NCBI RefSeq assembly: GCF_012516375.2
Contig: NZ_CP051204.2
Coordinates: 2,728,001-2,792,000, forward strand
DNA length: 64,000 bases
Source of the DNA: Chitinophaga oryzae
GTDB taxonomy: Bacteria; Bacteroidota; Bacteroidia; Chitinophagales; Chitinophagaceae
Direction of reading: 5' to 3'
This document shows positions 1 through 64,000 of this stretch, one piece after another. The notes beneath the pieces are model-generated. The model saw nothing but the letters and a program-made list of their open reading frames with translations, had not been told where the DNA came from and made no database searches. The position numbers and the translations under genes were made by a program. Each line of letters opens with the position of its first letter. Position 1 is the stretch's first letter.

Positions 1-379
1 CCAGTTTGCCATAGTGGCTGTTTTCAAAGAGGAATTTGATGTACTGGGTAGAGTCCACCATGACATAGATGGCGCCGCCGTCGTACGTTTTTTTGAAGTC
101 CACTTTGATTTTGGCGGTCAGCACAAAGTTCTCATCCGGTTTGAACGCCAGGATGGGAGCGGTGGCAATGTTGTAGTTGCCGCCGGGGTAGTTGTAAAAA
201 TCAGAGCCTTGTCCGGCGGTGATGGAGAGGCTGTCTGCGGTGGCAGAAAAATTTTTCGGTGTGTTGATCCAGCTACAGGGATAGGGTATGCCTTTGATCC
301 GGACGCTGTCTGCCGGGTTGGCCACAGCGCTGAAGAAAGCCAGGACCAGGCTGCCGAGTACAAAAAGTTTCTTTTTCAC
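1..379 (-). CDS. Secreted DUF1349-family protein, 3' end outside window
   Basis: The minus strand is open from a GTG at 377-379 to the window edge, giving 126 codons of a longer gene. The product starts MKKKLFVLGSLVLAFFSAVA, a clear signal peptide. It continues with a beta-sandwich-like segment containing GSDFYNYPGG, LTAKIKVDF, GGAIYVMVD and YIKFLFEN. That pattern fits the DUF1349 / concanavalin-like fold often called 'regulation of enolase protein 1'. No in-frame ATG lies just upstream, so GTG is the likely start. It is probably periplasmic or surface exposed, perhaps carbohydrate-related given the SGNH esterase and LacI regulator upstream on the same strand. Family assignment is moderate; the C-terminus is not visible. 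Confidence 0.65.
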   Translation of the reverse strand, partial: MKKKLFVLGSLVLAFFSAVANPADSVRIKGIPYPCSWINTPKNFSATADSLSITAGQGSDFYNYPGGNYNIATAPILAFKPDENFVLTAKIKVDFKKTYDGGAIYVMVDSTQYIKFLFENSHYGKL

Positions 380-444
380 TATCGTGGTTTTAAATAAATA
401 CTGGCGAACAATATATAAACTAAAAAATGAAGAAACGATAAATT

Positions 445-466
445 TCCCGGGGTGGTAGTCCCGGGA
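445..466 (-). terminator. Hairpin downstream of the SGNH esterase gene
   Basis: TCCCGGG at 445-451 pairs with CCCGGGA at 460-466 across an 8-base loop. Read on the minus strand it is followed by AATTTATCGTTT, a weak U-rich tail. It lies between the esterase stop (502) and the DUF1349 gene start (379), so it probably reduces readthrough. Confidence 0.45.
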
Positions 467-501
467 TAATGATGTGCGTGATATTCAGGTGTTTGAAGTG
501 T

Positions 502-1587
502 TTACAGCCCTTTGGTCAGTTTGCGCAGGGTAGGGAGGATGTGGGCCGCGAAGCGTTCCATGCCTACGTCGTTGGGATGTACGCCGTCTACCGTGCCTTC
601 GTGATCGGCGCCGAGGAAGCCGTCGCCGCTGATGTAGTGAAGGTTTTTAACGCCTGCTTTTTTCAGGTCGTTGTATGCTTTTTTCAGCTCCGCTCTTTTG
701 CGGAAAACGATATCGTGAATATCTTTTTCAAAATAAGCATGTTCATACATGTAGTTCTCCACCAGCAGCACCGGTGTTTGCGGTTTACAGGCGCGTATTT
801 GTTCCACCAGTTTCACGGCGCGTTCATGGATGAGTTCCGGTGCCGTATTCGGATTACAATCGATGACAATAAGCGAAGGATCTGTTTCACAGATGGCTTC
901 GCCTACAGCGGTTTCAAACATGCCGTTGCCGCTGAAGCCGAGGTTGATAAAGGGGCGTTGCAGCTGGCGGACGAGGATATTGGTATACGCCATGCCGGGG
1001 CGGGTAGCGCATCCGCCCTGGGCGATGCTGCTGCCATAGTAAACAATTGGTTTTTTGTCTATCAGCAGGGATTGCTGTGGTTTCTCTATAACAGCGCCAG
1101 TATTCACGCCGATGGAGAGGGAGTCTACGCCGTCATACAAAGGAAGGAAGAGCACATATTCCCGCCAGGAGCCGTCGCCCTTTTTGAGAATGGTTTTTTC
1201 GGAACGGGCATCATTGCCGGGGATGGCACTGTTAACGAACTGCCATTGATGATTGACCAGGGCATAGAGGTCGAGCCCTCTTATGCCGGTAGCGGTCATA
1301 TGGTTCATGGCGTTGTTGTTGAGTACTTTCCAGCGGGCGCCGATGGTGGTGGCATTGGTACGGAACCGGATGGCGACGCCGGCGCTGTTGCGGCTCAGCG
1401 CCCATACAGCGGGCCGGACTGTTTTTTCATATTTCGCAGGAAGCCGGTTGTAATTGGTTTCTGTGTGGTACTTACCGATCACCGGGAATGTCATGGCATC
1501 GTGGTAAACAAGGGCAGGCGTTTGTGCAAAGAGGCTGCCGCAGCAGATCAGCAGTGCCACCAGGGATAGCATCGTTTTGTTCATCAT
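502..1587 (-). CDS. Secreted SGNH/GDSL hydrolase with GxDLY domain
   Basis: 361 aa with an N-terminal signal peptide ending near SLFAQ. The N-terminal half carries GIRGLDLYAL, the GxDLY signature of the beta-sandwich domain that precedes SGNH hydrolases of the Lipase_GDSL_3 type. The C-terminal half has the SGNH blocks: YYGSSIAQGG (catalytic Ser), GFSGNG (Gly/Asn oxyanion residues), IDCNPN, and DGVHPNDVG near the end (catalytic Asp/His). The expected activity is carbohydrate or acyl ester hydrolysis in the periplasm or at the surface; the substrate is unknown. The gene follows a LacI regulator on the same strand, with twin LacI-type operators 69-105 bases upstream of its start, so sugar-responsive control is likely. 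Confidence 0.85.
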   Translation of the reverse strand: MMNKTMLSLVALLICCGSLFAQTPALVYHDAMTFPVIGKYHTETNYNRLPAKYEKTVRPAVWALSRNSAGVAIRFRTNATTIGARWKVLNNNAMNHMTATGIRGLDLYALVNHQWQFVNSAIPGNDARSEKTILKKGDGSWREYVLFLPLYDGVDSLSIGVNTGAVIEKPQQSLLIDKKPIVYYGSSIAQGGCATRPGMAYTNILVRQLQRPFINLGFSGNGMFETAVGEAICETDPSLIVIDCNPNTAPELIHERAVKLVEQIRACKPQTPVLLVENYMYEHAYFEKDIHDIVFRKRAELKKAYNDLKKAGVKNLHYISGDGFLGADHEGTVDGVHPNDVGMERFAAHILPTLRKLTKGL

Positions 1588-1655
1588 ACGTGATTATTGA
1601 TTAGCACCGGACAATATACAGGAAAAGAGAGAGAAATACACGTTTTAACGCCTTT

Positions 1656-1692
1656 ACGCAAACGCTTGCGCGGATAACGCAAGCGTTTGCGT
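1656..1692. promoter_or_regulatory. Twin LacI-family operators in a perfect inverted repeat
   Basis: ACGCAAACGCTTGCG at 1656-1670 and its exact reverse complement CGCAAGCGTTTGCGT at 1678-1692 are separated by 7 bases. Each arm contains a LacI/PurR-type half-palindrome around a central CG (GCAAACGCTTGC and GCAAGCGTTTGC). The two operator centres are 21 bp apart, about two helical turns. They lie between the LacI regulator (stop at 1848) and the esterase start (1587). Confidence 0.75.
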
Positions 1693-1847
1693 ACACGGAA
1701 TATGAAAAGAATTCTCTAAAATAGTGGTGCAATTACAGAAAATAGATTAGCTCCAAGCAGCAATAACAGAACAGCGAACAATGAGGTCGATAAGCCTGTG
1801 CCACGGTGTCCTACTGTGGCAGGGTTATCGCCAAAGCGGGCTGGTTT

Positions 1848-2873
1848 TTACCGGTCATGAATCACCAGGCGTGACTCCATAATGGTATTGGTATAGTCGT
1901 TGAGCGGGTGTTCTCCATTCAGCAGCGACAGCAGCATATTAGTAGCAGCCTGCCCCTGTTCATAGGGGAACTGTTCTACCGAAGCTGCCGGGGGAAAGGC
2001 CGTATACCCGCTGACCGGCGTGTTGGCGTAAGATACAAAAGTAATGTCTTTATTTATTTCCAGTTTTCTTTTCAGTGCATATTGTACCGCATCCATGGCC
2101 ACGTAGTCGTTGAACGTGACGATGGCGGTGACTTTCCGTTTCAGCGACAGGAGGTATTCCATGGCGCTGTCGGTGCCGGCGGCGGTGAGATCGGCGTTGA
2201 CTATCAGTTCGGGGTCGTACTTGAGCCGGTGCTTGCGCAGTGCCTTGATATAGCCGGTAGCCCTTTCTTTGCTGGCCACCAGCTGTTCCGGGCCGTTGAT
2301 CATCCCGATGACGCGGTGCCCTTTTTTCAGCAGGAAATCCACTGCCTGTATGGTGCCCGATTCCAGGTTACAGGAAACGGCATGGATGTCATGCAGGTCC
2401 GGCACACGGTCGAAGAATACTACCGGAATGCGTGCCTGGCGCAGCATTTCGAAGTGATCGTAGTTACGGGTGTTTTTCCCGATAGACACGATACAGCCAT
2501 CCACCCGGTGCTGTTTCATGCTCTGGATGATCTGCTTTTCCCGGGCTTCGTCGTCGTGCGACTGGCCCAGCAGTACGGTGTAGTTGTTGCTGTAGGCGGT
2601 ATCTTCAATACCGCTGATGGCGCTGGAGAAAAAGGCTTCAGACAGTTCGGGCAACAGGATGCCGATGGTGAAAGTTTTTCCCTGCTGAAAATAAACCGCG
2701 GTCTGGTTGCGCTCATAATTCAGTTCCGCCGCCAGCGCTTTCACGCGGGCTTTGGTCCTCAATCCTATACTGTGATGGTCATGCAATGCCCTTGATACAG
2801 TAGATACAGAGATATTCAGCCTTTTTGCAATTTCCTTTATTGTTGGTTGACCCGAAGAAACCACCTTTCTCAT
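1848..2873 (-). CDS. LacI-family transcriptional regulator
   Basis: 341 aa. The N-terminus carries the LacI helix-turn-helix and hinge: TIKEIAKRLNISVSTVSRAL at about residues 11-30, then the LNYERNQTA region. A periplasmic-binding-protein-like effector domain follows (TIGILLPE, VDGCIVS, VVFFDR, VIGMINGP, AIVTFNDYVA, SVEQFPYEQGQAATNMLL). It should bind DNA as a dimer and respond to a sugar or sugar derivative. The twin operators between this gene and the downstream esterase are the obvious target. The same-strand arrangement suggests it controls the esterase and perhaps the DUF1349 gene. The ligand cannot be read from sequence. Confidence 0.92.
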   Translation of the reverse strand: MRKVVSSGQPTIKEIAKRLNISVSTVSRALHDHHSIGLRTKARVKALAAELNYERNQTAVYFQQGKTFTIGILLPELSEAFFSSAISGIEDTAYSNNYTVLLGQSHDDEAREKQIIQSMKQHRVDGCIVSIGKNTRNYDHFEMLRQARIPVVFFDRVPDLHDIHAVSCNLESGTIQAVDFLLKKGHRVIGMINGPEQLVASKERATGYIKALRKHRLKYDPELIVNADLTAAGTDSAMEYLLSLKRKVTAIVTFNDYVAMDAVQYALKRKLEINKDITFVSYANTPVSGYTAFPPAASVEQFPYEQGQAATNMLLSLLNGEHPLNDYTNTIMESRLVIHDR

Positions 2874-3052
2874 ACATTTTACAGCAATTAATGGAAAATA
2901 GATGCAGCAATATGCGCCTCGTTGCCAAGTTACTTAGTTATTGAATAATATTAACTTTTTTTTATGGGTTCGATTAACGAATTGAATTTACACGGATTAA
3001 ATGAAGATATGAAAAAGTAGTTTAATGCAATCGGATGCGAATTTTTTCCCCC

Positions 3053-3085
3053 TTGTACTCTTCGGCTTGTTATTTGTTACTTTCG
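3053..3085 (+). promoter_or_regulatory. Promoter of the OmpA-like gene
   Basis: TTG at 3053-3055, a 22-base spacer, then TACTTTCG at 3078-3085. This is one base off the Bacteroidota -7 consensus TAnnTTTG. It places transcription start near 3092 and favours translation from ATG 3160 over an in-frame ATG at 3025. Confidence 0.5.
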
Positions 3086-3159
3086 TGCATCCTCCATTGT
3101 ACCTCTGCCATTTTTTATATATTTTATTTGTTAGATTAGTTTTATTTAAAATCTATTTT

Positions 3160-4023
3160 ATGAGGATAGGATACTTAGCCTTACCTGTGGCACTGATTAC
3201 CATTATGGCCTCCTGCTCAGCACCCAGAAAACTGAGAGAATCTGAAGCAAGATATGCCCGGCTGGACAGTTTATACAGGTCAACAGAGAACCAGCGTAAA
3301 AAATGTGAAGAAGACGCCGCGAGGGCAGCAGCTGCCTACAAAGACAAGATGGAAAACTTGCAGGAACAACAGACACAATTGAAGGCCAACAACTCACAGA
3401 TGCTGGACCACCTGAAAGAGCTGTCCGTTATATCCAATGCCCAGGCGGAAAGCATCAAGAAGTCACTCGACAACATCGGTGCGAAAGACGCCTATATCAA
3501 AGACCTGCAGTCTGCCATTGCCCGTAAAGACTCCCTCAACATGCAGCTGGTGATGAACCTGAAAGGCGCCATCGGTAACATGGATGACAAAGACATCAAC
3601 ATCAAGGTAGAAAAAGGAGTAGTATATATCGATATTTCCGATAAACTGCTGTTTAAGAGCGGTAGCTACGACGTAACAGAACGTGCGAAAGAAGTACTGG
3701 GTAAAGTAGCCAAGGTGCTCATCGCCCAGCCTGATATCGAGTTTATGGTGGAAGGCCATACCGACAATGTGCCTTACCGTCCGAATGTATTGCTCGACAA
3801 CTGGGACCTGAGCGTGAAGAGAGCAACATCCGTGGTGCGTATTCTGCAGAACCAGTACCAGATACCGGCTGCCCGTATGACTGCCGCAGGCCGCAGCGAA
3901 TACCAACCGGTAGCTTCCAACGATACGCCGGAAGGACGTGGCGCTAACCGCAGAACAAGGATCGTGATCCTGCCGCAGCTGGACCAGTTCTTCAAATTAC
4001 TGGAAAAACCAGCAGGCAACTAA
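3160..4023 (+). CDS. OmpA-family outer membrane lipoprotein
   Basis: 287 aa from ATG 3160. This start gives a lipoprotein signal peptide (MRIGYLALPVALITIMASC). The longer reading from 3025 would put an unrelated hydrophobic stretch in front and lies upstream of the promoter. After the lipid-anchored Cys comes a charged, probably coiled-coil segment (about 25-130, ARLDSLYRSTENQRKKCEEDAA region). An OmpA C-terminal peptidoglycan-binding domain follows, with EGHTDNVPY, NWDLSVKRA, AAGRSEYQP and GRGANRRTRIVI. It should tether the outer membrane to the cell wall. It is monocistronic in appearance and ends just before a large hairpin. Confidence 0.92.
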   Translation: MRIGYLALPVALITIMASCSAPRKLRESEARYARLDSLYRSTENQRKKCEEDAARAAAAYKDKMENLQEQQTQLKANNSQMLDHLKELSVISNAQAESIKKSLDNIGAKDAYIKDLQSAIARKDSLNMQLVMNLKGAIGNMDDKDINIKVEKGVVYIDISDKLLFKSGSYDVTERAKEVLGKVAKVLIAQPDIEFMVEGHTDNVPYRPNVLLDNWDLSVKRATSVVRILQNQYQIPAARMTAAGRSEYQPVASNDTPEGRGANRRTRIVILPQLDQFFKLLEKPAGN

Positions 4024-4059
4024 TTTGGATATTTTGATATTTGGTTATTTTTTTATTTG

Positions 4060-4184
4060 ATTTACGGATTTTGGAATTTACGGATGTTGGAATTTTCTGA
4101 ATTAACCGGGAAGATCATATCAGTCGATCTTCGCTATATTAATTCAGGAAATTCCAAAATCCGTAAATTCCAAAATCCGTAAAT
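4060..4184. repeat. Large inverted repeat with 46-base arms
   Basis: Arms 4060-4105 and 4139-4184 match as reverse complements at 44 of 46 positions. Each arm contains the unit TTTACGGATTTTGGAA in tandem, the second left-arm copy carrying one of the mismatches (GATGTTGG). The loop holds a second stem, GAAGATC at 4110-4116 with GATCTTC at 4126-4132. It fills the space between the OmpA stop (4023) and the DsbA-like start (4196). It could act as a terminator or be a small mobile repeat. Confidence 0.85.
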
Positions 4185-4195
4185 ATTTTCACTGT

Positions 4196-5107
4196 ATGAA
4201 AGAGCCTTTATTCTGTGACCCGGAAACCGGCGTGTGCGAGATCCCGGGCGCCACAGGTGCCGCCCCGGGCGCGAGACCTGACACCTTGCCTACTGACAAA
4301 CCGTTGCAGCTTGTTTATTTTACGGACCCGATCTGCTCCACCTGCTGGGGTATAGAACCACAATGGCGCCGGTTAAAACTGGAGTACGGCCATCTGCTGG
4401 ACATCCGTTACCATATGGGAGGGCTGCTGCCATCGTGGGACGTCTACAACTCCGGAGGTATCAGCGGTCCGTCCGATGTGGCCCATCACTGGGAAGAGGT
4501 GAGCGGGCATTACCAGATGCCGATAGATGGCAACGTATGGCTGGAAGACCCGTTGCCGTCCTCCTATCCGCCTTCTATCTGGTTTAAAGCAGCACAGCTG
4601 CAGGATGAGCACAAAGCCGTGATTTTCCTGCGCCGCCTGCGCGAAATGTTATTCCTGCAGAAAAAGAATATCTGCCGGCCGGAGCCTGTACTGGCTGCTG
4701 CCGCATATGCTCAGCTGGATGCAGCAAGATTACAGCAGGGCTTCGAAAGCACCGCACCGGCGTTGTTTGAGCAGGACCTGCAGCTGCGGGCGCAGATGGG
4801 CGTACGTGGCTTCCCTTCGGTGTTTATGATCAATGCCGCCGGCAATAAAGAACTGGTGTATGGCGCCAAACCCTATACGGTATTTACGACCACCCTGCAT
4901 AAACTTTTCCCCGGGGCGCAGGCGCGCACCTATCTGCGCGGGCTGGATACTTTCTCTTATTTCCCCACGCTGACTACCAAAGAATATGCAGTGCTGAATG
5001 ACCTGAGCATGGAAGCGGCCTATGACCAGCTGGACGCCTTCCGCCGGGACGGACACCTGGAGGTGACCATCGCCGGTGGCGGAGCCTTATGGCTGCGTTG
5101 TCAGTGA
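4196..5107 (+). CDS. DsbA-family oxidoreductase (SpxH/FrnE-like)
   Basis: 303 aa without a signal peptide, so probably cytoplasmic. A thioredoxin fold starts at LVYFTDPICSTCWG with the CSTC redox pair at C47/C50. A helical insertion follows, then the cis-Pro loop GVRGFPSVFMI around residue 203. The C-terminal 70 residues are an extra helical region. This architecture matches the Thioredoxin_5 / SpxH (YjbH)-type DsbA-like proteins. A short Cys-containing N-terminus (FCDPETGVCEIP) could coordinate metal. ATG 4196 lies 12 bases after the large inverted repeat. The stop overlaps the convergent TonB-receptor-like gene by 7 bases. The exact substrate is unknown. Confidence 0.75.
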   Translation: MKEPLFCDPETGVCEIPGATGAAPGARPDTLPTDKPLQLVYFTDPICSTCWGIEPQWRRLKLEYGHLLDIRYHMGGLLPSWDVYNSGGISGPSDVAHHWEEVSGHYQMPIDGNVWLEDPLPSSYPPSIWFKAAQLQDEHKAVIFLRRLREMLFLQKKNICRPEPVLAAAAYAQLDAARLQQGFESTAPALFEQDLQLRAQMGVRGFPSVFMINAAGNKELVYGAKPYTVFTTTLHKLFPGAQARTYLRGLDTFSYFPTLTTKEYAVLNDLSMEAAYDQLDAFRRDGHLEVTIAGGGALWLRCQ

Positions 5108-7803
5108 GCCGGCGGTAGCGGATGTTTACCACCCTTACGGCCATAGGAATAGGTGAGGCTGAGCATAAAATACCGGGAGAGGTTGGTGGTTTCCAGCCTT
5201 TCCCGGTAGGTTGCGCCATAGAAGGCCACCACGCTTTTATTCTGTCTTAACAGGTCAAAGGCATAAAATTTCGCTGCCAGCGCTTTGCTGGCCAGGAAAC
5301 TTTTGCCGATCCACCCGTTGAGCAGGGTAAACTGTGCACCGGCATCTGTGTTTTTAGTGTACTGGACGCTGGAGCCGATATTGAAATCCAGCGGCAGCCA
5401 TGCGTTGACATTGAATGTGAGCCGGTACTGGATATAGTCTGTGTAATAATCGCCCTGCAGGGAAAGCATGTTTCCCTGGTAATCCATGCCCAGCTTGGCC
5501 GTTAACTCCAGCGTTTTTCTCCAGTTATAGGAAGCGGCAATGTATTGCAGGAAAGAGATTTTTTTACTGATGTTGCTGAGATGATTGATTTGCGACAGCA
5601 CCCTGTTGTAGTCAAAAGCGACGTTGTAATTGACAGTGATGCCGGGATGTTTGATCCGGAAGCCCAGCATGTTGTTATCAACAATGCCCCAGTTGCCGGA
5701 CACATTGATCGGTTTGGTTACCTGTCTGCCCAGGGAATCGGTAAACACAGCGTTGGAGAAAGAATTCTGGAAGTAGCGTCCTTCCAGGTTATGCGCAAAT
5801 GCCACTCCTTTAATGCTGTTGGAGAAATAGGAGACAGACAGTGTATTGATGAACGCATTCACCAGGTCGGGGTTGCCGAGTTGTACATACAGCGGGTTAC
5901 TGTTGTTGTTCACCGGCCATAACATCTGGGCTGGCAGGGGCATGGTCATCCCGTTTGTATTAATCATAATGGTCTTATAGGGGTCCAGCTTGATAGCGAT
6001 ATTCAGCGCCCGGTCTATGTAAGTGGTGTGCCTGACGAATTTTTCCCCTGACGTGTGGTTGTTACTGTTCAGGGTACTGAGAGATAAACCGGCGGAGCCG
6101 ACAATCATCAGTTTGCCCTTGTTGTAGGTGATGGAAGGTTTCACCGTATGATTGACAACCCTGCTGTCGAAACGATAGGTCAGCGAGTCATTGGGGACAT
6201 AATCGTGAGAGAAGATATCAAAGTCTGATGTGTTTTGCCGGTTATTGGTAAGGAGGTTTTCGTAGGCATAGTTGATGGCCAATGCCCAGTACTTTCCCAC
6301 CGGCTCGCTGTAACTGGTGCTCAGCATCAGGTCCCTGACGTTGTTTTTAGGGTCTACGTGCTGATGGATGGTATCGGCGCTGATCAGCGGATGGAAGACG
6401 TAGTTCTCGCTGAGGTTAAGCTGATAATTGTCCTGCCAGCCATTTTTCATGCCGGCATTCAGAGACAGTATCCTGCCTGTTTTTCCGAATTTATGGGAGT
6501 AGCTGATATTGGCATCCAGGGTTTTGTTGACGGCGCTGTCATTGGTGTTGAGCATGCCGCTGTTGAGCGTGTCCATACGGCCGCTGGTGGTATTGTACAG
6601 CCGTTTTTTGTTTACTTCCTTCGTTTCCCTGATCACATTGGCCGCTACGATAATTTTGTTATTGATATCAGGTTGTATCTCCATAAACATGATACCGCCG
6701 TTCAGTTTGTTGACCTGGTGGTTCTGTGTATTGCTGTGATAGAAGGTGCTGTTGCCGGACAGGATGTTTTCCCGCTCCTGTACGTCATTGCTGGTCATGT
6801 CCTGTTCCTGGTGCCGCAGGTTGACGGTCAGCTTGATTTTTTTGCTGACCTCCATGGTGGTATAGGTGCTGAAGTTGAATATTTTATTGGTCCCCTGTTG
6901 ATTGAAGCCGTTGAAACTGATAGCATAGTTGGTGCCGGCGTCGCTTTGGGTATTGTTGTTGTTGGCGAGAACATCGCCGAGCACGGTGATTTTTTTGCGG
7001 AGGAGGTTGAAGGTGGTACCGGCATTGTAGCGGTCGTGCGTGCCGTAGCCGGCGGTAACGGTGCCGCGGACGCCTTTTTTCATTTCATCTTTCACGACGA
7101 TGTTGAGTACTTTTTCATTTTTACCGGGTTCTGTGATACCGGAGATATTCTTTTTGTCTGATATCTGGATTTTATCTGCGAGGTCGGCCTTCAGTATTTC
7201 CATGACCCTTTTGGCGCTGGACATGTTCTGCAGCAGTGAGCGGCCGTCGATGAACAGTTCTTTGATGGGGGCGCCGAGGTAAAAGAGGTTCCCGTTTTCG
7301 TCCATGGTAAGGCCCGGGATTTTTTCGATGAGTTCGTGCATATTGGCATTGGGCAGTGAGGGCAGTTCGCCGGCGTTAAATTCGATGGTATCCTTGCGGA
7401 TGGACATCAGGGGCCGGTCTGCTTTTACTTCCACCCTGCTGAGACTGATGCTGGGAGACAGCTGGATATAGCTAAAGGTCAGTGTTTTTATCCTGCCGTT
7501 GATTTCTACGGGGATCATTTCTGTACGGTTGCCCATGAAGCTGACCAGTAGCCGGTAGAACCCTGGCTGTATATTGTTAATGGCGAAATTGCCTTTTTCA
7601 TCTGACTGTGTCTGTGCTTTTATACGGGCTTTCTCATCGTAAAGCAATACGGCGGCGCCGGTAAGCGTTTTCCTGGTGTCTTTCTGATAGACGGTCCCTT
7701 TAATGGTATGTTGAGCGTAAAGCTTCGAGCAGGCACAACACCCCCATAAAAGGATGAAGAGACACCGCTTGATCTGGTTGGATCCGGTTGTAGTGACCTG
7801 CAT
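5101..7803 (-). CDS. TonB-receptor-like outer membrane beta-barrel protein
   Basis: 900 aa from the ATG at 7801-7803, which gives a plausible signal peptide ending SKLYAQ; a longer reading from 7893 adds 30 unlikely residues. Domain order: a carboxypeptidase-regulatory-like beta-sandwich (about 32-115, HTIKGTVYQKDTRKTLTGAA), a plug-like domain (about 130-230, LPSLPNANMHELIEKIPGL, IKELFIDGRSLL), then a long barrel rich in alternating aromatic strands. This is the OMP_b-brl_3 type common in Bacteroidota. It lacks the SusC signature and has no SusD partner, so the cargo is unknown. The gene stands alone and converges on the DsbA-like gene with a 7-base overlap. Confidence 0.85.
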   Translation of the reverse strand: MQVTTTGSNQIKRCLFILLWGCCACSKLYAQHTIKGTVYQKDTRKTLTGAAVLLYDEKARIKAQTQSDEKGNFAINNIQPGFYRLLVSFMGNRTEMIPVEINGRIKTLTFSYIQLSPSISLSRVEVKADRPLMSIRKDTIEFNAGELPSLPNANMHELIEKIPGLTMDENGNLFYLGAPIKELFIDGRSLLQNMSSAKRVMEILKADLADKIQISDKKNISGITEPGKNEKVLNIVVKDEMKKGVRGTVTAGYGTHDRYNAGTTFNLLRKKITVLGDVLANNNNTQSDAGTNYAISFNGFNQQGTNKIFNFSTYTTMEVSKKIKLTVNLRHQEQDMTSNDVQERENILSGNSTFYHSNTQNHQVNKLNGGIMFMEIQPDINNKIIVAANVIRETKEVNKKRLYNTTSGRMDTLNSGMLNTNDSAVNKTLDANISYSHKFGKTGRILSLNAGMKNGWQDNYQLNLSENYVFHPLISADTIHQHVDPKNNVRDLMLSTSYSEPVGKYWALAINYAYENLLTNNRQNTSDFDIFSHDYVPNDSLTYRFDSRVVNHTVKPSITYNKGKLMIVGSAGLSLSTLNSNNHTSGEKFVRHTTYIDRALNIAIKLDPYKTIMINTNGMTMPLPAQMLWPVNNNSNPLYVQLGNPDLVNAFINTLSVSYFSNSIKGVAFAHNLEGRYFQNSFSNAVFTDSLGRQVTKPINVSGNWGIVDNNMLGFRIKHPGITVNYNVAFDYNRVLSQINHLSNISKKISFLQYIAASYNWRKTLELTAKLGMDYQGNMLSLQGDYYTDYIQYRLTFNVNAWLPLDFNIGSSVQYTKNTDAGAQFTLLNGWIGKSFLASKALAAKFYAFDLLRQNKSVVAFYGATYRERLETTNLSRYFMLSLTYSYGRKGGKHPLPPAH

Positions 7804-8073
7804 TAGATTTTTCTGTACATGTAGGAGTGAATATATTGGGTTATAAGATTTTGGTGTCAGCCGCACTAAGCTGGCGGCCGGAGATGCTTGCATTGCGTCT
7901 AAGTTCGCATTTGTGCAGATGATTGGCGAAATACAATTTCGTAAACAGTTGTTAAGCGATTGTTATCGATGGCCGGTTAACAAAGTTAAGTTTCTGGATT
8001 TACAAATGGTTGTTTGTCTAAATTCGCGTAGCAGCAGTGAGGTGTGGGCAAAGGTGATAAAAATTTTTTAGGA

Positions 8074-8508
8074 ATGAGAAAGTATTTTGAGGACCGGCGT
8101 ATAGCGAAGATAGCAGACAGGGAAAGGACATTGCAGCGGATATGGGCCATCGGGGGAAAGCGTGGCTGGTATTATGGTAACTGGATGTGGCGGTTGCGTG
8201 GTTATATGGACGAGCTGGCGGGAGGGCCGGGGCTCCGGCGGGGCCGCAGGCATCCGTTGGACCTGCAGCCGGGGGACTACCTGGATGTATGGCGGGTGGC
8301 GGTAGCGGACCGGGAAGCCGGGCGGTTATTGCTGGTGGCCGAGATGAAGTTGCCGGGAGAAGCCTGGCTGGAGTTTAAAATAGCCGGGGAGGAACTGGTG
8401 CAAACGGCCTCTTTCAGGGCCCGGGGTTTAGCAGGAAAATTGTATTGGTATAGCATGTTACCCTTTCATGGGTTTATATTTCCGGGAATGATCCGTCAAC
8501 TCATTTAA
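8074..8508 (+). CDS. DUF2867-domain protein
   Basis: 144 aa from ATG 8074. An in-frame GTG at 8044 would add 10 residues, but the ATG is preceded by TAGGA and is preferred. Recognisable segments are WYYGNWMWRLRGYMDELAGG, LQPGDYLDVWRV and LVAEMKLPGEAWLEF. These resemble the DUF2867 domain, often found at the C-terminus of NAD(P)-binding SDR-like proteins; here it stands alone. The C-terminal stretch (YWYSMLPFHGFIFPGMIRQ) is hydrophobic. It is 3 bases upstream of the DinB gene, so the two are probably co-transcribed. Function unknown. Confidence 0.65.
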   Translation: MRKYFEDRRIAKIADRERTLQRIWAIGGKRGWYYGNWMWRLRGYMDELAGGPGLRRGRRHPLDLQPGDYLDVWRVAVADREAGRLLLVAEMKLPGEAWLEFKIAGEELVQTASFRARGLAGKLYWYSMLPFHGFIFPGMIRQLI

Positions 8509-8511
8509 ACT

Positions 8512-8997
8512 ATGTTTTCTATGGACATCAAAAAGGAGATCGTTAAAACGCTGAAAGACCTGTTATTAAAAGCGCATGCGCATGTCAGCTTTGCCGAAGC
8601 GGTAAAGGGCCTGCCGGCGGAACTGCGCGGCGTGGTGCCGGAGGGGCTGCCTTACAGTATCTGGCAACTGGTGGAGCATATCCGGATCACACAGGCGGAT
8701 ATCCTGGAGTTCAGCCGGGATGCCGATTATAAATCGCCCCGCTGGCCGGAAGGCTACTGGCCCAAATCACCGGCGCCGGCCAATGATCATGTCTGGCAAA
8801 AGAGCCTCGAGCAGATAAAGGCCGACACCCATGCTTTTATTGAATTGCTGGAGGCGCCGGAAGCGGATTTGTTTACCCCTTTCCCTTATGGCGACGGGCA
8901 GCATCTGTTCCGCGAGGCGGTGCTGATAGCGGACCATACCAGTTACCATACCGGTGAGATCATCGCTGTTCGCCGGTTGCTGAACGCCTGGAAATAA
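8512..8997 (+). CDS. DinB-family metal-binding protein
   Basis: 161 aa. The four-helix DinB fold is suggested by the conserved His positions: WQLVEHIRITQADIL near residue 55, and ADHTSYHTGEIIAVRRLL near the C-terminus. Together these give the usual three-His metal site. Such proteins include thiol-dependent S-transferases (bacillithiol, mycothiol) as well as many of unknown function. Its stop abuts the stop of the convergent egtD gene. A thiol-related role is tempting next to the egt operon, but the two are on opposite strands and the link is speculative. Confidence 0.82.
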   Translation: MFSMDIKKEIVKTLKDLLLKAHAHVSFAEAVKGLPAELRGVVPEGLPYSIWQLVEHIRITQADILEFSRDADYKSPRWPEGYWPKSPAPANDHVWQKSLEQIKADTHAFIELLEAPEADLFTPFPYGDGQHLFREAVLIADHTSYHTGEIIAVRRLLNAWK

Positions 8998-9993
8998 TTA
9001 TAGTCTTTTCCAGAGGGAGTCCACGAACCATTTCCTGTTATCAAAGAAACGGGCGACGGGCTGGAAGCCTGTTTCCAGTGCCAGCTGGTCTGTTTCTTCC
9101 AGCGTATATTTCTGTGATATTTCCATGTACAGCGGTTCGTAGGCTTCGAAGCTGACCTCTGCGTCCTGGCCGATTTTTACCTGTTGTTTTTCCTGGCTGA
9201 TCAGGTAACTTTTGCAGGCGCCGGTACCCGGGTCGTAGGTGGGGTAGTGTTCGAATTTGCTGATGTCGAAGTTGGCGCCCAGCTCCCTGTTGATGCGGGT
9301 CAGCAGGTTGAAGTTAAAGGCGCGGGTAATACCTGCGTCGTCATTATAGGCACTGAGGATCACCTGTGGATCCTTTTTAAGGTCGAAGCCGGTCAGCAGC
9401 AGATCGCCGGGCGACAGGTAGTCCCTGAGTTCCAGGCAGAAATCATGCGCTGCGGCAGTGTTGAAATTGCCGATATTGCCCCCCATAAACAGCACTACTT
9501 TCTTTTTGCGGCTGTAGGTGTTGGCCTGCTGCAGCATATCGAAATATTCCCCGTTCAGTCCTTTCATCCGCAGGTCCGGGAGCCTGGCGGGCAGTTGTTG
9601 TTCGAGGTGCCGGATCACGTTGGCGGAGATATCGATGGGGAAGTAGGTGAAATCTGTTCCGTTGGCCAGCAGCTGCCGCAGCAGGTGGATGGACTTGGTC
9701 GCGTCGCCGGCGCCGAGTTCCACCACATCGAAGGTGGTGGCCTGCAGGGCAAGGGTGGCGGCTATTTCGGAAGAGCGGGAGGTGAGGATGTCCATTTCGC
9801 AGCCGGTGAGGTAGTACTCAGGGCATTGCATAATCTGTTGAAACAGCCGGTCGCCTTCTGCATCATAAAAATATTTGGAGTCCAGATATTTCTGCGGTGC
9901 GCTGAGCCCCTTTATTACTTCCTGATAAAATGTGCCGGTCACCGGTTTCCTTTTACAAAGGACGGTATTGCCTGGAATTACAGTGGTTTGCAT
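8998..9993 (-). CDS. egtD: EgtD, L-histidine N-alpha-methyltransferase
   Basis: 331 aa from the ATG at 9991-9993. EgtD trimethylates histidine with SAM to make hercynine, the first step of ergothioneine synthesis. Family features visible are KYFYDAEGDRLFQQIMQCPEYYLTGCEMDIL near the N-terminus (histidine site region), VVELGAGDATKSIHLL (SAM-binding loop), FPIDISANVI, LFMGGNIGNF and LLTGFDLKKDP. The length matches the family. It is the last gene of the five-gene minus-strand operon and starts 23 bases after the egtB stop. A longer reading from 10050 would overlap egtB and lacks support. Confidence 0.93.
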   Translation of the reverse strand: MQTTVIPGNTVLCKRKPVTGTFYQEVIKGLSAPQKYLDSKYFYDAEGDRLFQQIMQCPEYYLTGCEMDILTSRSSEIAATLALQATTFDVVELGAGDATKSIHLLRQLLANGTDFTYFPIDISANVIRHLEQQLPARLPDLRMKGLNGEYFDMLQQANTYSRKKKVVLFMGGNIGNFNTAAAHDFCLELRDYLSPGDLLLTGFDLKKDPQVILSAYNDDAGITRAFNFNLLTRINRELGANFDISKFEHYPTYDPGTGACKSYLISQEKQQVKIGQDAEVSFEAYEPLYMEISQKYTLEETDQLALETGFQPVARFFDNRKWFVDSLWKRL

Positions 9994-10016
9994 ACGCAGT
10001 CTTTTTAGATGAAAGC

Positions 10017-11165
10017 CTATTTTGCCAGCCTGATACCGGTAAACTGCCATCGTAGCGAAGGATGGAAGAAGTTGCGGTAAGTGATGCGGCTATGATGAGG
10101 GGGCGTTACTTCTGAGCCGCCCCTGAGTACCATCTGATTGATCATGAATTTACCGTTGTATTCGCCGATGGCGCCGGGTGCTTTGGTAAAGCCGGGATAG
10201 GGGAGATAGGCGCTTTCCGTCCATTCCCAGCGCTGTCCCCACGGTAAGCGGGGGGCGGCGGCTTCCCATTCGAATTCCGTCGGCAGGCGCATGCCTTTCC
10301 AGGCTGCAAAGGCGGCGGCTTCATAGTAGCTGACGTGGCACAGCGGCGCATCGGGGAGGAGGGGTTGCAACCCCTGCCAGTTGTAATGCATCCACTGGCC
10401 GTTGATGTTGTACCAGTACATCGGCATTTCCACGTTGTTTTTCTTTACCCAGTCCCATCCTTCCGCGTGCCAGTAGCGGAAATCGTGGTAGCCGCCGGCC
10501 TGGATAAAATCGAGATATTCCGCGTTGGAGACCAGCGCTTCGCTGAGGCTGTAGTCACCCAGGTATACTTTATGCCGGCCCAGTTCATTGTCAAAACAGA
10601 ACCCGTTTCCCGAAAAGCCGATCTCATAAACACCTTCCTGCATCTCTAACCATGAACCGGCCGGTTTTGTTGTGGCAGGTGATGTTTTACCGGGATCATA
10701 AGCCGGGAAAAGCGGATTATGGCCCAGTATGTATTTGATGTCGGTGTACAACAATTCCTGGTGTTGTTCTTCATGATGAAGCCCGAGGGTAATGAGCGAC
10801 TGCAGTTCCGGCCCGTGTTCCGTGTCGAGGAATGTCTCCATGGCTTCATCCACATGGCGGCGGTAGCGCATAATGTCTTCCACGGCGGGCCTGCTCAGGT
10901 TGCCGCGGTCTGTGCGGATCACGCGGGCGCCTACCGATTCGTAGTAGCTGTTGAACACAAAATTATATTGCGGATCAAACTCCGTGTAACCTTTAGCGTT
11001 AGGTACCAGGATAAAGGTCTCGAAGAACCAGGTGGTATGACCGAGGTGCCATTTAGGCGGACTGACATCCACTACGGGTTGTACTACATAGTCTTCCGTT
11101 TTGAGTGGTGCGCAGATATCTTCCGTTCTTTTACGTACTGTGAAATAATCTTTTTTCAACTGCAT
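10017..11165 (-). CDS. egtB: EgtB, hercynine oxygenase (sulfoxide synthase)
   Basis: 382 aa. The N-terminal DinB_2-like domain carries the iron-binding histidines in WHLGHTTWFFET (H43) and LHHEEQHQELL (H131, H135). The C-terminal part is a formylglycine-generating-enzyme-like domain (LPTEFEWEAAAP, WEWTESAYLPYPGF, NGKFMINQMVLRGGS, ITYRNFFHPSLRWQFTGIRLAK). This is the full EgtB architecture. EgtB joins hercynine to cysteine or gamma-glutamylcysteine as a sulfoxide. No egtA or egtC homologue lies nearby, which suggests direct use of cysteine (inference). It is 12 bases downstream of the transporter fusion gene and 23 bases upstream of egtD. Confidence 0.92.
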   Translation of the reverse strand: MQLKKDYFTVRKRTEDICAPLKTEDYVVQPVVDVSPPKWHLGHTTWFFETFILVPNAKGYTEFDPQYNFVFNSYYESVGARVIRTDRGNLSRPAVEDIMRYRRHVDEAMETFLDTEHGPELQSLITLGLHHEEQHQELLYTDIKYILGHNPLFPAYDPGKTSPATTKPAGSWLEMQEGVYEIGFSGNGFCFDNELGRHKVYLGDYSLSEALVSNAEYLDFIQAGGYHDFRYWHAEGWDWVKKNNVEMPMYWYNINGQWMHYNWQGLQPLLPDAPLCHVSYYEAAAFAAWKGMRLPTEFEWEAAAPRLPWGQRWEWTESAYLPYPGFTKAPGAIGEYNGKFMINQMVLRGGSEVTPPHHSRITYRNFFHPSLRWQFTGIRLAK

Positions 11166-11177
11166 GACTACTGGTGG

Positions 11178-12746
11178 TTAGTGATGATGCACATATGTTG
11201 CCAAATCGGATATACTGCTGATGTGCAGCCGGGTCGCCTGTTCCCGACGCATCATCAGCGCGTAGGTATTGTTAAAGCCAATGGGTTGCAGCCATCGGAG
11301 CTGGTATTGTGTTGCAAATCCATTCTTTACATAGTCGTATACTTTCCTGCTGTCACTTATGATGCTGTCGACCGTTGGCTGTGGCGCCTGCAGGATGACC
11401 AGCAGGCCGGTGCCGGTATATTCCGGGTACATGTCTATCTGATCGTTGACCAGTGCGTCGAAGACGATTTTAGTGCCGCCGAGTCCTGTTTTGGTGGTGG
11501 CGCTCAGATCGGTGTGGCCTTCGATCAGCATTTTGTACATATTGGCCAGAATATAACCATCGCCAAAAATTTTCGCGCCGATACGGATATTGCCTTTGCT
11601 GCCGTTCCGTGCCGGTTTCCATAGCCCGGCCGACGTGAGGAAATCTTTTGCCACCTGTTGCGGATTTTGTTTGAGGTAATCCACCCGGTAGTTGAGTTCC
11701 GTCATGATGCTATCATTAATTGTACCAGAGAGTTGGTCCAGTGCCGGCGCCAGTTCAGGGTATTTGTCCAGAACGGCCTGCCGTACCACCGGAGCAGCGT
11801 AATATGGCGGGAAGATGTGTTTGTCATCTTTGAGCACCACGAGGTCAAATGCTTTCACGCGGCCGTCGGTGCTGCTGCCGCTGATCACATCCAGTTTTTT
11901 TTCATAGGCTGCTTTATACATGATCATATCACTGATCACGAGGGTGCGCAGCTGAAGGCCGTATACTTCCCGCAGGCCCACAGCGCCGTCTTTGCGGCCC
12001 ATGAATTCCGGGGTGAAGCCGGCTTTGAGGCGGCTGCTGTAAGTTTCCGGAAGAAGATAGAAAGAAGACAGCAGCACGAGGATAACGGGCAGTGCCAGCG
12101 CTGTTTTCCGAGCCTTGCGCATATTGAGGCGTTGCAGGCGTGACAGCATCCAGTCGAACAGGATGGCCAGCAAGGCCGCCGGGATGGCGCCTGCCAGCAT
12201 CATATTGGTATTGTTGAGTGCGATGCCGCCGAAAATGAATTCACCCAGGCCGCCGGCGGCGATATAGGCTGCCAGCGTGGCCACGCCCACATTAATAACG
12301 GTGGCCGTGCGGATGCCCGCCAGTATGACGGGCATGGCCAGCGGCAGTTGTACTTTCAGCAGCAGTTGCCGGGTATTCATACCCATGCCCGTGGCTGCTT
12401 CTGTAATATTAGGATCTACGCCAAGAATACCGGTGTAGGTGTTGCGCACCACCGGCAGCAGGGCATAGAGAAACAGTGCTACAATAGCCGGTTTGGGACC
12501 GATGCCGAGCAAGGGGATCATAAACCCCAGCAGGGCGATGCTGGGAATGGTTTGCAGAACGCCGGTAATGCCAAGCAGAGGGCCGGCCAGCCTTTTATGG
12601 CGGGATATCAGGATGCCTGCAGGCACGCCAATGCAGACGGCTATCAATACAGAGATAAACGTAAGGCCGGTATGGGTAAGGGTTTGCTCCAGCAGTTTAC
12701 CGGACTGCTGCCGGACAAAATCAATAAACGTTTCAGGCGTGTCCAT
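11178..12746 (-). CDS. ABC permease/substrate-binding fusion, EgtU-like, permuted binding domain
   Basis: 522 aa. Residues 1-205 are a ProW/OpuCB-type permease with several membrane helices and the EAA loop (EAATGMGMNTRQLLLKVQLP). A further helix (about 213-233) leads to a periplasmic OpuCC/EgtU-type binding domain. Unusually, residues 240-375 hold what is normally the C-terminal half (RKDGAVGLREVYGL, SSTDGRVKAFDLVVLKDDKH, FPPYYAAPVV, ELNYRVD). Residues 386-517 hold the normal N-terminal half (IRIGAKIFGDGYIL, GLGGTKIVFDAL, IDMYPEYTGTG, GFNNTYALMM, SSISDLA). The domain is thus circularly permuted. EgtU proteins of Gram-positives and Helicobacter are fused permease/binding proteins for ergothioneine. 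Placement between an ATPase gene and egtB-egtD supports that substrate; glycine betaine is the alternative. Confidence 0.85.
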   Translation of the reverse strand: MDTPETFIDFVRQQSGKLLEQTLTHTGLTFISVLIAVCIGVPAGILISRHKRLAGPLLGITGVLQTIPSIALLGFMIPLLGIGPKPAIVALFLYALLPVVRNTYTGILGVDPNITEAATGMGMNTRQLLLKVQLPLAMPVILAGIRTATVINVGVATLAAYIAAGGLGEFIFGGIALNNTNMMLAGAIPAALLAILFDWMLSRLQRLNMRKARKTALALPVILVLLSSFYLLPETYSSRLKAGFTPEFMGRKDGAVGLREVYGLQLRTLVISDMIMYKAAYEKKLDVISGSSTDGRVKAFDLVVLKDDKHIFPPYYAAPVVRQAVLDKYPELAPALDQLSGTINDSIMTELNYRVDYLKQNPQQVAKDFLTSAGLWKPARNGSKGNIRIGAKIFGDGYILANMYKMLIEGHTDLSATTKTGLGGTKIVFDALVNDQIDMYPEYTGTGLLVILQAPQPTVDSIISDSRKVYDYVKNGFATQYQLRWLQPIGFNNTYALMMRREQATRLHISSISDLATYVHHH

Positions 12747-13695
12747 GCTGGCTGACAGTTTTTTTATAAGCGTTAATGGCGTTCATCAGGATGTTTCCGT
12801 CGAGGTGTTTGTCTTGTCCCTCCCAGGTGCTGCGGGCTTTATCCTCCGTGAGCTGTTCGAGTGTGTCCCAGCAGCTGGTGTCGGCAGGGAGAACGGCGCC
12901 TGTGCTGCCGCCGGCGCTATCCAGGTAAGGCCATATGTCGCGCAGCCGGAGCGATTTCAGTTCCAGCTCCAGCCGTTGTTTATCGAGGAAATGCCGCACA
13001 AAATCATTGGAGGGGTTAAACAGCAGTTCCGTGGCGGTGCCCAGTTGCTGAATACGCCCTTCATTCATGATGCAGATACGGTTGCCCAGTTCAAATGCTT
13101 CTTCCACATCATGCGTAACAAGAATGATGGTCTTGCTGTTCAGTTCATCGAGCAGTTTAAATTCTTTGCGGACGCTGATACGGGTGAGCGGGTCCAGGGC
13201 ACCAAAGGGTTCATCCATCAGGAGGATGGGCGGATCTGCGGCGAGGGCGCGTGCCAGTCCTACCCGTTGCTGTTGCCCGCCGCTGAGTTGTTGCGGGTAT
13301 ACGTCGGCGTAGGAGGCAGGGGACAGCCGCAGTTTTTCCAGGAGGGCCAGCGCCCGGGACCGGATGCGGGCTTTGTCCCACCCCAGCAGTTGAGGTACCA
13401 CACCGATATTTTCCAGTACGGTATAGTGGGGGAACAAGCCGGTGTTTTGCAGTACATACCCCATGCTGCGGCGCAGGGTCTCCGGTGTTTCTGCGCTGAT
13501 ATTTTTTTCGCCGATAAAGATGTCGCCTTTGTCCGGTACCAGCAACCGGTTGATCATGCGGAGGGTCGTGGTTTTACCGCAGCCGCTGGTGCCCAGGAGC
13601 ACAAGCGTTTCTCCGGGCAGCACTTCGAAGGAGAGATCATTCACTGCATTTTTGCCGTGGCTGAAACTTTTTGAGACATGGGATACTTTGATCAT
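12733..13695 (-). CDS. ABC transporter ATPase, EgtV/OpuCA-like
   Basis: 320 aa. ATPase motifs are all present: Walker A GTSGCGKTT, signature LSGGQQQRV, Walker B ILLMDEPFGALDPLTR and the H-loop LVTHDVEEAF. It is closest in feel to the osmoprotectant (ProV/OpuCA) ATPases. The C-terminal 80 residues do not show an obvious tandem CBS pair, which OpuCA normally uses for osmotic regulation. That weakens an osmoprotectant role. Its 3' end overlaps the permease fusion gene by 14 bases, indicating translational coupling. Upstream, 45 bases separate it from the oxidoreductase gene. It powers the adjacent importer. Confidence 0.88.
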   Translation of the reverse strand: MIKVSHVSKSFSHGKNAVNDLSFEVLPGETLVLLGTSGCGKTTTLRMINRLLVPDKGDIFIGEKNISAETPETLRRSMGYVLQNTGLFPHYTVLENIGVVPQLLGWDKARIRSRALALLEKLRLSPASYADVYPQQLSGGQQQRVGLARALAADPPILLMDEPFGALDPLTRISVRKEFKLLDELNSKTIILVTHDVEEAFELGNRICIMNEGRIQQLGTATELLFNPSNDFVRHFLDKQRLELELKSLRLRDIWPYLDSAGGSTGAVLPADTSCWDTLEQLTEDKARSTWEGQDKHLDGNILMNAINAYKKTVSQHGHA

Positions 13696-13740
13696 AAAAA
13701 ATACAGACGGTAGTGGGGAAAATAATACTCAGATTGACCT

Positions 13741-15120
13741 TTATTTTTCCAGCGTCATGAACAGGTTATTGATGGATTCTGCATACAGGGGATGTGCGAA
13801 GATCATATCCCGTAGCTGCGTTGCCGTTATACCTCCGAGCATCGCCATTTGCAGTATGGTCATGATTTCCCCGCCTTCCGTACCGATAACGGCAGCGCCC
13901 AGCAGTTGACCGGTATGTTCATGTACTATCGCTTTCATGAAGCCGGCCGTCTCTCCGGTTTCGATGGCCCTCGCTGCTTTGTCCATGCTGAGATGCGCTA
14001 CTTTCACCGGGTATCCTTCCTGGCGGGCGCGCGTTTCAGAGAGACCGATGCGGCCGAGTTGCGGATCGGTGAACATGCAATAGGGCAGTTGCCGCGTATT
14101 GATGCTGAGTTCTGCTTCTTCGAACAGGTTTTTGTACAACAGGAGATGATCGTTGTAAGAGATATGGGTAAAAGCGGGACCGGGTTTTACGTCGCCTATG
14201 GCGTAGATGCCGGGGCAGCTGGTTTCCAGCTGTTCATTTACCTGTACATATCCTTTTTCGTCCAGGGTGACGTTGGTATTTCCCAGTTGCAGCGCCGCTG
14301 TCTGCGGCAGGCGCCCGGTGGCCACCAACAGATGGGTACCGGTGATGGTAGCGGACTTGCCGCCCGTCTGTACCTGAACCTGTATGTTATCTTTGCTGCC
14401 GGTAATTTTTTCCGTGGTAGCGGAGGTAAGCACCTGTATGTCTTCCGCTTCCAGGATTTTTTTGATGACGGCCGCCACGTCGGGATCTTCCTTTGACATC
14501 AGCTGCGGGCTTTTCTCCACAATGGTCACGGTGCTGCCCAAACGCCGGTACAACTGTCCCATTTCCAGCGCTATGTAGCTGCCGCCGAGGATAATCAGTT
14601 CGGGCGGCACTTTCACTTCATCCTGCAGGGTGGTGGAAGTAAAATACGGCACGTCCCGCAGACCGGGTATTTCCGGGATGTAAGGGGCTGCGCCGGTGTT
14701 GAGAAAAATATGTTCCGCAGCGAGTTCCTGTGTACCGCCATCATTCAGTTCCACGGAGAGGGTCTTTACTCCCGTGAAGGCTGCCGTGCCATACAGGACA
14801 GTAACGCCGGCCTTTTCCAGGCTTTTGGCGGTGCTGTTCCTGAACTGCTCTACCACATTGTTTTTCCGGGCTACAATAGCGGGGAGGTCAATGGTATAAC
14901 CCAGATTAGGCACGCCCCATGCTTCGCTGCGGGATAACAGGTGGGCTATCCGTGCACTGGCAATCATCGTTTTGGTAGGCGTACAGCCATCGTTGATACA
15001 GGTGCCCCCCAGCTGCCGCTGTTCTATCAATGCGGTTTTCCATCCTTTTTCCGCCATTTTCCTTGCCAGGGGATTGCCGCCCTGTCCGGACCCGATTACA
15101 ATTGCGTCGAATTTCTGCAT
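13741..15120 (-). CDS. FAD-dependent pyridine nucleotide-disulfide oxidoreductase
   Basis: 459 aa of the mercuric reductase / lipoamide dehydrogenase fold. Visible are the FAD dinucleotide motif (IVIGSGQGGNPLA), the redox pair CINDGC (C41/C46), the NAD(P) motif (LGGSYIALEMGQLY), YAIGDVKPGP and the dimer-interface His-Glu dyad (HPLYAESIN). It has no N-terminal heavy-metal domain and no C-terminal Cys-Cys pair, so it is not a true mercuric reductase. It is the first gene of the operon with the EgtV-like ATPase, the permease fusion, egtB and egtD. Reduction of an ergothioneine-related disulfide or an electron-carrier role is an inference from context only. Confidence 0.88.
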   Translation of the reverse strand: MQKFDAIVIGSGQGGNPLARKMAEKGWKTALIEQRQLGGTCINDGCTPTKTMIASARIAHLLSRSEAWGVPNLGYTIDLPAIVARKNNVVEQFRNSTAKSLEKAGVTVLYGTAAFTGVKTLSVELNDGGTQELAAEHIFLNTGAAPYIPEIPGLRDVPYFTSTTLQDEVKVPPELIILGGSYIALEMGQLYRRLGSTVTIVEKSPQLMSKEDPDVAAVIKKILEAEDIQVLTSATTEKITGSKDNIQVQVQTGGKSATITGTHLLVATGRLPQTAALQLGNTNVTLDEKGYVQVNEQLETSCPGIYAIGDVKPGPAFTHISYNDHLLLYKNLFEEAELSINTRQLPYCMFTDPQLGRIGLSETRARQEGYPVKVAHLSMDKAARAIETGETAGFMKAIVHEHTGQLLGAAVIGTEGGEIMTILQMAMLGGITATQLRDMIFAHPLYAESINNLFMTLEK

Positions 15121-15164
15121 GAGCTTCGTTGTTTTATCACGTTTCGTTGCGTTTTCGTTCCCAG

Positions 15165-15205
15165 GGTCCCGGGGCTCACGCCCCGGGCTACGATGTTGTT
15201 CAGGT
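15165..15205. repeat. REP-like repeat, left copy
   Basis: This 41-base sequence is the exact reverse complement of 15385-15425. It contains an 8-bp palindrome (CCCGGGGC, loop TCAC, GCCCCGGG). On the minus strand the palindrome is preceded by GTAG, the tetranucleotide that marks REP sequences mobilised by RAYT transposases. It lies 45 bases upstream of the oxidoreductase start. Confidence 0.8.
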
Positions 15206-15384
15206 TAGTTAGTGGAAAGATGTGATATGTATGGTTTGTCTGTTTTCATGGATTATGCTTCCACAGAAATGACTATAAATGATTCATTCTTAGTGCTTCA
15301 TTCTTAATTCTTGTTTTTGGATGATGTTGCAGTTACCCAGGCTTTGTGAGGTTCCTCCATTAGTTAGTAATTTTCATTCACAGG

Positions 15385-15425
15385 ACCTGAACAACATCGT
15401 AGCCCGGGGCGTGAGCCCCGGGACC
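15385..15425. repeat. REP-like repeat, right copy
   Basis: This is the inverted perfect copy of 15165-15205, with GTAG followed by CCCGGGGC-GTGA-GCCCCGGG on the plus strand. The 179 bases between the copies hold no gene, only AT-rich text with the direct repeat TTCATTCTTA. The pair resembles a REPIN/BIME arrangement. It separates the egt operon from dusB. Confidence 0.8.
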
Positions 15426-15500
15426 GGAAAATGCGGATCAATATTCGTTCCCAAAAATGGGGTGATAAGGCGTGTTTTTGACAAACATTTGAATCCGTGG

Positions 15501-15533
15501 CTTGCTGTGCCCGGGGTAAATGCTGTATCTTTG
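15501..15533 (+). promoter_or_regulatory. dusB promoter
   Basis: CTTG at 15501-15504, 21 bases, then a perfect -7 element TATCTTTG at 15526-15533. Transcription would begin near 15540, so translation must start at the TTG at 15554 and not at the ATG at 15497. Confidence 0.65.
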
Positions 15534-15553
15534 CGCTCCTGAAAATACAGATT

Positions 15554-16591
15554 TTGGTTAAGATTGACAACATAACACTGCCCGATTTCCCTTTGTTGCT
15601 GGCTCCCATGGAGGATGTAAGCGACCCGCCTTTCCGTGCTGTCTGTAAAGACGCGGGGGCGGACCTGATGTATACTGAATTTATATCAAGTGAAGGACTG
15701 ATCCGGGATGCGATCAAGTGTCGCCGCAAGCTGGATATTTTCGAATATGAAAGGCCGGTGGGCATCCAGATTTTCGGTGGTGACGAGGACAGCCTGGCTT
15801 TGGCTGCCAAAATTGTGGATGTGACCAATCCCGATTTGCTGGACATCAATTTCGGCTGTCCGGTGAAAAAGGTAGCGGGCCGTGGCGCCGGGGCAGGGGT
15901 GTTGAAGGACCTCGACCTGATGGTGCGTCTCACCGATGCCGTGGTAAAGGCCACTAAGCTGCCCGTAACGGTTAAAACACGCCTCGGGTGGGATGATGGT
16001 ACCAAAAACATCGAAGAGGTGGCAGAAAGGCTTCAGGATGTCGGTATTAAAGCATTAGCAATTCACGGCCGCACCCGTTGTCAGATGTACAAAGGGGAAG
16101 CTGACTGGACGCTGATTGGAAAAGTAAAGAACAACCCCCGCATCCACATTCCGATTTTTGGTAACGGCGATATCAATTCGCCCCAGAAAGCGGTGGAATA
16201 CAAAAACCGCTACGGAGTGGACGGTATCATGATCGGAAGAGCGGTTATCGGTTACCCGTGGCTGTTCCGCGAAATCAAACACTACGTGAAAACCGGTGAA
16301 TTGCTGGCAGGACCTACCCTGGAAGAACGCATTGCTGTCAGTAAAAAGCACCTGCGCCTCTCCGTGGAATGGAAAGGCCCTGTGACAGGCATCAACGAAA
16401 TGCGCGGCTGTTATGCCAACTATCTCAAAGGACTGCCTAACATCAAAGAATTCCGCAGCCGGCTGGTAACGTTAAAAACCGTGGAAGAAGTGGAAGCAGT
16501 GCTGGATGAAATAGAAGCGTACTACAAAGGCATCGAAATTGAAAAAGCACCCATTGAGATGATCGATTATCATCAGAAGTGCCCGTTATAA
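15554..16591 (+). CDS. dusB: tRNA-dihydrouridine synthase B
   Basis: 345 aa from a TTG start at 15554. The resulting N-terminus (M)VKIDNITLPDFPLLLAPMED fits DusB proteins, while a longer reading from ATG 15497 crosses the promoter. It reduces uridines in tRNA D-loops using FMN and NADPH. Motifs: APMEDVSDPPFRAV (FMN site), the DINFGCPVKKV catalytic Cys near residue 102, KTRLGWDD, IHGRTRCQMYKGEADW, GNGDINSPQKA, and GVDGIMIGRAVIGYPW (phosphate site). A helical C-terminal tRNA-binding region follows (NEMRGCYANYLKGLPN). A terminator follows at 16619. Confidence 0.93.
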   Translation: MVKIDNITLPDFPLLLAPMEDVSDPPFRAVCKDAGADLMYTEFISSEGLIRDAIKCRRKLDIFEYERPVGIQIFGGDEDSLALAAKIVDVTNPDLLDINFGCPVKKVAGRGAGAGVLKDLDLMVRLTDAVVKATKLPVTVKTRLGWDDGTKNIEEVAERLQDVGIKALAIHGRTRCQMYKGEADWTLIGKVKNNPRIHIPIFGNGDINSPQKAVEYKNRYGVDGIMIGRAVIGYPWLFREIKHYVKTGELLAGPTLEERIAVSKKHLRLSVEWKGPVTGINEMRGCYANYLKGLPNIKEFRSRLVTLKTVEEVEAVLDEIEAYYKGIEIEKAPIEMIDYHQKCPL

Positions 16592-16618
16592 GGATGTAGG
16601 AAGAAACGTTAGCATAGG

Positions 16619-16651
16619 GAAGCTGTCTCATTACGAGGCAGCTTCTTCATT
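16619..16651 (+). terminator. Intrinsic terminator after dusB
   Basis: An 11-bp stem (GAAGCTGTCTC at 16619-16629, GAGGCAGCTTC at 16635-16645, one G-U pair, 5-base loop) is followed by TTCATTT. Confidence 0.7.
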
Positions 16652-16765
16652 TGATGCCTCCGGTAAAAATAGCATTGAATTTTGTCAAATTTATTGTTGC
16701 TGCACTACCACTATTTGGTCATCTTTACGATGTCTGCCCAAGGCAGGATAGATAAAGCAACTACG

Positions 16766-19033
16766 ATGCACAAACGAATTTTTCTGACTTTACTGGCAGT
16801 CCTGTATGCCGGCTGTTTATCGGCCCAATGGGATTTTCAGACCCGCTATTTTAAGGTCCGTGTCGATAAACGCGGGTTTATTACCAGTATGAAGAACATC
16901 ACGGGGAAGACAGCCCGGGAATTCAGCCCGGCTGACAAACCTTCGCCGCTGATGCAGCTGTACGACGGGCAAAAGAAGATGTATTACGAGCCGGTAAAAG
17001 CCACCTGGCAGCCAGCCGGAAAGACGCTACTGCTGGCCTATTCCAACGGATCGGAGGCGAGGATACGCCTTACGCAGCATGCAAAATACCTGAAACTGAC
17101 ACTGTTGTCGCTAACTCCCGCAACCAGCATCGAGGGGATTCAATGGGGAGCATATTATACCAACATCAATAACCTTTTGGGAGAGATCATTGGCGTTGCC
17201 AGGGATACCAGCGCCGCTGTCAATTATGCGATAGGAATGCTGGCGCTGGATGACAATACGCTGGGCGGAACTTCGGCGACAACGGGGGATGCCGCGCCTT
17301 TTCAATACATCATCCATACGCCTGACGCCGGGCGGTTTCCATTGCCGGACAGCCTGCATGAAGGCCAGGTATTCAGCCTGGGTGGCGATGGCATCAGCGA
17401 CGTAGCATTTTATGCGCATAAAGAGCCCTGGTACCGTATTATGTATGGCGATGCGGCTCAGGTGGATTCACTGGGGCGCATTGCGGTTTCCTATCATTCG
17501 AGGGACCGGTCCGGCAGGCGGGAAATTTTATTTTCGCTGATACCGCATATGAAGGCTAACAAGCCCAATCATATTGATGTGCAACCATTGCCCGGCGTAG
17601 GTTATATCGGATCTTCGGTGGCGTTTTGGGGGAGCCCGGACAGTACAGCGCTCCTGGATGTGCTTCGGGAGATAGTGGTGAAGGAGAAGCTACCTTATCC
17701 GACCATTAATGGCAAATGGGTAAAAGACCCCGCTGCTTTTGTTCCGGATGCTTTAACCGGCGGCGGTTTATACGATAGTATCATCTCCTATACTTCCAGG
17801 ATGGGGTTTAAGACCATCAGTTTATACGATCAGGGATTTCTCAGGCCCAATCGTGGTAATGACGGATATATCGACGGAAAGCATTTTGAAAATAAACCGA
17901 TAAAAATGACAGCCGGAAATATGTCACACAAGGAATTTGCCTTGCTGGCGGCCCGGCAGGGGATCGTGATCGGAAGAACACCTATCACCAACTCTTTGGC
18001 GCCCGGTACCAGGGATGCCAGCCCCGTTCCGAGCGACAGCCTTTGTTGCCAGCAAAAAAGACTGCTTGTTGGAAAGATTGGTCCGGCTGATACCATCATT
18101 ACGGTAAACGATCCGGCGTACCTGGAAGAAATAGCCAGCTGGGAGGGGCATTGTGAGAACCTGAATATGATAAAGATCGGTAAAGAGCTTATTCATTACC
18201 TCGGTGTATCGGCCGCTCCGCCGTACCGGTTGTTAAACGTAAAGCGGGGATACTGGAATACGGCTCCGGCAGCCCATGCCGCGGGCGATACCATCTGCAA
18301 GCTGCAGGTGACGGTCAACTATGGTTATGACGGCGTGATCCCCAATATGCAGCTGCAGGATGAAATAGCGAAACATTATGCGGACATCTGCAAGGTCAAT
18401 GGCCTGGCTTATTATGATTTTGACGGGCAGGAGTTCCTGTTTAACAACGGCCACGGCTATTACTCGGTGAAACGTTTCTTCCGCCGGATGTTTGAACATG
18501 CCGCATCCCTGGGGGTACCGTATATCCGTTTTACCGGATCTACTTTATCGGAAGGCTCATGGCATTACCAGAGCATCTGGAATGTTGGCGGAGGAAAAAA
18601 CCTGTATGATGTGGATACGAGGGAATGGGGAAGTACTACCAGCCAGGGAAAAGATCTTCGTGATGTAACCTATGCCAATTTTTTCCCGGTGGGAATGGGA
18701 GGAAACTTTCCGATAACGGCAACGTCTACGCCGGCGCAGTATGAGCATATACAAGCTATCTCCGTAGGTGTGGGAACAACTTACAGCCTGAAGCTGAACC
18801 AGAAAGATGTGGAAGGCTGTCCGCAAAAGGACGCCATTTTCAAAGTGATCCGTACCTGGGAAGATGCACGCGCCGCCAATGCTTTTCCCCGCTGGGTAAA
18901 AACGATGCTGGCAGATCCGGCCAGGAACTGGAGGCTGGAGCCCGGGACGATAGCTGATACCTGGAATTTATACGACGTAACACATGGAGGCAGCCCCCGG
19001 CCAATAGTGCTGAGAAGGGCGCCGGGATATTGA
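16766..19033 (+). CDS. Secreted glycoside-hydrolase-like protein, family unassigned
   Basis: 755 aa from ATG 16766, which gives a signal peptide (MHKRIFLTLLAVLYAGCLSAQ); an upstream ATG at 16682 adds 28 residues that spoil it. The N-terminal part (about 22-290) looks like a beta-sandwich (DKRGFITSMKNI). The middle and C-terminal part look like a TIM-barrel hydrolase: GFKTISLYDQGF, GLAYYDFDGQEFLFN (acidic D551, D553, E556), YIRFTGSTLSEGSWHYQSIW and REWGSTTSQG. The acidic cluster after two tyrosines is a good active-site candidate. The arrangement recalls alpha-galactosidase-like enzymes, but I do not recognise the family. No PUL partners flank it. Confidence 0.6.
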   Translation: MHKRIFLTLLAVLYAGCLSAQWDFQTRYFKVRVDKRGFITSMKNITGKTAREFSPADKPSPLMQLYDGQKKMYYEPVKATWQPAGKTLLLAYSNGSEARIRLTQHAKYLKLTLLSLTPATSIEGIQWGAYYTNINNLLGEIIGVARDTSAAVNYAIGMLALDDNTLGGTSATTGDAAPFQYIIHTPDAGRFPLPDSLHEGQVFSLGGDGISDVAFYAHKEPWYRIMYGDAAQVDSLGRIAVSYHSRDRSGRREILFSLIPHMKANKPNHIDVQPLPGVGYIGSSVAFWGSPDSTALLDVLREIVVKEKLPYPTINGKWVKDPAAFVPDALTGGGLYDSIISYTSRMGFKTISLYDQGFLRPNRGNDGYIDGKHFENKPIKMTAGNMSHKEFALLAARQGIVIGRTPITNSLAPGTRDASPVPSDSLCCQQKRLLVGKIGPADTIITVNDPAYLEEIASWEGHCENLNMIKIGKELIHYLGVSAAPPYRLLNVKRGYWNTAPAAHAAGDTICKLQVTVNYGYDGVIPNMQLQDEIAKHYADICKVNGLAYYDFDGQEFLFNNGHGYYSVKRFFRRMFEHAASLGVPYIRFTGSTLSEGSWHYQSIWNVGGGKNLYDVDTREWGSTTSQGKDLRDVTYANFFPVGMGGNFPITATSTPAQYEHIQAISVGVGTTYSLKLNQKDVEGCPQKDAIFKVIRTWEDARAANAFPRWVKTMLADPARNWRLEPGTIADTWNLYDVTHGGSPRPIVLRRAPGY

Positions 19034-19065
19034 AAGGGTGCCCCCGGACGGGGGCACCCTTTTTA
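19034..19065. terminator. Strong terminator between convergent genes
   Basis: A stem of about 13 bp (AAAGGGTGCCCCC, loop GGAC, GGGGGCACCCTTT) is followed by TTTTTATTT on the plus strand. It lies in the 45-base gap between the glycosidase-like stop and the EF-G paralogue stop and serves the plus-strand gene. On the minus strand the tail is only a short TTT. Confidence 0.9.
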
Positions 19066-19078
19066 TTTGAGGCAGGCA

Positions 19079-21127
19079 TCAGCGGCTGACCGGTTGATAG
19101 GCTTCGAAAGTGACAGAGGCATTGGCTCTTCCGGAGGAGAGCGTACGCAGGGTGGTCACATATCCGAAGAGGTCGGCCAGCGGCACACTGGCAGTGATGT
19201 CCTGCACATTGTTTTTGATTTCCATGTGACGGATCACGCCACGGCGCCTGTTAAGATCGCCGGCGAGCGCACCGGTATATTCTTCCGGTGTGGTGACTTC
19301 CACGGACATGACCGGTTCCAGCATACGCGGGCCCGCCTGGGCCGCGATATTGCGGAAAGCAATCATGGCCACCTGTTCAAAGTCCTGCGCGTGGGAGTCG
19401 TTGGGATGTATTTTACCATCGAGCAGCCGGATACGCATGGCATGAAGGGGATACCCTTTGAGCGGGCCGGTTTTCATCGCAGCTTCAAAGCCTTTGCTGA
19501 TGGAAGGAATGAACTCCTTCGGTATGGCGCCGCCTTTGATGTCGTTGATAAATTCCAGTCCCGGCTGACCGTCTTCCCGGGGCGACATTTCAAACGTGAT
19601 GTCTGCAAAGTTGCCCGAGCCGCCGGTTTGTTTTTTAAACACCTCATGATGGGTGACCGCCTGCGTGAGTATTTCCTTGTACGCAATCTGCGGCGCCCCT
19701 TTGTTGATCTGCAGCTGGTATTCCGTGGCCAGTTTTTCCAGCACCACTTCCAGGTGCAGTTCACCCATGCCTTTGAGGATAGTTTGGCCGGAGGCCTTGT
19801 CTACCTCTACTGACAAGGTGGGATCTTCATCCAGCAGTCCTGCCAGCGCTTCGCCCAGCCTGTCGGCATCTTTGGCTGCTTTGGCTTCCACGGCGTAACC
19901 GATCATGGGTTCGGGGAAGCTGATACGTTCCAGCAATACCGGATGGTCCGGATGGGACAGCGTGTCGCCGGTTTTAACGTCTTTCAGTCCTACTACTGCG
20001 CCGATGTCGCCGGCGCCTATTTCGTTCACCGGTTCAAACTTATCGGACATGATGCGCAGCAGGCGGCTGATGCGGACGGTACGGCCGGAGCGGCTGTTCC
20101 ACAGCATGTCGCCCGTGCGTAAAATGCCGGCATATACGCGTACTAACGTCAACCTGCCTACGTAGTCGTCGACCATAATTTTGAAGGCCAGTCCGGCTAC
20201 CTTCGATTCAGGGGTGGCCGGTATGGTAATGGCTTCGCCGGAATCAGGATCGGCGGCATGTACCACCGGAATATCTTCCGGCGAGGGCAGGTAGGCCGCC
20301 ACCGCGTTGAGCAGGGGCTGTATGCCTTTATTCCTGTAGGCGGCGCCTGCGAAGGCCGGTACGGCCAGCATGTTGAGCGTGGCATAGCGCATGGCGGCTA
20401 TGATGGTTGCTTCGCTGACGTTGTCCGGTGTGCCGGTGTATTGTTCCAGCAGTGGTTCGTACAACAGCGACAGTTCTTCCAGCATATTCCTGCGGGCCTG
20501 CATGGCCGCTTCCAGCAGCTCGTCCGGGATGGCTGTTTCTTCAAACAGTTTACCGTCGTCGTCATGCCAGAGCAGCGCTTTCATGCGGACAAGGTCTATT
20601 ACGCCGGTGAAGCTGTCTTCCTGCCCGATGGGCAGCTGCAGCGGAATAACGTTAGCGTGCAGTCGTTCCCGTATTTCGGCCACAACCCGCTGGAAGTCGG
20701 CGCCCTGCCGGTCCATTTTATTGATCATCACAATGCGCGGCACGTTGTAGTGGTTGGCCTGGCGCCATACTGTTTCTGATTGCGGCTGCACGCCCGAGCG
20801 GGCGCAGAATACCGCGACGGCGCCGTCGAGCACGCGCAGAGAACGTTCTACTTCGGCCGTAAAATCCACGTGGCCGGGCGTATCAATAATATTGACCTGG
20901 TATTTTTCATCCGCATAATTCCAGTACGTGGTGATCGCTGCGGAAGAGATGGTGATGCCCCGTTTTTCTTCCTGCGGATCGGTGTCCATGATGGTATTAC
21001 CGTCATCTACATTACCCAGTTTATGTGTAAGGCCGGTGTAATACAGCATTCTTTCCGTGAGTGTTGTTTTACCGGCGTCGATATGCGCCATGATGCCTAT
21101 ATTTCTGAATCGGGACAGTTGTCTCAT
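19079..21127 (-). CDS. fusA: Elongation factor G paralogue
   Basis: 682 aa. It has the full EF-G layout with intact GTPase motifs: G1 [10 protein letters not shown]2 RGITI, G3 DTPGH, G4 NKMD. EF-G domains II to V follow, ending in [16 protein letters not shown]. It is shorter than the usual housekeeping EF-G. Switch I reads [22 protein letters not shown] instead of the common EVHxGxATMDWMEQExERGITI, and NVDDG recalls the EFG2 lineage linked to ribosome recycling. No rpsL, rpsG or tuf genes flank it, so this is a stand-alone copy and probably not the main translocase. Its roughly 400-base leader carries two small ORFs and two terminators. Confidence 0.85.
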
Positions 21128-21153
21128 ATAATATCTTCTTTAAAAATCGGAAT

Positions 21154-21183
21154 AAAAAAGCCTCTCATACGGTAATGAGAGGC
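21154..21183 (-). terminator. Leader terminator T2 of the EF-G paralogue
   Basis: On the minus strand GCCTCTCAT and ATGAGAGGC form a 9-bp stem with loop TACCGT, followed by TTTTTTATT. It ends about 27 bases before the EF-G start codon on the same strand, so it can only act as an attenuator. CATTACCG inside the hairpin can instead pair with CGGTAATG at 21211-21218, which overlaps the stop codon of leader ORF 2. Confidence 0.85.
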
Positions 21184-21212
21184 ATTGCGTTATGGCAACA
21201 GCATGCCAGACA

Positions 21213-21263
21213 TTACCGGTGTGGCCGGATGTATACAGTCATTGTTGTGATCAATACTTTCAT
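21213..21263 (-). CDS. Candidate leader peptide 2 (16 aa)
   Basis: ATG at 21261-21263 to TAA at 21213-21215 encodes MKVLITTMTVYIRPHR. It sits between terminators T1 and T2 in the EF-G paralogue leader. Its last sense codon and stop (CGG TAA TG) form the 5' strand of a helix that competes with T2. A translating or stalled ribosome here would change the fold. Position and overlap are the only evidence for translation; no strong ribosome-binding site is visible. Confidence 0.5.
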   Translation of the reverse strand: MKVLITTMTVYIRPHR

Positions 21264-21320
21264 AAGGCAGTGATCATTTACAGTATGTAAAAAGGGAGCC
21301 GGAACGGCAGGGGAGACAAA

Positions 21321-21350
21321 ATAAAAAGGCCTCTTCGGATGAAGAGGCCT
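21321..21350 (-). terminator. Leader terminator T1 of the EF-G paralogue
   Basis: On the minus strand AGGCCTCTTC and GAAGAGGCCT form a perfect 10-bp stem with loop ATCC, followed by TTTTATTTT. It lies 41 bases past the stop of leader ORF 1. AAGAGG at 21387-21392, overlapping that stop codon (TAAGAGG), can pair with CCTCTT in the 5' arm of T1 and compete with it. Confidence 0.88.
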
Positions 21351-21390
21351 CCAATATGATAATGGGAGTTATTTCACTTGATGATACCTC

Positions 21391-21510
21391 TTATATCCGG
21401 GTTGGATCTGCCTCCCCGTCTTGAATAAAGACAATACGAGTACTTGCAATTACCGCTCTGATAACGGAATCGTTTTTCCTGTTTGCCTGATATTTAAAGG
21501 TGTTTTTCAT
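21391..21510 (-). CDS. Candidate leader peptide 1 (39 aa)
   Basis: ATG at 21508-21510 to TAA at 21391-21393, starting about 25 bases after the predicted transcription start and preceded by AAAGAG. The product begins MKNTFKYQANRKNDSVIRAV and ends DPTRI; it is basic and has no membrane segment. It precedes terminator T1, and its stop codon overlaps the strand that competes with T1. It is probably a regulatory leader peptide of the EF-G paralogue, or possibly a small protein in its own right. Confidence 0.6.
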   Translation of the reverse strand: MKNTFKYQANRKNDSVIRAVIASTRIVFIQDGEADPTRI

Positions 21511-21539
21511 CTCTTTAATGTGAGTGATTTTTTGCGATG

Positions 21540-21570
21540 CAAAGATAATGATATTTCTGATGTGAACAAA
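21540..21570 (-). promoter_or_regulatory. Consensus promoter of the EF-G paralogue leader
   Basis: On the minus strand TTTG (21567-21570), exactly 19 bases, then TATCTTTG (21540-21547). This is a full match to the Bacteroidota sigma-70-type consensus TTTG-N19-TAnnTTTG. Transcription should start near 21533, giving a leader of roughly 400 bases before the EF-G ATG at 21127. Confidence 0.85.
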
Positions 21571-21644
21571 ATGCGGTACGGATTGTCTTCTATTTGTACA
21601 GAAAATTCGCAGGATTGTACCGATGACGATCGGCCGGTTGGGTG

Positions 21645-21652
21645 TACTTTTG
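21645..21652 (+). promoter_or_regulatory. -7 element of the aldo/keto reductase gene
   Basis: TACTTTTG matches TAnnTTTG; no good -33 is visible. Start of transcription near 21659 excludes the ATG at 21623 and supports translation from 21683. Confidence 0.5.
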
Positions 21653-21682
21653 CATCATCCTTTTATGATAAAATTTAAACGA

Positions 21683-22516
21683 ATGAATATTACAGATCTT
21701 ACAGGCACTGTGCAATTGGCTAACGGCGTAAAGATGCCTTATTTCGGATTAGGTGTGTGGCAGACCAATGAAGGACAGGAAGTGATAGATGCCGTGACTT
21801 ATGCGCTGGACGCTGGTTACCGGCACATTGATACCGCGGCGGTTTACGAAAATGAAGACGGCGTAGGCACCGCTGTCGCCAATAACAAAACAGACAGAAA
21901 AGATATTTTTATTACCAGTAAAGTCTGGAATGCTGATCAGGGTTACGATAGTACGCTGAAGGCGTTTGACACTTCCCTGGAAAAACTGAAAACCGACTAC
22001 CTGGACCTTTACCTGATCCACTGGCCGGTAAAAGGAAAGTACAAAGAAACCTGGCGCGCGCTGGAAAAACTGTATGCAGACGGCCGGGTAAAAGCCATCG
22101 GCGTCAGCAATTTCCTCCAACATCACCTGGAAGACCTGTTCCAGAGCGCTAACATATTGCCGATGGTAGACCAGCTGGAGTTCCATCCTTACCTCGTGCA
22201 ACAACCGCTGCTCGATTTCTGTCGTCAGCACCACATTCAATACCAGGCCTGGAGCCCGCTGATGCAGGGCAAAGCGTTTAAAGTGCCTGAACTGCAGCAG
22301 CTGGCGGAAAAGTACGGTGTGACCGTAGCTCAACTGGTGCTGCGCTGGGATTTGCAGAAAGGGGTGGTGACTATCCCGAAAAGCGTTCAGCAGCAACGTA
22401 TCATTTCCAATGCAGAGATTTTCGATTTCGAGATCACCGCTGAAGATGTGGCGGCAATGGATGCACTGGACCGGGGCGAAAGAATGGGGCCCGACCCGGA
22501 CAACTTTAATTTCTAA
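21683..22516 (+). CDS. Aldo/keto reductase
   Basis: 277 aa from ATG 21683; upstream in-frame ATGs at 21623 and 21665 precede or crowd the predicted transcription start. It is an NADPH-dependent carbonyl reductase of the AKR superfamily (AKR5-like size). The catalytic tetrad is visible: AGYRHIDTAAVYENE (Asp, Tyr), FITSKVW (Lys) and LYLIHWP (His). VKAIGVSNF, QLEFHPYL and the cofactor-binding IPKSVQQQRIISNAEIFDF are also family-typical. It is transcribed divergently from the EF-G paralogue, stands alone and ends at a terminator. The likely substrates are small aldehydes or keto compounds. Confidence 0.92.
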   Translation: MNITDLTGTVQLANGVKMPYFGLGVWQTNEGQEVIDAVTYALDAGYRHIDTAAVYENEDGVGTAVANNKTDRKDIFITSKVWNADQGYDSTLKAFDTSLEKLKTDYLDLYLIHWPVKGKYKETWRALEKLYADGRVKAIGVSNFLQHHLEDLFQSANILPMVDQLEFHPYLVQQPLLDFCRQHHIQYQAWSPLMQGKAFKVPELQQLAEKYGVTVAQLVLRWDLQKGVVTIPKSVQQQRIISNAEIFDFEITAEDVAAMDALDRGERMGPDPDNFNF

Positions 22517-22556
22517 GATCTTCATCGATTGTAAGCATACGGATCATGCTTGTATT

Positions 22557-22590
22557 AAGCCGTCTCTCCACAGCAGAGGCGGCTTTTTTA
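22557..22590 (+). terminator. Terminator after the aldo/keto reductase gene
   Basis: AAGCCGTCTCT (22557-22567) pairs with AGAGGCGGCTT (22575-22585), with one G-U pair, followed by a long T-rich tract. Confidence 0.85.
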
Positions 22591-22610
22591 TTTTTTTCCT
22601 TAAAACATCA

Positions 22611-22638
22611 GATGTTTAATTTAAACATCATACCTTTG
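22611..22638 (+). promoter_or_regulatory. Palindromic operator abutting the GntR promoter
   Basis: GATGTTTAATTTAAACATC (22611-22629) is a perfect 9-bp inverted repeat around one base. It lies directly before a perfect -7 element TACCTTTG (22631-22638). A protein bound here would block the promoter of the GntR-TauE-DUF1634 operon, so autoregulation is likely. Confidence 0.7.
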
Positions 22639-22678
22639 TTGAAATTTCTGAATTTTAAATTTTCAAATTTTGAAATAG

Positions 22679-23332
22679 ATGGACCAGACATCGAAACTTT
22701 CCAACCGCGTTATCAACGCTATACAGAAAGACATCTCACAGGGCATTTATAAACCCGGACAGAAGATACCGACAGAACCTGAGCTGATGGTGCAGTACGC
22801 GGTAGGGCGTTCCACCATCCGGGAGGCGATAAAGACGCTCGCCATGTCGGGCGTATTGCGTGTGCAGCAGGGATCGGGCACCTATGTGAGTGAGACGGTG
22901 CAGACAGAATCGCTGGACCAGCGGCTGCGGCGTGCGGATTTTGAAGAGATCAACCAGGTGCGGCGCATGCTGGACTATGAAATTGTGAAGCTGGCGGCGC
23001 AGCATCATACCAAAGCGTCGCTGGCAGAGATGAAGAAATACCTCGACCTGCGTAAAAAAGCGATCCTGGAGCAGCGGTACCAGGACTGCATGGAGGCGGA
23101 CATCGCGTTTCATACAACCATTGCCAAAGCCAGCGGCAATCATGTGCTGGCGGACCTCTATCGCAGTTTTACCGCTGTGATCCGTGACTTCTTTGCCAAA
23201 AGGGACACCGAGAGCATCAGTCATTTTGCGATCAGTCATCATCTGCATGAACAGTTGTATGAAGCTGTTAAAAGCGGTAATGTGAAGTTATCCCGGCAGG
23301 CGATGGAAGATATCCTGGACAACAACTACTAA
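22679..23332 (+). CDS. GntR-family regulator, FCD (FadR) type
   Basis: 217 aa. The N-terminal winged helix-turn-helix includes ISQGIYKPGQKIPTEPELMVQYAVGRSTIREAIKTL and the wing GVLRVQQGSGTYV. The C-terminal all-helical FCD domain has conserved metal-site residues in the DIAFHTTIAKAS and HHLHEQLYEAV segments. FCD regulators usually respond to organic acids. It is the first gene of an operon with a TauE/SafE permease (11 bases later) and a DUF1634 protein. It probably represses its own operon through the palindrome just upstream. Confidence 0.92.
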   Translation: MDQTSKLSNRVINAIQKDISQGIYKPGQKIPTEPELMVQYAVGRSTIREAIKTLAMSGVLRVQQGSGTYVSETVQTESLDQRLRRADFEEINQVRRMLDYEIVKLAAQHHTKASLAEMKKYLDLRKKAILEQRYQDCMEADIAFHTTIAKASGNHVLADLYRSFTAVIRDFFAKRDTESISHFAISHHLHEQLYEAVKSGNVKLSRQAMEDILDNNY

Positions 23333-23343
23333 AATTCTGACAG

Positions 23344-24177
23344 ATGAACATACTTATTTTCAGCCTGATACTCCTGGCAGGCGCTTATGTGGCGGGTCTT
23401 CTAGGTTCGCTGACAGGCCTGGGCGGAGGAGTGGTCGTTATCCCGTTACTGACGCTGGTGTTTCATGTAGATATCCGTTACGCTATCGGGGCGGCGCTGC
23501 TGGCTTCCATCGCCAATTCGTCCGGTGCGGCATCGGCTTACATCAAAGAGGGGATCACCAACGTGCGGCTGGGCATGTTCCTGGAAATAGCGACCACGGT
23601 GGGAGCGGTAGGAGGGGCGCTGATAGCGGTCTTTACGCCGACAAATACCATCGCTATCCTCTTTGGCGTGGTATTGATTTTTTCCGCACTGATGACTGTC
23701 CGCAAGAAACATGAACATGCCCTGCAGGAAGGCAGCCGCTTGTCCTACATCTTAAAACTGAACAGCAATTACCCTACGCCGCAGGGTGAAGTATCCTACA
23801 AACTGCAGAACATTGGCGGCGGTTTTTCCATCATGTTGCTGGCGGGCGTCTTATCCGGACTGCTGGGCATTGGCTCCGGTGCGTTGAAAGTGCTGGCGAT
23901 GGATGGGGCCATGAAGATACCTTTTAAGGTCAGCACCACGACCAGCAATTTTATGATCGGCGTTACGGCGGCCGCCAGCGCAGTTGTGTATTTACAACGC
24001 GGTTACATTGATCCGGGCATCGCTTTCCCGGTGGTGCTGGGCGTGCTGGGCGGCGCCTTTACCGGCGCACGGTTGCTTACCGTGATGAACCCGAAAACGT
24101 TGCGGTACATTTTCTGCGCAGCCATTTCTTTTGTAGCGCTGGAAATGATCTACAACGGATTACATCATCAGTTTTAA
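23344..24177 (+). CDS. TauE/SafE-family membrane transporter
   Basis: 277 aa, very hydrophobic, with about eight membrane segments arranged as two similar halves. Each half starts with a glycine-rich helix (YVAGLLGSLTGLGGGVVVIPLL; LAGVLSGLLGIGSGALKVLAM). This is the TauE/SafE pattern, a family linked to export or import of sulfite, sulfoacetate, sulfolactate and other small anions. Control by an FCD GntR regulator points to a small organic acid or sulfonate. Together with the DUF1634 partner it forms a compact three-gene unit. Confidence 0.9.
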   Translation: MNILIFSLILLAGAYVAGLLGSLTGLGGGVVVIPLLTLVFHVDIRYAIGAALLASIANSSGAASAYIKEGITNVRLGMFLEIATTVGAVGGALIAVFTPTNTIAILFGVVLIFSALMTVRKKHEHALQEGSRLSYILKLNSNYPTPQGEVSYKLQNIGGGFSIMLLAGVLSGLLGIGSGALKVLAMDGAMKIPFKVSTTTSNFMIGVTAAASAVVYLQRGYIDPGIAFPVVLGVLGGAFTGARLLTVMNPKTLRYIFCAAISFVALEMIYNGLHHQF

Positions 24178-24186
24178 ATACCGGCC

Positions 24187-24582
24187 ATGAAACTTATTAA
24201 AACACTCACCGGCGACAGAGATATTGCTTTACTGGTAGGACAGGTGCTGCGTACCGGCGTGATCACCGCCAGCGCCATTGCTTTTGTGGGAGGCGTCTTA
24301 TACCTGGCCAAACATGGGGCAGACAGTATCCCCGATTACAGCACATTTACCGGCGAAGGAAAAGAGTACACGACGTTCAGCGGTATCTTCCGCGGGCTGA
24401 CAACATTCAAACCTTCAGCCGTCATCCAGTTCGGGGCATTGATACTGCTGGCCACGCCTATACTCCGCATCTGCTTTTCCCTCATTGGATTTGCTGTGGA
24501 GAAAGACAGGATGTACGTGGTGATCACGCTGATCGTGTTGGGCATCATTCTCTTCAGCATGTTCGGCGGCCTGAAAGTATAG
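24187..24582 (+). CDS. DUF1634 membrane protein
   Basis: 131 aa with three predicted membrane helices (about 18-36, 83-102, 108-127) and a soluble loop between the first two (TFTGEGKEYTTFSGIFRGL). DUF1634 proteins are commonly encoded next to TauE/SafE permeases, and here the gene follows after 9 bases. It is probably an accessory subunit of that transporter. Its stop codon directly abuts the stop of the convergent PLP enzyme gene. Confidence 0.85.
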   Translation: MKLIKTLTGDRDIALLVGQVLRTGVITASAIAFVGGVLYLAKHGADSIPDYSTFTGEGKEYTTFSGIFRGLTTFKPSAVIQFGALILLATPILRICFSLIGFAVEKDRMYVVITLIVLGIILFSMFGGLKV

Positions 24583-25710
24583 TTATTGCAGCACGGCGAA
24601 AAGGGCGTCGATATCAGTTTTGTTGTTGTAGAAGTTGAGCGCCACTGTGAGCGTATTGTTTTTATAACGGGCCATCACGTTGTGTTGTACCAGCCGCTGA
24701 TTTTGTTCCGGTGATATTTTCAGTCGCTGTATCGACGAAAGATGTGGCTGTTCAAAGTCAGAGAGTACTTCGACCTGGTGCGCCGCTGCCTGTTCATGCA
24801 GGTAGTTAATCAGCAGGTGTATGTAAGCGTCGATGTCTGCAATGCCGATGGCTTCCAGGTACCGCAGGGCTTCACCGAGCAGCAGGATATTGAGAAAAGC
24901 CGGTGTGCCCTGTTCAAATACGGTAGCGTCCTTTTTCGGCGTAAACTGGGTATAGTCCTGCGTCGTATCAAAGTCGGGGTTGGGATAGGTGACATTGTAC
25001 CATCCCATGGTTTGGGGCGGATATTTTTCCAGTATTTGCTGAGACACGTACATGCCACCGGCGCCGTAGCCCGCGGCTGCCCATTTGTAGGTATGGAAAA
25101 TGAGGATGTCGATGTTGGCGGTTTTCACATCTATTTCATTGATGCCGAAAGACTGCGTGGCGTCTACGATCAGTATCAATCCATGTTTTTTACATAACGA
25201 GCCTATGGCCGCGAGGTCGTGACGGTAGCCGGAGCGGAACATGACATGGCTGAGGATCAGGATACGGGTATCGGAAGTGATTTGCTGTTCTATGGCGGTG
25301 ACAGGTATGGCGCCGTTTGCCTCCGGCTGTACCAGTCGCACGGGATGTCCGTGATGTATCCAGGGCACGAAGCTGGTAGGGAAATCATCTTTCATGGTAA
25401 GAATTTCAAACGTTCGGGGGAACATGCCCGTCAGCAGTCCCATCGCCTGTGCGGTATTGGTGATAAAAGCCATCTCCGAAGGGGATGCGTTCACGGTACG
25501 GGCCAGAGCAGCGCGGACCTGTTGCACTTCGGGATCCCAGGCGGGCATCACCCCGCGGCCCTGTTCACTCAGGTCAGTCAGTAGTTTTGTTGCTTTGGCC
25601 ACCAGCGGCTTGCTCACCGGACCGCCGCCATTGGTAAAGAGGTAAGTGTATTTACTGAAGACCGGGAAATCGGCTCTTATCTGTTCCCATTTGCGATTGC
25701 TGGCTTCCAT
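24583..25710 (-). CDS. Class V aminotransferase-fold PLP enzyme
   Basis: 375 aa. It has the fold of cysteine desulfurase and isopenicillin N epimerase-like enzymes. The PLP lysine is K209 in HTYKWAAAGYGAGGMYV and the ring-nitrogen Asp is D183 in IVDATQSFG. The substrate-side loops TNGGGPVSKP and ITNTAQAMGLL are typical. No active-site Cys loop of desulfurases is evident. The family includes EgtE, the C-S lyase of ergothioneine synthesis. An egt operon lacking a lyase lies about 10 kb away, so this is a possible but unproven candidate. It stands alone. Confidence 0.8.
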   Translation of the reverse strand: MEASNRKWEQIRADFPVFSKYTYLFTNGGGPVSKPLVAKATKLLTDLSEQGRGVMPAWDPEVQQVRAALARTVNASPSEMAFITNTAQAMGLLTGMFPRTFEILTMKDDFPTSFVPWIHHGHPVRLVQPEANGAIPVTAIEQQITSDTRILILSHVMFRSGYRHDLAAIGSLCKKHGLILIVDATQSFGINEIDVKTANIDILIFHTYKWAAAGYGAGGMYVSQQILEKYPPQTMGWYNVTYPNPDFDTTQDYTQFTPKKDATVFEQGTPAFLNILLLGEALRYLEAIGIADIDAYIHLLINYLHEQAAAHQVEVLSDFEQPHLSSIQRLKISPEQNQRLVQHNVMARYKNNTLTVALNFYNNKTDIDALFAVLQ

Positions 25711-25842
25711 CTTTCTATACTATTTTATTAATTGCTGATTCTTACTAAACAAACCGCCCGCACCCGTTTTATTTACAATATAAACACGATAACTTGCGAT
25801 GTACGACGGGAATTAATTCATATACAATTTAAGGCTTTTAGC

Positions 25843-27999
25843 ATGTTGAAAAAAAGAAAACTGCTGGCATATGCGATGGCGCTGCTACCGGTAGGAACAT
25901 TGTGTGCACAGGAACAGCCGTTGTTCCGAAAGGCAGGCGCGCCGCTGGACCAGCGTGTGAGTGATCTGCTGCATACGCTGACGTTATCCGAAAAAATCTC
26001 CCTGCTGGGGTATAACAGTCCCGCTATAGAGCGGCTGCATATTCCGGCGTATAACTGGTGGAATGAAGCACTGCACGGCATCGCCCGTGGCGGCGAGGCG
26101 ACCGTTTTTCCGCAGGCCGTCGGTCTGTCGGCTTCGTTTAACGCACCGCTGGCGAAGGCAGTAGCGGCATCCATCTCCACGGAAGCGCGTGCCAAATACA
26201 ACCTGGCGGTGGCCGCAGGGCGTCATGTGCAATATATGGGGCTCAATTTCTGGACACCTAATATCAACATTTTCCGCGATCCACGCTGGGGCCGGGGCCA
26301 GGAGACCTATGGAGAAGACCCATACCTGACGGGTGTTATGGCCGGCGCATTTGTGCAGGGCTTACAAGGCGACGAACCGGGAGCGCTGAAAACGGCTGCC
26401 TGCGCCAAACATTTTGCGGTGCATAGCGGACCGGAAGCGGACCGTCACAGTTTTAACGCTGTGGTGGATGAAAAAGACCTGCGGGAAACCTACCTGTATG
26501 CTTTTAAGAAGATGGTGGATGGTCATGTGGAATCCATTATGTGCGCCTATAACCGGGTGAACAGTCAGCCTTGCTGCACCGGAAACACACTGTTGCAGGA
26601 CATCCTGCGGAAGGAATGGAAGTTTGGCGGGCAGGTGGTGACCGACTGCTGGGCGCTGGATGATATCTGGTTGCGCCATAAGGCCATCCCTACGCGCGAA
26701 GAGGTGGCTGCGGCCGCGATCAAAGCCGGTGTTAACCTGGATTGCGCCAATATCTTACAGGACGATGTGTTAAAAGCGATCGATAAGGGCTGGCTGAAAC
26801 CGGCGGAGGTAGACAGTGCGCTGAGCGCCAGTCTGCGTACCCAGATGAAGCTTGGGCTGTACGATGCGCCGGGAGCCAGCCGTTACAGCGGTTACGGCGC
26901 CGACAGCGTTAACAACGCCTGGCATACCGCACTGGCCTTACAGGCCGCCAGAGAGAGTATGGTACTGCTGAAAAATAACGGCGTATTGCCGCTGCGTGCC
27001 GACAAATACGCCTCCATGCTGGTCACCGGTTCCAATTCCGCTTCGCTGGAAGCCCTGATGGGCAACTATCACGGCGTATCCGGCAATATGGTGACTTTTA
27101 CCGCCGGCCTCAGTAAAGCCGCGGGGCCCGGTATGGCGCTGCAATACGACCAGGGGTGCGACTTTACCGACACGCTGCATTTTGGCGGTATCTGGGCTTC
27201 CCAGAACTGTGATGTGACCGTTGCCGTGATAGGACTGACGCCACTGCTGGAAGGAGAAGAGGGGGATGCCTTCCTGTCTGCTTCCGGAGGAGATAAAAAT
27301 TCGTTGAGCCTTCCCCGTTCGCAGGTGGTTTTTATGCAGAAACTAAGGGCTGCGCACAAAAAGCCGATCATCGCCGTGGTAACGGCCGGCAGCGCGGTAG
27401 ATGTTTCCGCTATTGAACCGTATGCAGATGCGATCATCTTCGCGTGGTACCCGGGAGAACAAGGGGGGAATGCACTCGCGGATATCATCTTCGGAAAGTA
27501 TTCGCCCGCAGGGCGCCTCCCGGTCACCTTTTACCAGTCGCTCCAAGACCTGCCGGATTATAAGGACTATAGCATGAAAAACCGCACTTACCGTTATTTT
27601 ACCGGTAAGGTGGCCTATCCTTTCGGTTTCGGTCTGAGCTATACCACGTTTGCCTATGACTGGCAACAGGCGCCGGCAGCAGGTTACAAGGCGAATGACA
27701 CTATTCGTATGTCCGTTCAGGTACGTAATACCGGCAGCATGGATGGCGATGAGGTGTTGCAGGCGTATATCACTTATCCCAATCAGGAGAGGATGCCGCT
27801 GAAAGAGCTGAAAGCGTTTAAGCGGGTGCATGTAAAGCAAGGCGGCACAACTGCCGTAACGCTGGAAATACCGATGGCGGAATTGCAGAAGTGGGACCTG
27901 CAGCAGCAGCGCTGGAAATTGTATAAAGGGACGTATGGTGTGCATATCGGGTCATCATCCGCAGATTTCAGACTGACGCGCAACATCGTTGTGAAATAA
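25843..27999 (+). CDS. GH3 beta-glycosidase (xylosidase/glucosidase type)
   Basis: 718 aa from ATG 25843, giving a signal peptide ending GTLCAQ; an upstream ATG at 25732 adds 37 unlikely residues. GH3 layout: N-terminal TIM barrel (NWWNEALHGIARGG, FWTPNINIFRDPRWGRGQ, KHFAVHSGPE), nucleophile Asp at D268 in QVVTDCWALDD, an alpha/beta sandwich (VAVIGLTPLLEGEEGD, AIIFAWYPGEQGG) and a C-terminal fibronectin III-like domain (YPFGFGLSYTTF). The barrel motifs resemble beta-xylosidase/arabinofuranosidase-type GH3 enzymes. It is periplasmic and acts on oligosaccharides. It is not part of an obvious PUL and ends at a bidirectional terminator. Confidence 0.92.
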   Translation: MLKKRKLLAYAMALLPVGTLCAQEQPLFRKAGAPLDQRVSDLLHTLTLSEKISLLGYNSPAIERLHIPAYNWWNEALHGIARGGEATVFPQAVGLSASFNAPLAKAVAASISTEARAKYNLAVAAGRHVQYMGLNFWTPNINIFRDPRWGRGQETYGEDPYLTGVMAGAFVQGLQGDEPGALKTAACAKHFAVHSGPEADRHSFNAVVDEKDLRETYLYAFKKMVDGHVESIMCAYNRVNSQPCCTGNTLLQDILRKEWKFGGQVVTDCWALDDIWLRHKAIPTREEVAAAAIKAGVNLDCANILQDDVLKAIDKGWLKPAEVDSALSASLRTQMKLGLYDAPGASRYSGYGADSVNNAWHTALALQAARESMVLLKNNGVLPLRADKYASMLVTGSNSASLEALMGNYHGVSGNMVTFTAGLSKAAGPGMALQYDQGCDFTDTLHFGGIWASQNCDVTVAVIGLTPLLEGEEGDAFLSASGGDKNSLSLPRSQVVFMQKLRAAHKKPIIAVVTAGSAVDVSAIEPYADAIIFAWYPGEQGGNALADIIFGKYSPAGRLPVTFYQSLQDLPDYKDYSMKNRTYRYFTGKVAYPFGFGLSYTTFAYDWQQAPAAGYKANDTIRMSVQVRNTGSMDGDEVLQAYITYPNQERMPLKELKAFKRVHVKQGGTTAVTLEIPMAELQKWDLQQQRWKLYKGTYGVHIGSSSADFRLTRNIVVK

Positions 28000-28003
28000 A
28001 AAG

Positions 28004-28039
28004 AAAAATGCCAGGACGAAAGCCCTGGCATTTTTTTTT
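28004..28039. terminator. Bidirectional terminator between GH3 and antiporter genes
   Basis: AAAAATGCCAGG (28004-28015) pairs with CCTGGCATTTTT (28024-28035), with T-runs on both strands, in the gap between two convergent stop codons. Confidence 0.9.
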
Positions 28040-28042
28040 GGT

Positions 28043-29281
28043 TTATGCGGCGACCATCCTGTTGACCACCCGTTTGAGGGTAAGGCCCTGGACAATGATG
28101 GAGAACAGTACCACGAAATAGCTTCCTGAAAGGATGATTTCCTTATAGGGGGATTCGGGCAGCGACATAGCGAGTGCCACGGAGATACCCCCGCGAAGAC
28201 CGGCCCATACCAGTATGGTGATGCCTTTGTAGGTTGTTTTCAGCGACTTTTTCAGCAGCAATGAAGGGAGATAGATGCTCAGGGCCCTGGCCACCAGTAC
28301 GAAGGCCACGGCAAAGAGGCCGGTGAGCCAGTAGTTTTTAAGGAATGGCATGAGCACGATCTGCAGGCCGATCATCACGAAGAGGATGGTGTTGAGCAGT
28401 TCGTCTATCAGGTGCCACACGTTATGAAAGTAACGTTGCATGTCTTCGGACTGTTTGGTACCCAATGAGGTGTTGCCGAGGATGAGACCTGCGGACACCG
28501 CAGCCAGCGGGATAGAAACGTGCAGCATGGCGCCTGTAACGGAAATGACCATCACCATGGATAGAGACACCATGACGATGATCTGGAAGTCATCCACCCG
28601 TTTCATGGTGCGGTAAGCCACCAGGCCGGATATGACGCCTAACAGGATACCGCCGAATACTTCCTGGGAGAAGAGGGCGACGGTGTGGGAAAAGGAGACG
28701 TGCGCATCAGCGCTGGCCGCCAGTTCTTTCAGGATCACGAAGAGCAGGATGCCGGTACCGTCATTCAGCAGGGATTCGCCCCCGATGATGGTCTCCAGCG
28801 AAGAGGGTACTTTGGATTTTTTCAGCACGGACATCACCGCCACCGGGTCGGTAGGGGAAATGAGCGCGCCGAACAACAGGCAGTACAGCAGCGGCAGTTC
28901 AACATTTAACATGCCGGTAGCCCAATACAGCAGGTAGCCGAAGATGAAGGTAGACCCGATAACGCCGACGGTACTGAGTACCAGTACTGGATAGCGCTGT
29001 TCTTTCAGTTTCTGAAAATCAAATTGCAGGGCACTCGCAAACAGGAGGAAACCTAACATAATATCCAGCAGTGTTTGTGTAAAGTCGATGCTGCTGGTGA
29101 GTTCCTTGATGAACGCATAGGCATCGGGAAAAATTTTACCGGTAAACAGGATCAATAAGGACAATAGCAGTGAAACCACGATCACGCCTATGGTTCCGGG
29201 CAGTTTGATAAACCGGTTGTTGATGTACGAAATCAGCGCACTGATAGTGATTAAAGCCGTAATAATTGTAAAAGTGTTCAT
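28043..29281 (-). CDS. CPA1-type Na+/H+ antiporter
   Basis: 412 aa with about 12 membrane helices. Family features are ALISPTDPVAVMSVLKKSKVP (the ion-binding ND/TD region), IIGGESLLNDGTGILLF (the conserved acidic ND pair) and ILVWAGLRGGISVALAMSLP (arginine-glycine stretch). It exchanges Na+ (or K+) for H+ at the inner membrane for pH and salt homeostasis. It has no C-terminal regulatory domain. It is monocistronic, with an AraC regulator gene upstream on the same strand separated by 205 bases that include a strong hairpin. Confidence 0.92.
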   Translation of the reverse strand: MNTFTIITALITISALISYINNRFIKLPGTIGVIVVSLLLSLLILFTGKIFPDAYAFIKELTSSIDFTQTLLDIMLGFLLFASALQFDFQKLKEQRYPVLVLSTVGVIGSTFIFGYLLYWATGMLNVELPLLYCLLFGALISPTDPVAVMSVLKKSKVPSSLETIIGGESLLNDGTGILLFVILKELAASADAHVSFSHTVALFSQEVFGGILLGVISGLVAYRTMKRVDDFQIIVMVSLSMVMVISVTGAMLHVSIPLAAVSAGLILGNTSLGTKQSEDMQRYFHNVWHLIDELLNTILFVMIGLQIVLMPFLKNYWLTGLFAVAFVLVARALSIYLPSLLLKKSLKTTYKGITILVWAGLRGGISVALAMSLPESPYKEIILSGSYFVVLFSIIVQGLTLKRVVNRMVAA

Positions 29282-29432
29282 AGCCTCCAGATAATGCCAG
29301 TTAAAGAATACAGATTTAAAAATGATAATGCTATCACTATAGGGGGCGCTAAAGATAGAAAAACATTTGTAAATCGGCCTGCTGGCGGCCCGGAATGGCT
29401 ACTTTTTTAGCAGAAGGAAAGGAGAAGATATT

Positions 29433-29467
29433 CCGCTTGCCGCCTGAAAGACTTCAGGCGGCAGCGG
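29433..29467. other. Strong GC-rich hairpin
   Basis: CCGCTTGCCGCCTGAA (29433-29448) pairs with TTCAGGCGGCAGCGG (29453-29467) with one bulged base and a 4-base loop. It lies just after the AraC gene stop on the minus strand but lacks a T-run there. It is probably a transcript-end or processing hairpin. Confidence 0.6.
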
Positions 29468-29486
29468 ATAGATGCAAAGGACATGG

Positions 29487-30494
29487 TCATTGTGCGTTCC
29501 GTATGTATACGGGATCGCAATGGAAATAGTTGATGAATGCGATGGTGAATACGTTTTCGTCCGGCAGGCCGATGCTCTGTGCGATGTCGGAGAGGGAAAT
29601 ATTTTCATATACCAGCCGTTGGTAGGCTTTGAGCATTTTCTGCTGAAAGGCAAAGTCTTCCAGTGGAATGTAGAACATGTTTTCGAAGGCGCCTGCCAGC
29701 ACGGCGCTGGGCAGGTTGAAGAGAAAGGCGGTATGCATCAGGGGTGATTCCAGGTGCACATTGTCTTTCAGGTAGTCAAAGACTTTGATCAGCGTGTCGT
29801 CGTCTACCGGGCGGCGGATACCTTCAGGCGTGGCGTCCTGGCAGAGGTAGTTGCTGAAGATCGCTACGCAGCAGCGGCGCAGGAGGCATTCAGCCTGGTC
29901 TTCTATCAGGCGGCAATCCTTGATCACATCCAGCAACAGCTGGATGGCGATGTTGGTAGTGCAGTCGCGCTGGTTCAGCGGTTCGCTCTGGTCGGTAATT
30001 TTTTTCGAGAGGAGGCCTTTCAGTTCCGGGAATTCCCGTACCAGCGCGCCCATACAACCGGGGATGATGTTGATATGGAAACTGCTGATCTGTATGCCGG
30101 GAATCACCGGAACGGTATGCATTTGTTCCGGCAGGTTGAACAGGCAGATCTGCCGGCCTACCATGTTGAAGTCGCCTCTCCCGTGAATGTTCGCCACCAC
30201 GGCGTCTGCCTGGTTAAAATGCAGCGCCAGGATATGACGGGGTGAATAAGGCGTAAGCAGGATATTCTTTTTCGCCAGCACCTCGTGATGCCAGATGGAA
30301 AAATCTCTCACTTTAATGTTCTGACAGAACATATCGCAATCATTATCCTGTTTGAAGTACTGACGGGCAAAGGGAATTACCGTATCGTTGAAATCGTCAG
30401 GGATCAGTTCCAAAGGGGTAAAATACTGGTCATCTCGTTCTATCAGGAGTATTTTGCGTTCCGGAATGGGCTTGATAGTATTTTGATCATCCAT
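29487..30494 (-). CDS. AraC-family-like transcriptional regulator
   Basis: 335 aa. The N-terminal 210 residues look like an effector-binding region with no recognised ligand motif. The C-terminal 100 residues fit two helix-turn-helix units of AraC type: SPLMHTAFLFNLPSAVLAGAFENMFYIPLEDFAFQQKMLKAYQRL, then ISLSDIAQSIGLPDENVFTIAFINYFHCDPVYIRNAQ. The second unit ends where AraC proteins usually read 'F...G.(T/S)P..(Y/F)R', here FHCDPVYIR. The protein stops right after this, without the usual tail. Targets are unknown; the antiporter gene downstream is one candidate. Confidence 0.75.
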   Translation of the reverse strand: MDDQNTIKPIPERKILLIERDDQYFTPLELIPDDFNDTVIPFARQYFKQDNDCDMFCQNIKVRDFSIWHHEVLAKKNILLTPYSPRHILALHFNQADAVVANIHGRGDFNMVGRQICLFNLPEQMHTVPVIPGIQISSFHINIIPGCMGALVREFPELKGLLSKKITDQSEPLNQRDCTTNIAIQLLLDVIKDCRLIEDQAECLLRRCCVAIFSNYLCQDATPEGIRRPVDDDTLIKVFDYLKDNVHLESPLMHTAFLFNLPSAVLAGAFENMFYIPLEDFAFQQKMLKAYQRLVYENISLSDIAQSIGLPDENVFTIAFINYFHCDPVYIRNAQ

Positions 30495-30853
30495 AAATTA
30501 AATGAATAAAAATGCGATTAAACTAAATCGATCAATACATAATCCTTACTTTCAGGAATAGGTCAGTTGAAAAATCAATGGTTATTTGTGCCGGTGATAA
30601 TTGTTTTGTCATTATTTAAAACAGTGTATCACGCAGAAAAGTACTATGTCAAAATTGGGTTTTTTTCAAACAAAATAGAAGACTATTTATCCAGTCTTTA
30701 AATATGTTTATAAATTAACATCTTTCTTTCATCCGGAGAAATTTTTTTCCGGCAGAGATTGGGTTGATAGCTACAGTTACTTTACCTGTTGCAAAGATCG
30801 GGGAAAACGGTGTATATGCATCTCCCTGTTTACAAGGAGATGCACATTTTTTT
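30495..30853. other. AT-rich intergenic region with a plus-oriented terminator hairpin
   Basis: No ORF with coding character lies here. TGCATCTCC (30817-30825) pairs with GGAGATGCA (30836-30844) and is followed by CATTTTTTTCT on the plus strand, a good intrinsic terminator. No plus-strand gene precedes it. The adjacent genes are both on the minus strand, so the hairpin is wrongly oriented for the exporter gene. The region must also hold the AraC gene promoter, which I could not identify. Confidence 0.55.
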
Positions 30854-32092
30854 CTAATGGGACAGTACGGCGCTGCCTTTTTCGGCGGCGACGGTCGTTT
30901 TAATCTGCCGGCGGCCGGTGAATAGCACGGCTATCGCGAGAAGTGAAGCGCTGCACATGGTGAAGGCGAGCGGAACGGCGTTATGGGTGTCATAGAGGCT
31001 CACTACGGTCGCAGCCAGTGCGCCGATACCCATCTGCAGTGCGCCCATCAGGGCAGAAGCCGTGCCTGCGTTCCTGGTAAACGGCGCAAGACACAATGCA
31101 GCGGTATTGGGATTGATGAAGCCCATACAGCAGAGGAAAAAAAACAGCAGCGCCAGCAGGCCGGTAAGGCCGAGCCATTCGTTCCACGCGCTGACCGCCA
31201 TGATTACGGCTATCAGGCCCTGGAGCGTGAGCGCAACGGGCACGATCTGTTTGCTTTCATACCGTTTGAGCAGCACGCTGTTGACCTGGCTGCAGCCGAT
31301 GAAACCGATGGACAGGCCGGCGAAGATCCAGCCGTAGGTCTTGCCGTCGAGATGATATACATCCATAAACACCTGCGGTGAGCCGGATACGTAGGCAAAC
31401 AGCCCGGAGAATGCGATGGCGCCGGTGAAGGCGTACGTATAGAACTGCGGCGTGGTTGCCACTGTCCAGAAGCTCTGAATGATAGGGCCCGGTTTGAGAG
31501 AGAGGGCCGTGTCTGGTTTGTAGCTTTCCGGCAGCCACAGGACAGTGGCCAGCAGGAGCAGCAGGCCGATACCGCCCAGCACCACAAACACCGCATGCCA
31601 GTGAAATGCAGCGGACACATAGCCGCCAATGGTGGGGGCCAGCATAGGGGAGGCGCCCACCACCAGCATCAGCAATGCAAACACCCGCGCATTTTCCTTT
31701 ACGGGAAACAGGTCTCGCACCATTGCCACAGAGGCCACCGTAGCGGCACAACTGCCGAGCGCCTGTATAAAACGAAGGACCACGAGGCTATTCAACGTGC
31801 CCGCATATACGCAGCCCAGAGAGGCCGCGATATATACCAGCAGTCCCAGTATCAGCGGCGTTTTACGGCCAAAGCGGTCCAGCAATGGCCCGTACAGCAG
31901 CTGGCCGGCCGAAATGCCAATGAAGAAACTGGAGAGGGACAGCCCCACCCGCGCCTGCTCTACGCCAAAATCTTTGGCGATCGCAGGAAAACTCGGCAGG
32001 TACATATCTATGGAAAAAGGCGCCAACGCCGTCATAGCGCCCAGGATCAATATCAGGAAAAAATAGCCGGATCGGGTATGTTCTTGTGTCAC
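30854..32092 (-). CDS. Bcr/CflA-type MFS drug exporter
   Basis: 412 aa from a GTG at 32090-32092, giving (M)TQEHTRSGYFFLILILGAM. The longer reading from ATG 32131 overlaps a perfect -7 element, so it is rejected. Twelve membrane helices are predicted. Motif A (GPLLDRFGRKTPLILG) follows helix 2, and FSIDMYLPSFPAIAKDF in helix 1 is typical of the Bcr/CflA subfamily. VVGASPMLAPTIGGYV is the antiporter motif C region. It should pump drugs or metabolites out using the proton gradient. It is monocistronic and divergent from the large metalloprotease gene. Confidence 0.88.
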   Translation of the reverse strand: MTQEHTRSGYFFLILILGAMTALAPFSIDMYLPSFPAIAKDFGVEQARVGLSLSSFFIGISAGQLLYGPLLDRFGRKTPLILGLLVYIAASLGCVYAGTLNSLVVLRFIQALGSCAATVASVAMVRDLFPVKENARVFALLMLVVGASPMLAPTIGGYVSAAFHWHAVFVVLGGIGLLLLLATVLWLPESYKPDTALSLKPGPIIQSFWTVATTPQFYTYAFTGAIAFSGLFAYVSGSPQVFMDVYHLDGKTYGWIFAGLSIGFIGCSQVNSVLLKRYESKQIVPVALTLQGLIAVIMAVSAWNEWLGLTGLLALLFFFLCCMGFINPNTAALCLAPFTRNAGTASALMGALQMGIGALAATVVSLYDTHNAVPLAFTMCSASLLAIAVLFTGRRQIKTTVAAEKGSAVLSH

Positions 32093-32117
32093 AGTCTGTT
32101 GGTTTAGCGTCAAACAA

Positions 32118-32125
32118 CAAAAGTA
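32118..32125 (-). promoter_or_regulatory. -7 element of the MFS exporter gene
   Basis: TACTTTTG on the minus strand matches TAnnTTTG. It puts transcription start near 32111, about 19 bases before the GTG start at 32092. No clear -33 is visible. Confidence 0.55.
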
Positions 32126-32231
32126 GAACATCAGTTTTACACCTGCATCCCCTTAGCAGAATGATAATATTGATAGCAACATAGACGAAAATGATAACTA
32201 CCGGTTGAAAATTAATTATAATTAATTTATA

Positions 32232-32239
32232 TATATTTG
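32232..32239 (+). promoter_or_regulatory. -7 element of the metalloprotease gene
   Basis: TATATTTG matches TAnnTTTG, with a TTG at 32205-32207 (24-base spacer, slightly long). It lies 20 bases before the ATG at 32260. Confidence 0.6.
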
Positions 32240-32259
32240 CGCTTCCTATAATTGTCGAG

Positions 32260-35200
32260 ATGAGCACTTCCATATTGAAAAGCCTGGCCGCCGCTTTATT
32301 GCTGGCGCTGGGCCCTCTCCTGACCTATGCCCAGGAGGGAATGCCGGCCACGGTACGGCCCTGCGGCACTGATCTTTTACTACAGCAATGGCGGCAGGAT
32401 CCGTCTTTTCTGGCGCGGGAGCAAGCCATCAACCAGGCGTTGCTCCAACGTCATTACGTAAAAGCGCCGGGCGCACCGGCAGCAGATCCGGCCATCATCA
32501 CCCTGCCGGTAGTGGTGCACATCCTGAATGAAAACCTCAACGCCTATACGGACCTGGACGTGGCCAACGCCATCCGGCAACTGAATGAAGCTTACAGCGC
32601 CACAGGGGCTTTTACCGGCGGCCGTACGGACACTAAAATCCGTTTCTGCCTCGCCCAAACAGCCCCCGACGGCGGCCGCACCAGCGGTATCCTCCGCAGC
32701 TACTCCTATCTGAACGATTTTGACGTAGACATGGAAGGGGGAGAAGTAACGGATATGGGCGCGTGGGACCGTGCCCGTTATATTAACATCTGGGTGGTAT
32801 CCTCCATCCGCTCTGACTATATGCAGGACTTTAGCTGCGGTAAATGGAGCCGGCTGACCATGGGCGGTTATGCCAGCGCCGGCGGAGATATTGTGGTCGC
32901 CGGACTGGGCACAGGCGTGCTGGCCCACGAAATGGGGCACTACCTCAGCCTGCTGCATACCTTCGCGGCGCGGGATTGTAAAAACAATGACTGTCTCACC
33001 GACGGGGATATGGTCTGCGATACCCCGCCCGAAAAAACCATCACCGGCGGCTACGCCTGCAGCGCCCCGCAAAACTCCTGCAGCTCGGATACCTTGTCCG
33101 GCTTCACCGTCGACGTGCCCGACCTGCCGGACAATTTCATGGACTATGGCCAGGGCACCGGCTGTATCCTGGGCTTCACGCCGGGGCAGACAGAACGCAT
33201 GCGTAATTTCATCGCTGCCGCGCTGCCACTGATGCAAGCCAGCACCGTCTGCAACGATCCCTGCGCCGGCTCACTCACCGCCGCCTTCACCCGCGACATC
33301 GCCTATCCCGTGGTAGGGGAAGTGGTGACCTTTACGGCTGCCGTAGCTGCAGGACAATCCGTACAGTGGCTGGTAGACGGCGCACCTGCCGGAACGGGCG
33401 TTACCCTGGCGCTGCCGGTCACCACACAGAAAACCTACCAGCTGGCATTGCGTGTAACCGATAACGTGACCGGCTGCCAGGCTTCCACGACAGACGCCAT
33501 GCCGGTGAGCTGCGGCGTAGTGGCCCGATTCTATCCTGATAAACGCAAAATCGCTTCCAAACTGGGCATACAGACTGACCATGTAGTGTTTACCAACCGC
33601 TCCCGCAATGCGACCGCCTGGAAATGGCTGGTCAGCAACGACAAAGGCATGGCCGAAACAGTGGTGAGTACGGACGAACAACTGGATTATGTTTTCAATT
33701 CGCCCGGCAACTATAAAGTACGCCTGTACGCTACCGACGGACACTGTGAAGACTATACCAACCCGGTGACCATCGTGGTGGACGATCCCACTGCCGACGG
33801 GGTGGTGTACGTATCGGGGGTGGAATGTTATCAGCAGAACAAGCTGCGCGTGAAACTTTATTTTGAAAACAAGGGATACCAGACCATCCCTAAAAATACC
33901 CCTGTCTCTTTTTATGACGATGATCCGCGGCCGGGCAAAGGCAGGCGGTTAGGCACACCTTTCCTGCTGCCGGCAGACCTGCCCGGTAAATGCGTATCCG
34001 TATTGTATACCACCATTGTGGATGCTGGCCGTGAAGGCATAGATACGCTGGTGACGGTGATGAACGACAACGGCGCTGTTTTCCCGGTAGTGCTGCCCAA
34101 TACCAGCGTGGAAGAAAGCAATTATGGCAACAACTTCAGCTTTAAAAAAGGCTTCCGCTTTCATGTGTCTCTTGCGCCGGGCGACTATACGCTCACGCCA
34201 CAGCAGCAGCTGGTGCTGAAGCCTTCTTCCAGGGGAGGTACCCTCACCAGCGCGGTATGGGAAACATCTCCCTATCTGGATTGCAGCACCTGCATCAACG
34301 CTACTTTTACCGCACCCTATCGCAAAGACACGGTTACTGCCGTGAAGGTGCGCGGCTATAGCCAGTACGCGTGTTATGCCGATACCATGGCCACTTTGCA
34401 CATCCCCCCGGTAGATGATTATACCGTCAAGCTGGACAAGGTGACCTGTTCCCGCGGCGACAGCCTGCATGTGGACTTTTCCCTGTGCAACGCCTATGCT
34501 CCGGGCAATATTCCTGCTACCTTGCAGGTCGACTTTTACGACCGTGCGCCGGGAAATCCTGCCGCGGTGAAGCTGGGCAACACCTTTCTTACACCAATGG
34601 CTTCCGCAGGCACCTGTAGCAGTTACGGGCAGTATCTCCGGAATACAGCCACGGGGCAGGTGGTGGCGGTGGTGAATAAAGATCACCGGCCCTTCCCGCC
34701 CACTACGGGTTTGAATGAGACAGATTATACCAACAATACGCATACGCTGGGTTATGTGCCGCCGGTGTTGACAGTCTTCCCGCAGGATACGACCGTATTC
34801 CGCAAGGCGCCTTTTCATTTTTATTACAAAGTGACCGGTTTTGATCCGGCTGCGGTCCGATGGGATAACAGTGACGCTTATACGATGGACTGCAATGACT
34901 GTCCCGCGCCATCCGTCCGGATGCTGGATAGCAGCCGGATAGGGCTAACGTTGACAAACCGTTACGGGTGTGTGCTTAAAGGAGAGGAGTATGTGCACCT
35001 TGTTCCGCCGGACCTGACGGTTAGTTTATTATCGGCGCGTTGTTATGATAATGAGCATATCCTTGTGAAGTTTAAGGTATGTGTGGCGAACGGTTACGAC
35101 AGCATTTTCAGGAAGCTGCCGGTTTCTTTTTACAACGGTGATCCCGGTAATGAACGTACGAAAGTACTGGAGCCGTTGTTTTATACGCCTGCGCCGCAGG

Positions 35201-35877
35201 AGGGCGATTGCCGTGAGTTTACGCATGTGGTCAGCGCTCCGGTCACGGCAGAAGTAGTAGCGGTGGTTAATGACAAAAGCGGCGTTGTATGGAAAGAAAC
35301 AGATTATACCAATAACCGGAGTGCATTGGATTATGAACGGTTTGCCATTCGCGCCACACCGGTGCTGATATCGTTGCCGAGACCGGCCAGCGTGCCTTTG
35401 CGTACGGCGGTCACCGGTGGCGCTGCCGCCGCTTATGCCTGGGAGCCCCGTTCGGGCCTGTCCTGTGCGACCTGTCCGTCCCCGGTAGCTGCCGCCACAT
35501 CCTCCATGCGTTATGTTGTGACAGCCAGGAATGATTACTGGTGTACAGATACGGCGAGCGTGCAGATACAGACCTTTGTCAATGCAGGTATCAGTATGCC
35601 GAATGCTTTTTCGCCCAATGGCGACGGGCAGAACGATTACTTCTATGTGATTGGCAGCTGGGATATCCGGCAGGTAAGGAATTTGTCGGTGTTTAACCGT
35701 TCCGGCAACAAGGTGTTTGAGGCGGTGAATACGCCGGCCAACGACCGTGCCTATGGCTGGGACGGTATGGTAAAAGGACAGAAGGCGGATATGGGCACCT
35801 ATGTTTATTTTGCTACGGTGGAATATACAGACGGTTCCGTAAAACTGATTAAAGGCGCGGTGACGCTTATCCGGTAA
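32260..35877 (+). CDS. Secreted M43-type metalloprotease with CARDB-like repeats and T9SS type-B sorting domain
   Basis: 1205 aa. A signal peptide (to about LLTYAQ) precedes a pappalysin/cytophagalysin-like zinc protease domain (about 75-325). The zinc site is HEMGHYLSLLH (H223, H227, H233, Glu224). Disulfide-linked loops include CLTDGDMVCDTPP, and NFMDYG is the Met-turn. A PKD-like segment (about 345-505) and about three repeats of roughly 110 residues follow, each with VSFYDDDPRPGKG/VDFYDRAPGNP/VSFYNGDPGNE and NYGNNF/DYTNNT/DYTNNRS endings, CARDB-like. The last 90 residues (MPNAFSPNGDGQNDYFYVIG to the C-terminus) are the gliding-motility-type C-terminal sorting domain of the type IX secretion system. 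It is a cell-surface or secreted protease. Confidence 0.88.
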   Translation: MSTSILKSLAAALLLALGPLLTYAQEGMPATVRPCGTDLLLQQWRQDPSFLAREQAINQALLQRHYVKAPGAPAADPAIITLPVVVHILNENLNAYTDLDVANAIRQLNEAYSATGAFTGGRTDTKIRFCLAQTAPDGGRTSGILRSYSYLNDFDVDMEGGEVTDMGAWDRARYINIWVVSSIRSDYMQDFSCGKWSRLTMGGYASAGGDIVVAGLGTGVLAHEMGHYLSLLHTFAARDCKNNDCLTDGDMVCDTPPEKTITGGYACSAPQNSCSSDTLSGFTVDVPDLPDNFMDYGQGTGCILGFTPGQTERMRNFIAAALPLMQASTVCNDPCAGSLTAAFTRDIAYPVVGEVVTFTAAVAAGQSVQWLVDGAPAGTGVTLALPVTTQKTYQLALRVTDNVTGCQASTTDAMPVSCGVVARFYPDKRKIASKLGIQTDHVVFTNRSRNATAWKWLVSNDKGMAETVVSTDEQLDYVFNSPGNYKVRLYATDGHCEDYTNPVTIVVDDPTADGVVYVSGVECYQQNKLRVKLYFENKGYQTIPKNTPVSFYDDDPRPGKGRRLGTPFLLPADLPGKCVSVLYTTIVDAGREGIDTLVTVMNDNGAVFPVVLPNTSVEESNYGNNFSFKKGFRFHVSLAPGDYTLTPQQQLVLKPSSRGGTLTSAVWETSPYLDCSTCINATFTAPYRKDTVTAVKVRGYSQYACYADTMATLHIPPVDDYTVKLDKVTCSRGDSLHVDFSLCNAYAPGNIPATLQVDFYDRAPGNPAAVKLGNTFLTPMASAGTCSSYGQYLRNTATGQVVAVVNKDHRPFPPTTGLNETDYTNNTHTLGYVPPVLTVFPQDTTVFRKAPFHFYYKVTGFDPAAVRWDNSDAYTMDCNDCPAPSVRMLDSSRIGLTLTNRYGCVLKGEEYVHLVPPDLTVSLLSARCYDNEHILVKFKVCVANGYDSIFRKLPVSFYNGDPGNERTKVLEPLFYTPAPQEGDCREFTHVVSAPVTAEVVAVVNDKSGVVWKETDYTNNRSALDYERFAIRATPVLISLPRPASVPLRTAVTGGAAAAYAWEPRSGLSCATCPSPVAAATSSMRYVVTARNDYWCTDTASVQIQTFVNAGISMPNAFSPNGDGQNDYFYVIGSWDIRQVRNLSVFNRSGNKVFEAVNTPANDRAYGWDGMVKGQKADMGTYVYFATVEYTDGSVKLIKGAVTLIR

Positions 35878-35903
35878 AAGAAGGACTTGTTATAAAAAAA
35901 GGA

Positions 35904-35939
35904 AAACCGGCTCGCAGTGAAGAGCCGGTTTCTTTTTTT
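35904..35939. terminator. Terminator between protease and CoA-transferase genes
   Basis: AAACCGGCTC (35904-35913) pairs with GAGCCGGTTT (35922-35931), followed by CTTTTTTT on the plus strand; a shorter T-run lies on the other side for the convergent gene. Confidence 0.88.
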
Positions 35940-35955
35940 CATCCTTTCACACACA

Positions 35956-37458
35956 CTATACATGAACAGTTTTAAGCATGGTCCCGTTTTCGATAAAGCG
36001 GTTATGCCAGCTAAGGGCCTCCTGCAGCAGGTGAGGCGTGTGGCCTCCGCGGTTGCAGGCGTTGGTAAAATAGTTGTTCAGTTCGTCTTTGTAGCTGGCA
36101 TGCGCGCATTTGGATATGATCAGTCTTGCCCGTTCCCGGGGCGCAAGTCCCCGTAAATCAGCCAGGCCGTTCTCTGTTACTATAATGTCGACATCATGTT
36201 CAGTATTGTCTATATGAGAAGCCATTGGAACAATGTGCGAAATACCGCCGGCTTTGGAAGATGACTGTGTGACGAATATGCCCAGGTAGGCGTTGCGGGC
36301 GAAATCGTTGGAGCCGCCGATACCGTTCATCATGGCGGTGCCGCCAATGTGAGTGGAGTTGACGTTGCCGTAGATATCGCATTCGATGGCCGTATTGATG
36401 CTGATGACGCCCAGGCGGCGTATGACTTCCGCTGCGTTGCTGATATCCTGCGGCCGCAGGACGATATGCGGTTTATATTTTTCGAAGTTGCTGAAGACCC
36501 TGTTGTAGCAGGCCTGGGAGACGGTGATGGAAGAGGCGGAGGCTATCTCCAGTTTCCCGGCGTCTATCAGGTTAAAAGCGCTGTCCTGTATTACTTCCGA
36601 ATACATGGTGAGGTGATGGAAGTCGCCGTCCATAAAGCCTTCCATGACAGCGTTGGCTACTTTGCCGATACCGGATTGCAGCGGCCGCAGCGACTGTGGC
36701 AGGCGGCCTTTTCTGACTTCGTGGGAGAAGAAATCCAGCAGGTGGGCGGCGATGGCCGTGGTTTTTTCGTCTCTTTCGTTGATAGCGGCCGGGCTGTCGG
36801 TCGTGGTGGTGATCACTACCGCGACAATCTTTTCCGGGTCTACCGGGATGGACGTTCGCCCGATGCGTGCGCCTGATGCTGTGATCGGGATGATTTGTTT
36901 TTCCGGCCATATACCGGCGGAGAAAATATCGTGTACACCGTATAGCGAAAGAGGTACAGAGAGGTTGATCTCTACGATGATCCTGTCTGCAGCGGCGGCG
37001 AAAGCGGCGGAGTTGCCCACAGAAGTAGTAGGTACGATGCTGCCGTCTTCTTCAATCAGCAAGGCTTCGATAACGGCGATGTCCAGGCGGGGAATGATTT
37101 TTTCTTCCACGAGGGTGGCACTTTCACCGAGATGCTGGTCTGTAAAGAGCACTTCGCCATTGTTGATTTTCTTACGTAATGCAGGATCTACCTGGAAAGG
37201 CATGCGTTTATACAATATGCCTGCTTCAGCCAGGGCCCCGTCTGTGTCGTGACCCAGTGAGGCGCCTGTGAGCAGCGTTATTCTGAGAGGGGTAGCAGGA
37301 GCTGATGATGCCAGTGCCTTTAATACTGCTTTACTGTCGCCTGCCTTGGTAAAGCCGCTGGAGGCGACGACCATCTGGTCTTTAAACAACGTGGCGGCTT
37401 GTTCGGCGCTGGTGATCTTCTGTAGTAAATCTCTTCTTTTGATGCGTTCTTCGTACAT
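35956..37458 (-). CDS. Acetyl-CoA hydrolase/succinate CoA-transferase family enzyme
   Basis: 500 aa from the ATG at 37456-37458; a longer reading from 37482 adds 8 residues without support. It is a class I CoA-transferase of the AarC/Ach1 type. The catalytic Glu lies in HHLTMYSEVIQDS. The oxyanion/CoA loop is MNGIGGSNDFARNAYLGIF, and VTENGLADLRGL is a typical late motif. Such enzymes move CoA between acetate and succinate, or hydrolyse acetyl-CoA in some organisms. The enzyme is cytoplasmic and the gene stands alone. It would matter for acetate overflow and re-assimilation. Confidence 0.9.
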   Translation of the reverse strand: MYEERIKRRDLLQKITSAEQAATLFKDQMVVASSGFTKAGDSKAVLKALASSAPATPLRITLLTGASLGHDTDGALAEAGILYKRMPFQVDPALRKKINNGEVLFTDQHLGESATLVEEKIIPRLDIAVIEALLIEEDGSIVPTTSVGNSAAFAAAADRIIVEINLSVPLSLYGVHDIFSAGIWPEKQIIPITASGARIGRTSIPVDPEKIVAVVITTTTDSPAAINERDEKTTAIAAHLLDFFSHEVRKGRLPQSLRPLQSGIGKVANAVMEGFMDGDFHHLTMYSEVIQDSAFNLIDAGKLEIASASSITVSQACYNRVFSNFEKYKPHIVLRPQDISNAAEVIRRLGVISINTAIECDIYGNVNSTHIGGTAMMNGIGGSNDFARNAYLGIFVTQSSSKAGGISHIVPMASHIDNTEHDVDIIVTENGLADLRGLAPRERARLIISKCAHASYKDELNNYFTNACNRGGHTPHLLQEALSWHNRFIENGTMLKTVHV

Positions 37459-37652
37459 GGTGCAGGAATGTGGCAAAGGCAAATGTTGCTTGCGAATTGC
37501 GGATACAATATTAGGACGGTTTCCGGTGGCCGGTTAGTGTATCCGGGACAAATTTTTATTCATTCCGGCCAATCCGGCGGACAGTTTTTATTGTTATATT
37601 TATAGTACACAGGCTGTCACTTTCATTTCCATCACCTAAATTAACCTGCAAC

Positions 37653-38069
37653 ATGAAAAAAGTGTTTATCCCCATGTTATGTGTGTGTATTTTTAGTACC
37701 GCGTCTGTACCAGCACAGAGCATTCTGGACCAGGCAAAGAAAACGGCAGGTACGGTGCAGAATCCTCTTGCCAATTACAGCGGAGTGGCCAGCAGTATTC
37801 TGTCGAAGCTGACGCCGGCCCTGGGACTTACAGCAGCGCAGCAACCCAAGGTAACCGACCTGGTGACCGGTTTCCTGAAACAAAAAGCGGGTATTATGCC
37901 ATTGCAGCAGAGCAATCCCGCAGCTTATGCTTCTAAGTTCAGTGGTCTGCAGAGCGGACTTTTCTCCAGGCTCAAACTGCTGTTGACGGCTGCGCAGTAC
38001 ACTAAATTCCTGGGACTGAAACCAAAGGCCAATGATGCCGGGAATGTTTTGTCGCAGTTGTTCTACTAG
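37653..38069 (+). CDS. Small exported protein of unknown function
   Basis: 138 aa with a signal peptide (MKKVFIPMLCVCIFSTASVPAQ). The mature part is helical, with LTPALGLTAAQQPKVTDLVTGFLKQKA, a loop, then LQSGLFSRLKLLLTAAQYTKFLGL. The spacing of two 'LTAAQ..K/YTKFL' helices recalls small periplasmic helical-hairpin proteins of the LTXXQ/CpxP style, but I cannot assign a family. It is probably monocistronic. A perfect 26-bp palindrome starts one base after the stop codon. Confidence 0.7.
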   Translation: MKKVFIPMLCVCIFSTASVPAQSILDQAKKTAGTVQNPLANYSGVASSILSKLTPALGLTAAQQPKVTDLVTGFLKQKAGIMPLQQSNPAAYASKFSGLQSGLFSRLKLLLTAAQYTKFLGLKPKANDAGNVLSQLFY

Positions 38070-38130
38070 ATCACGCAAAGACGTCTTTGCGTGATATCTT
38101 TGCGTGAAAACATCTTCTTTACTATCTTCG
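38070..38130 (+). promoter_or_regulatory. 26-bp palindrome and nuclease promoter
   Basis: The perfect palindrome 38070-38095 has half-site ATCACGCAAAGAC. The CTTTGCGTGA half-site recurs at 38098-38107. TTTG at 38099-38102 within that third copy, a 20-base spacer and TATCTTCG at 38123-38130 form a plausible promoter. Transcription start would lie almost at the nuclease ATG (38138), implying little or no 5' leader. TATCTTTG at 38095-38102 is an alternative -7. Confidence 0.55.
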
Positions 38131-38137
38131 CGACCCT

Positions 38138-39577
38138 ATGCCAAAGCCAAAGAAGAAGACTCAGAAGAAGACGAAGAAGAAATCGAATAATAGTTTAGTC
38201 GTAGCCGTTATACTGATCCTTGTCACGTTCGCTGTAACTACCTGTTCAAGGAAGATCGCCGGCAGAAAAGAAAAGGAGCCTCCGCAAAAGACTGCTGCCA
38301 AATCGCACTCAAAAAAGAAGACCACTAAGTACCTCTTACAGGAAGATTTTGAGAAAGGCAGTAAAACCAATTACAATACGGAAAGTGTGAGCTTCTCCAG
38401 CGGCAGCTGGGAGTTGAAAGACGCCGTGACCGGGCGCCTGGAGGATGACCATAAAGCGGGTGCGCAGGCGTTGCGTCTTCGTGATAACGGGATGGCCACC
38501 ATGGAATTTGATATTGCTGTGAAAGGCACGGTGACGGTTACACTAAAATATGCGCTTTACGGAAGAGATGAGACAGGATCGTGGGAGTTGTGGGCATCGG
38601 TGAACCGTGGGCAGCGTTTTACCCGGGTAGGTAATACGGTGGAAGTAACCTCCGGCAGCTTGCAGACGGCCACTTTTACCGTTACGACTTCTTCCACGGT
38701 CCGGTTGCGGATACGGAAGACGGACAAAAGCGGCAGCCGCCTCAATATTGATGCGATCAGGGTGAGTGCCGGCGGAAAGGAGATGCCTGCCGTGAAGCCG
38801 GAGAAAGGAGAGGAGGCTGTACGTGGTGATGATGACAACCTGTTGCTGGGCAATCCCAGCAATGCGGCGGCTGCGGTGGTGATGTCCAACAACTACCTGA
38901 TGGACAAAGGATATTATACGTTGTCTTACAACCGGGATAACGGCACGCCGAATTGGGTAAGCTGGCATATTTCCTCCCGGGACCTGGGGCGTATGGCGAG
39001 GGGCAATGACTTCCGGCCGGATGCCGATGTGCCGGAGGGGTGGTTCCAGGTCACCCAGTTCAGCTATAATGGCAGCGGGTTTGACCGGGGGCATAACTGT
39101 CCGTCGGGCGACCGTACCGCTACGCGCGACGCCAATGAGGCTACTTTCCTGATGACCAATATGATCCCGCAGGCGCCTAATCACAACCAGCATTTATGGT
39201 CCAACCTGGAGAATTACACCCGTTCGCTGGTGAAGAACGGTAATGAGGTGTATGTGATCATGGGTAATTACGGCAGTGGTGGAAAGGGTAGTAAGGGGAT
39301 GTCTAAAAAGATTGGCAATAACCGGGTGAATGTGCCGGCGAGGATCTGGAAGGTGATTGTGGTGTTACCGGAGGGGAATAATGATCTGAAGCGGGTTTCC
39401 CGGCAAACGCGGGTGATTGCTGTTAATACGCCTAATAACAATGACGTGAACACAAAGTGGTCAGCCTATCTTACTTCCATTGAAGAAATAGAAAAAGCCA
39501 CGGGATATAAGTTATTGTCCAATGTGCCGGCAGCTGTGCGGGAGGAGTTGGTGAAGAAGATAGATACCGGCGATTGA
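38138..39577 (+). CDS. DNA/RNA non-specific endonuclease with N-terminal anchor
   Basis: 479 aa. A lysine-rich N-terminus (residues 1-16) precedes one hydrophobic helix ending VTTC (about 19-36), so it is membrane anchored or an atypical lipoprotein. Residues 65-212 look like a beta-sandwich (YLLQEDFEKGS to LNIDAIRVS). Residues 235-475 are a NUC1-type nuclease: SRDLGR, FDRGHNCPSGDRT with catalytic H319 in the DRGH motif, TNMIPQAPNHNQHLWSNLE with the metal-binding Asn, and late-domain VIVVLPEG. It probably degrades extracellular nucleic acid in the periplasm or at the surface. The start follows the promoter by only a few bases. Confidence 0.9.
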   Translation: MPKPKKKTQKKTKKKSNNSLVVAVILILVTFAVTTCSRKIAGRKEKEPPQKTAAKSHSKKKTTKYLLQEDFEKGSKTNYNTESVSFSSGSWELKDAVTGRLEDDHKAGAQALRLRDNGMATMEFDIAVKGTVTVTLKYALYGRDETGSWELWASVNRGQRFTRVGNTVEVTSGSLQTATFTVTTSSTVRLRIRKTDKSGSRLNIDAIRVSAGGKEMPAVKPEKGEEAVRGDDDNLLLGNPSNAAAAVVMSNNYLMDKGYYTLSYNRDNGTPNWVSWHISSRDLGRMARGNDFRPDADVPEGWFQVTQFSYNGSGFDRGHNCPSGDRTATRDANEATFLMTNMIPQAPNHNQHLWSNLENYTRSLVKNGNEVYVIMGNYGSGGKGSKGMSKKIGNNRVNVPARIWKVIVVLPEGNNDLKRVSRQTRVIAVNTPNNNDVNTKWSAYLTSIEEIEKATGYKLLSNVPAAVREELVKKIDTGD

Positions 39578-40071
39578 CGAGGTTAGCATGAAAGTTGCAG
39601 CGATAAACTTTTCCTGTAACAGGAAACAGGCAGCGCTTGTAGGGTAAAAAATTATTATGTCATTGTAATAATTAATTATAAATTGCATAAAATTGCCATA
39701 TTTTTAATAGCGTAAAGTTTTTTTCCTGGTAGATAATAAATGTAAGAAATACGCTAATTGTCATACAGACCATATTAGTTATTTTTGCTTTATTGAAGAA
39801 TTTAACCTTTTGTATTAATGTATGTGTAACATATGAAGACCTTAATTCGTTAGCTTACAATAGAGAATGGCTGGTATTGTAATGAGACGAGCGGAATGTG
39901 AAACTGACATAAGACCTACAATTTTCGCTGATAGCAGCATCCATGCACCCAATACCGCCGGGTAAGCGGGTATGCAGCCGTAATAAACAGCAGAAGGCAG
40001 GCGTTATACCAGACAGTATCAGTCGCGCGCGGTGAAACAAAAATTAAAAAATAATATAAGATTCAGATTAT
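39578..40071 (+). other. Gene-free region with promoter and long leader of the glycosyltransferase gene
   Basis: TTG at 39758-39760, exactly 19 bases, then TATTTTTG at 39780-39787 form a consensus promoter. Transcription from near 39794 gives a leader of about 278 bases before ATG 40072. The leader contains a small stem (ATACCGC around 39951 with GCGGGTAT around 39965) but no convincing leader ORF or terminator. Between 39578 and 39757 the sequence is AT-rich and I see nothing else in it. Confidence 0.55.
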
Positions 40072-40866
40072 ATGGGTGATAGCATGTCCGTGGCCTTATT
40101 AGTAACTACCTACAATTGGCCAGAAGCGTTAAAACTTGTTCTGGAGAGTGTGCTGCGGCAAACTGTTTTGCCGAACGAGGTGATTATCGCGGATGATGGG
40201 TCAGGCGACGCAACCAGATATGTTATTGATGCGTTCAAGCGGAGTACTACTATTCCGGTAAAACATTTCTGGCATCCGGATGAAGGTTTCAGGAAGACCA
40301 TCATCATCAACCAGGCTATTACCGGGACAGAGTCTGATTATATTATCCAGATTGACGGCGATATCGTACTGCACGAGAACTTCATCAAGGACCACATCAG
40401 TGAAGCGGAAGAGGGGTATTATATCCGCGGCAGCCGTGTGTTGCTGCCGGAAGACAAGACCCGTTATTTTCTGCGTTCCGGCGAGTTTGAGAATGTGACT
40501 GCATTTGACCGCGGTGTGAAGAACCGGTTCAATGCGCTGCGTATTCCGTTCCTGGCGCCGCTACTGATCAAAAAAAGCAAGCGTTCCCGTAATCTTATCG
40601 GTGCCAATTGCGCGTTCTGGAAAAAGGATTTCCTGCGTGTAAACGGGTACAATAATGAGTTGAAAGGGTGGGGCCATGAAGATATTGAGCTGGCTGCCCG
40701 TTTTATCAACTCCGGCCTTAGCCAGAAGAAGGTAAAGATGAAGGCTGTTTGTTATCACCTGCATCATCCCTTCAATGACCGGGTGCATGAGAATGTCAAT
40801 TACCGGGTTTACCTGGATACGTTAAAAAGAGGCATTACTTACTGTACAAACGGCTACCACCACTAA
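40072..40866 (+). CDS. Family 2 glycosyltransferase
   Basis: 264 aa. The GT-A fold is visible: VALLVTTYNWPEALKLVLESVL, NEVIIADDGSGDAT, the metal-binding IQIDGDIVLH, and the C-terminal NLIGANCAFWKKDFLRVNGYNNELKGWGHEDIELAARF. The last stretch, with the GWGHED acceptor/catalytic motif, is shared with chondroitin-synthase-like and galactosyltransferase-like GT2 enzymes. No membrane segment is present, so it is cytoplasmic. It likely adds a sugar to a cell-surface glycan. Its 3' end overlaps the convergent GT2 gene by 45 bases. A second in-frame ATG at 40084 is possible. Confidence 0.88.
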   Translation: MGDSMSVALLVTTYNWPEALKLVLESVLRQTVLPNEVIIADDGSGDATRYVIDAFKRSTTIPVKHFWHPDEGFRKTIIINQAITGTESDYIIQIDGDIVLHENFIKDHISEAEEGYYIRGSRVLLPEDKTRYFLRSGEFENVTAFDRGVKNRFNALRIPFLAPLLIKKSKRSRNLIGANCAFWKKDFLRVNGYNNELKGWGHEDIELAARFINSGLSQKKVKMKAVCYHLHHPFNDRVHENVNYRVYLDTLKRGITYCTNGYHH

Positions 40867-41946
40867 AATCACCAACAACAGGGTTTTTACGATTTTCCAC
40901 CGGTTAGTGCGAAAAGAGCTGGGATTTTCTTTCGCGAAGCCCATATCGATTCTTTTCGCAAAGCCCCCCGGGCGGCCGCCCATAATAGCGTCGTACAGAT
41001 AACCTGCTTCCCAGCAATTTTTTACCCACATCAGTTGAAAGGCTACGGCCGGCGAACCTGTTTTGCCGACGCTGATAGCCTTGAGCCAGTTGGTCAGGTA
41101 TTCGGCCAGCGGCACGGCGACTATCAGGCATAACCATATTTTGAGGGTTCCTGTGAACAGCGCTGCCGGAAAAAGGACCAGCAGCAGCAGCAGGGTTTCC
41201 GGCGTATTGGTAAAATCGCGGTAGGTATATCTTTTCTCCGGTTCTTTATGGGCGAGTTGATTGGCGGCGATGCCGTAGCGGAACATCCGCCGGGTCTGCA
41301 CGGCGCCGTTGTCATGCCAGGGGTGTGTGACCACAGCATTGGGCACCGACTGGTATTTTTCGTTGAATTGCAGCCAGTGGCGCACAAAAAAGTCTACGTC
41401 TTCTCCTCCCGCTTTCAGATTGATATCAAATAGTGCCGGGTCAAGTTTCTCCCGGTTGATCATCATATTGGTGGTAGGCGCCCAGGTGATCTCCGGATAA
41501 TACAGCGCCAGTTTAAAGTGATGTACGGAACCGTTTATTTGCAGTGCGCGGGTAGCGGCGTTGATAGCTTCGGGGAAGTAGGTGACGCCTGCAAAGCCCA
41601 GCGCATTGTTATTCCGGGCGATGGCTGCTGCGTATGCCTTCAGGAGGTCGGGTTGCGGTACGATATCGTCGTCCAGCAGGAGGACCCATTTGGCATGTCC
41701 TGCCCGTATGCCTTTGTTGCGGGTGCCGGAGAAGCCCAGGTTCACTTCGTTGACCAGCAGGTGTATTTCGCCTGCCTGGTGCAGTTCTTTTAATTTTTCC
41801 GGAATAACAGCCGCAGGGTTGTCGGCCACGATGTAGGTATTCACCTCAAAGCCGGCAGGTTTTTCCAGCCGGATAATATTCAGCAGCAGTGCTTCCGTCA
41901 GCCTGAACGAAGGCACCACAATATCGATCGCATCGGGTTTAATCAT
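40822..41946 (-). CDS. Membrane-associated family 2 glycosyltransferase
   Basis: 374 aa. The N-terminal 230 residues form a GT-A domain: DIVVPSFRLTEALLLNI, YIVADNPAA, NLGFSGTRNKGIRAGHAKWVLLLDDDIVPQP (the DxD-like DDD), and KAGGEDVDFFVRHW (catalytic ED). Two hydrophobic segments (about 250-285) and a C-terminal helix (about 353-370) anchor it at the inner membrane. It lies 52 bases downstream of the MsbA-like exporter gene on the same strand, so co-transcription and a role in surface-glycan or lipid assembly are likely. Its last 45 bases overlap the convergent GT2 gene. Confidence 0.87.
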   Translation of the reverse strand: MIKPDAIDIVVPSFRLTEALLLNIIRLEKPAGFEVNTYIVADNPAAVIPEKLKELHQAGEIHLLVNEVNLGFSGTRNKGIRAGHAKWVLLLDDDIVPQPDLLKAYAAAIARNNNALGFAGVTYFPEAINAATRALQINGSVHHFKLALYYPEITWAPTTNMMINREKLDPALFDINLKAGGEDVDFFVRHWLQFNEKYQSVPNAVVTHPWHDNGAVQTRRMFRYGIAANQLAHKEPEKRYTYRDFTNTPETLLLLLVLFPAALFTGTLKIWLCLIVAVPLAEYLTNWLKAISVGKTGSPAVAFQLMWVKNCWEAGYLYDAIMGGRPGGFAKRIDMGFAKENPSSFRTNRWKIVKTLLLVILVVVAVCTVSNASF

Positions 41947-41998
41947 GGCCGTAAATATACATACAGTTATATTAATATATAGATCCTTGTTAATCTAT

Positions 41999-43837
41999 CT
42001 ATTCTGTTACCGATTCTTCCTTGTTGGAAGCGAAGGTCTGCATGTCGATGAGTTTTTTGTAGAGGCCGTTATTCGCCAGCAGTTCGAGGTGCGAGCCTTG
42101 CTCTACTATTTGTCCGTTTTCCAGCACAATGATGATGTCGGCATTCTGGATGGTGCTGAGGCGGTGTGCAATAACCAGGGAGGTACGGTGCTTCATCAGG
42201 TTATTGAGCGCGTCCTGCACCATTTTTTCGGATTCGGTATCCAGTGCGGAGGTCGCTTCATCCAGCAGCATCAGCGGCGGGTTGTTAAGTACCGCGCGGG
42301 CGATGCAGAGCCTTTGTCTTTGTCCGCCGGAGAGCCGGGAGCCTTTATCACCGATATTGGTCTGATAGCCTTCAGCGGTACCCATGATGAATTCGTGGGC
42401 ATTGGCGATGCGGGCGGCTGCTTCCACTGCTTCGGGGGAGGCGTCGGGCTTACCGAAAGCGATGTTATTGTAGATGCTGTCGTTGAAAAGAATGGATTCC
42501 TGGTTCACCATGCCGATCTGGGAGCGCAGGGATTCCATGGTTACTTGTTGCAGGTTGCGGCCATCGATGAGGATTTCGCCGGACTGCGGCTGGATAAAGC
42601 GGGGGATAAGGTCCATCATAGTGGATTTGCCACCGCCGGAAGGCCCTACCAGCGCTATTGTTTTGCCTTTGGGGATCGTCAGGTTGATATTGCGGAGGAT
42701 GGGTTTTTCGCCGTAGGCGAAAGACACGTTCCTGAATTCAATTTCTTTTTCGAAGCCGGTGATGTTTACCGCATCGGGGGCATCCACGATGGCGGGTCTT
42801 TCATCGATCAGTTCCAGTACGCGCTCACCGGCGGCTACTCCCGAGTGGATACTGCTGAAAGAGGCGGAGATGGCTTTAGCGGGCCGCATTATCTGGGAGA
42901 ACAGGGCGATATAGGCGATGAAAGCAGCAGCGCTGAGGTCGCCCTGGTTAGACAGGACCAGCGTACCGCCATACAGTACGATACCGGCCACCATGATTAC
43001 GCCCAGTGTTTCAGACACCGGAGAAGCCAGCTGTTGTCTTCTGGCCATGGCACGGCCGATTTTGGAATAGCGGAGGTTTTCGTTATTGAAGCGGTCGGTA
43101 GTGAATTTCACGGCATTAAAAGCCTTGATGATACGGATACCGTGCAGCGCTTCGTCGAGGTAGCTGATCATCAGGCCGTAGGTACGGTGGGCTTCTACTG
43201 CATGTTCTTTCAGCTTTTTAACAATTTTGGAGATGATAAAACCCGCAACAGGTATTACCAGCATAGAGGCCAGCGTCAGTTTATAGGAGATGATGAACAG
43301 CATCACCAGGTAAAACAGGAGGGTAACCGGTTCCTTGAAGATCACCTGCAGGGTGCCGGTCACGGAATATTGTACGGTCTGGACGTCGCTGGCGATTTTG
43401 GAGATAATATCGCCTTTGCGTTCATTGCTGAAGTAGCCCAGGTGGAGGTCCATCACGTTATTGAAAACAGCCCTTCTGAGGTTCAGCAGGGTATGGATAC
43501 GGAGGCTTTCCATGGTTTTTTCGGCAAAATAGCGGAACAGGTTGCCGAGCAATACAGAAGCCACAATACAGCCGCAGACAAAGCGGAGCGTTTGTACGGC
43601 GCCATATTTGTTAAAAACGAGAGCGGTGTAATAGTTGAACACTGCGAAGATGTCTATCCAGTTATCCGGTTTCGGTGGTATATCTTTTACGTTACTGAAG
43701 ATGGTAGCCAGCAGGGGAGCCAGCAACGCCAGGTTCAGTGTGCTGAAAATAATTGACAACAACGTGCAGAGGATATAGGGAATAGCAAACTTGTTAATCG
43801 GTTTGGCGAAAGCTAAAAGTCGGAAGTATGTCTTCAT
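41999..43837 (-). CDS. MsbA-like ABC exporter (fused membrane and ATPase domains)
   Basis: 612 aa. Residues 1-330 form a type-1 exporter membrane domain with six helices. Residues 360-600 form the ATPase: Walker A GPSGGGKST, Q-loop, signature LSGGQRQRL, Walker B LMLLDEATSALD and H-loop VIAHRLST. It works as a homodimer. Such transporters move lipid A precursors, other lipids or drugs; the downstream glycosyltransferase favours a lipid or glycolipid role. Its promoter (43909-43940) is followed at once by a strong terminator hairpin (43861-43893), before the start codon on the same strand. That suggests expression is attenuated. Confidence 0.88.
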   Translation of the reverse strand: MKTYFRLLAFAKPINKFAIPYILCTLLSIIFSTLNLALLAPLLATIFSNVKDIPPKPDNWIDIFAVFNYYTALVFNKYGAVQTLRFVCGCIVASVLLGNLFRYFAEKTMESLRIHTLLNLRRAVFNNVMDLHLGYFSNERKGDIISKIASDVQTVQYSVTGTLQVIFKEPVTLLFYLVMLFIISYKLTLASMLVIPVAGFIISKIVKKLKEHAVEAHRTYGLMISYLDEALHGIRIIKAFNAVKFTTDRFNNENLRYSKIGRAMARRQQLASPVSETLGVIMVAGIVLYGGTLVLSNQGDLSAAAFIAYIALFSQIMRPAKAISASFSSIHSGVAAGERVLELIDERPAIVDAPDAVNITGFEKEIEFRNVSFAYGEKPILRNINLTIPKGKTIALVGPSGGGKSTMMDLIPRFIQPQSGEILIDGRNLQQVTMESLRSQIGMVNQESILFNDSIYNNIAFGKPDASPEAVEAAARIANAHEFIMGTAEGYQTNIGDKGSRLSGGQRQRLCIARAVLNNPPLMLLDEATSALDTESEKMVQDALNNLMKHRTSLVIAHRLSTIQNADIIIVLENGQIVEQGSHLELLANNGLYKKLIDMQTFASNKEESVTE

Positions 43838-43860
43838 ATCACTGTATAATAACTATCTAT

Positions 43861-43893
43861 AAAAAAGCCGCATCAAAGCAAAGCTGATGCGGC
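43861..43893 (-). terminator. Promoter-proximal terminator hairpin of the ABC exporter gene
   Basis: On the minus strand GCCGCATCA and TGATGCGGC form a 9-bp stem with a 9-base loop, followed by TTTTTTATAG. It ends 23 bases before the exporter ATG (43837) and begins about 10 bases after the predicted transcription start. Confidence 0.75.
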
Positions 43894-43908
43894 TTCTCTC
43901 ACAGCGGG

Positions 43909-43940
43909 CAAAATTAAGTCTTTTGCCGGGAATTGTCAAA
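43909..43940 (-). promoter_or_regulatory. Promoter of the ABC exporter gene
   Basis: On the minus strand TTTG (43937-43940), 20 bases, TAATTTTG (43909-43916), a full match to the Bacteroidota consensus. Transcription should start near 43902. Confidence 0.75.
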
Positions 43941-43997
43941 GAAATTAAGGCCAATTCGGTATCTTTATAGCAGTCATCTTCCCCCAAAATACCCCAT

Positions 43998-44402
43998 ATG
44001 GAAAAACCATCTTCCACTTCCTTCGAATTCCGTCACCAGGCGCTGGATGTCGCCTATCTGCAAAGACTCTATCAGCATGAGCCCTCGTATGCTTTTGATA
44101 TGTTCGACGGATTTCTCCGGGAGATCGGCGCCCGGATAACACAACTGGGTAATGCCATTGCGGCGAATAACCGGGAGCAGGTCAAATACTATGCGCATCA
44201 GCTGCGGGCGTTCACCGGTATTGTGGGCCTCACGAGGGTCCAGTCGGCCTCCGGGCGGCTGGAATCCTGTAGCATGGCCGGCAGTCCGGACACCATCGCG
44301 CAGCTTTTCGGGGAGATCAGCACGGGGGTGCGGCTGTCGATGCAGCCGGTGTGGCTGGAACGCGAGCGGCTCCGGGCCTTTTTGCAATCGCGGGACCTTT
44401 AA
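43998..44402 (+). CDS. Hpt-domain phosphotransfer protein
   Basis: 134 aa, all helical. The segment YYAHQLRAFTGIVGLTRVQSASGRLE holds the phospho-accepting His (H67) in the pattern 'AHxLrg.aG.vGl..l...a..LE' of histidine phosphotransfer domains. No kinase or receiver gene is adjacent, so it is an orphan relay protein that probably serves a hybrid histidine kinase encoded elsewhere. The usual Lys/Gly residues just after the His are replaced (HQLRAFTG), which still fits the family. It overlaps the convergent membrane-protein gene by 4 bases. Confidence 0.75.
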   Translation: MEKPSSTSFEFRHQALDVAYLQRLYQHEPSYAFDMFDGFLREIGARITQLGNAIAANNREQVKYYAHQLRAFTGIVGLTRVQSASGRLESCSMAGSPDTIAQLFGEISTGVRLSMQPVWLERERLRAFLQSRDL

Positions 44403-45679
44403 ATCCGGGTGATCCTGAAAGTAATCGTGTCTACCTTGTTTCGATGCAGCAGTTTATTGAGCGTGATCACCGCTTCCGTGAAAGCCATTTCATTCATGCC
44501 TTGCTTTACTTTGCCGGTCATATAAAAGCGGAAGGAGGGATGCAGCCTGATCTGGCTGAGCATCATGGAGATGCCGGGGATGCTCCTGTCTATGGCGTAC
44601 AGCATATGGGAGGTGTCCTTCAGTGTAACAGTCCAGCTGACATCCAGCACGGGATCGTTATACTGCCCGGTGGTATCACCCCACGGCTTTCCCGCCGGAC
44701 GGATATGTTGCCGGGGATCGTATGCCCGGAAGAAAAACTGCCGCTCTGAAGTATCGGACCTCATCCTGCGGATGGCGGAATCACCGGCGATGATGTAGAT
44801 GTCCAGTTGCGCAGAGTCCGGGTTGGCGAGGATCGCCTCTATATCCCTGCTGGCTTCTGTGTATTGAAACAGTTCTATGTTCAGCGGATTGCCGGTGCTG
44901 ATTTCAGGCAGCAATTTTATCGTAGCTGCGTGATCGTTAGTATAGAGAAAAGCGCCGCCTTCTTTTTCCATTCTTCGTGCCACCAGCTCGTCCAGCTTTT
45001 GTTTGTTACTGTAGAAACGTTCCTGCGAAGCGGCTTTCATACGGGCGAGATCGGGCTTCCTCCCGCGGGTGGCACACATGGCCACTACCATCGTTATCAG
45101 CAGGATAAACGTTGCGCCGACAATGAGGCTTGTGTTATCATTAGGATGGTTGTTGATCTGGCTCAGTTGAGCGGCCGGAGATGGATGGGTGTCTTCGGTT
45201 TTGACGTCACTGGTTTTAAACTGTTTTTGTTCCTGTTTGCTGAGCGCTGCTTCGAGGTGACGGAGGAAGTCTCCGAAGATGGCCACTTCTTCCGGTGTGT
45301 TCTGCCTGACCGCGCGGCTGCTGCGGGTCATATACCAGGAAATACGTCTATTGGCCAGCCGCAGTTTGACTCCCGGTGCGTTGGCGCCCCAGGGACGGGT
45401 TATTTTCCGGATGTCGGAGAAGTAAACAGTACCGTACAAAGCAGACTCCATACGATCATGATAAAGGGTGATGGTTTCCTGCCGCCAGGACCACGTCATC
45501 ATAAAATACATGAGGGGGAGCGTCACCAGCAGTACGGCGCCAATGACTATTCCAACACTAAAGTTTAATACCAAACCAGGGATGCAGGTGCCGAGAAAGC
45601 CGGCCATGACTGCTGCAGCGCCCCATAAGCTTCGTTGCCTGTCTAACACGGTAAACTGCCAGGTCGCGGAATTCTTCAT
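44399..45679 (-). CDS. Membrane protein of unknown function
   Basis: 426 aa. Two membrane helices lie near the N-terminus (about 19-40 and 43-62), followed by a PH-like beta segment (ITLYHDRMESALYGTVYFSDIRKITRPW). A third helix lies at about 184-206. The C-terminal 215 residues form a soluble domain with KAASQERFYSNKQKLDELVARRMEKE and FRFYMTGKVKQGMNEMAFTEAV. I do not recognise the family. The N-terminal part resembles small two-helix 'PH-domain' membrane proteins. No operon partner is seen; the Hpt gene converges on it. Confidence 0.7.
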   Translation of the reverse strand: MKNSATWQFTVLDRQRSLWGAAAVMAGFLGTCIPGLVLNFSVGIVIGAVLLVTLPLMYFMMTWSWRQETITLYHDRMESALYGTVYFSDIRKITRPWGANAPGVKLRLANRRISWYMTRSSRAVRQNTPEEVAIFGDFLRHLEAALSKQEQKQFKTSDVKTEDTHPSPAAQLSQINNHPNDNTSLIVGATFILLITMVVAMCATRGRKPDLARMKAASQERFYSNKQKLDELVARRMEKEGGAFLYTNDHAATIKLLPEISTGNPLNIELFQYTEASRDIEAILANPDSAQLDIYIIAGDSAIRRMRSDTSERQFFFRAYDPRQHIRPAGKPWGDTTGQYNDPVLDVSWTVTLKDTSHMLYAIDRSIPGISMMLSQIRLHPSFRFYMTGKVKQGMNEMAFTEAVITLNKLLHRNKVDTITFRITRI

Positions 45680-45714
45680 AGGCCGAAGATAAGGTTTTTC
45701 AGCGGGAGGGACCA

Positions 45715-45743
45715 GTCACGCAACGTATGGCCGTTTGCGTGAC
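45715..45743. other. Hairpin near the sulfatase 3' end
   Basis: GTCACGCAA (45715-45723) pairs with TTGCGTGAC (45735-45743). It lies between the sulfatase stop (45754) and the start of the next minus-strand gene (45679). There is no T-run, so it may be a processing or weak termination signal. Confidence 0.45.
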
Positions 45744-45753
45744 CGGCAAGGTA

Positions 45754-47277
45754 TCAGTGTGACTCCAGTATTTTCAGTGCTTCCTGGTCGTTGTACTGAA
45801 GGATCAGTTTTTTCAGCGTGGCTTTCAGTGCTGCGGTAATTTTTTCTGTGCCTTTACCACCGTAGATGTTATTGATCTGCTGCGGATCCTTTTTCAGGTC
45901 ATACAGTTCCCAGCTGTCGCCCGCGCCATAGAAGCGTACCAGCGTGTATTGTTCGGTACGTACGCCGAAGTGGGGATATACATGGTGCGGTTCGGGAAAC
46001 TCATAATAGTGATAATATGCCGCTTTTCTCCAGTTCGATTTGTCTCCGCCGGATTGCAGCAGCGGCAGGAAGGAAGTGCCCTGTATGTCCGACGGTACCG
46101 TTACGCCGGCCATCTGCAGGATCGTAGGCGCCCAGTCGATGTTCAGCATCAGCTCATTAACGGTGGTGCCGGGTTTGGTTACGCCGGGGTATTTGATGAC
46201 AAACGGGGTACGGAGTGATTCTTCGTACATAAAACGTTTATCGAACCAGCCGTGTTCGCCCATATAGAAGCCCTGGTCAGACGCGTAGATAACGACCGTA
46301 TTGTCTGCCAGCCCGTTTTTATCGAGGTAGTCCAGCAGTTCGCCGATGTTGCGGTCGAGGGAGCGGGCGGTAGCGAGGTAGTCTTTGAGGTAGCGCTGAT
46401 ATTTCCATTCCACGAGCGCGTCGCCGGTCAGTTTTTTCTCATCGAATTCTTTGCTGACTTTCCCTTCGTAATACGCTTTGAAAGCGGCTTTCTGTTCAGG
46501 CGTAAACCTACCATAGATGCCTTTTTCGTAGTTGGCGTGCACTTTCAGGTCTTCCTTCAGGCGCATGGTCTTGTCGATCGTCATGTCCTGGTTCTGTGCA
46601 GCGATGCGGTTTTTATAGCTGTCGCGGAACGTGGCCGGCAGCGGGAAGGTTTTGTCATCGTAAGCACCGAGGTCCTGGATGTCTGGCAGCCATTCGCGGT
46701 GGGTGGCTTTTTCCCCTACCACGAGGAAGAAAGGTTTGGAGGTATCGCGGCGATTAAGCCAGTCTACCGAGAACTGTGTGATCAGGTTGGTCACATAACC
46801 TTCCACACGGGTGGTATCGCGGGGACCGATGAAGTCCGGGTTGTAGTATTGTCCCTGGTTGTTGAGGATACGCCAGAAGTCGAACCCTTCGGGCAGGTTG
46901 CCCAGGTGCCATTTGCCGATCCATGCGGTCTGGTAGCCGTGCTGCTGCAGCAGTTTGGGAAACAGTTGCTGGCCGACATTAAATTTCTTTTCATTCAGCG
47001 TATAGCCGTTGATGTGGCTGTACTTGCCTGTCAGCAGCGTTGCTCGGCTGGGGCCGCAGATAGAGTTGGTGACCAGCGCATTGCGGAACAGCGCTCCCTG
47101 ACGGGCGATCCGGTCGATGTTGGGTGTTTGCGCCAGTTTGCTGCCATAGGCGCTGATAGCCTGATAAGCATGGTCATCTGAGAAAATAAAGATAATGTTC
47201 GGTTGTTTCTGCTGGCTGAAACCGGTGTGGCTAAGGAAAGCCAGTAACAGCCAGGAGAGGCGTTTCATTGTTTTCAT
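45754..47277 (-). CDS. Secreted type I sulfatase
   Basis: 507 aa with a signal peptide ending HTGFSQ. The formylglycine site is C74 in NSICGPSRATLLTGKYSHING (CxPSR motif). Metal-binding residues sit in FIFSDDHAYQ and VVIYASDQGFYMGEHGWFDKR; WIGKWHLG and EKATHREW supply other active-site residues. It removes sulfate esters from glycans in the periplasm after conversion of Cys by a formylglycine-generating enzyme. The pattern recalls N-acetylglucosamine-6-sulfatase-like enzymes, but the substrate cannot be fixed. It is divergent from a small membrane protein gene and about 2.3 kb from the PUL. Confidence 0.92.
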   Translation of the reverse strand: MKTMKRLSWLLLAFLSHTGFSQQKQPNIIFIFSDDHAYQAISAYGSKLAQTPNIDRIARQGALFRNALVTNSICGPSRATLLTGKYSHINGYTLNEKKFNVGQQLFPKLLQQHGYQTAWIGKWHLGNLPEGFDFWRILNNQGQYYNPDFIGPRDTTRVEGYVTNLITQFSVDWLNRRDTSKPFFLVVGEKATHREWLPDIQDLGAYDDKTFPLPATFRDSYKNRIAAQNQDMTIDKTMRLKEDLKVHANYEKGIYGRFTPEQKAAFKAYYEGKVSKEFDEKKLTGDALVEWKYQRYLKDYLATARSLDRNIGELLDYLDKNGLADNTVVIYASDQGFYMGEHGWFDKRFMYEESLRTPFVIKYPGVTKPGTTVNELMLNIDWAPTILQMAGVTVPSDIQGTSFLPLLQSGGDKSNWRKAAYYHYYEFPEPHHVYPHFGVRTEQYTLVRFYGAGDSWELYDLKKDPQQINNIYGGKGTEKITAALKATLKKLILQYNDQEALKILESH

Positions 47278-47370
47278 ATCTGTTCTGGTTATAAAGGAAC
47301 GGTGGCGGATAAAGATATCTATTATTTGAACTGCTAGGTAATATTATAAAAATTTGATATTTTAGGGTAG

Positions 47371-47646
47371 ATGGAGGGGATTATTATCATAGCAACAAGC
47401 TGTATCTATGGAATATTGGGTATTTACTGCGGACTGCGCGGCGAGGAGCTGCGTAACCGGTGGGTGATCAGGACGCACAAGAGAATTTCCCTGCGGGTAT
47501 TCAGGGAAAGCGAACCATTTGCCCGTACGCCGGAAGACATACGTTACCTGAGAATAACGAAACGGCTATACGTAGTGGCGATTTGTTGTTTCTGGATGTA
47601 TATATTGATGGTGGTTTTTTTGTTGGTACAGAAAATATGGATGTGA
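47371..47646 (+). CDS. Small membrane protein of unknown function
   Basis: 91 aa with two predicted membrane helices (about 3-20 and 66-88) flanking a basic loop (RNRWVIRTHKRISLRVFRESEPFARTPED). No family is recognised. Hydrophobic ends around a charged centre and a start just after an AT-rich promoter-like stretch support a real gene. It could be an accessory membrane protein. It sits between the divergent sulfatase gene and the convergent globin gene. Confidence 0.6.
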   Translation: MEGIIIIATSCIYGILGIYCGLRGEELRNRWVIRTHKRISLRVFRESEPFARTPEDIRYLRITKRLYVVAICCFWMYILMVVFLLVQKIWM

Positions 47647-47704
47647 TGAAAGTACGGTGAGTAGCATGGTTACAATATCAGCTTTTCATCTTTTCATCTT
47701 TTTA

Positions 47705-48181
47705 TCACGGTACGTACGGCCCGCCGGTTTCTCCCCATCCCCATTTAGGCATGGGCTGTTCCTTGTCCATTTCCAGCTGCTCTTCCCGGGAATTGATCAC
47801 TGCGATGCGCGTACCCCATTCCAGGTAGCCCACAAAGGCCGAGCGGAATTCGGGATCTGCCGGTAATCCCAGCTCGTCTGCAGTTTCGAGTAGCAGCGCC
47901 ACCCACCGCTGACGGTGCTGTTCCGTCAGATGTTTGCCGAGATGTTTATGCACCATCCGGTGATGAGATCCTTCCTCCTGACTGTAAGTAGTCGGCCCCC
48001 CAAATACTTCGGCGATAAAATGCGCCACATGCTGCTGGTGTTCCGGGCTCATATGCTTGAAGATCGGCTCCAGTAAAGGATCTTTTAATACCTTTTTATA
48101 AAAAGCATCTGTCAGTTTTTCAAACACCGGCATACCGCCGGCCCATTCGTATAAAGTAGGAATTTTTTTATCGGTCGTCAT
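47705..48181 (-). CDS. Group II truncated hemoglobin
   Basis: 158 aa. It shows the 2-over-2 globin pattern: LYEWAGGMPVFEKLTDAFYKKV, PLLEPIFKHM, HVAHFIAEVFGGP, the proximal-His region HRMVHKHLGKHLTEQHRQRWV, and LPADPEFRSAFVGYLEWGTRIAV. The WG pair near the C-terminus and the GGP turn are typical of group II (trHbO). It probably binds O2 or NO and protects against nitrosative or oxidative stress. It is divergent from an HxlR regulator with 81 bases between the starts, which suggests shared control. A TGTATACA palindrome lies in that gap. Confidence 0.9.
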   Translation of the reverse strand: MTTDKKIPTLYEWAGGMPVFEKLTDAFYKKVLKDPLLEPIFKHMSPEHQQHVAHFIAEVFGGPTTYSQEEGSHHRMVHKHLGKHLTEQHRQRWVALLLETADELGLPADPEFRSAFVGYLEWGTRIAVINSREEQLEMDKEQPMPKWGWGETGGPYVP

Positions 48182-48262
48182 CTTGTTAATTTAGTGAAAA
48201 TTGCTTTCAAATGTATACAAGATGCATTCCGGGAGCAAGAACTTACCAAAAAGTAGGGAACT

Positions 48263-48628
48263 ATGATCACACTAAACGATAAAACATATACCTGCCCGGT
48301 GGACGTCACCCTGGGGTTCATTGGCGGTAAATGGAAACTGCTGATACTGTCGCACCTGCACTGGCAGGAGCAGAGCAGTTATACAAAGTTGAAAGAGAAC
48401 CTGCCGGGGATATCGGAGAAGATGCTCAGCCAGCAGTTGAAAGAGCTGGAACGCGACTTGCTGGTCACCAAAACTGTTCTTTCAAAAAAACCTTATCGGG
48501 TCAGTTACTCCCTGTCAGCCGAAGGCAAATCACTGGCACCACTATACGAATTTGCGAGCAGCTGGGGTGTCCGGTATCTGAAACAACACGGCATCGATTA
48601 TGTCCAGGACCAGCACTTGTATAAATAG
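48263..48628 (+). CDS. HxlR-family transcriptional regulator
   Basis: 121 aa. It is a winged helix protein with the HxlR signature: CPVDVTLGFIGGKWKLLILSHL near residue 12 (conserved N-terminal Cys), LPGISEKMLSQQLKELERDLLV, and the wing KPYRVSYSLSAEGKSLAPLYE. HxlR proteins sense electrophiles, quinones or aldehydes, often through that Cys, and control neighbouring divergent genes. Here the divergent neighbour is the truncated hemoglobin gene. The stop is 3 bases from the stop of the convergent hypothetical gene. Confidence 0.9.
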   Translation: MITLNDKTYTCPVDVTLGFIGGKWKLLILSHLHWQEQSSYTKLKENLPGISEKMLSQQLKELERDLLVTKTVLSKKPYRVSYSLSAEGKSLAPLYEFASSWGVRYLKQHGIDYVQDQHLYK

Positions 48629-48631
48629 GTG

Positions 48632-49237
48632 TTAACCATCAATAAGACCTTTTACCAGGCTGCCCCACTGTGCCTTGGACATCCCCAGGATGGCGCCGAT
48701 GGCGGTGAATAAATTCCTGATTTTGTCCAGAAATCCCCGCACACCCGTATTCGGGACCTCATTTCTGCCATAAACGCTGGCTTTTACTTCCAGCCCGTTT
48801 TTCTCTACGATAAAAGAACTGGTGGCGTAACGTTTAAAAAAGTGCGCTGTCTCCCGGTCAGCCGAATGCGGCAACGGTAACGGTCGCACGCGCATGCCCG
48901 TATACACCTGTTCCTGGCTGCCCACCTGTTCCACCTGTACCCAGTCGAACCCTCTGCCGGCGTGGGTGCCGGGCCCGGGTAGATTGATACGGATATAATC
49001 TCCCTCCCGGACGGAGCGGTACACAGGCTCGCCCTGCTGGTCCACCAGCTGGAAGCGGGCGCTGAGCGGCCCGCTCAGCAGGTGCCACTGATTTACATCG
49101 AGCAGTCTGCGCCGGGCTACTTCATATAACACCACCGCTGCTTCAGGATCTGCCGCACGCCGGCAGTAGCTGGTGTTGGATTGCCCTCCTTCGTGTTGCG
49201 CGGGAATGAGCCCGCTTGCTGCCAATGACGGATGCAT
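48632..49237 (-). CDS. Hypothetical protein
   Basis: 201 aa, no signal peptide or membrane helix near the N-terminus. The middle part (LLSGPLSARFQLVDQQGEPVYRSVREGDYIRINLPGPG to GSQEQVYTGMRVRPLPLP) looks like a small beta-rich domain. The C-terminal 35 residues (VRGFLDKIRNLFTAIGAILGMSKAQWGSLVKGLIDG) form an amphipathic or weakly hydrophobic helix. I do not recognise a family. Codon choice and length support a real gene. It is divergent from the SusC gene at 49557, with a long gap. Confidence 0.6.
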   Translation of the reverse strand: MHPSLAASGLIPAQHEGGQSNTSYCRRAADPEAAVVLYEVARRRLLDVNQWHLLSGPLSARFQLVDQQGEPVYRSVREGDYIRINLPGPGTHAGRGFDWVQVEQVGSQEQVYTGMRVRPLPLPHSADRETAHFFKRYATSSFIVEKNGLEVKASVYGRNEVPNTGVRGFLDKIRNLFTAIGAILGMSKAQWGSLVKGLIDG

Positions 49238-49556
49238 AATTCCACAAATTGGTACACCGGAAACGCTTCAACAATTATGCCCCCGCATGTTTTTTTAACC
49301 GCCTCAGCATGGGACAGGATAGTTGCCCGGTATTTTTGCCCTAATTTACCTTTTGTATTACTGCATGATAAAATTCCACGTTATGCCGGAGGGGCCATTG
49401 AGTATATCAACCAGCGGGCTGTGACAGCCAGATTCCATAATGAATAATATGCCGTATAACCGTTGCTGTTACACGGGACTATAGCCCGTGCCAGGACAGT
49501 TGTGCCTGAAATTTTCCAATAGTCAACATTTATTGTTCAACAAAAGATTTCACGTT
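49238..49556 (+). promoter_or_regulatory. Leader of the first SusC gene
   Basis: TATTTTTG at 49331-49338 matches the -7 consensus, without a clear -33. It implies a leader of about 210 bases. A short hairpin (CACGGG at 49472-49477, CCCGTG at 49485-49490) lies in the leader without a T-run. An in-frame ORF at 49232-49447 spans the promoter and is not credible. Confidence 0.5.
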
Positions 49557-52500
49557 ATGTCTAAACGTTATGCACGTTTATGGCTATGGCACCGCCATGC
49601 CTGGCTATGTGGGTTGTTGCCATTGCTATGTTCCCAGCTCGTGCTGGCCCAGCAAAAACAAATTACCGGTATCGTTTCGGATTCCACCTCCGGTGCACTG
49701 ACCGGCGTCACCGTTCAGGTTGCGGGTAAAGCTATCGGTACCCAAACGGACGCCAAAGGCGTCTATCACATTACGGCAGCACCTGGTGAAACGCTGTCTT
49801 TCCGCTTTATCGGTTATGAAGAAAAAAAGGTGGTGGTAGGTACACAGGCAGTCATCAATGTTCTGCTAACAGCCAATACCGCCGGCCTGAGCGAGGTGGT
49901 CGTTATCGGTTACGGCGCCCGGCAGAAAAAGGACCTCACCGGCGCTGTAGCGACGCTCAGCAGCAAACAAATGCAGGACCTACCGGTAGCAGGGGTAGAT
50001 CAGAAACTCACCGGGCAGATACCCGGCGTACAGGTGAGCGCCGTGTCGGGAACACCGGGTGGCGGAGCGGCCATTAAAATCAGGGGTTCCGGCTCCTTCG
50101 GCGCCAGCAGCGATCCCCTTTTTGTGATAGACGGATTTCCCATTGCCGCCAGTTTCGGTCAACAGGCAAGCCCGCTGGGCTTCATCAATCCCGATGATAT
50201 TGAGAATATCACTATCCTGAAAGATGCCTCTTCCACCGCCATCTACGGCAGCCGCGGGTCCAACGGCGTCGCCATCGTGACCACCAAAAGAGGACAGAAA
50301 GGCGTACCGCTGGTGCAGGTCAACAGCTACTATGGTATGCAGGAGGTGCCGCAAAAAGGCCGCCCGCAGATGCTCAACGCACGCGAGTTTGCCCAGTTCA
50401 GAAAAGACATCATCGTAGATGATTTCGCCTCCCGCGGCCAGACAGCCACCGATGCAGATATCCCCGAAGAGTACCGCCATCCGGAACAGTACGGAGAAGG
50501 CACCAACTGGTACAACACCGTATTACGCAAAGCGCCTCAGCATAATACGACCGTCAGCGTAAGCGGCGGCTCAGAAAACACCCGCTACTATTTTTCTTTC
50601 GGTTATTTCAAACAGGATGGCGTACTGCGCTACACGGGCTATGATCGTTATACCGTCAGGGCTAACATCGAAAGCAATATCGGCCGCAAAATCAAAATAG
50701 GACTGAACCTTGCGCCAACTTATCATACACAGGCGGTCAACGATTTTGAAAATGGTTTTACAGACGTGCTGACCCGCAGCCTGTGGTTAAGTCCTCTCAT
50801 CCCGGTGACGGACAAAAACGGCGCCCGCACGCCTTACATCAGTTCCCCGGGGATGTTCAGCGCTGCCAATCCGCTGAACTCCCTCGAGTATGGCGCCACC
50901 AAAATTAAATCGCTCACAGGGCTGGCCACGGCTTATGCGGAATATGAAGTCATCCCGGGACTGAAAGCCAAAGGCAGTTTTAATGTCAGCTACGGTAACG
51001 GATCAACGTTTGTCTTCAATCCGTCTTTTCTCGGAGGCGTCAACAACCCGCCGCCCAGCATCCCCAACTCTTCGCAGTCCAAGGCCAATGGCCTCAACTG
51101 GCTGGGAGAGATGCTGCTGACTTACGACCGGACCTTTCATAAAGACCATTCGCTCAACCTGGTGCTGGGCTACACTGCCCAGAAATCCCGCGAAGACGTG
51201 CTGGTGATCAACGCCAGCAACTACCCTGATGATCTCATCAAGCCCATAGGCGCCGCAGCCACCATTCCTTCCTATACGCAGGACGTGCAGGAATGGGCCA
51301 TCCTGTCATATCTCGGCAGGGTCAACTATGCGTTCAAAGATAAATACCTGTTCACCGCAACAGTCCGTTCCGATGGCTCCTCCCGTTTTGGCTACAATAC
51401 CCGCTACGGTACCTTTCCTTCCGCCGCCATCGCCTGGAGGGCTTCAGAAGAGCCGTTCCTGAAGCAGGTTTCATGGCTGAGCGATCTGAAAGCAAGAGTG
51501 AGCTACGGCCTCTCCGGTAACTATAACATCGGCAACTATACGTACATGTCCAATGTGATCACCAACAACTATGTGCTGGGCAATCAGATTGCCAGCGGCC
51601 GCGCCACCTCGTCACTCAGTAACCCGGACCTCACCTGGGAGGAGTCTTCGCAGCTGGACGCCGGCGTGGACGTAGGTCTTTTCCGTAATCGTATTACCGT
51701 GACCGTAGACTATTACAAACGTCTCACCAAAGGGATGTTGTACAATTCAGAGATCCCGCTCTCTTCCGGATACACCAACGTGATCATCAACGCCGGCAAA
51801 GTGCAGAACCACGGGCTGGAAGTGGGTGTGAGCAGCGAAAATATCAGCGGAGCTTTCACCTGGACCACCAACGCCAATATAGCCTTCAACCGGAACAAAG
51901 TCCTGGCGCTCAACGATCGTAACGATCCTATCTACAGCGGCAGAAGCGGAGAAGGCTCTTTTACCCATATTACCGAAGTCGGTAAACCTGTTGGGCTTTT
52001 CTATGGTTACGTAGTGGAAGGCATTTATAAAGACCAGGCAGACCTGGACAAATCGCCGAAGCATGTTACATCCGTGGTAGGTTCCATCAAATACAAAGAC
52101 GTGGATGGCAACGGCGTGATAGAGCCGGTCAACGATTTTGCCATCATCGGAGATCCTAATCCTAAGTTTGTATGGGGGCTGACCAACAATTTCTCTTTTA
52201 AAGGCATCGACCTGGGCATTGTGCTGACAGGCGCCCAGGGCGGCCAGGTGATGAAAGCGGCCAACCAGTACCTCGAGAACATCGATGGTATTTTCAATAC
52301 CGACAGGAGTGTGCTGAACCGCTGGCGCTCTTCCCAGAATCCTGGAGATGGTAAAACGCCCACCACCAACGGCGCCCGGGTAATTTACCGCGATGTCAAC
52401 TCGTCGTGGATTGAAAATGGTTCTTTTATGCGCATTCAGAATATCACTTTAGGTTATAACCTGAACAAGGACTGGCTGCAACGTACCCGGTTCATTTCAC

Positions 52501-52685
52501 GGGCACGCATATACGCCAGTGTGCAGAACCTGCATACGTTCACCCGCTATTCCGGCGCTAATCCGGAAGTAAGCCGCAAAACGGTGTCCGGTAACGCCAC
52601 CAGTACGGCGCTGACGCCGGGCGAGGATTTTACTAATTATCCGCTGGCGAGGACTTACACACTGGGTATTAACCTGTCATTTTAA
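49557..52685 (+). CDS. SusC/RagA-family TonB-dependent glycan importer
   Basis: 1042 aa from ATG 49557, which gives a signal peptide ending QLVLAQ; an ATG at 49488 adds 23 residues that do not fit. Domain order: carboxypeptidase-like domain (KQITGIVSDSTSGALTGVTVQV), TonB-box region (LSEVVVIGYGARQKKDLTGAV, the SusC signature), plug (DQKLTGQIPGVQVSAVSGTPG, NPDDIENITILKDASSTAIYGSRGSNGVAIVTTK), then a long 22-strand barrel ending TYTLGINLSF. It forms the outer membrane importer with the SusD lipoprotein encoded 18 bases later. With GH78 and a sulfatase it forms a PUL. Confidence 0.95.
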   Translation: MSKRYARLWLWHRHAWLCGLLPLLCSQLVLAQQKQITGIVSDSTSGALTGVTVQVAGKAIGTQTDAKGVYHITAAPGETLSFRFIGYEEKKVVVGTQAVINVLLTANTAGLSEVVVIGYGARQKKDLTGAVATLSSKQMQDLPVAGVDQKLTGQIPGVQVSAVSGTPGGGAAIKIRGSGSFGASSDPLFVIDGFPIAASFGQQASPLGFINPDDIENITILKDASSTAIYGSRGSNGVAIVTTKRGQKGVPLVQVNSYYGMQEVPQKGRPQMLNAREFAQFRKDIIVDDFASRGQTATDADIPEEYRHPEQYGEGTNWYNTVLRKAPQHNTTVSVSGGSENTRYYFSFGYFKQDGVLRYTGYDRYTVRANIESNIGRKIKIGLNLAPTYHTQAVNDFENGFTDVLTRSLWLSPLIPVTDKNGARTPYISSPGMFSAANPLNSLEYGATKIKSLTGLATAYAEYEVIPGLKAKGSFNVSYGNGSTFVFNPSFLGGVNNPPPSIPNSSQSKANGLNWLGEMLLTYDRTFHKDHSLNLVLGYTAQKSREDVLVINASNYPDDLIKPIGAAATIPSYTQDVQEWAILSYLGRVNYAFKDKYLFTATVRSDGSSRFGYNTRYGTFPSAAIAWRASEEPFLKQVSWLSDLKARVSYGLSGNYNIGNYTYMSNVITNNYVLGNQIASGRATSSLSNPDLTWEESSQLDAGVDVGLFRNRITVTVDYYKRLTKGMLYNSEIPLSSGYTNVIINAGKVQNHGLEVGVSSENISGAFTWTTNANIAFNRNKVLALNDRNDPIYSGRSGEGSFTHITEVGKPVGLFYGYVVEGIYKDQADLDKSPKHVTSVVGSIKYKDVDGNGVIEPVNDFAIIGDPNPKFVWGLTNNFSFKGIDLGIVLTGAQGGQVMKAANQYLENIDGIFNTDRSVLNRWRSSQNPGDGKTPTTNGARVIYRDVNSSWIENGSFMRIQNITLGYNLNKDWLQRTRFISRARIYASVQNLHTFTRYSGANPEVSRKTVSGNATSTALTPGEDFTNYPLARTYTLGINLSF

Positions 52686-52703
52686 AAGGAAAAAATGTGT
52701 CTT

Positions 52704-54212
52704 ATGAAAAGGGTATGTTATTTTTTAAGTATCAGTATCTGTTTATGCAGCTGCGGTAAAAGTTTCCTTGACCTCAACCCGGAGACATCCATCAACGGCG
52801 CTGCTTTCTATAAAACCGAAGGAGAGATAGAACAGGCGGTCAATGGCGCATATAACATCCTGCAGCCTTTAGGGACAGAGAGCTACTGGATTTTCGGGGA
52901 GATGCGCTCCGATAACACCGCTTTTCAGTACAATACCGCAGACAGGGGCCACGAACAGTGGGAGTTTGTGGACGAGTTCCTGGCAGGCGCCACGGCGGAG
53001 TGTATCACCAATTTCTGGAAGAACAGCTATGTTGGAATTTCAAGGGCCAACGATGTGCTGGATAATATTCCCAATGTAAAATCGGGATTCGCCGCAGGAA
53101 AGCAGGACCAATATACCGGCGAAGCTGAATTTCTCCGGGCTTTTCACTATTTTAACCTCGTGCGTCAGTTTGGCGGCGTGCCGCTGCGGGACCATTCCGT
53201 GGTGGCGCCCGGAGGAGCGTTGTCGAAAGGGCGCGCCACGGTGGACGAAGTATATGCACGCATTATCGCAGACCTGACCGATGCGGCGGCGAAACTGCCG
53301 GCATCCTATACCGGCGCTTCCGTCGGCAGGGCTACATCCGGCGCCGCCTATACGTTGCTCGGCAAGGTATACCTGACCCGCCGTCAATACAGTGAGGCGC
53401 TGACGGCGCTCAAAAAAGCGGCCGCCATGGGATACGGCCTGGTGCCCAATTATGCGGACAACTTTGATCCGGGAAAGAAGAACGGGCCGGAGTCCATTTT
53501 TGAAATACAATACCTGGGCTCGCAGACAGGCCTGTTCAGTACGTTCATGTACATATTTGCGCCATATACTTCCGGCAGCGCCGTGACAGGCGACAGCAAG
53601 ACAAGTATCAACGGCAGCGGCTCCGGATGGAATATTCCTACAACGGATATGATCAGCGCCTATGAGCCGAATGACAAACGGAAGGACGTTTCGCTGGCGG
53701 AAGGCTATAAAGCGGCCAACGGTAGTTTTGTGGCGATACCCTATGTGAAGAAATACAATCACGGCTATACGGAGGTAGGCCGCACGAACGATAACTTCCC
53801 GGTGCTTCGTTATGCTGACGTGCTCCTGATGATCGCGGAATGCCTGAATGAGCAGTCTTTTGTGCCTAACGGAGAGGCGTTTGACTTGCTGAACCAGGTG
53901 CGTCTCCGAGCGGGCCTGCCGAAGAAAACGGCAGGGAACCCCGATCCTGGCCTGAATATCGCCGGTCAGGAGGACTTCAGAAAAGCCGTGTACCACGAAC
54001 GGCAGGTGGAGCTGGCCTTTGAAAATCACCGCTGGTACGACCTGGTGCGTACCGGTAAAGCCGTGGAAACCATGAATGCACATGGTGTCCGGGAGAAACA
54101 ACAGAAAAACTATATACCCGGCAACGCTTACCAGGTGACCACGAACCGGTTGCTGTTGCCCATTCCGCAAACGGACATCAACCTCGATAACCTGACTCAA
54201 AACCCGCAATAG
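52704..54212 (+). CDS. SusD/RagB-family glycan-binding lipoprotein
   Basis: 502 aa from ATG 52704, which gives the lipoprotein signal MKRVCYFLSISICLCSC; ATG 52695 adds only three residues and has an AAGGA upstream, so it cannot be excluded. The mature protein shows SusD hallmarks: FLDLNPETSINGAAFYKTEGEIEQAVNGAYN, tetratricopeptide-like helices (AAYTLLGKVYLTRRQYSEALTALKKA), PVLRYADVLLMIAECLNE and VYHERQVELAFENHRWYDLVRTGK. It caps the SusC barrel at the cell surface and binds the target oligosaccharide. It lies between SusC (18-base gap) and the rhamnosidase. Confidence 0.95.
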   Translation: MKRVCYFLSISICLCSCGKSFLDLNPETSINGAAFYKTEGEIEQAVNGAYNILQPLGTESYWIFGEMRSDNTAFQYNTADRGHEQWEFVDEFLAGATAECITNFWKNSYVGISRANDVLDNIPNVKSGFAAGKQDQYTGEAEFLRAFHYFNLVRQFGGVPLRDHSVVAPGGALSKGRATVDEVYARIIADLTDAAAKLPASYTGASVGRATSGAAYTLLGKVYLTRRQYSEALTALKKAAAMGYGLVPNYADNFDPGKKNGPESIFEIQYLGSQTGLFSTFMYIFAPYTSGSAVTGDSKTSINGSGSGWNIPTTDMISAYEPNDKRKDVSLAEGYKAANGSFVAIPYVKKYNHGYTEVGRTNDNFPVLRYADVLLMIAECLNEQSFVPNGEAFDLLNQVRLRAGLPKKTAGNPDPGLNIAGQEDFRKAVYHERQVELAFENHRWYDLVRTGKAVETMNAHGVREKQQKNYIPGNAYQVTTNRLLLPIPQTDINLDNLTQNPQ

Positions 54213-54230
54213 TATTCAAAACCTTTTATC

Positions 54231-56990
54231 ATGATCAGACAGATTGTTCTTTTGTTATTGTTTATCACGGTGGCCTGTACTGCACAAACAGGTCAGACGG
54301 CGTTGACCCGTCTGCGTTGTGAATACCGTGAAAACCCGCTTGGCATCGATGCTACCGTGCCCCGGCTGAGCTGGGAGATCACCAGTAATAAGCGGAATGT
54401 GATGCAGCAGGCTTATCAGATTATGGTCGCCTCTTCGCTGGAAAGCCTGAAAGCCGATAAGGCGGATTTGTGGAACTCCGGCAAAGTCAGCTCGGACCAG
54501 TCGCTCGGCGTAACCTATGCCGGTAAACCGCTGGAGACGGGCAATGCCTGTTTCTGGAAAGTTAAAGTATGGACAAGCGACGGCAAAGAGTCTGCTTGGA
54601 GCGAACCTGGGTCCTGGACGATGGGGTTGTTGCAGCCGTCCGACTGGCAGGCGGTATGGATCGGCCTGGACAGCGCTTTCGCCGGCGACAGGCCCACGGA
54701 TACTTTTACCCGCTTGTCGGCAAGATACCTGAGAAAAGATTTCCGTCTCCCTAAAAAAGTAAAAAAAGCGACCGCTTATATCAGCGGGGTAGGATTGTAT
54801 GAATTGTATCTCAACGGCAGCAAGACCGGTAAGGACGTACTGGCGCCGGGTCCTACGGAATACAACAAAAGGACTTTTTACAATACGTATGACGTTACTT
54901 CGCAGCTGCAGCAGGGCGATAATGCCATTGGCGCTATCCTTGGCAACGGCCGCTATTTCTCCATGAGGGGCAACGGCTCCGGCCTGCCGCCGGTCACCAA
55001 TTTCGGTTATCCGAAAATGATCTGCCAGTTGAATGTGGTGTACGAAGACGGGTCGACTGACAGGATCGTTACCGATAACAGCTGGAAGGTGACGGCTGCC
55101 GGCCCTGTAGGCGCCAATAATGAGTATGACGGTGAGGAATATGACGCCACTAAAGAAATGCCCGGATGGAGCAAGCCTGGTTTTAACGCTGCTTCCTGGC
55201 TGCCGGTGCAGCTGGTGTCCAAACCGGGTGAACTGCTCGTAGCGCAGATGAACAACAATATCCGTGTAATGGATACCGTTAAGGCGCTGCAGGTGAAGGA
55301 AATAAAGCCCGGTGTATTTATCTACGACATGGGACAGAACTTTGTGGGATGGGTAAGGCTGAAAGTGAAAGGCGCCAGCGGAACGCAGGTGGCGCTACGG
55401 TTTGCAGAAAGGCTGAACGACGATGGTTCGCTCTATATGGCTAACCTGCGATCCGCGAAGGTAACGGACAAGTATACACTGAGCGGAAAGGATACAGAAG
55501 AATGGGAGCCGCGGTTCACCTACCATGGTTTCCGTTATGTAGAGGTGACGGGGTACCCCGGGAAGCCGGACCTGTCGGCCATCGAGGGAAGGGTGGTGTA
55601 TGACGATATGGCTACTACCGGCCATTTTGAAACGTCCAATGAGGTGATCAACCAGATTTACAAGAATGCTTACTGGGGCATCCGTGGCAATTACCGTGGG
55701 ATGCCTACTGATTGCCCGCAGCGTGACGAGCGGATGGGATGGCTGGGAGACCGTGCCGTGGGCGCCCGTGGAGAGAGTTTTATTTTCGATAACCACCTGC
55801 TGTACGCCAAATGGCTGCAGGACATCGAAGATGCACAAACACCGGCGGGCAGCGTTCCGGACGTGGCGCCCACTTACTGGCGGATGTACTCCGATAACAT
55901 GACGTGGCCTGCCGCGTACCTGATCATTGCCAACCTGCTCTATGAACAATATGGGGACGACCAGCCTATTCGTAAGCATTACGCTTCCATGAAAAAGTGG
56001 ATGGCCTATATGAAGGACAAATACATGAAAGAGTATATCCTCACCAAAGATACTTACGGCGACTGGTGCATGCCACCAGAGTCACCAGAGCTGATACATT
56101 CCAAAGATCCGGCCCGCAAGACTGCCGGCGATTTCCTGGGCACTGCTTTTTATTATCACCTGCTGACGCTCATGGAACGTTTTGCCACTATTACCGGTAA
56201 TACCGCTGATGTGGCGTCTTTTAAAGCGCTGGGCGAAAATGTAAAAATGGCCTTCAATAAAAAATTCCTGAACCAGGAAGGGGGGTACTATGCGAATAAT
56301 ACGCCTACTGCCAATATCTTCTCGCTGGCTTATCAGCTGGCGCCGGAAGACAAACAAAAGCAGGTGTTCCAGCATATCGCCGACAAAACGCTCAACGACT
56401 ATAAAGGTCATATCAGTACCGGTCTGGTAGGAGCGGAGTGGCTGATGCGCACGCTGACCAACTATGGCCGTGGCGATATCGCTTATCAGCTGGCAACCAA
56501 CACTACCTATCCCAGCTGGGGATATATGGCGAAGGAAGGTGCTACTACTATCTGGGAGCTATGGAACGGCAATACTGCCGATCCGGCTATGAACTCCGGT
56601 AACCACGTGATGTTGCTGGGTGACCTGGTGGTGTGGTATTACCAGCATCTCGGCGCCATCCAGCCGGACCCTGATGCGCCCGGATTCAAGAAGATTATCA
56701 TGAAACCGCTGATAGCAGGAGACCTGAAAAAAGCAGATGCTTCTTATCATTCGGGTTACGGCATGATACGCAGCAACTGGGAAAAGACAGACAAGTCTTT
56801 TAAATGGCGTATAAGCGTTCCCGTTAATACGCATGCAACAGTGTATGTGCCGGCAAAAGACAATAAAAATATAAAAGAGGGCGGAAAGCCGCTTGCAGAC
56901 AATAAGGACGTAAAATTCCTCCGGATGGAGGATGGATATGCGGTGTATGAGATTCCGTCAGGGGATTATGAGATCCTGCAGGATAATTGA
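54231..56990 (+). CDS. GH78 alpha-L-rhamnosidase
   Basis: 919 aa with a signal peptide (MIRQIVLLLLFITVACTAQ). It starts with the Bac_rhamnosid N-terminal beta-domain (LRCEYRENPLGIDATVPRLSWEI), then beta-sandwich domains (LYLNGSKTGKDVLAPGPTEYNKRTFYNTYDVT). The (alpha/alpha)6 catalytic barrel holds acidic residues in TDCPQRDERMGWLGDRAVGARGE. The C-terminal beta-domain (MNSGNHVMLLGDLVVWYYQHLGAIQPDPDAPGFKKI) ends the protein. It hydrolyses alpha-L-rhamnosides from plant or algal polysaccharides or glycosides. It is 18 bases downstream of susD and ends the plus-strand PUL operon at a strong terminator. Confidence 0.93.
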   Translation: MIRQIVLLLLFITVACTAQTGQTALTRLRCEYRENPLGIDATVPRLSWEITSNKRNVMQQAYQIMVASSLESLKADKADLWNSGKVSSDQSLGVTYAGKPLETGNACFWKVKVWTSDGKESAWSEPGSWTMGLLQPSDWQAVWIGLDSAFAGDRPTDTFTRLSARYLRKDFRLPKKVKKATAYISGVGLYELYLNGSKTGKDVLAPGPTEYNKRTFYNTYDVTSQLQQGDNAIGAILGNGRYFSMRGNGSGLPPVTNFGYPKMICQLNVVYEDGSTDRIVTDNSWKVTAAGPVGANNEYDGEEYDATKEMPGWSKPGFNAASWLPVQLVSKPGELLVAQMNNNIRVMDTVKALQVKEIKPGVFIYDMGQNFVGWVRLKVKGASGTQVALRFAERLNDDGSLYMANLRSAKVTDKYTLSGKDTEEWEPRFTYHGFRYVEVTGYPGKPDLSAIEGRVVYDDMATTGHFETSNEVINQIYKNAYWGIRGNYRGMPTDCPQRDERMGWLGDRAVGARGESFIFDNHLLYAKWLQDIEDAQTPAGSVPDVAPTYWRMYSDNMTWPAAYLIIANLLYEQYGDDQPIRKHYASMKKWMAYMKDKYMKEYILTKDTYGDWCMPPESPELIHSKDPARKTAGDFLGTAFYYHLLTLMERFATITGNTADVASFKALGENVKMAFNKKFLNQEGGYYANNTPTANIFSLAYQLAPEDKQKQVFQHIADKTLNDYKGHISTGLVGAEWLMRTLTNYGRGDIAYQLATNTTYPSWGYMAKEGATTIWELWNGNTADPAMNSGNHVMLLGDLVVWYYQHLGAIQPDPDAPGFKKIIMKPLIAGDLKKADASYHSGYGMIRSNWEKTDKSFKWRISVPVNTHATVYVPAKDNKNIKEGGKPLADNKDVKFLRMEDGYAVYEIPSGDYEILQDN

Positions 56991-57008
56991 TGGTGGATGA
57001 TGATGAAT

Positions 57009-57047
57009 GCGGCCCCCATAGGCGAATGCCTGTGGGGGCTGTTTTTT
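57009..57047 (+). terminator. Terminator at the end of the PUL operon
   Basis: GGCCCCCATAGGC (57011-57023) pairs with GCCTGTGGGGGCT (57028-57040) with one mismatch, followed by GTTTTTT. It lies immediately before the stop of the convergent sulfatase gene. Confidence 0.88.
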
Positions 57048-58497
57048 ATGGATGGATGCGCAGGGCGTCTTCCCATTTTAATCTGCCGGGGAATCCCCAG
57101 CTTTTTTTTGCAGGATCGCAGAAGTCGCCATAGGCGTGCATGTCTGCATAAAGCTGCGCACGTAAAGCAGCGACTTTTTTCTGATAGGATTTTTCCGGCG
57201 CCAGGTTGTGTTTTTCCAATGGATCTTTAGAGAGATTAAAAAGCTGTACCGGGTGTGCACCGTCAACGTTATATATGATCAGTTTCATGTTGTCTTTTAC
57301 AATGGCCCGCTGCAAATTGGCGTAGCTCATAAAAAGCCGGGGACGTCCTTTGAATGCCGGCTGCGTAAAGGCTTTATTCAGGGACTGGCCGCTCACCGTA
57401 GCGGGTTGCGGTATGCCGGTGATATCGCACAATGTAGAGAAGACATCGCTCAGATAACAATAAGCATCCGTTTGCCGGTTGGCCGGAATGCCGGGGCCGC
57501 AGAAGATCAGCGGTACCCGCATGGAATGATCGTAGAGGTTTTGTTTGCCCAGCAGGCCGTGCTGCCCTACTGCGAGGCCGTTGTCTCCCGCAAATACAAT
57601 AATGGTATTGTCATACTGGCCGCTTTCGCGCAAGGCTTGCAGCACTCTGCCTATTTCGTGGTCCACTTCACTGATCATCGCATAGTATTTGGCAATCTCC
57701 TGTTTTACGCTGCCGGGCTCGCGGGGAACGGGCAACAACTGTTCGTCGCGCACGGTAAGTTCACCATTGTCGAACGGATGACGCGGCAGGAAGTTACCGG
57801 GTAACGAGATGCGGGAGGTATCATAACGTGACAGGTATTCCGCCGGCGGCGTACGGGGATCGTGCGGCGCGGTAAAAGACACGTACATCAGGAATGGCTG
57901 CTGTTGCGGTTCCTGTAGGAAACGGATGGCGGCGTCGGCATAATATACAGAGGAGAACTGATTGCCCGTGAAAGCGTTGTTGTATTTCCCGCTGCTATCA
58001 TAGTGGTGGAGGCGGGGCGTCAGGTGGCCGCCTGTTTTCTCCTGGTGCATGCCACCCATGAAGATGTTGTCTCCATTGGCGAAGGAGCGGTTAAAAGACG
58101 CGAAATCGCTGTGCCATTTACCGGTGGCAAAAGTGCGGTAGCCCTGTTCCCGGAACATTTCCGGAAAGGTCTTCTCGGTAGCAGGGATAAGCCCTCCGTC
58201 TCTATGTACCTGGAATACGGTGCGGCCGGTCAGTAACATAGCGCGGCTGGGCGCACAGACGGCGCCGCCCAGGGAGCCCATGATGTGCGCCTGGGTGAAG
58301 GTAGTGCCACTCTTGACCAGCTGGTCGATGTTGGGGGTGTGAATTTCCTGGTTGCCCAGCGCGCGGATGGTGTTGAAACGCTGGTCATCTGTAAAAAGCA
58401 CCAGTACGTTGTACCGTTTGGGTGATTGTGCATGAACAAGCATGTTGACCGGCAAAAGGCATAACATACACCACCATCTTACTACATGAAATCGCAT
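57046..58497 (-). CDS. Secreted type I sulfatase
   Basis: 483 aa from the ATG at 58495-58497, giving a signal peptide ending MLVHAQ; the longer start at 58524 adds 9 residues. The formylglycine site is C81 in GAVCAPSRAMLLTGR. Metal-site residues lie in VLFTDDQRFNT and IIVFAGDNGLAVGQHGLLGKQNLYDH. FATGKWHSDF and FTAPHDPR complete the active site. It differs clearly from the sulfatase at 45754-47277, so the two are not recent duplicates. It converges on the GH78 gene and probably removes sulfate from the same polysaccharide the PUL imports. Confidence 0.93.
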   Translation of the reverse strand: MRFHVVRWWCMLCLLPVNMLVHAQSPKRYNVLVLFTDDQRFNTIRALGNQEIHTPNIDQLVKSGTTFTQAHIMGSLGGAVCAPSRAMLLTGRTVFQVHRDGGLIPATEKTFPEMFREQGYRTFATGKWHSDFASFNRSFANGDNIFMGGMHQEKTGGHLTPRLHHYDSSGKYNNAFTGNQFSSVYYADAAIRFLQEPQQQPFLMYVSFTAPHDPRTPPAEYLSRYDTSRISLPGNFLPRHPFDNGELTVRDEQLLPVPREPGSVKQEIAKYYAMISEVDHEIGRVLQALRESGQYDNTIIVFAGDNGLAVGQHGLLGKQNLYDHSMRVPLIFCGPGIPANRQTDAYCYLSDVFSTLCDITGIPQPATVSGQSLNKAFTQPAFKGRPRLFMSYANLQRAIVKDNMKLIIYNVDGAHPVQLFNLSKDPLEKHNLAPEKSYQKKVAALRAQLYADMHAYGDFCDPAKKSWGFPGRLKWEDALRIHP

Positions 58498-58569
58498 CAG
58501 CAATAGTTTTGCATGAAAATACACCGGTATTCCGAGGCGGGGTTGTATTATTTTCTCAAAAGCCGATGG

Positions 58570-59364
58570 CTAAATGCTGCGGGCGGGTTTTCGTTTGTAG
58601 GGCAGTCTTACCCGGAAGGCTCTCAACTCGGTGCGTGGAGCATCTGCTATGATGCGTCCTGTAATGATCAGATGTTCCAGCCGGGAGCAGAGGAATGCGT
58701 CATTGACATTGTTGCGGGTATTGCTCAGTCCCAGCACCTGTCCAATCACCCTGATTGCGGATTTCCAGCGCTGGTTACATTCTGCCAGCAGCCGGTCGTC
58801 ATAAGCTGAAAGTTTCAGAAACTGCAACATTCCGTTCTTATCACATTCTCTGAGTAATTCCGGCCGGGATACGATGGTATCGTATTCACGGGCGAGCGCG
58901 TGCCGCTTCATGTCGTCCAAAGGTACAGCCTGATGGGCCATCGGCGCCAGTTCTTCATCGGAATATATATAAAGGCTATAGTGGTTTTGTTTCGGTGGTA
59001 CTTTTACCACCATAACATTAACGGGTATGTTTTCCAGCCAGCGGCAAGCCATCCTGAGGAATACATAGTCGTCTCCATCGCCCGCGGCCCATATAATCAA
59101 CTGTGTCGGCGGTAGGTGCCACAATCGTTGCTGTAACCGCAACCAGGGCGCAAAGGCGTTCGGTTCGGCATCCGACCAGTTAACACCTTCTTTCCGGAAA
59201 TTCAGGCTCCGGAGAAATGCTTTCCTTTTAATACCGTCGTCCAACGGGCCGGTGCCGGGTATATCGTTGACCGCATACGCTTCCCCTGCCAATAGCCCTT
59301 TCCTGATAGCAGCTGACAGTATGTCGAAGGCAATGATAGAGGCCGTGAGGTGTAAGTCTGACAT
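58570..59364 (-). CDS. DUF1835-domain protein
   Basis: 264 aa, cytoplasmic. The N-terminus MSDLHLTASIIAFDILSAAIRKGLLAGEAYAVNDIPGTGPLDDG matches the DUF1835 pattern ('hi..Gds.a..l......g.v....D.l..Gp'). QLIIWAAGDGDDYVFLRMACRWLEN and the DUF3658-like C-terminal part (ILRECDKNGMLQFLKLSAYDDRL region) follow. The role of this family is unknown. It lies 72 bases upstream of the second sulfatase on the same strand and is divergent from the ArsR gene. Confidence 0.75.
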   Translation of the reverse strand: MSDLHLTASIIAFDILSAAIRKGLLAGEAYAVNDIPGTGPLDDGIKRKAFLRSLNFRKEGVNWSDAEPNAFAPWLRLQQRLWHLPPTQLIIWAAGDGDDYVFLRMACRWLENIPVNVMVVKVPPKQNHYSLYIYSDEELAPMAHQAVPLDDMKRHALAREYDTIVSRPELLRECDKNGMLQFLKLSAYDDRLLAECNQRWKSAIRVIGQVLGLSNTRNNVNDAFLCSRLEHLIITGRIIADAPRTELRAFRVRLPYKRKPARSI

Positions 59365-59408
59365 ACAATGAAAATAGTCAAATCGTCCCGGTTGAAAACT
59401 TTTATTTT

Positions 59409-59451
59409 TTTGTAACCGATCGGTTACCTATATTTGTAACTGAACGGTTAC
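59409..59451 (+). promoter_or_regulatory. ArsR promoter with two operators
   Basis: GTAACCGATCGGTTAC (59412-59427) is a perfect 16-bp palindrome. GTAACTGAACGGTTAC (59436-59451) is a near copy 24 bp away. The -7 element TATATTTG (59429-59436) lies between them and TTTG (59409-59412) upstream. Binding of the ArsR protein at these sites would shut off its own promoter. Confidence 0.8.
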
Positions 59452-59464
59452 AAATACAACTTTT

Positions 59465-59794
59465 ATGCGCAGAGATGTTTTCCAGGCGATAGCAGACCCT
59501 ACGAGAAGGGAAATTATTCACTTGCTGGCCGACAGGTCATTGAGCTTAAACATGGTGGCGGACCATTTTGATATCAGTCGTCCCGCGATATCCAAACATG
59601 TGAAGATACTCACGGAATGTGGCCTGATAGTTATTCAGCAGCAGGGCAGGGAGCGTCACTGCAGGGCGGATTTGCATCAGCTAAAGGAAGTGGCGGAATG
59701 GGTGGAGCGCTACCGCCGGTTCTGGAATAAAAAACTGGATGCCCTGGAGGCTTTCCTGGAAGAGGATAGTAAAAAGAAAAGAAAGAAGAAATAA
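59465..59794 (+). CDS. ArsR-family transcriptional regulator
   Basis: 109 aa winged helix protein: FQAIADPTRREIIHLLADRSLSLNMVADHFDISRPAISKHVKILTECGLIVIQQQGRERHCRADL, then VAEWVERYRRFWNKKLDALEAFL. No metal-binding Cys motif (ELCVCDL type) is present. It belongs to the SdpR/YgaV-like ArsR group that is usually paired with an SRPBCC protein, as here 25 bases downstream. It likely autoregulates through the twin palindromes just upstream. Confidence 0.92.
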   Translation: MRRDVFQAIADPTRREIIHLLADRSLSLNMVADHFDISRPAISKHVKILTECGLIVIQQQGRERHCRADLHQLKEVAEWVERYRRFWNKKLDALEAFLEEDSKKKRKKK

Positions 59795-59819
59795 ATATTC
59801 ACGCTATAAATCACGCTTT

Positions 59820-60281
59820 ATGAAACATCAACCGCTGGTCGTTGAACGGTTACTGAATGCACCTGTCAATAAAGTTTGGGAGGCATTGACAGTAAAAGAA
59901 AAAATGAAAGTATGGTACTTTGAGGTATCTGATTTTAAACCTGAAGTAGGGTTTGCGTTTAGTTTTACAGGCGCAGACGAGGGTGTTGAATACATCCATC
60001 ATTGTGTGGTGACGGCCGTAGTTCCCGCAAGGAAACTGTCCTACACCTGGAAGTATGAAAATTATGAAGGCGAATCCCTGCTGACGTTTGAACTACAGCC
60101 GGAGGGGGATAAAACACGATTGATATTGACACACGAAGGACTGGAGACGTTCCCGCAACATCTGAAATCCTTTACGAGAGAAAGTTTCACCGGTGGCTGG
60201 AATTACTTTATCAACAATGCGCTGCCGAAGTACCTCGATCCGGAATTTATACCGGCGCCTGAGAGTGAAACCCGTTGCTAG
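59820..60281 (+). CDS. SRPBCC (AHSA1-like) domain protein
   Basis: 153 aa from ATG 59820; an overlapping reading from 59739 runs through the ArsR gene and is not credible. It has the START-like hydrophobic-cavity fold: VVERLLNAPVNKVWEALTVKEKMKVWYF, then GVEYIHHCVVTAVVPARKLSYTWKYENYEGESLLTFEL, then TRLILTHEGLETF and GGWNYFINNALPKYL. AHSA1-like members bind small hydrophobic ligands. It is co-transcribed with the ArsR regulator, a common pair in Bacteroidota. The ligand is unknown. Confidence 0.9.
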   Translation: MKHQPLVVERLLNAPVNKVWEALTVKEKMKVWYFEVSDFKPEVGFAFSFTGADEGVEYIHHCVVTAVVPARKLSYTWKYENYEGESLLTFELQPEGDKTRLILTHEGLETFPQHLKSFTRESFTGGWNYFINNALPKYLDPEFIPAPESETRC

Positions 60282-60335
60282 GGCTAAAGCAGGGGCCATG
60301 TGTTGCTTTTCGGATGAAGGGCTTACATTTGAATT

Positions 60336-60917
60336 ATGAAGCAGGAGACATTAGACAAAATAGAAAAGCTGGGTGGCAACATTCAACGGGCGAATGGTGC
60401 CACCTTTCAGGAAATATGGGAGGGCATTACCTTCGGTCATCCGCTTTGGAACAAAGACTGGGAAGGGTATGGGCTGGATAAATTTTATGAAGAACATCAG
60501 GTATTATATAACAGCGATCCGGAGATGTTCTACAGCCGGCTGCTGGCGCATTATTTCTCGGACCATGAAATTCCTTACGGGCAGGATTTCTTTCGTTCAT
60601 GGCTCTTTACACCTTTTAAGGCCGGCTCCCGCGATGAAGGGGAGCTGGACGGGCTGGTGGAAGAAGATGAGGTCCGGGAAACTGTACAGGGCAGTGATAT
60701 GGACTTTATCTGTGTCTTCTCTTCCTATGGCTATCCGGACCATTACTTTGTGTGCCTGACGGACCCTCATCCGGAAAATCCGACGGTATATGGCACGGAC
60801 CATGAAGTGTATTTCAGTGAGATCCGTAACTACGGGACACTGGAGGATTTTTTGGACAACTATATGACAAAAGAAGAGTTTTTACAGGTAGCGAAAGCGT
60901 ATTTCAAAAACCGTTGA
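60336..60917 (+). CDS. SMI1/KNR4 (SUKH)-like protein
   Basis: 193 aa, soluble, acidic. The C-terminal part (MDFICVFSSYGYPDHYFVCLTDPHPENPTVYGTDHEVYFSEIRNYGTLEDFLDNYMTKEEF region) resembles the SUKH fold of SMI1/KNR4 proteins. In that fold a 'YGTDHE...' strand is followed by an 'S.L.EFL..' helix. SUKH proteins are often immunity proteins to secreted toxins, but no toxin gene lies nearby and many members are housekeeping. It starts 54 bases after the SRPBCC gene and ends at a terminator. Family assignment is moderate. Confidence 0.6.
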   Translation: MKQETLDKIEKLGGNIQRANGATFQEIWEGITFGHPLWNKDWEGYGLDKFYEEHQVLYNSDPEMFYSRLLAHYFSDHEIPYGQDFFRSWLFTPFKAGSRDEGELDGLVEEDEVRETVQGSDMDFICVFSSYGYPDHYFVCLTDPHPENPTVYGTDHEVYFSEIRNYGTLEDFLDNYMTKEEFLQVAKAYFKNR

Positions 60918-60947
60918 CCGGATTTCACCAACATCATTGATATCACA

Positions 60948-60979
60948 TCCCGGGGCGCTCCATGGCCCTGGGATTTTTA
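60948..60979 (+). terminator. Terminator after the SUKH-like gene
   Basis: TCCCGGGGC (60948-60956) pairs with GCCCTGGGA (60965-60973) with one G-U pair, followed by TTTTTATTA. It directly precedes the TlpA-like gene. Confidence 0.8.
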
Positions 60980-60993
60980 TTATCTTGCCCTTT

Positions 60994-61581
60994 ATGCGCC
61001 GATCTTCTTTTTCTGTATCCAATGTTATTTACACCTTGTTGTTAGGTGGATTGCTGGCCATTTTGTTCATCCCCGGAGGGAAGGTGTGGTTCCTGCAACA
61101 GCTGATGAAAGTGGGTTTGTTCCAGCCGGCAGTCCCAAAAACGGCGGACGATGCCTGGCCGGCGCCGGAGATGCTTTTCCGTAATGCCGCCACAGGAGAA
61201 CCGGTAGCATTGTCTTCCCTGAAAGGAAAGGTGGTGTTTATTAATTTCTGGGCTACCTGGTGCCCGCCCTGCCGGGCGGAGATGCCTTCTGTTGACCGGT
61301 TGTACCGGCAATGGAAAGATAATCCCGGCATGGCGTTCCTGATCGTGGATGCCGACGGTCAGCCGGAAAAAGCAGCTGCGTTCATGCGGGACAACGGTTA
61401 TGTGTTGCCCGTTGTTATGCTGACAGGAAATGTGCCTCAAAACGTATACGATGGTACGCTGCCCACCACGCTGATCATAGATAAGGCGGGCCGGATCGTA
61501 TTCCGGGAAACCGGTGCGGCAGATTACAGCAGCCGCAGGCTGGAAAAATATATCCAGCGGTTGCTGGCCGAAAAACCGTAG
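60994..61581 (+). CDS. TlpA-like membrane-anchored thioredoxin
   Basis: 195 aa from ATG 60994; the reading from 60937 runs through the terminator and is rejected. An N-terminal signal anchor (VIYTLLLGGLLAILFIPGG) is followed by a thioredoxin fold facing the periplasm. The redox site is WATWCPPC (C90/C93), and TLPTTLIID carries the cis-Pro. TlpA/ResA proteins keep cysteines reduced for cytochrome c maturation or other exported proteins. It is monocistronic, with TATCTTGC at 60981-60988 as a weak -7 element very close to the start codon. Confidence 0.9.
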   Translation: MRRSSFSVSNVIYTLLLGGLLAILFIPGGKVWFLQQLMKVGLFQPAVPKTADDAWPAPEMLFRNAATGEPVALSSLKGKVVFINFWATWCPPCRAEMPSVDRLYRQWKDNPGMAFLIVDADGQPEKAAAFMRDNGYVLPVVMLTGNVPQNVYDGTLPTTLIIDKAGRIVFRETGAADYSSRRLEKYIQRLLAEKP

Positions 61582-61640
61582 TTTTTGTAAATTTTGTGGG
61601 CGTTGACCGCTAAAAGCACATAGCTATCTCCAAAATTGTT

Positions 61641-61667
61641 TACTTTTGAATAAATATTTAGTTTACA
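61641..61667 (+). promoter_or_regulatory. Promoter region of the second GntR gene
   Basis: TACTTTTG (61641-61648) matches the -7 consensus. Just downstream, AAATATTTAGTTTACA (61652-61667) shares its AAATATTT and GTTTACA blocks with the inverted repeat in front of the second SusC gene at 62370-62412, suggesting a common operator. Confidence 0.5.
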
Positions 61668-61677
61668 TTATTTTACT

Positions 61678-62316
61678 ATGAAAACAGATTCATTAGCCAA
61701 TAAAGTGTATGTTGAGTTGCGTCGCAAAATCCTGTCCAACCAGCTGGTGCCGGGTATGCGGCTGAAAGAAGACGTGTGGGCCAAGAAGACGGAGGTTAGC
61801 CGGATGGCGGTGCGGGAAGCGCTGACCAGGCTGTTGGGCGAGAATCTGGTCGTGTTTGGGGAGAAGGGTGGTTACTTTGTAAAGTCCATGACGGCCGAAG
61901 ATATCCGCCAGATCCGCGAGTTGCGCGAACTGCTGGAGCTGGGCGCCATCCGTATGGCCGTTCCGAAGCTCGGTAAAGCAGATATTACCGCACTGGAAAA
62001 GATCTGCGACGACTTTAGCAATATGGTGAAGAGTGGCTATATGAGCGGCGCCTGCGAGGCGGACATGAAATTCCATGAAACCCTGATCGCGCTCTCCGGC
62101 AATAACAAACTGATGGAGATCTACCAGTCCAGCAATATTCCCCTGTTTCATATGAAGCTGGGCAAGATGCTGGTGCAGATGGACGACTACGAACAAACCG
62201 ATGAAGAGCATCGCGCCATCCTCCAGGCCCTGAAAAATAAAGATGTGAAGAAGGCAGAAGAAGCGCTGGTAAAGCATTTGCTGCGCGGAGAAGTCACCAC
62301 CCTGGAAGAAGAATAG
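61678..62316 (+). CDS. GntR-family regulator, FCD type
   Basis: 212 aa. The winged helix has LRRKILSNQLVPGMRLKEDVWAKKTEVSRMAVREALTRLLGENLVVFGEKGGYFV. The FCD domain includes IRQIRELRELLELGAIRMA, CEADMKFHETLIALSGN (metal-site Asp/His) and DEEHRAILQALKNKDVKKAEEALVKHL (His). It differs from the GntR protein at 22679. It lies directly upstream of a SusC gene with a shared GTTTACA motif in both promoters, so it probably controls that PUL in response to a sugar acid or related ligand. Confidence 0.92.
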   Translation: MKTDSLANKVYVELRRKILSNQLVPGMRLKEDVWAKKTEVSRMAVREALTRLLGENLVVFGEKGGYFVKSMTAEDIRQIRELRELLELGAIRMAVPKLGKADITALEKICDDFSNMVKSGYMSGACEADMKFHETLIALSGNNKLMEIYQSSNIPLFHMKLGKMLVQMDDYEQTDEEHRAILQALKNKDVKKAEEALVKHLLRGEVTTLEEE

Positions 62317-62339
62317 CCCCTCCTTATTTTCCCTTTTAC

Positions 62340-62367
62340 TCCCGGATTTCCCCTTCCGGGATTTTTT
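62340..62367 (+). terminator. Terminator after the second GntR gene
   Basis: TCCCGGA (62340-62346) pairs with TCCGGGA (62355-62361) and is followed by TTTTTT. Confidence 0.8.
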
Positions 62368-62381
62368 CGCAAATATTTTTT

Positions 62382-62412
62382 TGTTTACAAAATTTGAATA
62401 TATTTGTAAACA
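62382..62412 (+). promoter_or_regulatory. Operator overlapping the promoter of the second SusC gene
   Basis: TGTTTACAAA (62382-62391) and TTTGTAAACA (62403-62412) form a perfect 10-bp inverted repeat with an 11-base centre. The -7 element TATATTTG (62399-62406) overlaps the right arm. The size suits a dimeric GntR regulator. Confidence 0.75.
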
Positions 62413-62682
62413 GAGTGGCGAGCAACTGACCGATCCCGGCCGGTACCAAAGCCAACGTTATGTGAAACTTGCGGGCAGTGCCGACGCATCGTGTAGCCGC
62501 GCCCGTATCATCAACCTGTAATGCCGGCATATGTTCTTATCAATCTGACGGAACAGTGAACGGTCCATAAAGTAAATCGCGAAAAAATCATCCTCCACTG
62601 AAGCGGATGAGATGTCAACAGCACCGGCGCATGACTTATCATGCGCACGGGATTATCTAACCATTTTTATCTAACCAGAATT
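62413..62682 (+). other. Long 5' leader of the second SusC gene
   Basis: About 265 bases of predicted transcript lie before ATG 62683. The leader contains an 8-bp hairpin (GCGCATGA at 62627-62634, TCATGCGC at 62639-62646) without a T-run. A short open stretch ends at 62521 but shows no sign of being a gene. Confidence 0.5.
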
Positions 62683-64000
62683 ATGAAAGGAACACACCTT
62701 TACCTGTTTGCAACCCTGCTGTCGCTCGCCGCAGGTCTTTGCAAGCCACAAAAGCTGGTAGCACAGGAGGTCAGGGAAATCAAAGGGACAGTACTCGACA
62801 GTGCTACCCAGGCTGCGCTTCCGGGTGTCACTGTATTTATCAAAGGCACCCAAACCGGTGCATCTACCAACGCGGAAGGCCGTTTTACCATCCGCGCCAC
62901 CAGCAACGATGTGCTCTCCTTCACCTACATCGGTTATGATAAAAAAGAAACGGCTGTTGGCAACCGTAATACTGTTTTTATCTCCCTGCCTCAGAGCAAA
63001 ACAACATTAAATGAAACAGTGGTTATCGGTTATGGTGCAGTAAAGAAAAGTTCGGTAACTGCCGCTGTAGCCAAAGTGGAAAATAAAATACTCGACCAGG
63101 TACCTGCCGGCCGGCCGGAAGCGGCGCTGGTAGGCCGCATGGCCGGCGTAAACATTTCACAGTCACGCGGTCAGGCGGGCTCCGCACCCACCATCCGTAT
63201 CCGTGGCATCGGCTCCATCAGCGCGGGCAACGATCCGCTGATAGTCATCGATGGTATCCCCGGCGGTAACCTCGGCATGATCAACATGAATGATGTGCAA
63301 TCCGTGGAAGTGCTGAAAGATGCGTCTTCCGCAGCGATCTACGGCTCGCGTGCAGCCGGCGGGGTTATCCTCGTCACCATGAAAAAAGGCGTGGCCGGTA
63401 AACCCAAATTTAACTTCAACGGCTATGCAGGCCTCGGTAAAGCCATTGTGCACAACGACTGGATCACCGGCGATGAATACTACAACTACGCTGTTAAATA
63501 CCAGAACCGCGAATACGGCTGGGTAGGCGGCGACGTTAGTCTCCCGGTATGGGGCGACGCCAGAAGGCCCGCCGCCTACCAGGTAAGCGACGTATTGAAA
63601 ACCGGTCACGTAATATGGCAGGACGCTGTCATGCGCACCGCCCCCATCCAGAGCTATAACATCTCCGCCAGCGGCGGTACCGACAAAGCCACTTACTATG
63701 TGGCGGCCACTTATAAAGATGAACAAGGCTCCATGGTCAACACATGGTTTAAAACCTACGGCCTCAGAGCCAATGTAGATGTGCAGGCCAGCAAAGTGGT
63801 GAGTGTAGGCTTTATGCTGAATCCCACCTATTCCAAACGCCGCTATAACCCTTCAGAGATTCCTAACTATTCCAAATATCCTTCTTTTGTAGACGTGCAG
63901 CGTCCCAACGGTACCTATCCCACAGCCCGCGAATACTGGGGCGCTGTAGTCACCGGACAGGTAAACCCGATGGCTACACTGCAGGGCTCTGAATACTATG
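62683..64000 (+). CDS. SusC/RagA-family TonB-dependent importer, 3' end outside window
   Basis: 439 codons are visible from ATG 62683 with no stop. The signal peptide ends near KLVAQ. Domains so far: carboxypeptidase-like (REIKGTVLDSATQAALPGVTVFIKG), TonB-box region (LNETVVIGYGAVKKSSVTAAV), plug (GRPEAALVGRMAGVNISQSRGQAGSAPTIRIRG, MNDVQSVEVLKDASSAAIYGSRAAGGVILVTMKKG), and the start of the barrel. A SusD gene is expected beyond the window. It is distinct from the SusC at 49557. Control by the FCD GntR regulator just upstream is likely. Confidence 0.95.
   Translation, partial: MKGTHLYLFATLLSLAAGLCKPQKLVAQEVREIKGTVLDSATQAALPGVTVFIKGTQTGASTNAEGRFTIRATSNDVLSFTYIGYDKKETAVGNRNTVFISLPQSKTTLNETVVIGYGAVKKSSVTAAVAKVENKILDQVPAGRPEAALVGRMAGVNISQSRGQAGSAPTIRIRGIGSISAGNDPLIVIDGIPGGNLGMINMNDVQSVEVLKDASSAAIYGSRAAGGVILVTMKKGVAGKPKFNFNGYAGLGKAIVHNDWITGDEYYNYAVKYQNREYGWVGGDVSLPVWGDARRPAAYQVSDVLKTGHVIWQDAVMRTAPIQSYNISASGGTDKATYYVAATYKDEQGSMVNTWFKTYGLRANVDVQASKVVSVGFMLNPTYSKRRYNPSEIPNYSKYPSFVDVQRPNGTYPTAREYWGAVVTGQVNPMATLQGSEYY

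Follow-up and report, generated by a model that had tools for sequence, protein, structure and literature searches.

Most known examples of arrest peptides and of upstream ORF (uORF) attenuators come from Firmicutes and Proteobacteria. ErmCL, which has the motif IFVI, controls a methyltransferase through translational attenuation, unlike the transcriptional switch that we propose below. This leader peptide of ermC stalls when Ile9 occupies the P site (PMC13148051). MsrDL, the leader peptide of msrD, stalls at its UAA codon, with erythromycin as the demonstrated inducer, and a ribosome held on this short hydrophobic peptide lets the polymerase pass an intrinsic terminator (PMC10314930), which is the behavior that we propose for the leader described here. 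In Salmonella, the mgtCBR leader contains mgtM and mgtP, tandem attenuators that respond to ATP and proline (PMC3641672). Second copies of EF-G have also been described: P. aeruginosa has two EF-G I paralogues per cell, EF-G1A and EF-G1B, one sensitive to fusidic acid and one insensitive, and the parts of that report consulted describe no comparable leader (PMC3832671); Bacteroides EF-G2 (FusA2) is a second Bacteroidota EF-G under special control (PMC6989115). Judged by their titles and abstract openings, the papers found on arrest peptides in Bacteroidetes do not appear to cover a leader of this kind, and in the open-access literature searched we found no report of the present leader or of a similar one from the Bacteroidota.

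The window, a 64,000-nucleotide stretch of Chitinophaga oryzae DNA, contains on its minus strand a gene for an EF-G paralogue (19079..21127, start at 21127; 682 aa, GTPase motifs intact). As in mgtCBR, one leader with two short ORFs and, as predicted here, tandem attenuators stands before one operon; unlike mgtCBR, the Chitinophaga leader would control an EF-G paralogue and has a conserved ORF1 peptide and a helix, P1 (PMC3641672). The mefA/msrD operon likewise has two attenuators, but MsrDL is 6 aa long and has its own single terminator, and the second attenuator is described as serving msrD alone (PMC10314930). The first-pass annotation of the locus had called two sequential checkpoints for one gene unusual. 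As a matter of degree this holds, although Salmonella mgtCBR provides a published case of tandem uORF attenuation (PMC3641672). The annotation cited uORF-terminator leaders of Firmicutes; the host here is a Chitinophaga, a genus to which the names of its nearest EF-G matches also point, and so a member of the Bacteroidota and not a Firmicute.

The positions and the order that had been claimed on the minus strand for the promoter, ORF1, T1, ORF2, T2, and the EF-G start were all borne out. The promoter, TTTG-N19-TATCTTTG (21540..21570), is an exact match to the Bacteroidota type, which fits a Chitinophaga host. In the 8.36-Mb one-contig genome this pattern is matched exactly at 12 sites, versus 2 for the reversed pattern, and of 49 aligned upstream regions, the window included, 41 have a similar motif ahead of ORF1 by a loose regular expression. 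Downstream of the promoter are leader ORF1 (21391..21510, 39 aa), the intrinsic terminator T1 (21325..21352, a 12-bp stem and T-tract), leader ORF2 (21213..21263, 16 aa), and the intrinsic terminator T2 (21160..21183, a 9-bp stem and T-tract). The predicted fold of the window's leader is more stable than those of 100 of 100 dinucleotide shuffles (z = -5.34), and the end of the EF-G gene at 19079 faces a convergent reading frame. A second promoter had been named as an observation that would overturn the proposed control; the loose regular expression found no Bacteroidota-type promoter downstream of the first in the window's leader.

Two putative antiterminators link the ORFs to the terminators. 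The 5' arm of antiterminator 1 (AT1), CGGATATAAGAGG (21387..21399), contains the ORF1 stop codon, and its 3' arm, CCTCTTCATCCG (21336..21347), is made up of bases from the 5' arm and loop of T1. Similarly, the 5' arm of antiterminator 2 (AT2), CGGTAATG (21211..21218), contains the ORF2 stop codon, and its 3' arm, CATTACCG (21170..21177), lies within the T2 5' arm and loop. The locus thus has terminators between promoter and gene, mutually exclusive antiterminators that use the 5' arms of these terminators, ORFs placed where the decision would be made, and two ORF-terminator units. We consider the leader to be probably a tandem ribosome-mediated transcription attenuator that would keep a backup EF-G off during normal translation and turn it on when elongation is blocked. 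In this scheme each antiterminator arm, located at the stop codon of its ORF, would be able to pair with the 5' arm and loop of the terminator while the terminator's 3' arm is still unmade. A ribosome that arrives at the stop codon would hide this arm, allowing the terminator to form and RNA polymerase to dissociate. If the ribosome were instead held farther upstream, especially on the last Ile codon of the ORF1 core, the arm would stay free, and the antiterminator would form first and permit read-through. The same decision would be repeated at ORF2 and T2.

The EF-G paralogue is of the EF-G I type (TIGR00484, 844.2 bits against a curated cutoff of 659.4). It belongs to a different family from Bacteroides EF-G2, membership of which was rejected (NF058620, 438.9 against a cutoff of 1000), and membership of the tetracycline ribosomal protection proteins was rejected as well (NF012153, 371.6 against 775). 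A canonical EF-G with 53% identity to the paralogue is encoded elsewhere in the same genome. We found the paralogue in 46 of 79 genus genomes (43 near full-length matches and 3 partial matches with a full-length open frame). A search of 298 genomes of the order, whose draw overlaps that of the phylum search described below, found it in only three, all of them Chitinophaga. In a quick tree of 69 proteins and a careful tree of 24 proteins, the paralogues form one fully supported group on a long branch, which points to an old copy of the gene rather than a recent duplication.

The leader precedes all 46 paralogues found in the genus; close relatives, in which the earlier annotation had suggested looking for conservation, thus share the architecture. 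In the closest relative, C. eiseniae, whose EF-G is 96% identical, the leader is present, but its second checkpoint has decayed. R1, a sequence model of ORF1, matched 47 of the 79 genus genomes (E <= 1e-4), namely the 46 with the paralogue and one other, G033. There we observed a decayed orphan leader (L127:1240-1560) of the type that lacks T1, with the ORF1 core and P1 kept and the EF-G gene absent; it is apparently a relic left after loss of the paralogue.

Beyond Chitinophaga, copies of the leader turned up in three further genera and in one other family. In 394 genomes of the family, R1 gave 24 matches at E <= 0.01, 13 of which were strong (E < 1e-17) and came from four genera. All 13 directly precede an EF-G gene, and 11 of the 13 EF-Gs either appear in the paralogue group of the trees themselves or supplied rows of it; those of G361 and G374 were not placed. 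Among 395 genomes of the class there was one further strong match, in the other family, before a paralogue with 62–66% identity; this leader is alike in anatomy and divergent in sequence. R2, a second model, recovered from 395 genomes of the phylum the leader of the window and no other. Neither the peptide motif nor an EF-G start occurs at any of the 11 family loci that R1 matched weakly, and of eight weak matches inspected (seven from the family and one from the class), all except L122 lie in long open frames. R2 was also applied to 46 control loci, of which 34 contained other EF-G-like genes, in some cases with little upstream flank, and 12 were weak-match loci; it matched no EF-G locus, and its 10 matches were all in weak-match loci. 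On these results we rejected the idea that the leader also precedes other genes in the genomes searched (strict filters). Membership of an Rfam class was likewise rejected, both matches being below threshold; one of them, to the PyrR leader (RF00515; window 21320-21504, 27.3 bits against a gathering threshold of 54), we take to be a chance likeness between attenuators.

The 49 aligned upstream regions comprise 46 from the genus, 2 from Niastella, and 1 from a MAG labeled Cytophagales. Addition of seven new non-identical leaders gave a set of 56; two more family matches were identical to the Niastella ones. T1 is present in 40 of the 49 regions (39 by a strict scan, and L088 when one mismatch is allowed) and T2 in 46 of them (one mismatch allowed), and across the 56 leaders 43 have both terminators, 10 lack T1, and 3 lack T2. 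Each leader ORF stop codon lies in or near the complement of the 5' arm of its terminator. In most leaders it is in or beside the antiterminator arm; in L015 and L016, ORF1 extends past the arm.

AT2 shows strong covariation that includes the stop codon. Its 8 pairs were scored over 46 distinct rows, in which 87.4% of cells are paired and 27 cells have changed on both sides, a number that none of 500 shuffles reached. Three pairs show both-sided change, as many as were reached by 29 of the 500 shuffles, and slid versions of the pairing gave at most 1. One pair occurs as UA in 23 rows and as CG in 22; a second occurs as AU in 40 and as GC in 4, and here the stop codon changes from TAA to TGA while its partner changes from TTA to TCA. 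In the far-family leader the stop codon, TAG, stands opposite TTA (read by eye). T2 has both-sided changes in 8 of 12 pairs (57 cells), with one slid version reaching 7 pairs and 12 cells. T1 has them in 4 of 10 pairs with 96.5% of cells paired, and a slid version also reached 4, at 36%. In AT1, 95.6% of cells are paired; two pairs have both-sided changes, which four slid versions matched, and the covariation score was reached by 46 of 500 shuffles, so the covariation of AT1 is by itself weak. AT1 and AT2 each overlap the 5' arm of their own terminator.

For each leader we also ranked the duplex energy of the stop-codon region with the terminator arm among those of 200 mononucleotide shuffles. 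The rank was 10 or better in 33 of 46 cases for T1 and in 40 of 53 for T2. L114 and L115 have quite different T1 sequences, yet their duplexes ranked 0 of 200; AT1 was poor by this measure in L112, L113, L015, and L016. In L114, inspection by eye showed that the AT1 arm can also pair with CCTCTTC immediately upstream, within ORF1, which recalls a classical 1:2 hairpin.

Folding calculations in which the ribosome was represented by an assumed 30-nt mask are consistent with the proposed switch. Before the T1 3' arm is made, AT1 in the window formed with a mean probability of 0.35 with no ribosome, 0.94 when the mask sat on the core Ile, and 0.00 when it sat on the stop codon. Among the 46 leaders that have T1, at least 4 expected pairs between the end of ORF1 and the T1 arm were predicted in 42 with no ribosome, in 45 with the ribosome at the core Ile, and in 2 with the ribosome at the stop codon. 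Because AT1 is predicted in 42 of these leaders with no ribosome, a failure of translation initiation may put the leader in its on state. For AT2 in the window, the corresponding values were 0.98 when free, 0.97 with the ribosome at codon 6, and 0.00 at the stop codon. At equilibrium, the window's T1 and T2 had probabilities of 0.86–0.99, versus 0.00 for the antiterminators, and T1 wins once it is complete; the switch must therefore be kinetic. When the ribosome was placed on the stop codon, the P1 arm, left free, was able to pair with the T1 arm in many sequences (a mean of 3.6 expected pairs), which would blur the off state.

The annotation's central proposal, that the leader couples the EF-G paralogue to translation, gains support from the position of the antiterminators at the stop codons, the covariation, the presence of the leader before 46 of 46 paralogues, and the paired decay of ORF starts and terminators described below. 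The paralogue may, as the annotation further suggested, be a stress or antibiotic-response factor. The candidate sensor is the ORF1 peptide. Its core, IRAVIAST[CR]IV[FL]I in the window's ORF1 and its relatives, follows the pattern I-R-A-V-I-A-S-T-x-I-V-[FL]-I, and each fixed residue is kept in 55 or 56 of the 56 ORF1s. The core codons vary synonymously (3 and 4 kinds for the Ala positions, 4 for Thr, 3 for Arg, and 2 for Ser), with one Val codon being GTC in all 56. The residues directly upstream of the core vary freely, and the codon after it is variable. In 10 of the 56 it is a stop codon, a UAA directly after IV[FL]I, which resembles the UAA stall of MsrDL (PMC10314930). The IV[FL]I segment is also comparable to the short hydrophobic stretch on which ErmCL is arrested with Ile in the P site, homology between the two being unsupported (PMC13148051). 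Conservation as a peptide through synonymous change is what an arrest peptide would show, and stalling on ORF1 is predicted; ORF1 may encode a nascent-chain arrest or drug-sensing peptide. The signal might be blocked elongation, caused for example by inhibitors of EF-G or of the ribosome, and the induced EF-G might stand in for its canonical counterpart as the less sensitive of the two.

The best-surviving alternative is that the leader is a homeostatic sensor of EF-G activity, in which low EF-G activity, starvation, or cold slows translocation in ORF1 and ORF2 and brings in the second EF-G. The gene under control encodes a translocation factor with intact GTPase motifs, and the logic of the leader needs no drug. 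A general slowdown, however, leaves unexplained a 13-residue ORF1 core that is nearly unchanged across two families, and we regard this explanation as rather unlikely. Alternatively, ORF1, with Ile or Val at 6 of its 13 core residues, could sense charged tRNA in the manner of the ilv leader, and one of the two Salmonella mgtCBR attenuators does sense proline (PMC3641672). But the Arg, Ala, Ser, and Thr positions of the core are conserved equally with Ile and Val, ORF2 has no Ile/Val run, and the gene is not biosynthetic, all of which make amino-acid attenuation improbable.

A second conserved element extends from ORF1 to beyond T1. The sequence GGGGAG begins 6 nt past the last core Ile codon in all 56 leaders and is the arm that pairs with a TGYYTCCCC-like sequence 3' of T1 to form helix P1. 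In the window, the 5' arm is GGGGAGGCA (21409..21417) and the 3' arm is TGTCTCCCC (21310..21318), which lies shortly downstream of T1. All 9 pairs of P1 were present in 40 of 40 leaders at first and, with the later additions, in 46 of 46 leaders that have T1. The pairing survives base changes, which are mostly one-sided; a both-sided change, C-G to U-A, occurred once (L050). Compared with 200 shuffles each, 45 of the 56 leaders ranked 0–2, the worst 15, and the window 10. In folds of the full leader, P1 was not predicted in L035, L083, L091, or L107, and reached only 0.09 in L038. A ribosome held on the last core Ile would cover the 5' arm, so that P1 would form only when the ribosome is absent. 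We found no shared alternative partner for the 3' arm in 25 leaders when P1 was blocked.

Natural losses of one checkpoint show that the two units are separable. T1 is absent from one clade of 9 leaders and from L107, which is of the same type and is not in the tree; allowing one mismatch, we found no terminator at the T1 position in these leaders. In them the AT1 arm is altered and ORF1 ends before P1. P1 itself is retained in 10 of 10, in some with a bulge, and starts 3 nt past the ORF1 stop codon, outside ORF1. Because the outlying leaders L050 and L153 have T1, its loss here, rather than its gain elsewhere, is the simpler reading. By eye, we noted a hairpin without a T-tract at the T1 position in L127 and in L035 and L089, which lack T1; it may be a relic or have a role of its own. 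T2 has decayed in L084 and L085 (sister tree rows L131 and L132) as well as in a separate lineage, that of L010 (C. eiseniae). Both lineages have also lost the ORF2 ATG, with an in-frame TTG left in L010 and L085. No leader among the 56 lacks both terminators. The lineages without one checkpoint amount to natural deletion experiments.

These losses also bear on whether the ORFs are translated at all. A leader that is bound by a protein or ligand, with ORF1 and ORF2 untranslated and only the RNA conserved, would account for the long conservation at the nucleotide level (the Val GTC codon, for example, in 56 of 56) and for the retention of P1 even outside ORF1. It is hard to reconcile with third-position synonymous changes in the ORF1 core while the residues stay constant, or with the loss of the ORF2 ATG that accompanies T2 decay in two lineages, and we give it little credence. 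Any genome has many single terminators and short ORFs, but their chance occurrence before an ordinary gene is contradicted by the 46 of 46 genus paralogues, the covariation, and the lack of a strong match elsewhere in the genomes searched (strict filters), and has a negligible probability.

We also compared residues at or near inhibitor sites, numbering the positions by motif, presumably as in the S. aureus and P. aeruginosa proteins. The mutations F88L, H457Y, and L461K are named as conferring high-level fusidic acid resistance (PMC12493156), and resistance to argyrin arises from S459F and other changes (PMC3438169). Lys occupies the position of S. aureus 451 and P. aeruginosa 459 in all but one of the 53 paralogues (52 Lys, one Gln); 12 other Bacteroidota EF-Gs have Ser, Asn, or Arg, and 4 EF-Gs from outside the Bacteroidota have Ser. 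F88 and H457 are unchanged in the paralogues. The L461 position is Val in 50, Lys in 2, and Thr in 1 of the 53. The two with a natural Lys at this common site of fusidic acid resistance in S. aureus EF-G are L101 (G074) and L142 (G047). The V90 position is Ala in all 53 paralogues, Val in the 12 other Bacteroidota EF-Gs, and Ala in 3 of the 4 from outside the phylum. As Ala at this position is not special to the paralogues, the site says little, and the reading of the paralogue as an inhibitor-tolerant EF-G is weakened; on the site substitutions, tolerance is plausible and no more.

The principle of the attenuator was already known; what is new here is the controlled gene, the conserved peptide, and helix P1. 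A translation factor of the Bacteroidota seems to be wired to the progress of the ribosome through two stacked checkpoints. Our fuller proposal, which is tentative and has less than an even chance of being correct, is that a new Bacteroidota family of arrest peptides senses inhibition of EF-G or of translocation and, through P1 at its constant spacing of 6 nt and two separately losable terminators, induces an inhibitor-tolerant EF-G. If so, the system would be an inducible target substitution for the motor of the ribosome. If the induced EF-G does tolerate the inhibitor, an essential translation factor would be replaced inducibly, which would point to natural inhibitors of EF-G encountered in soil.
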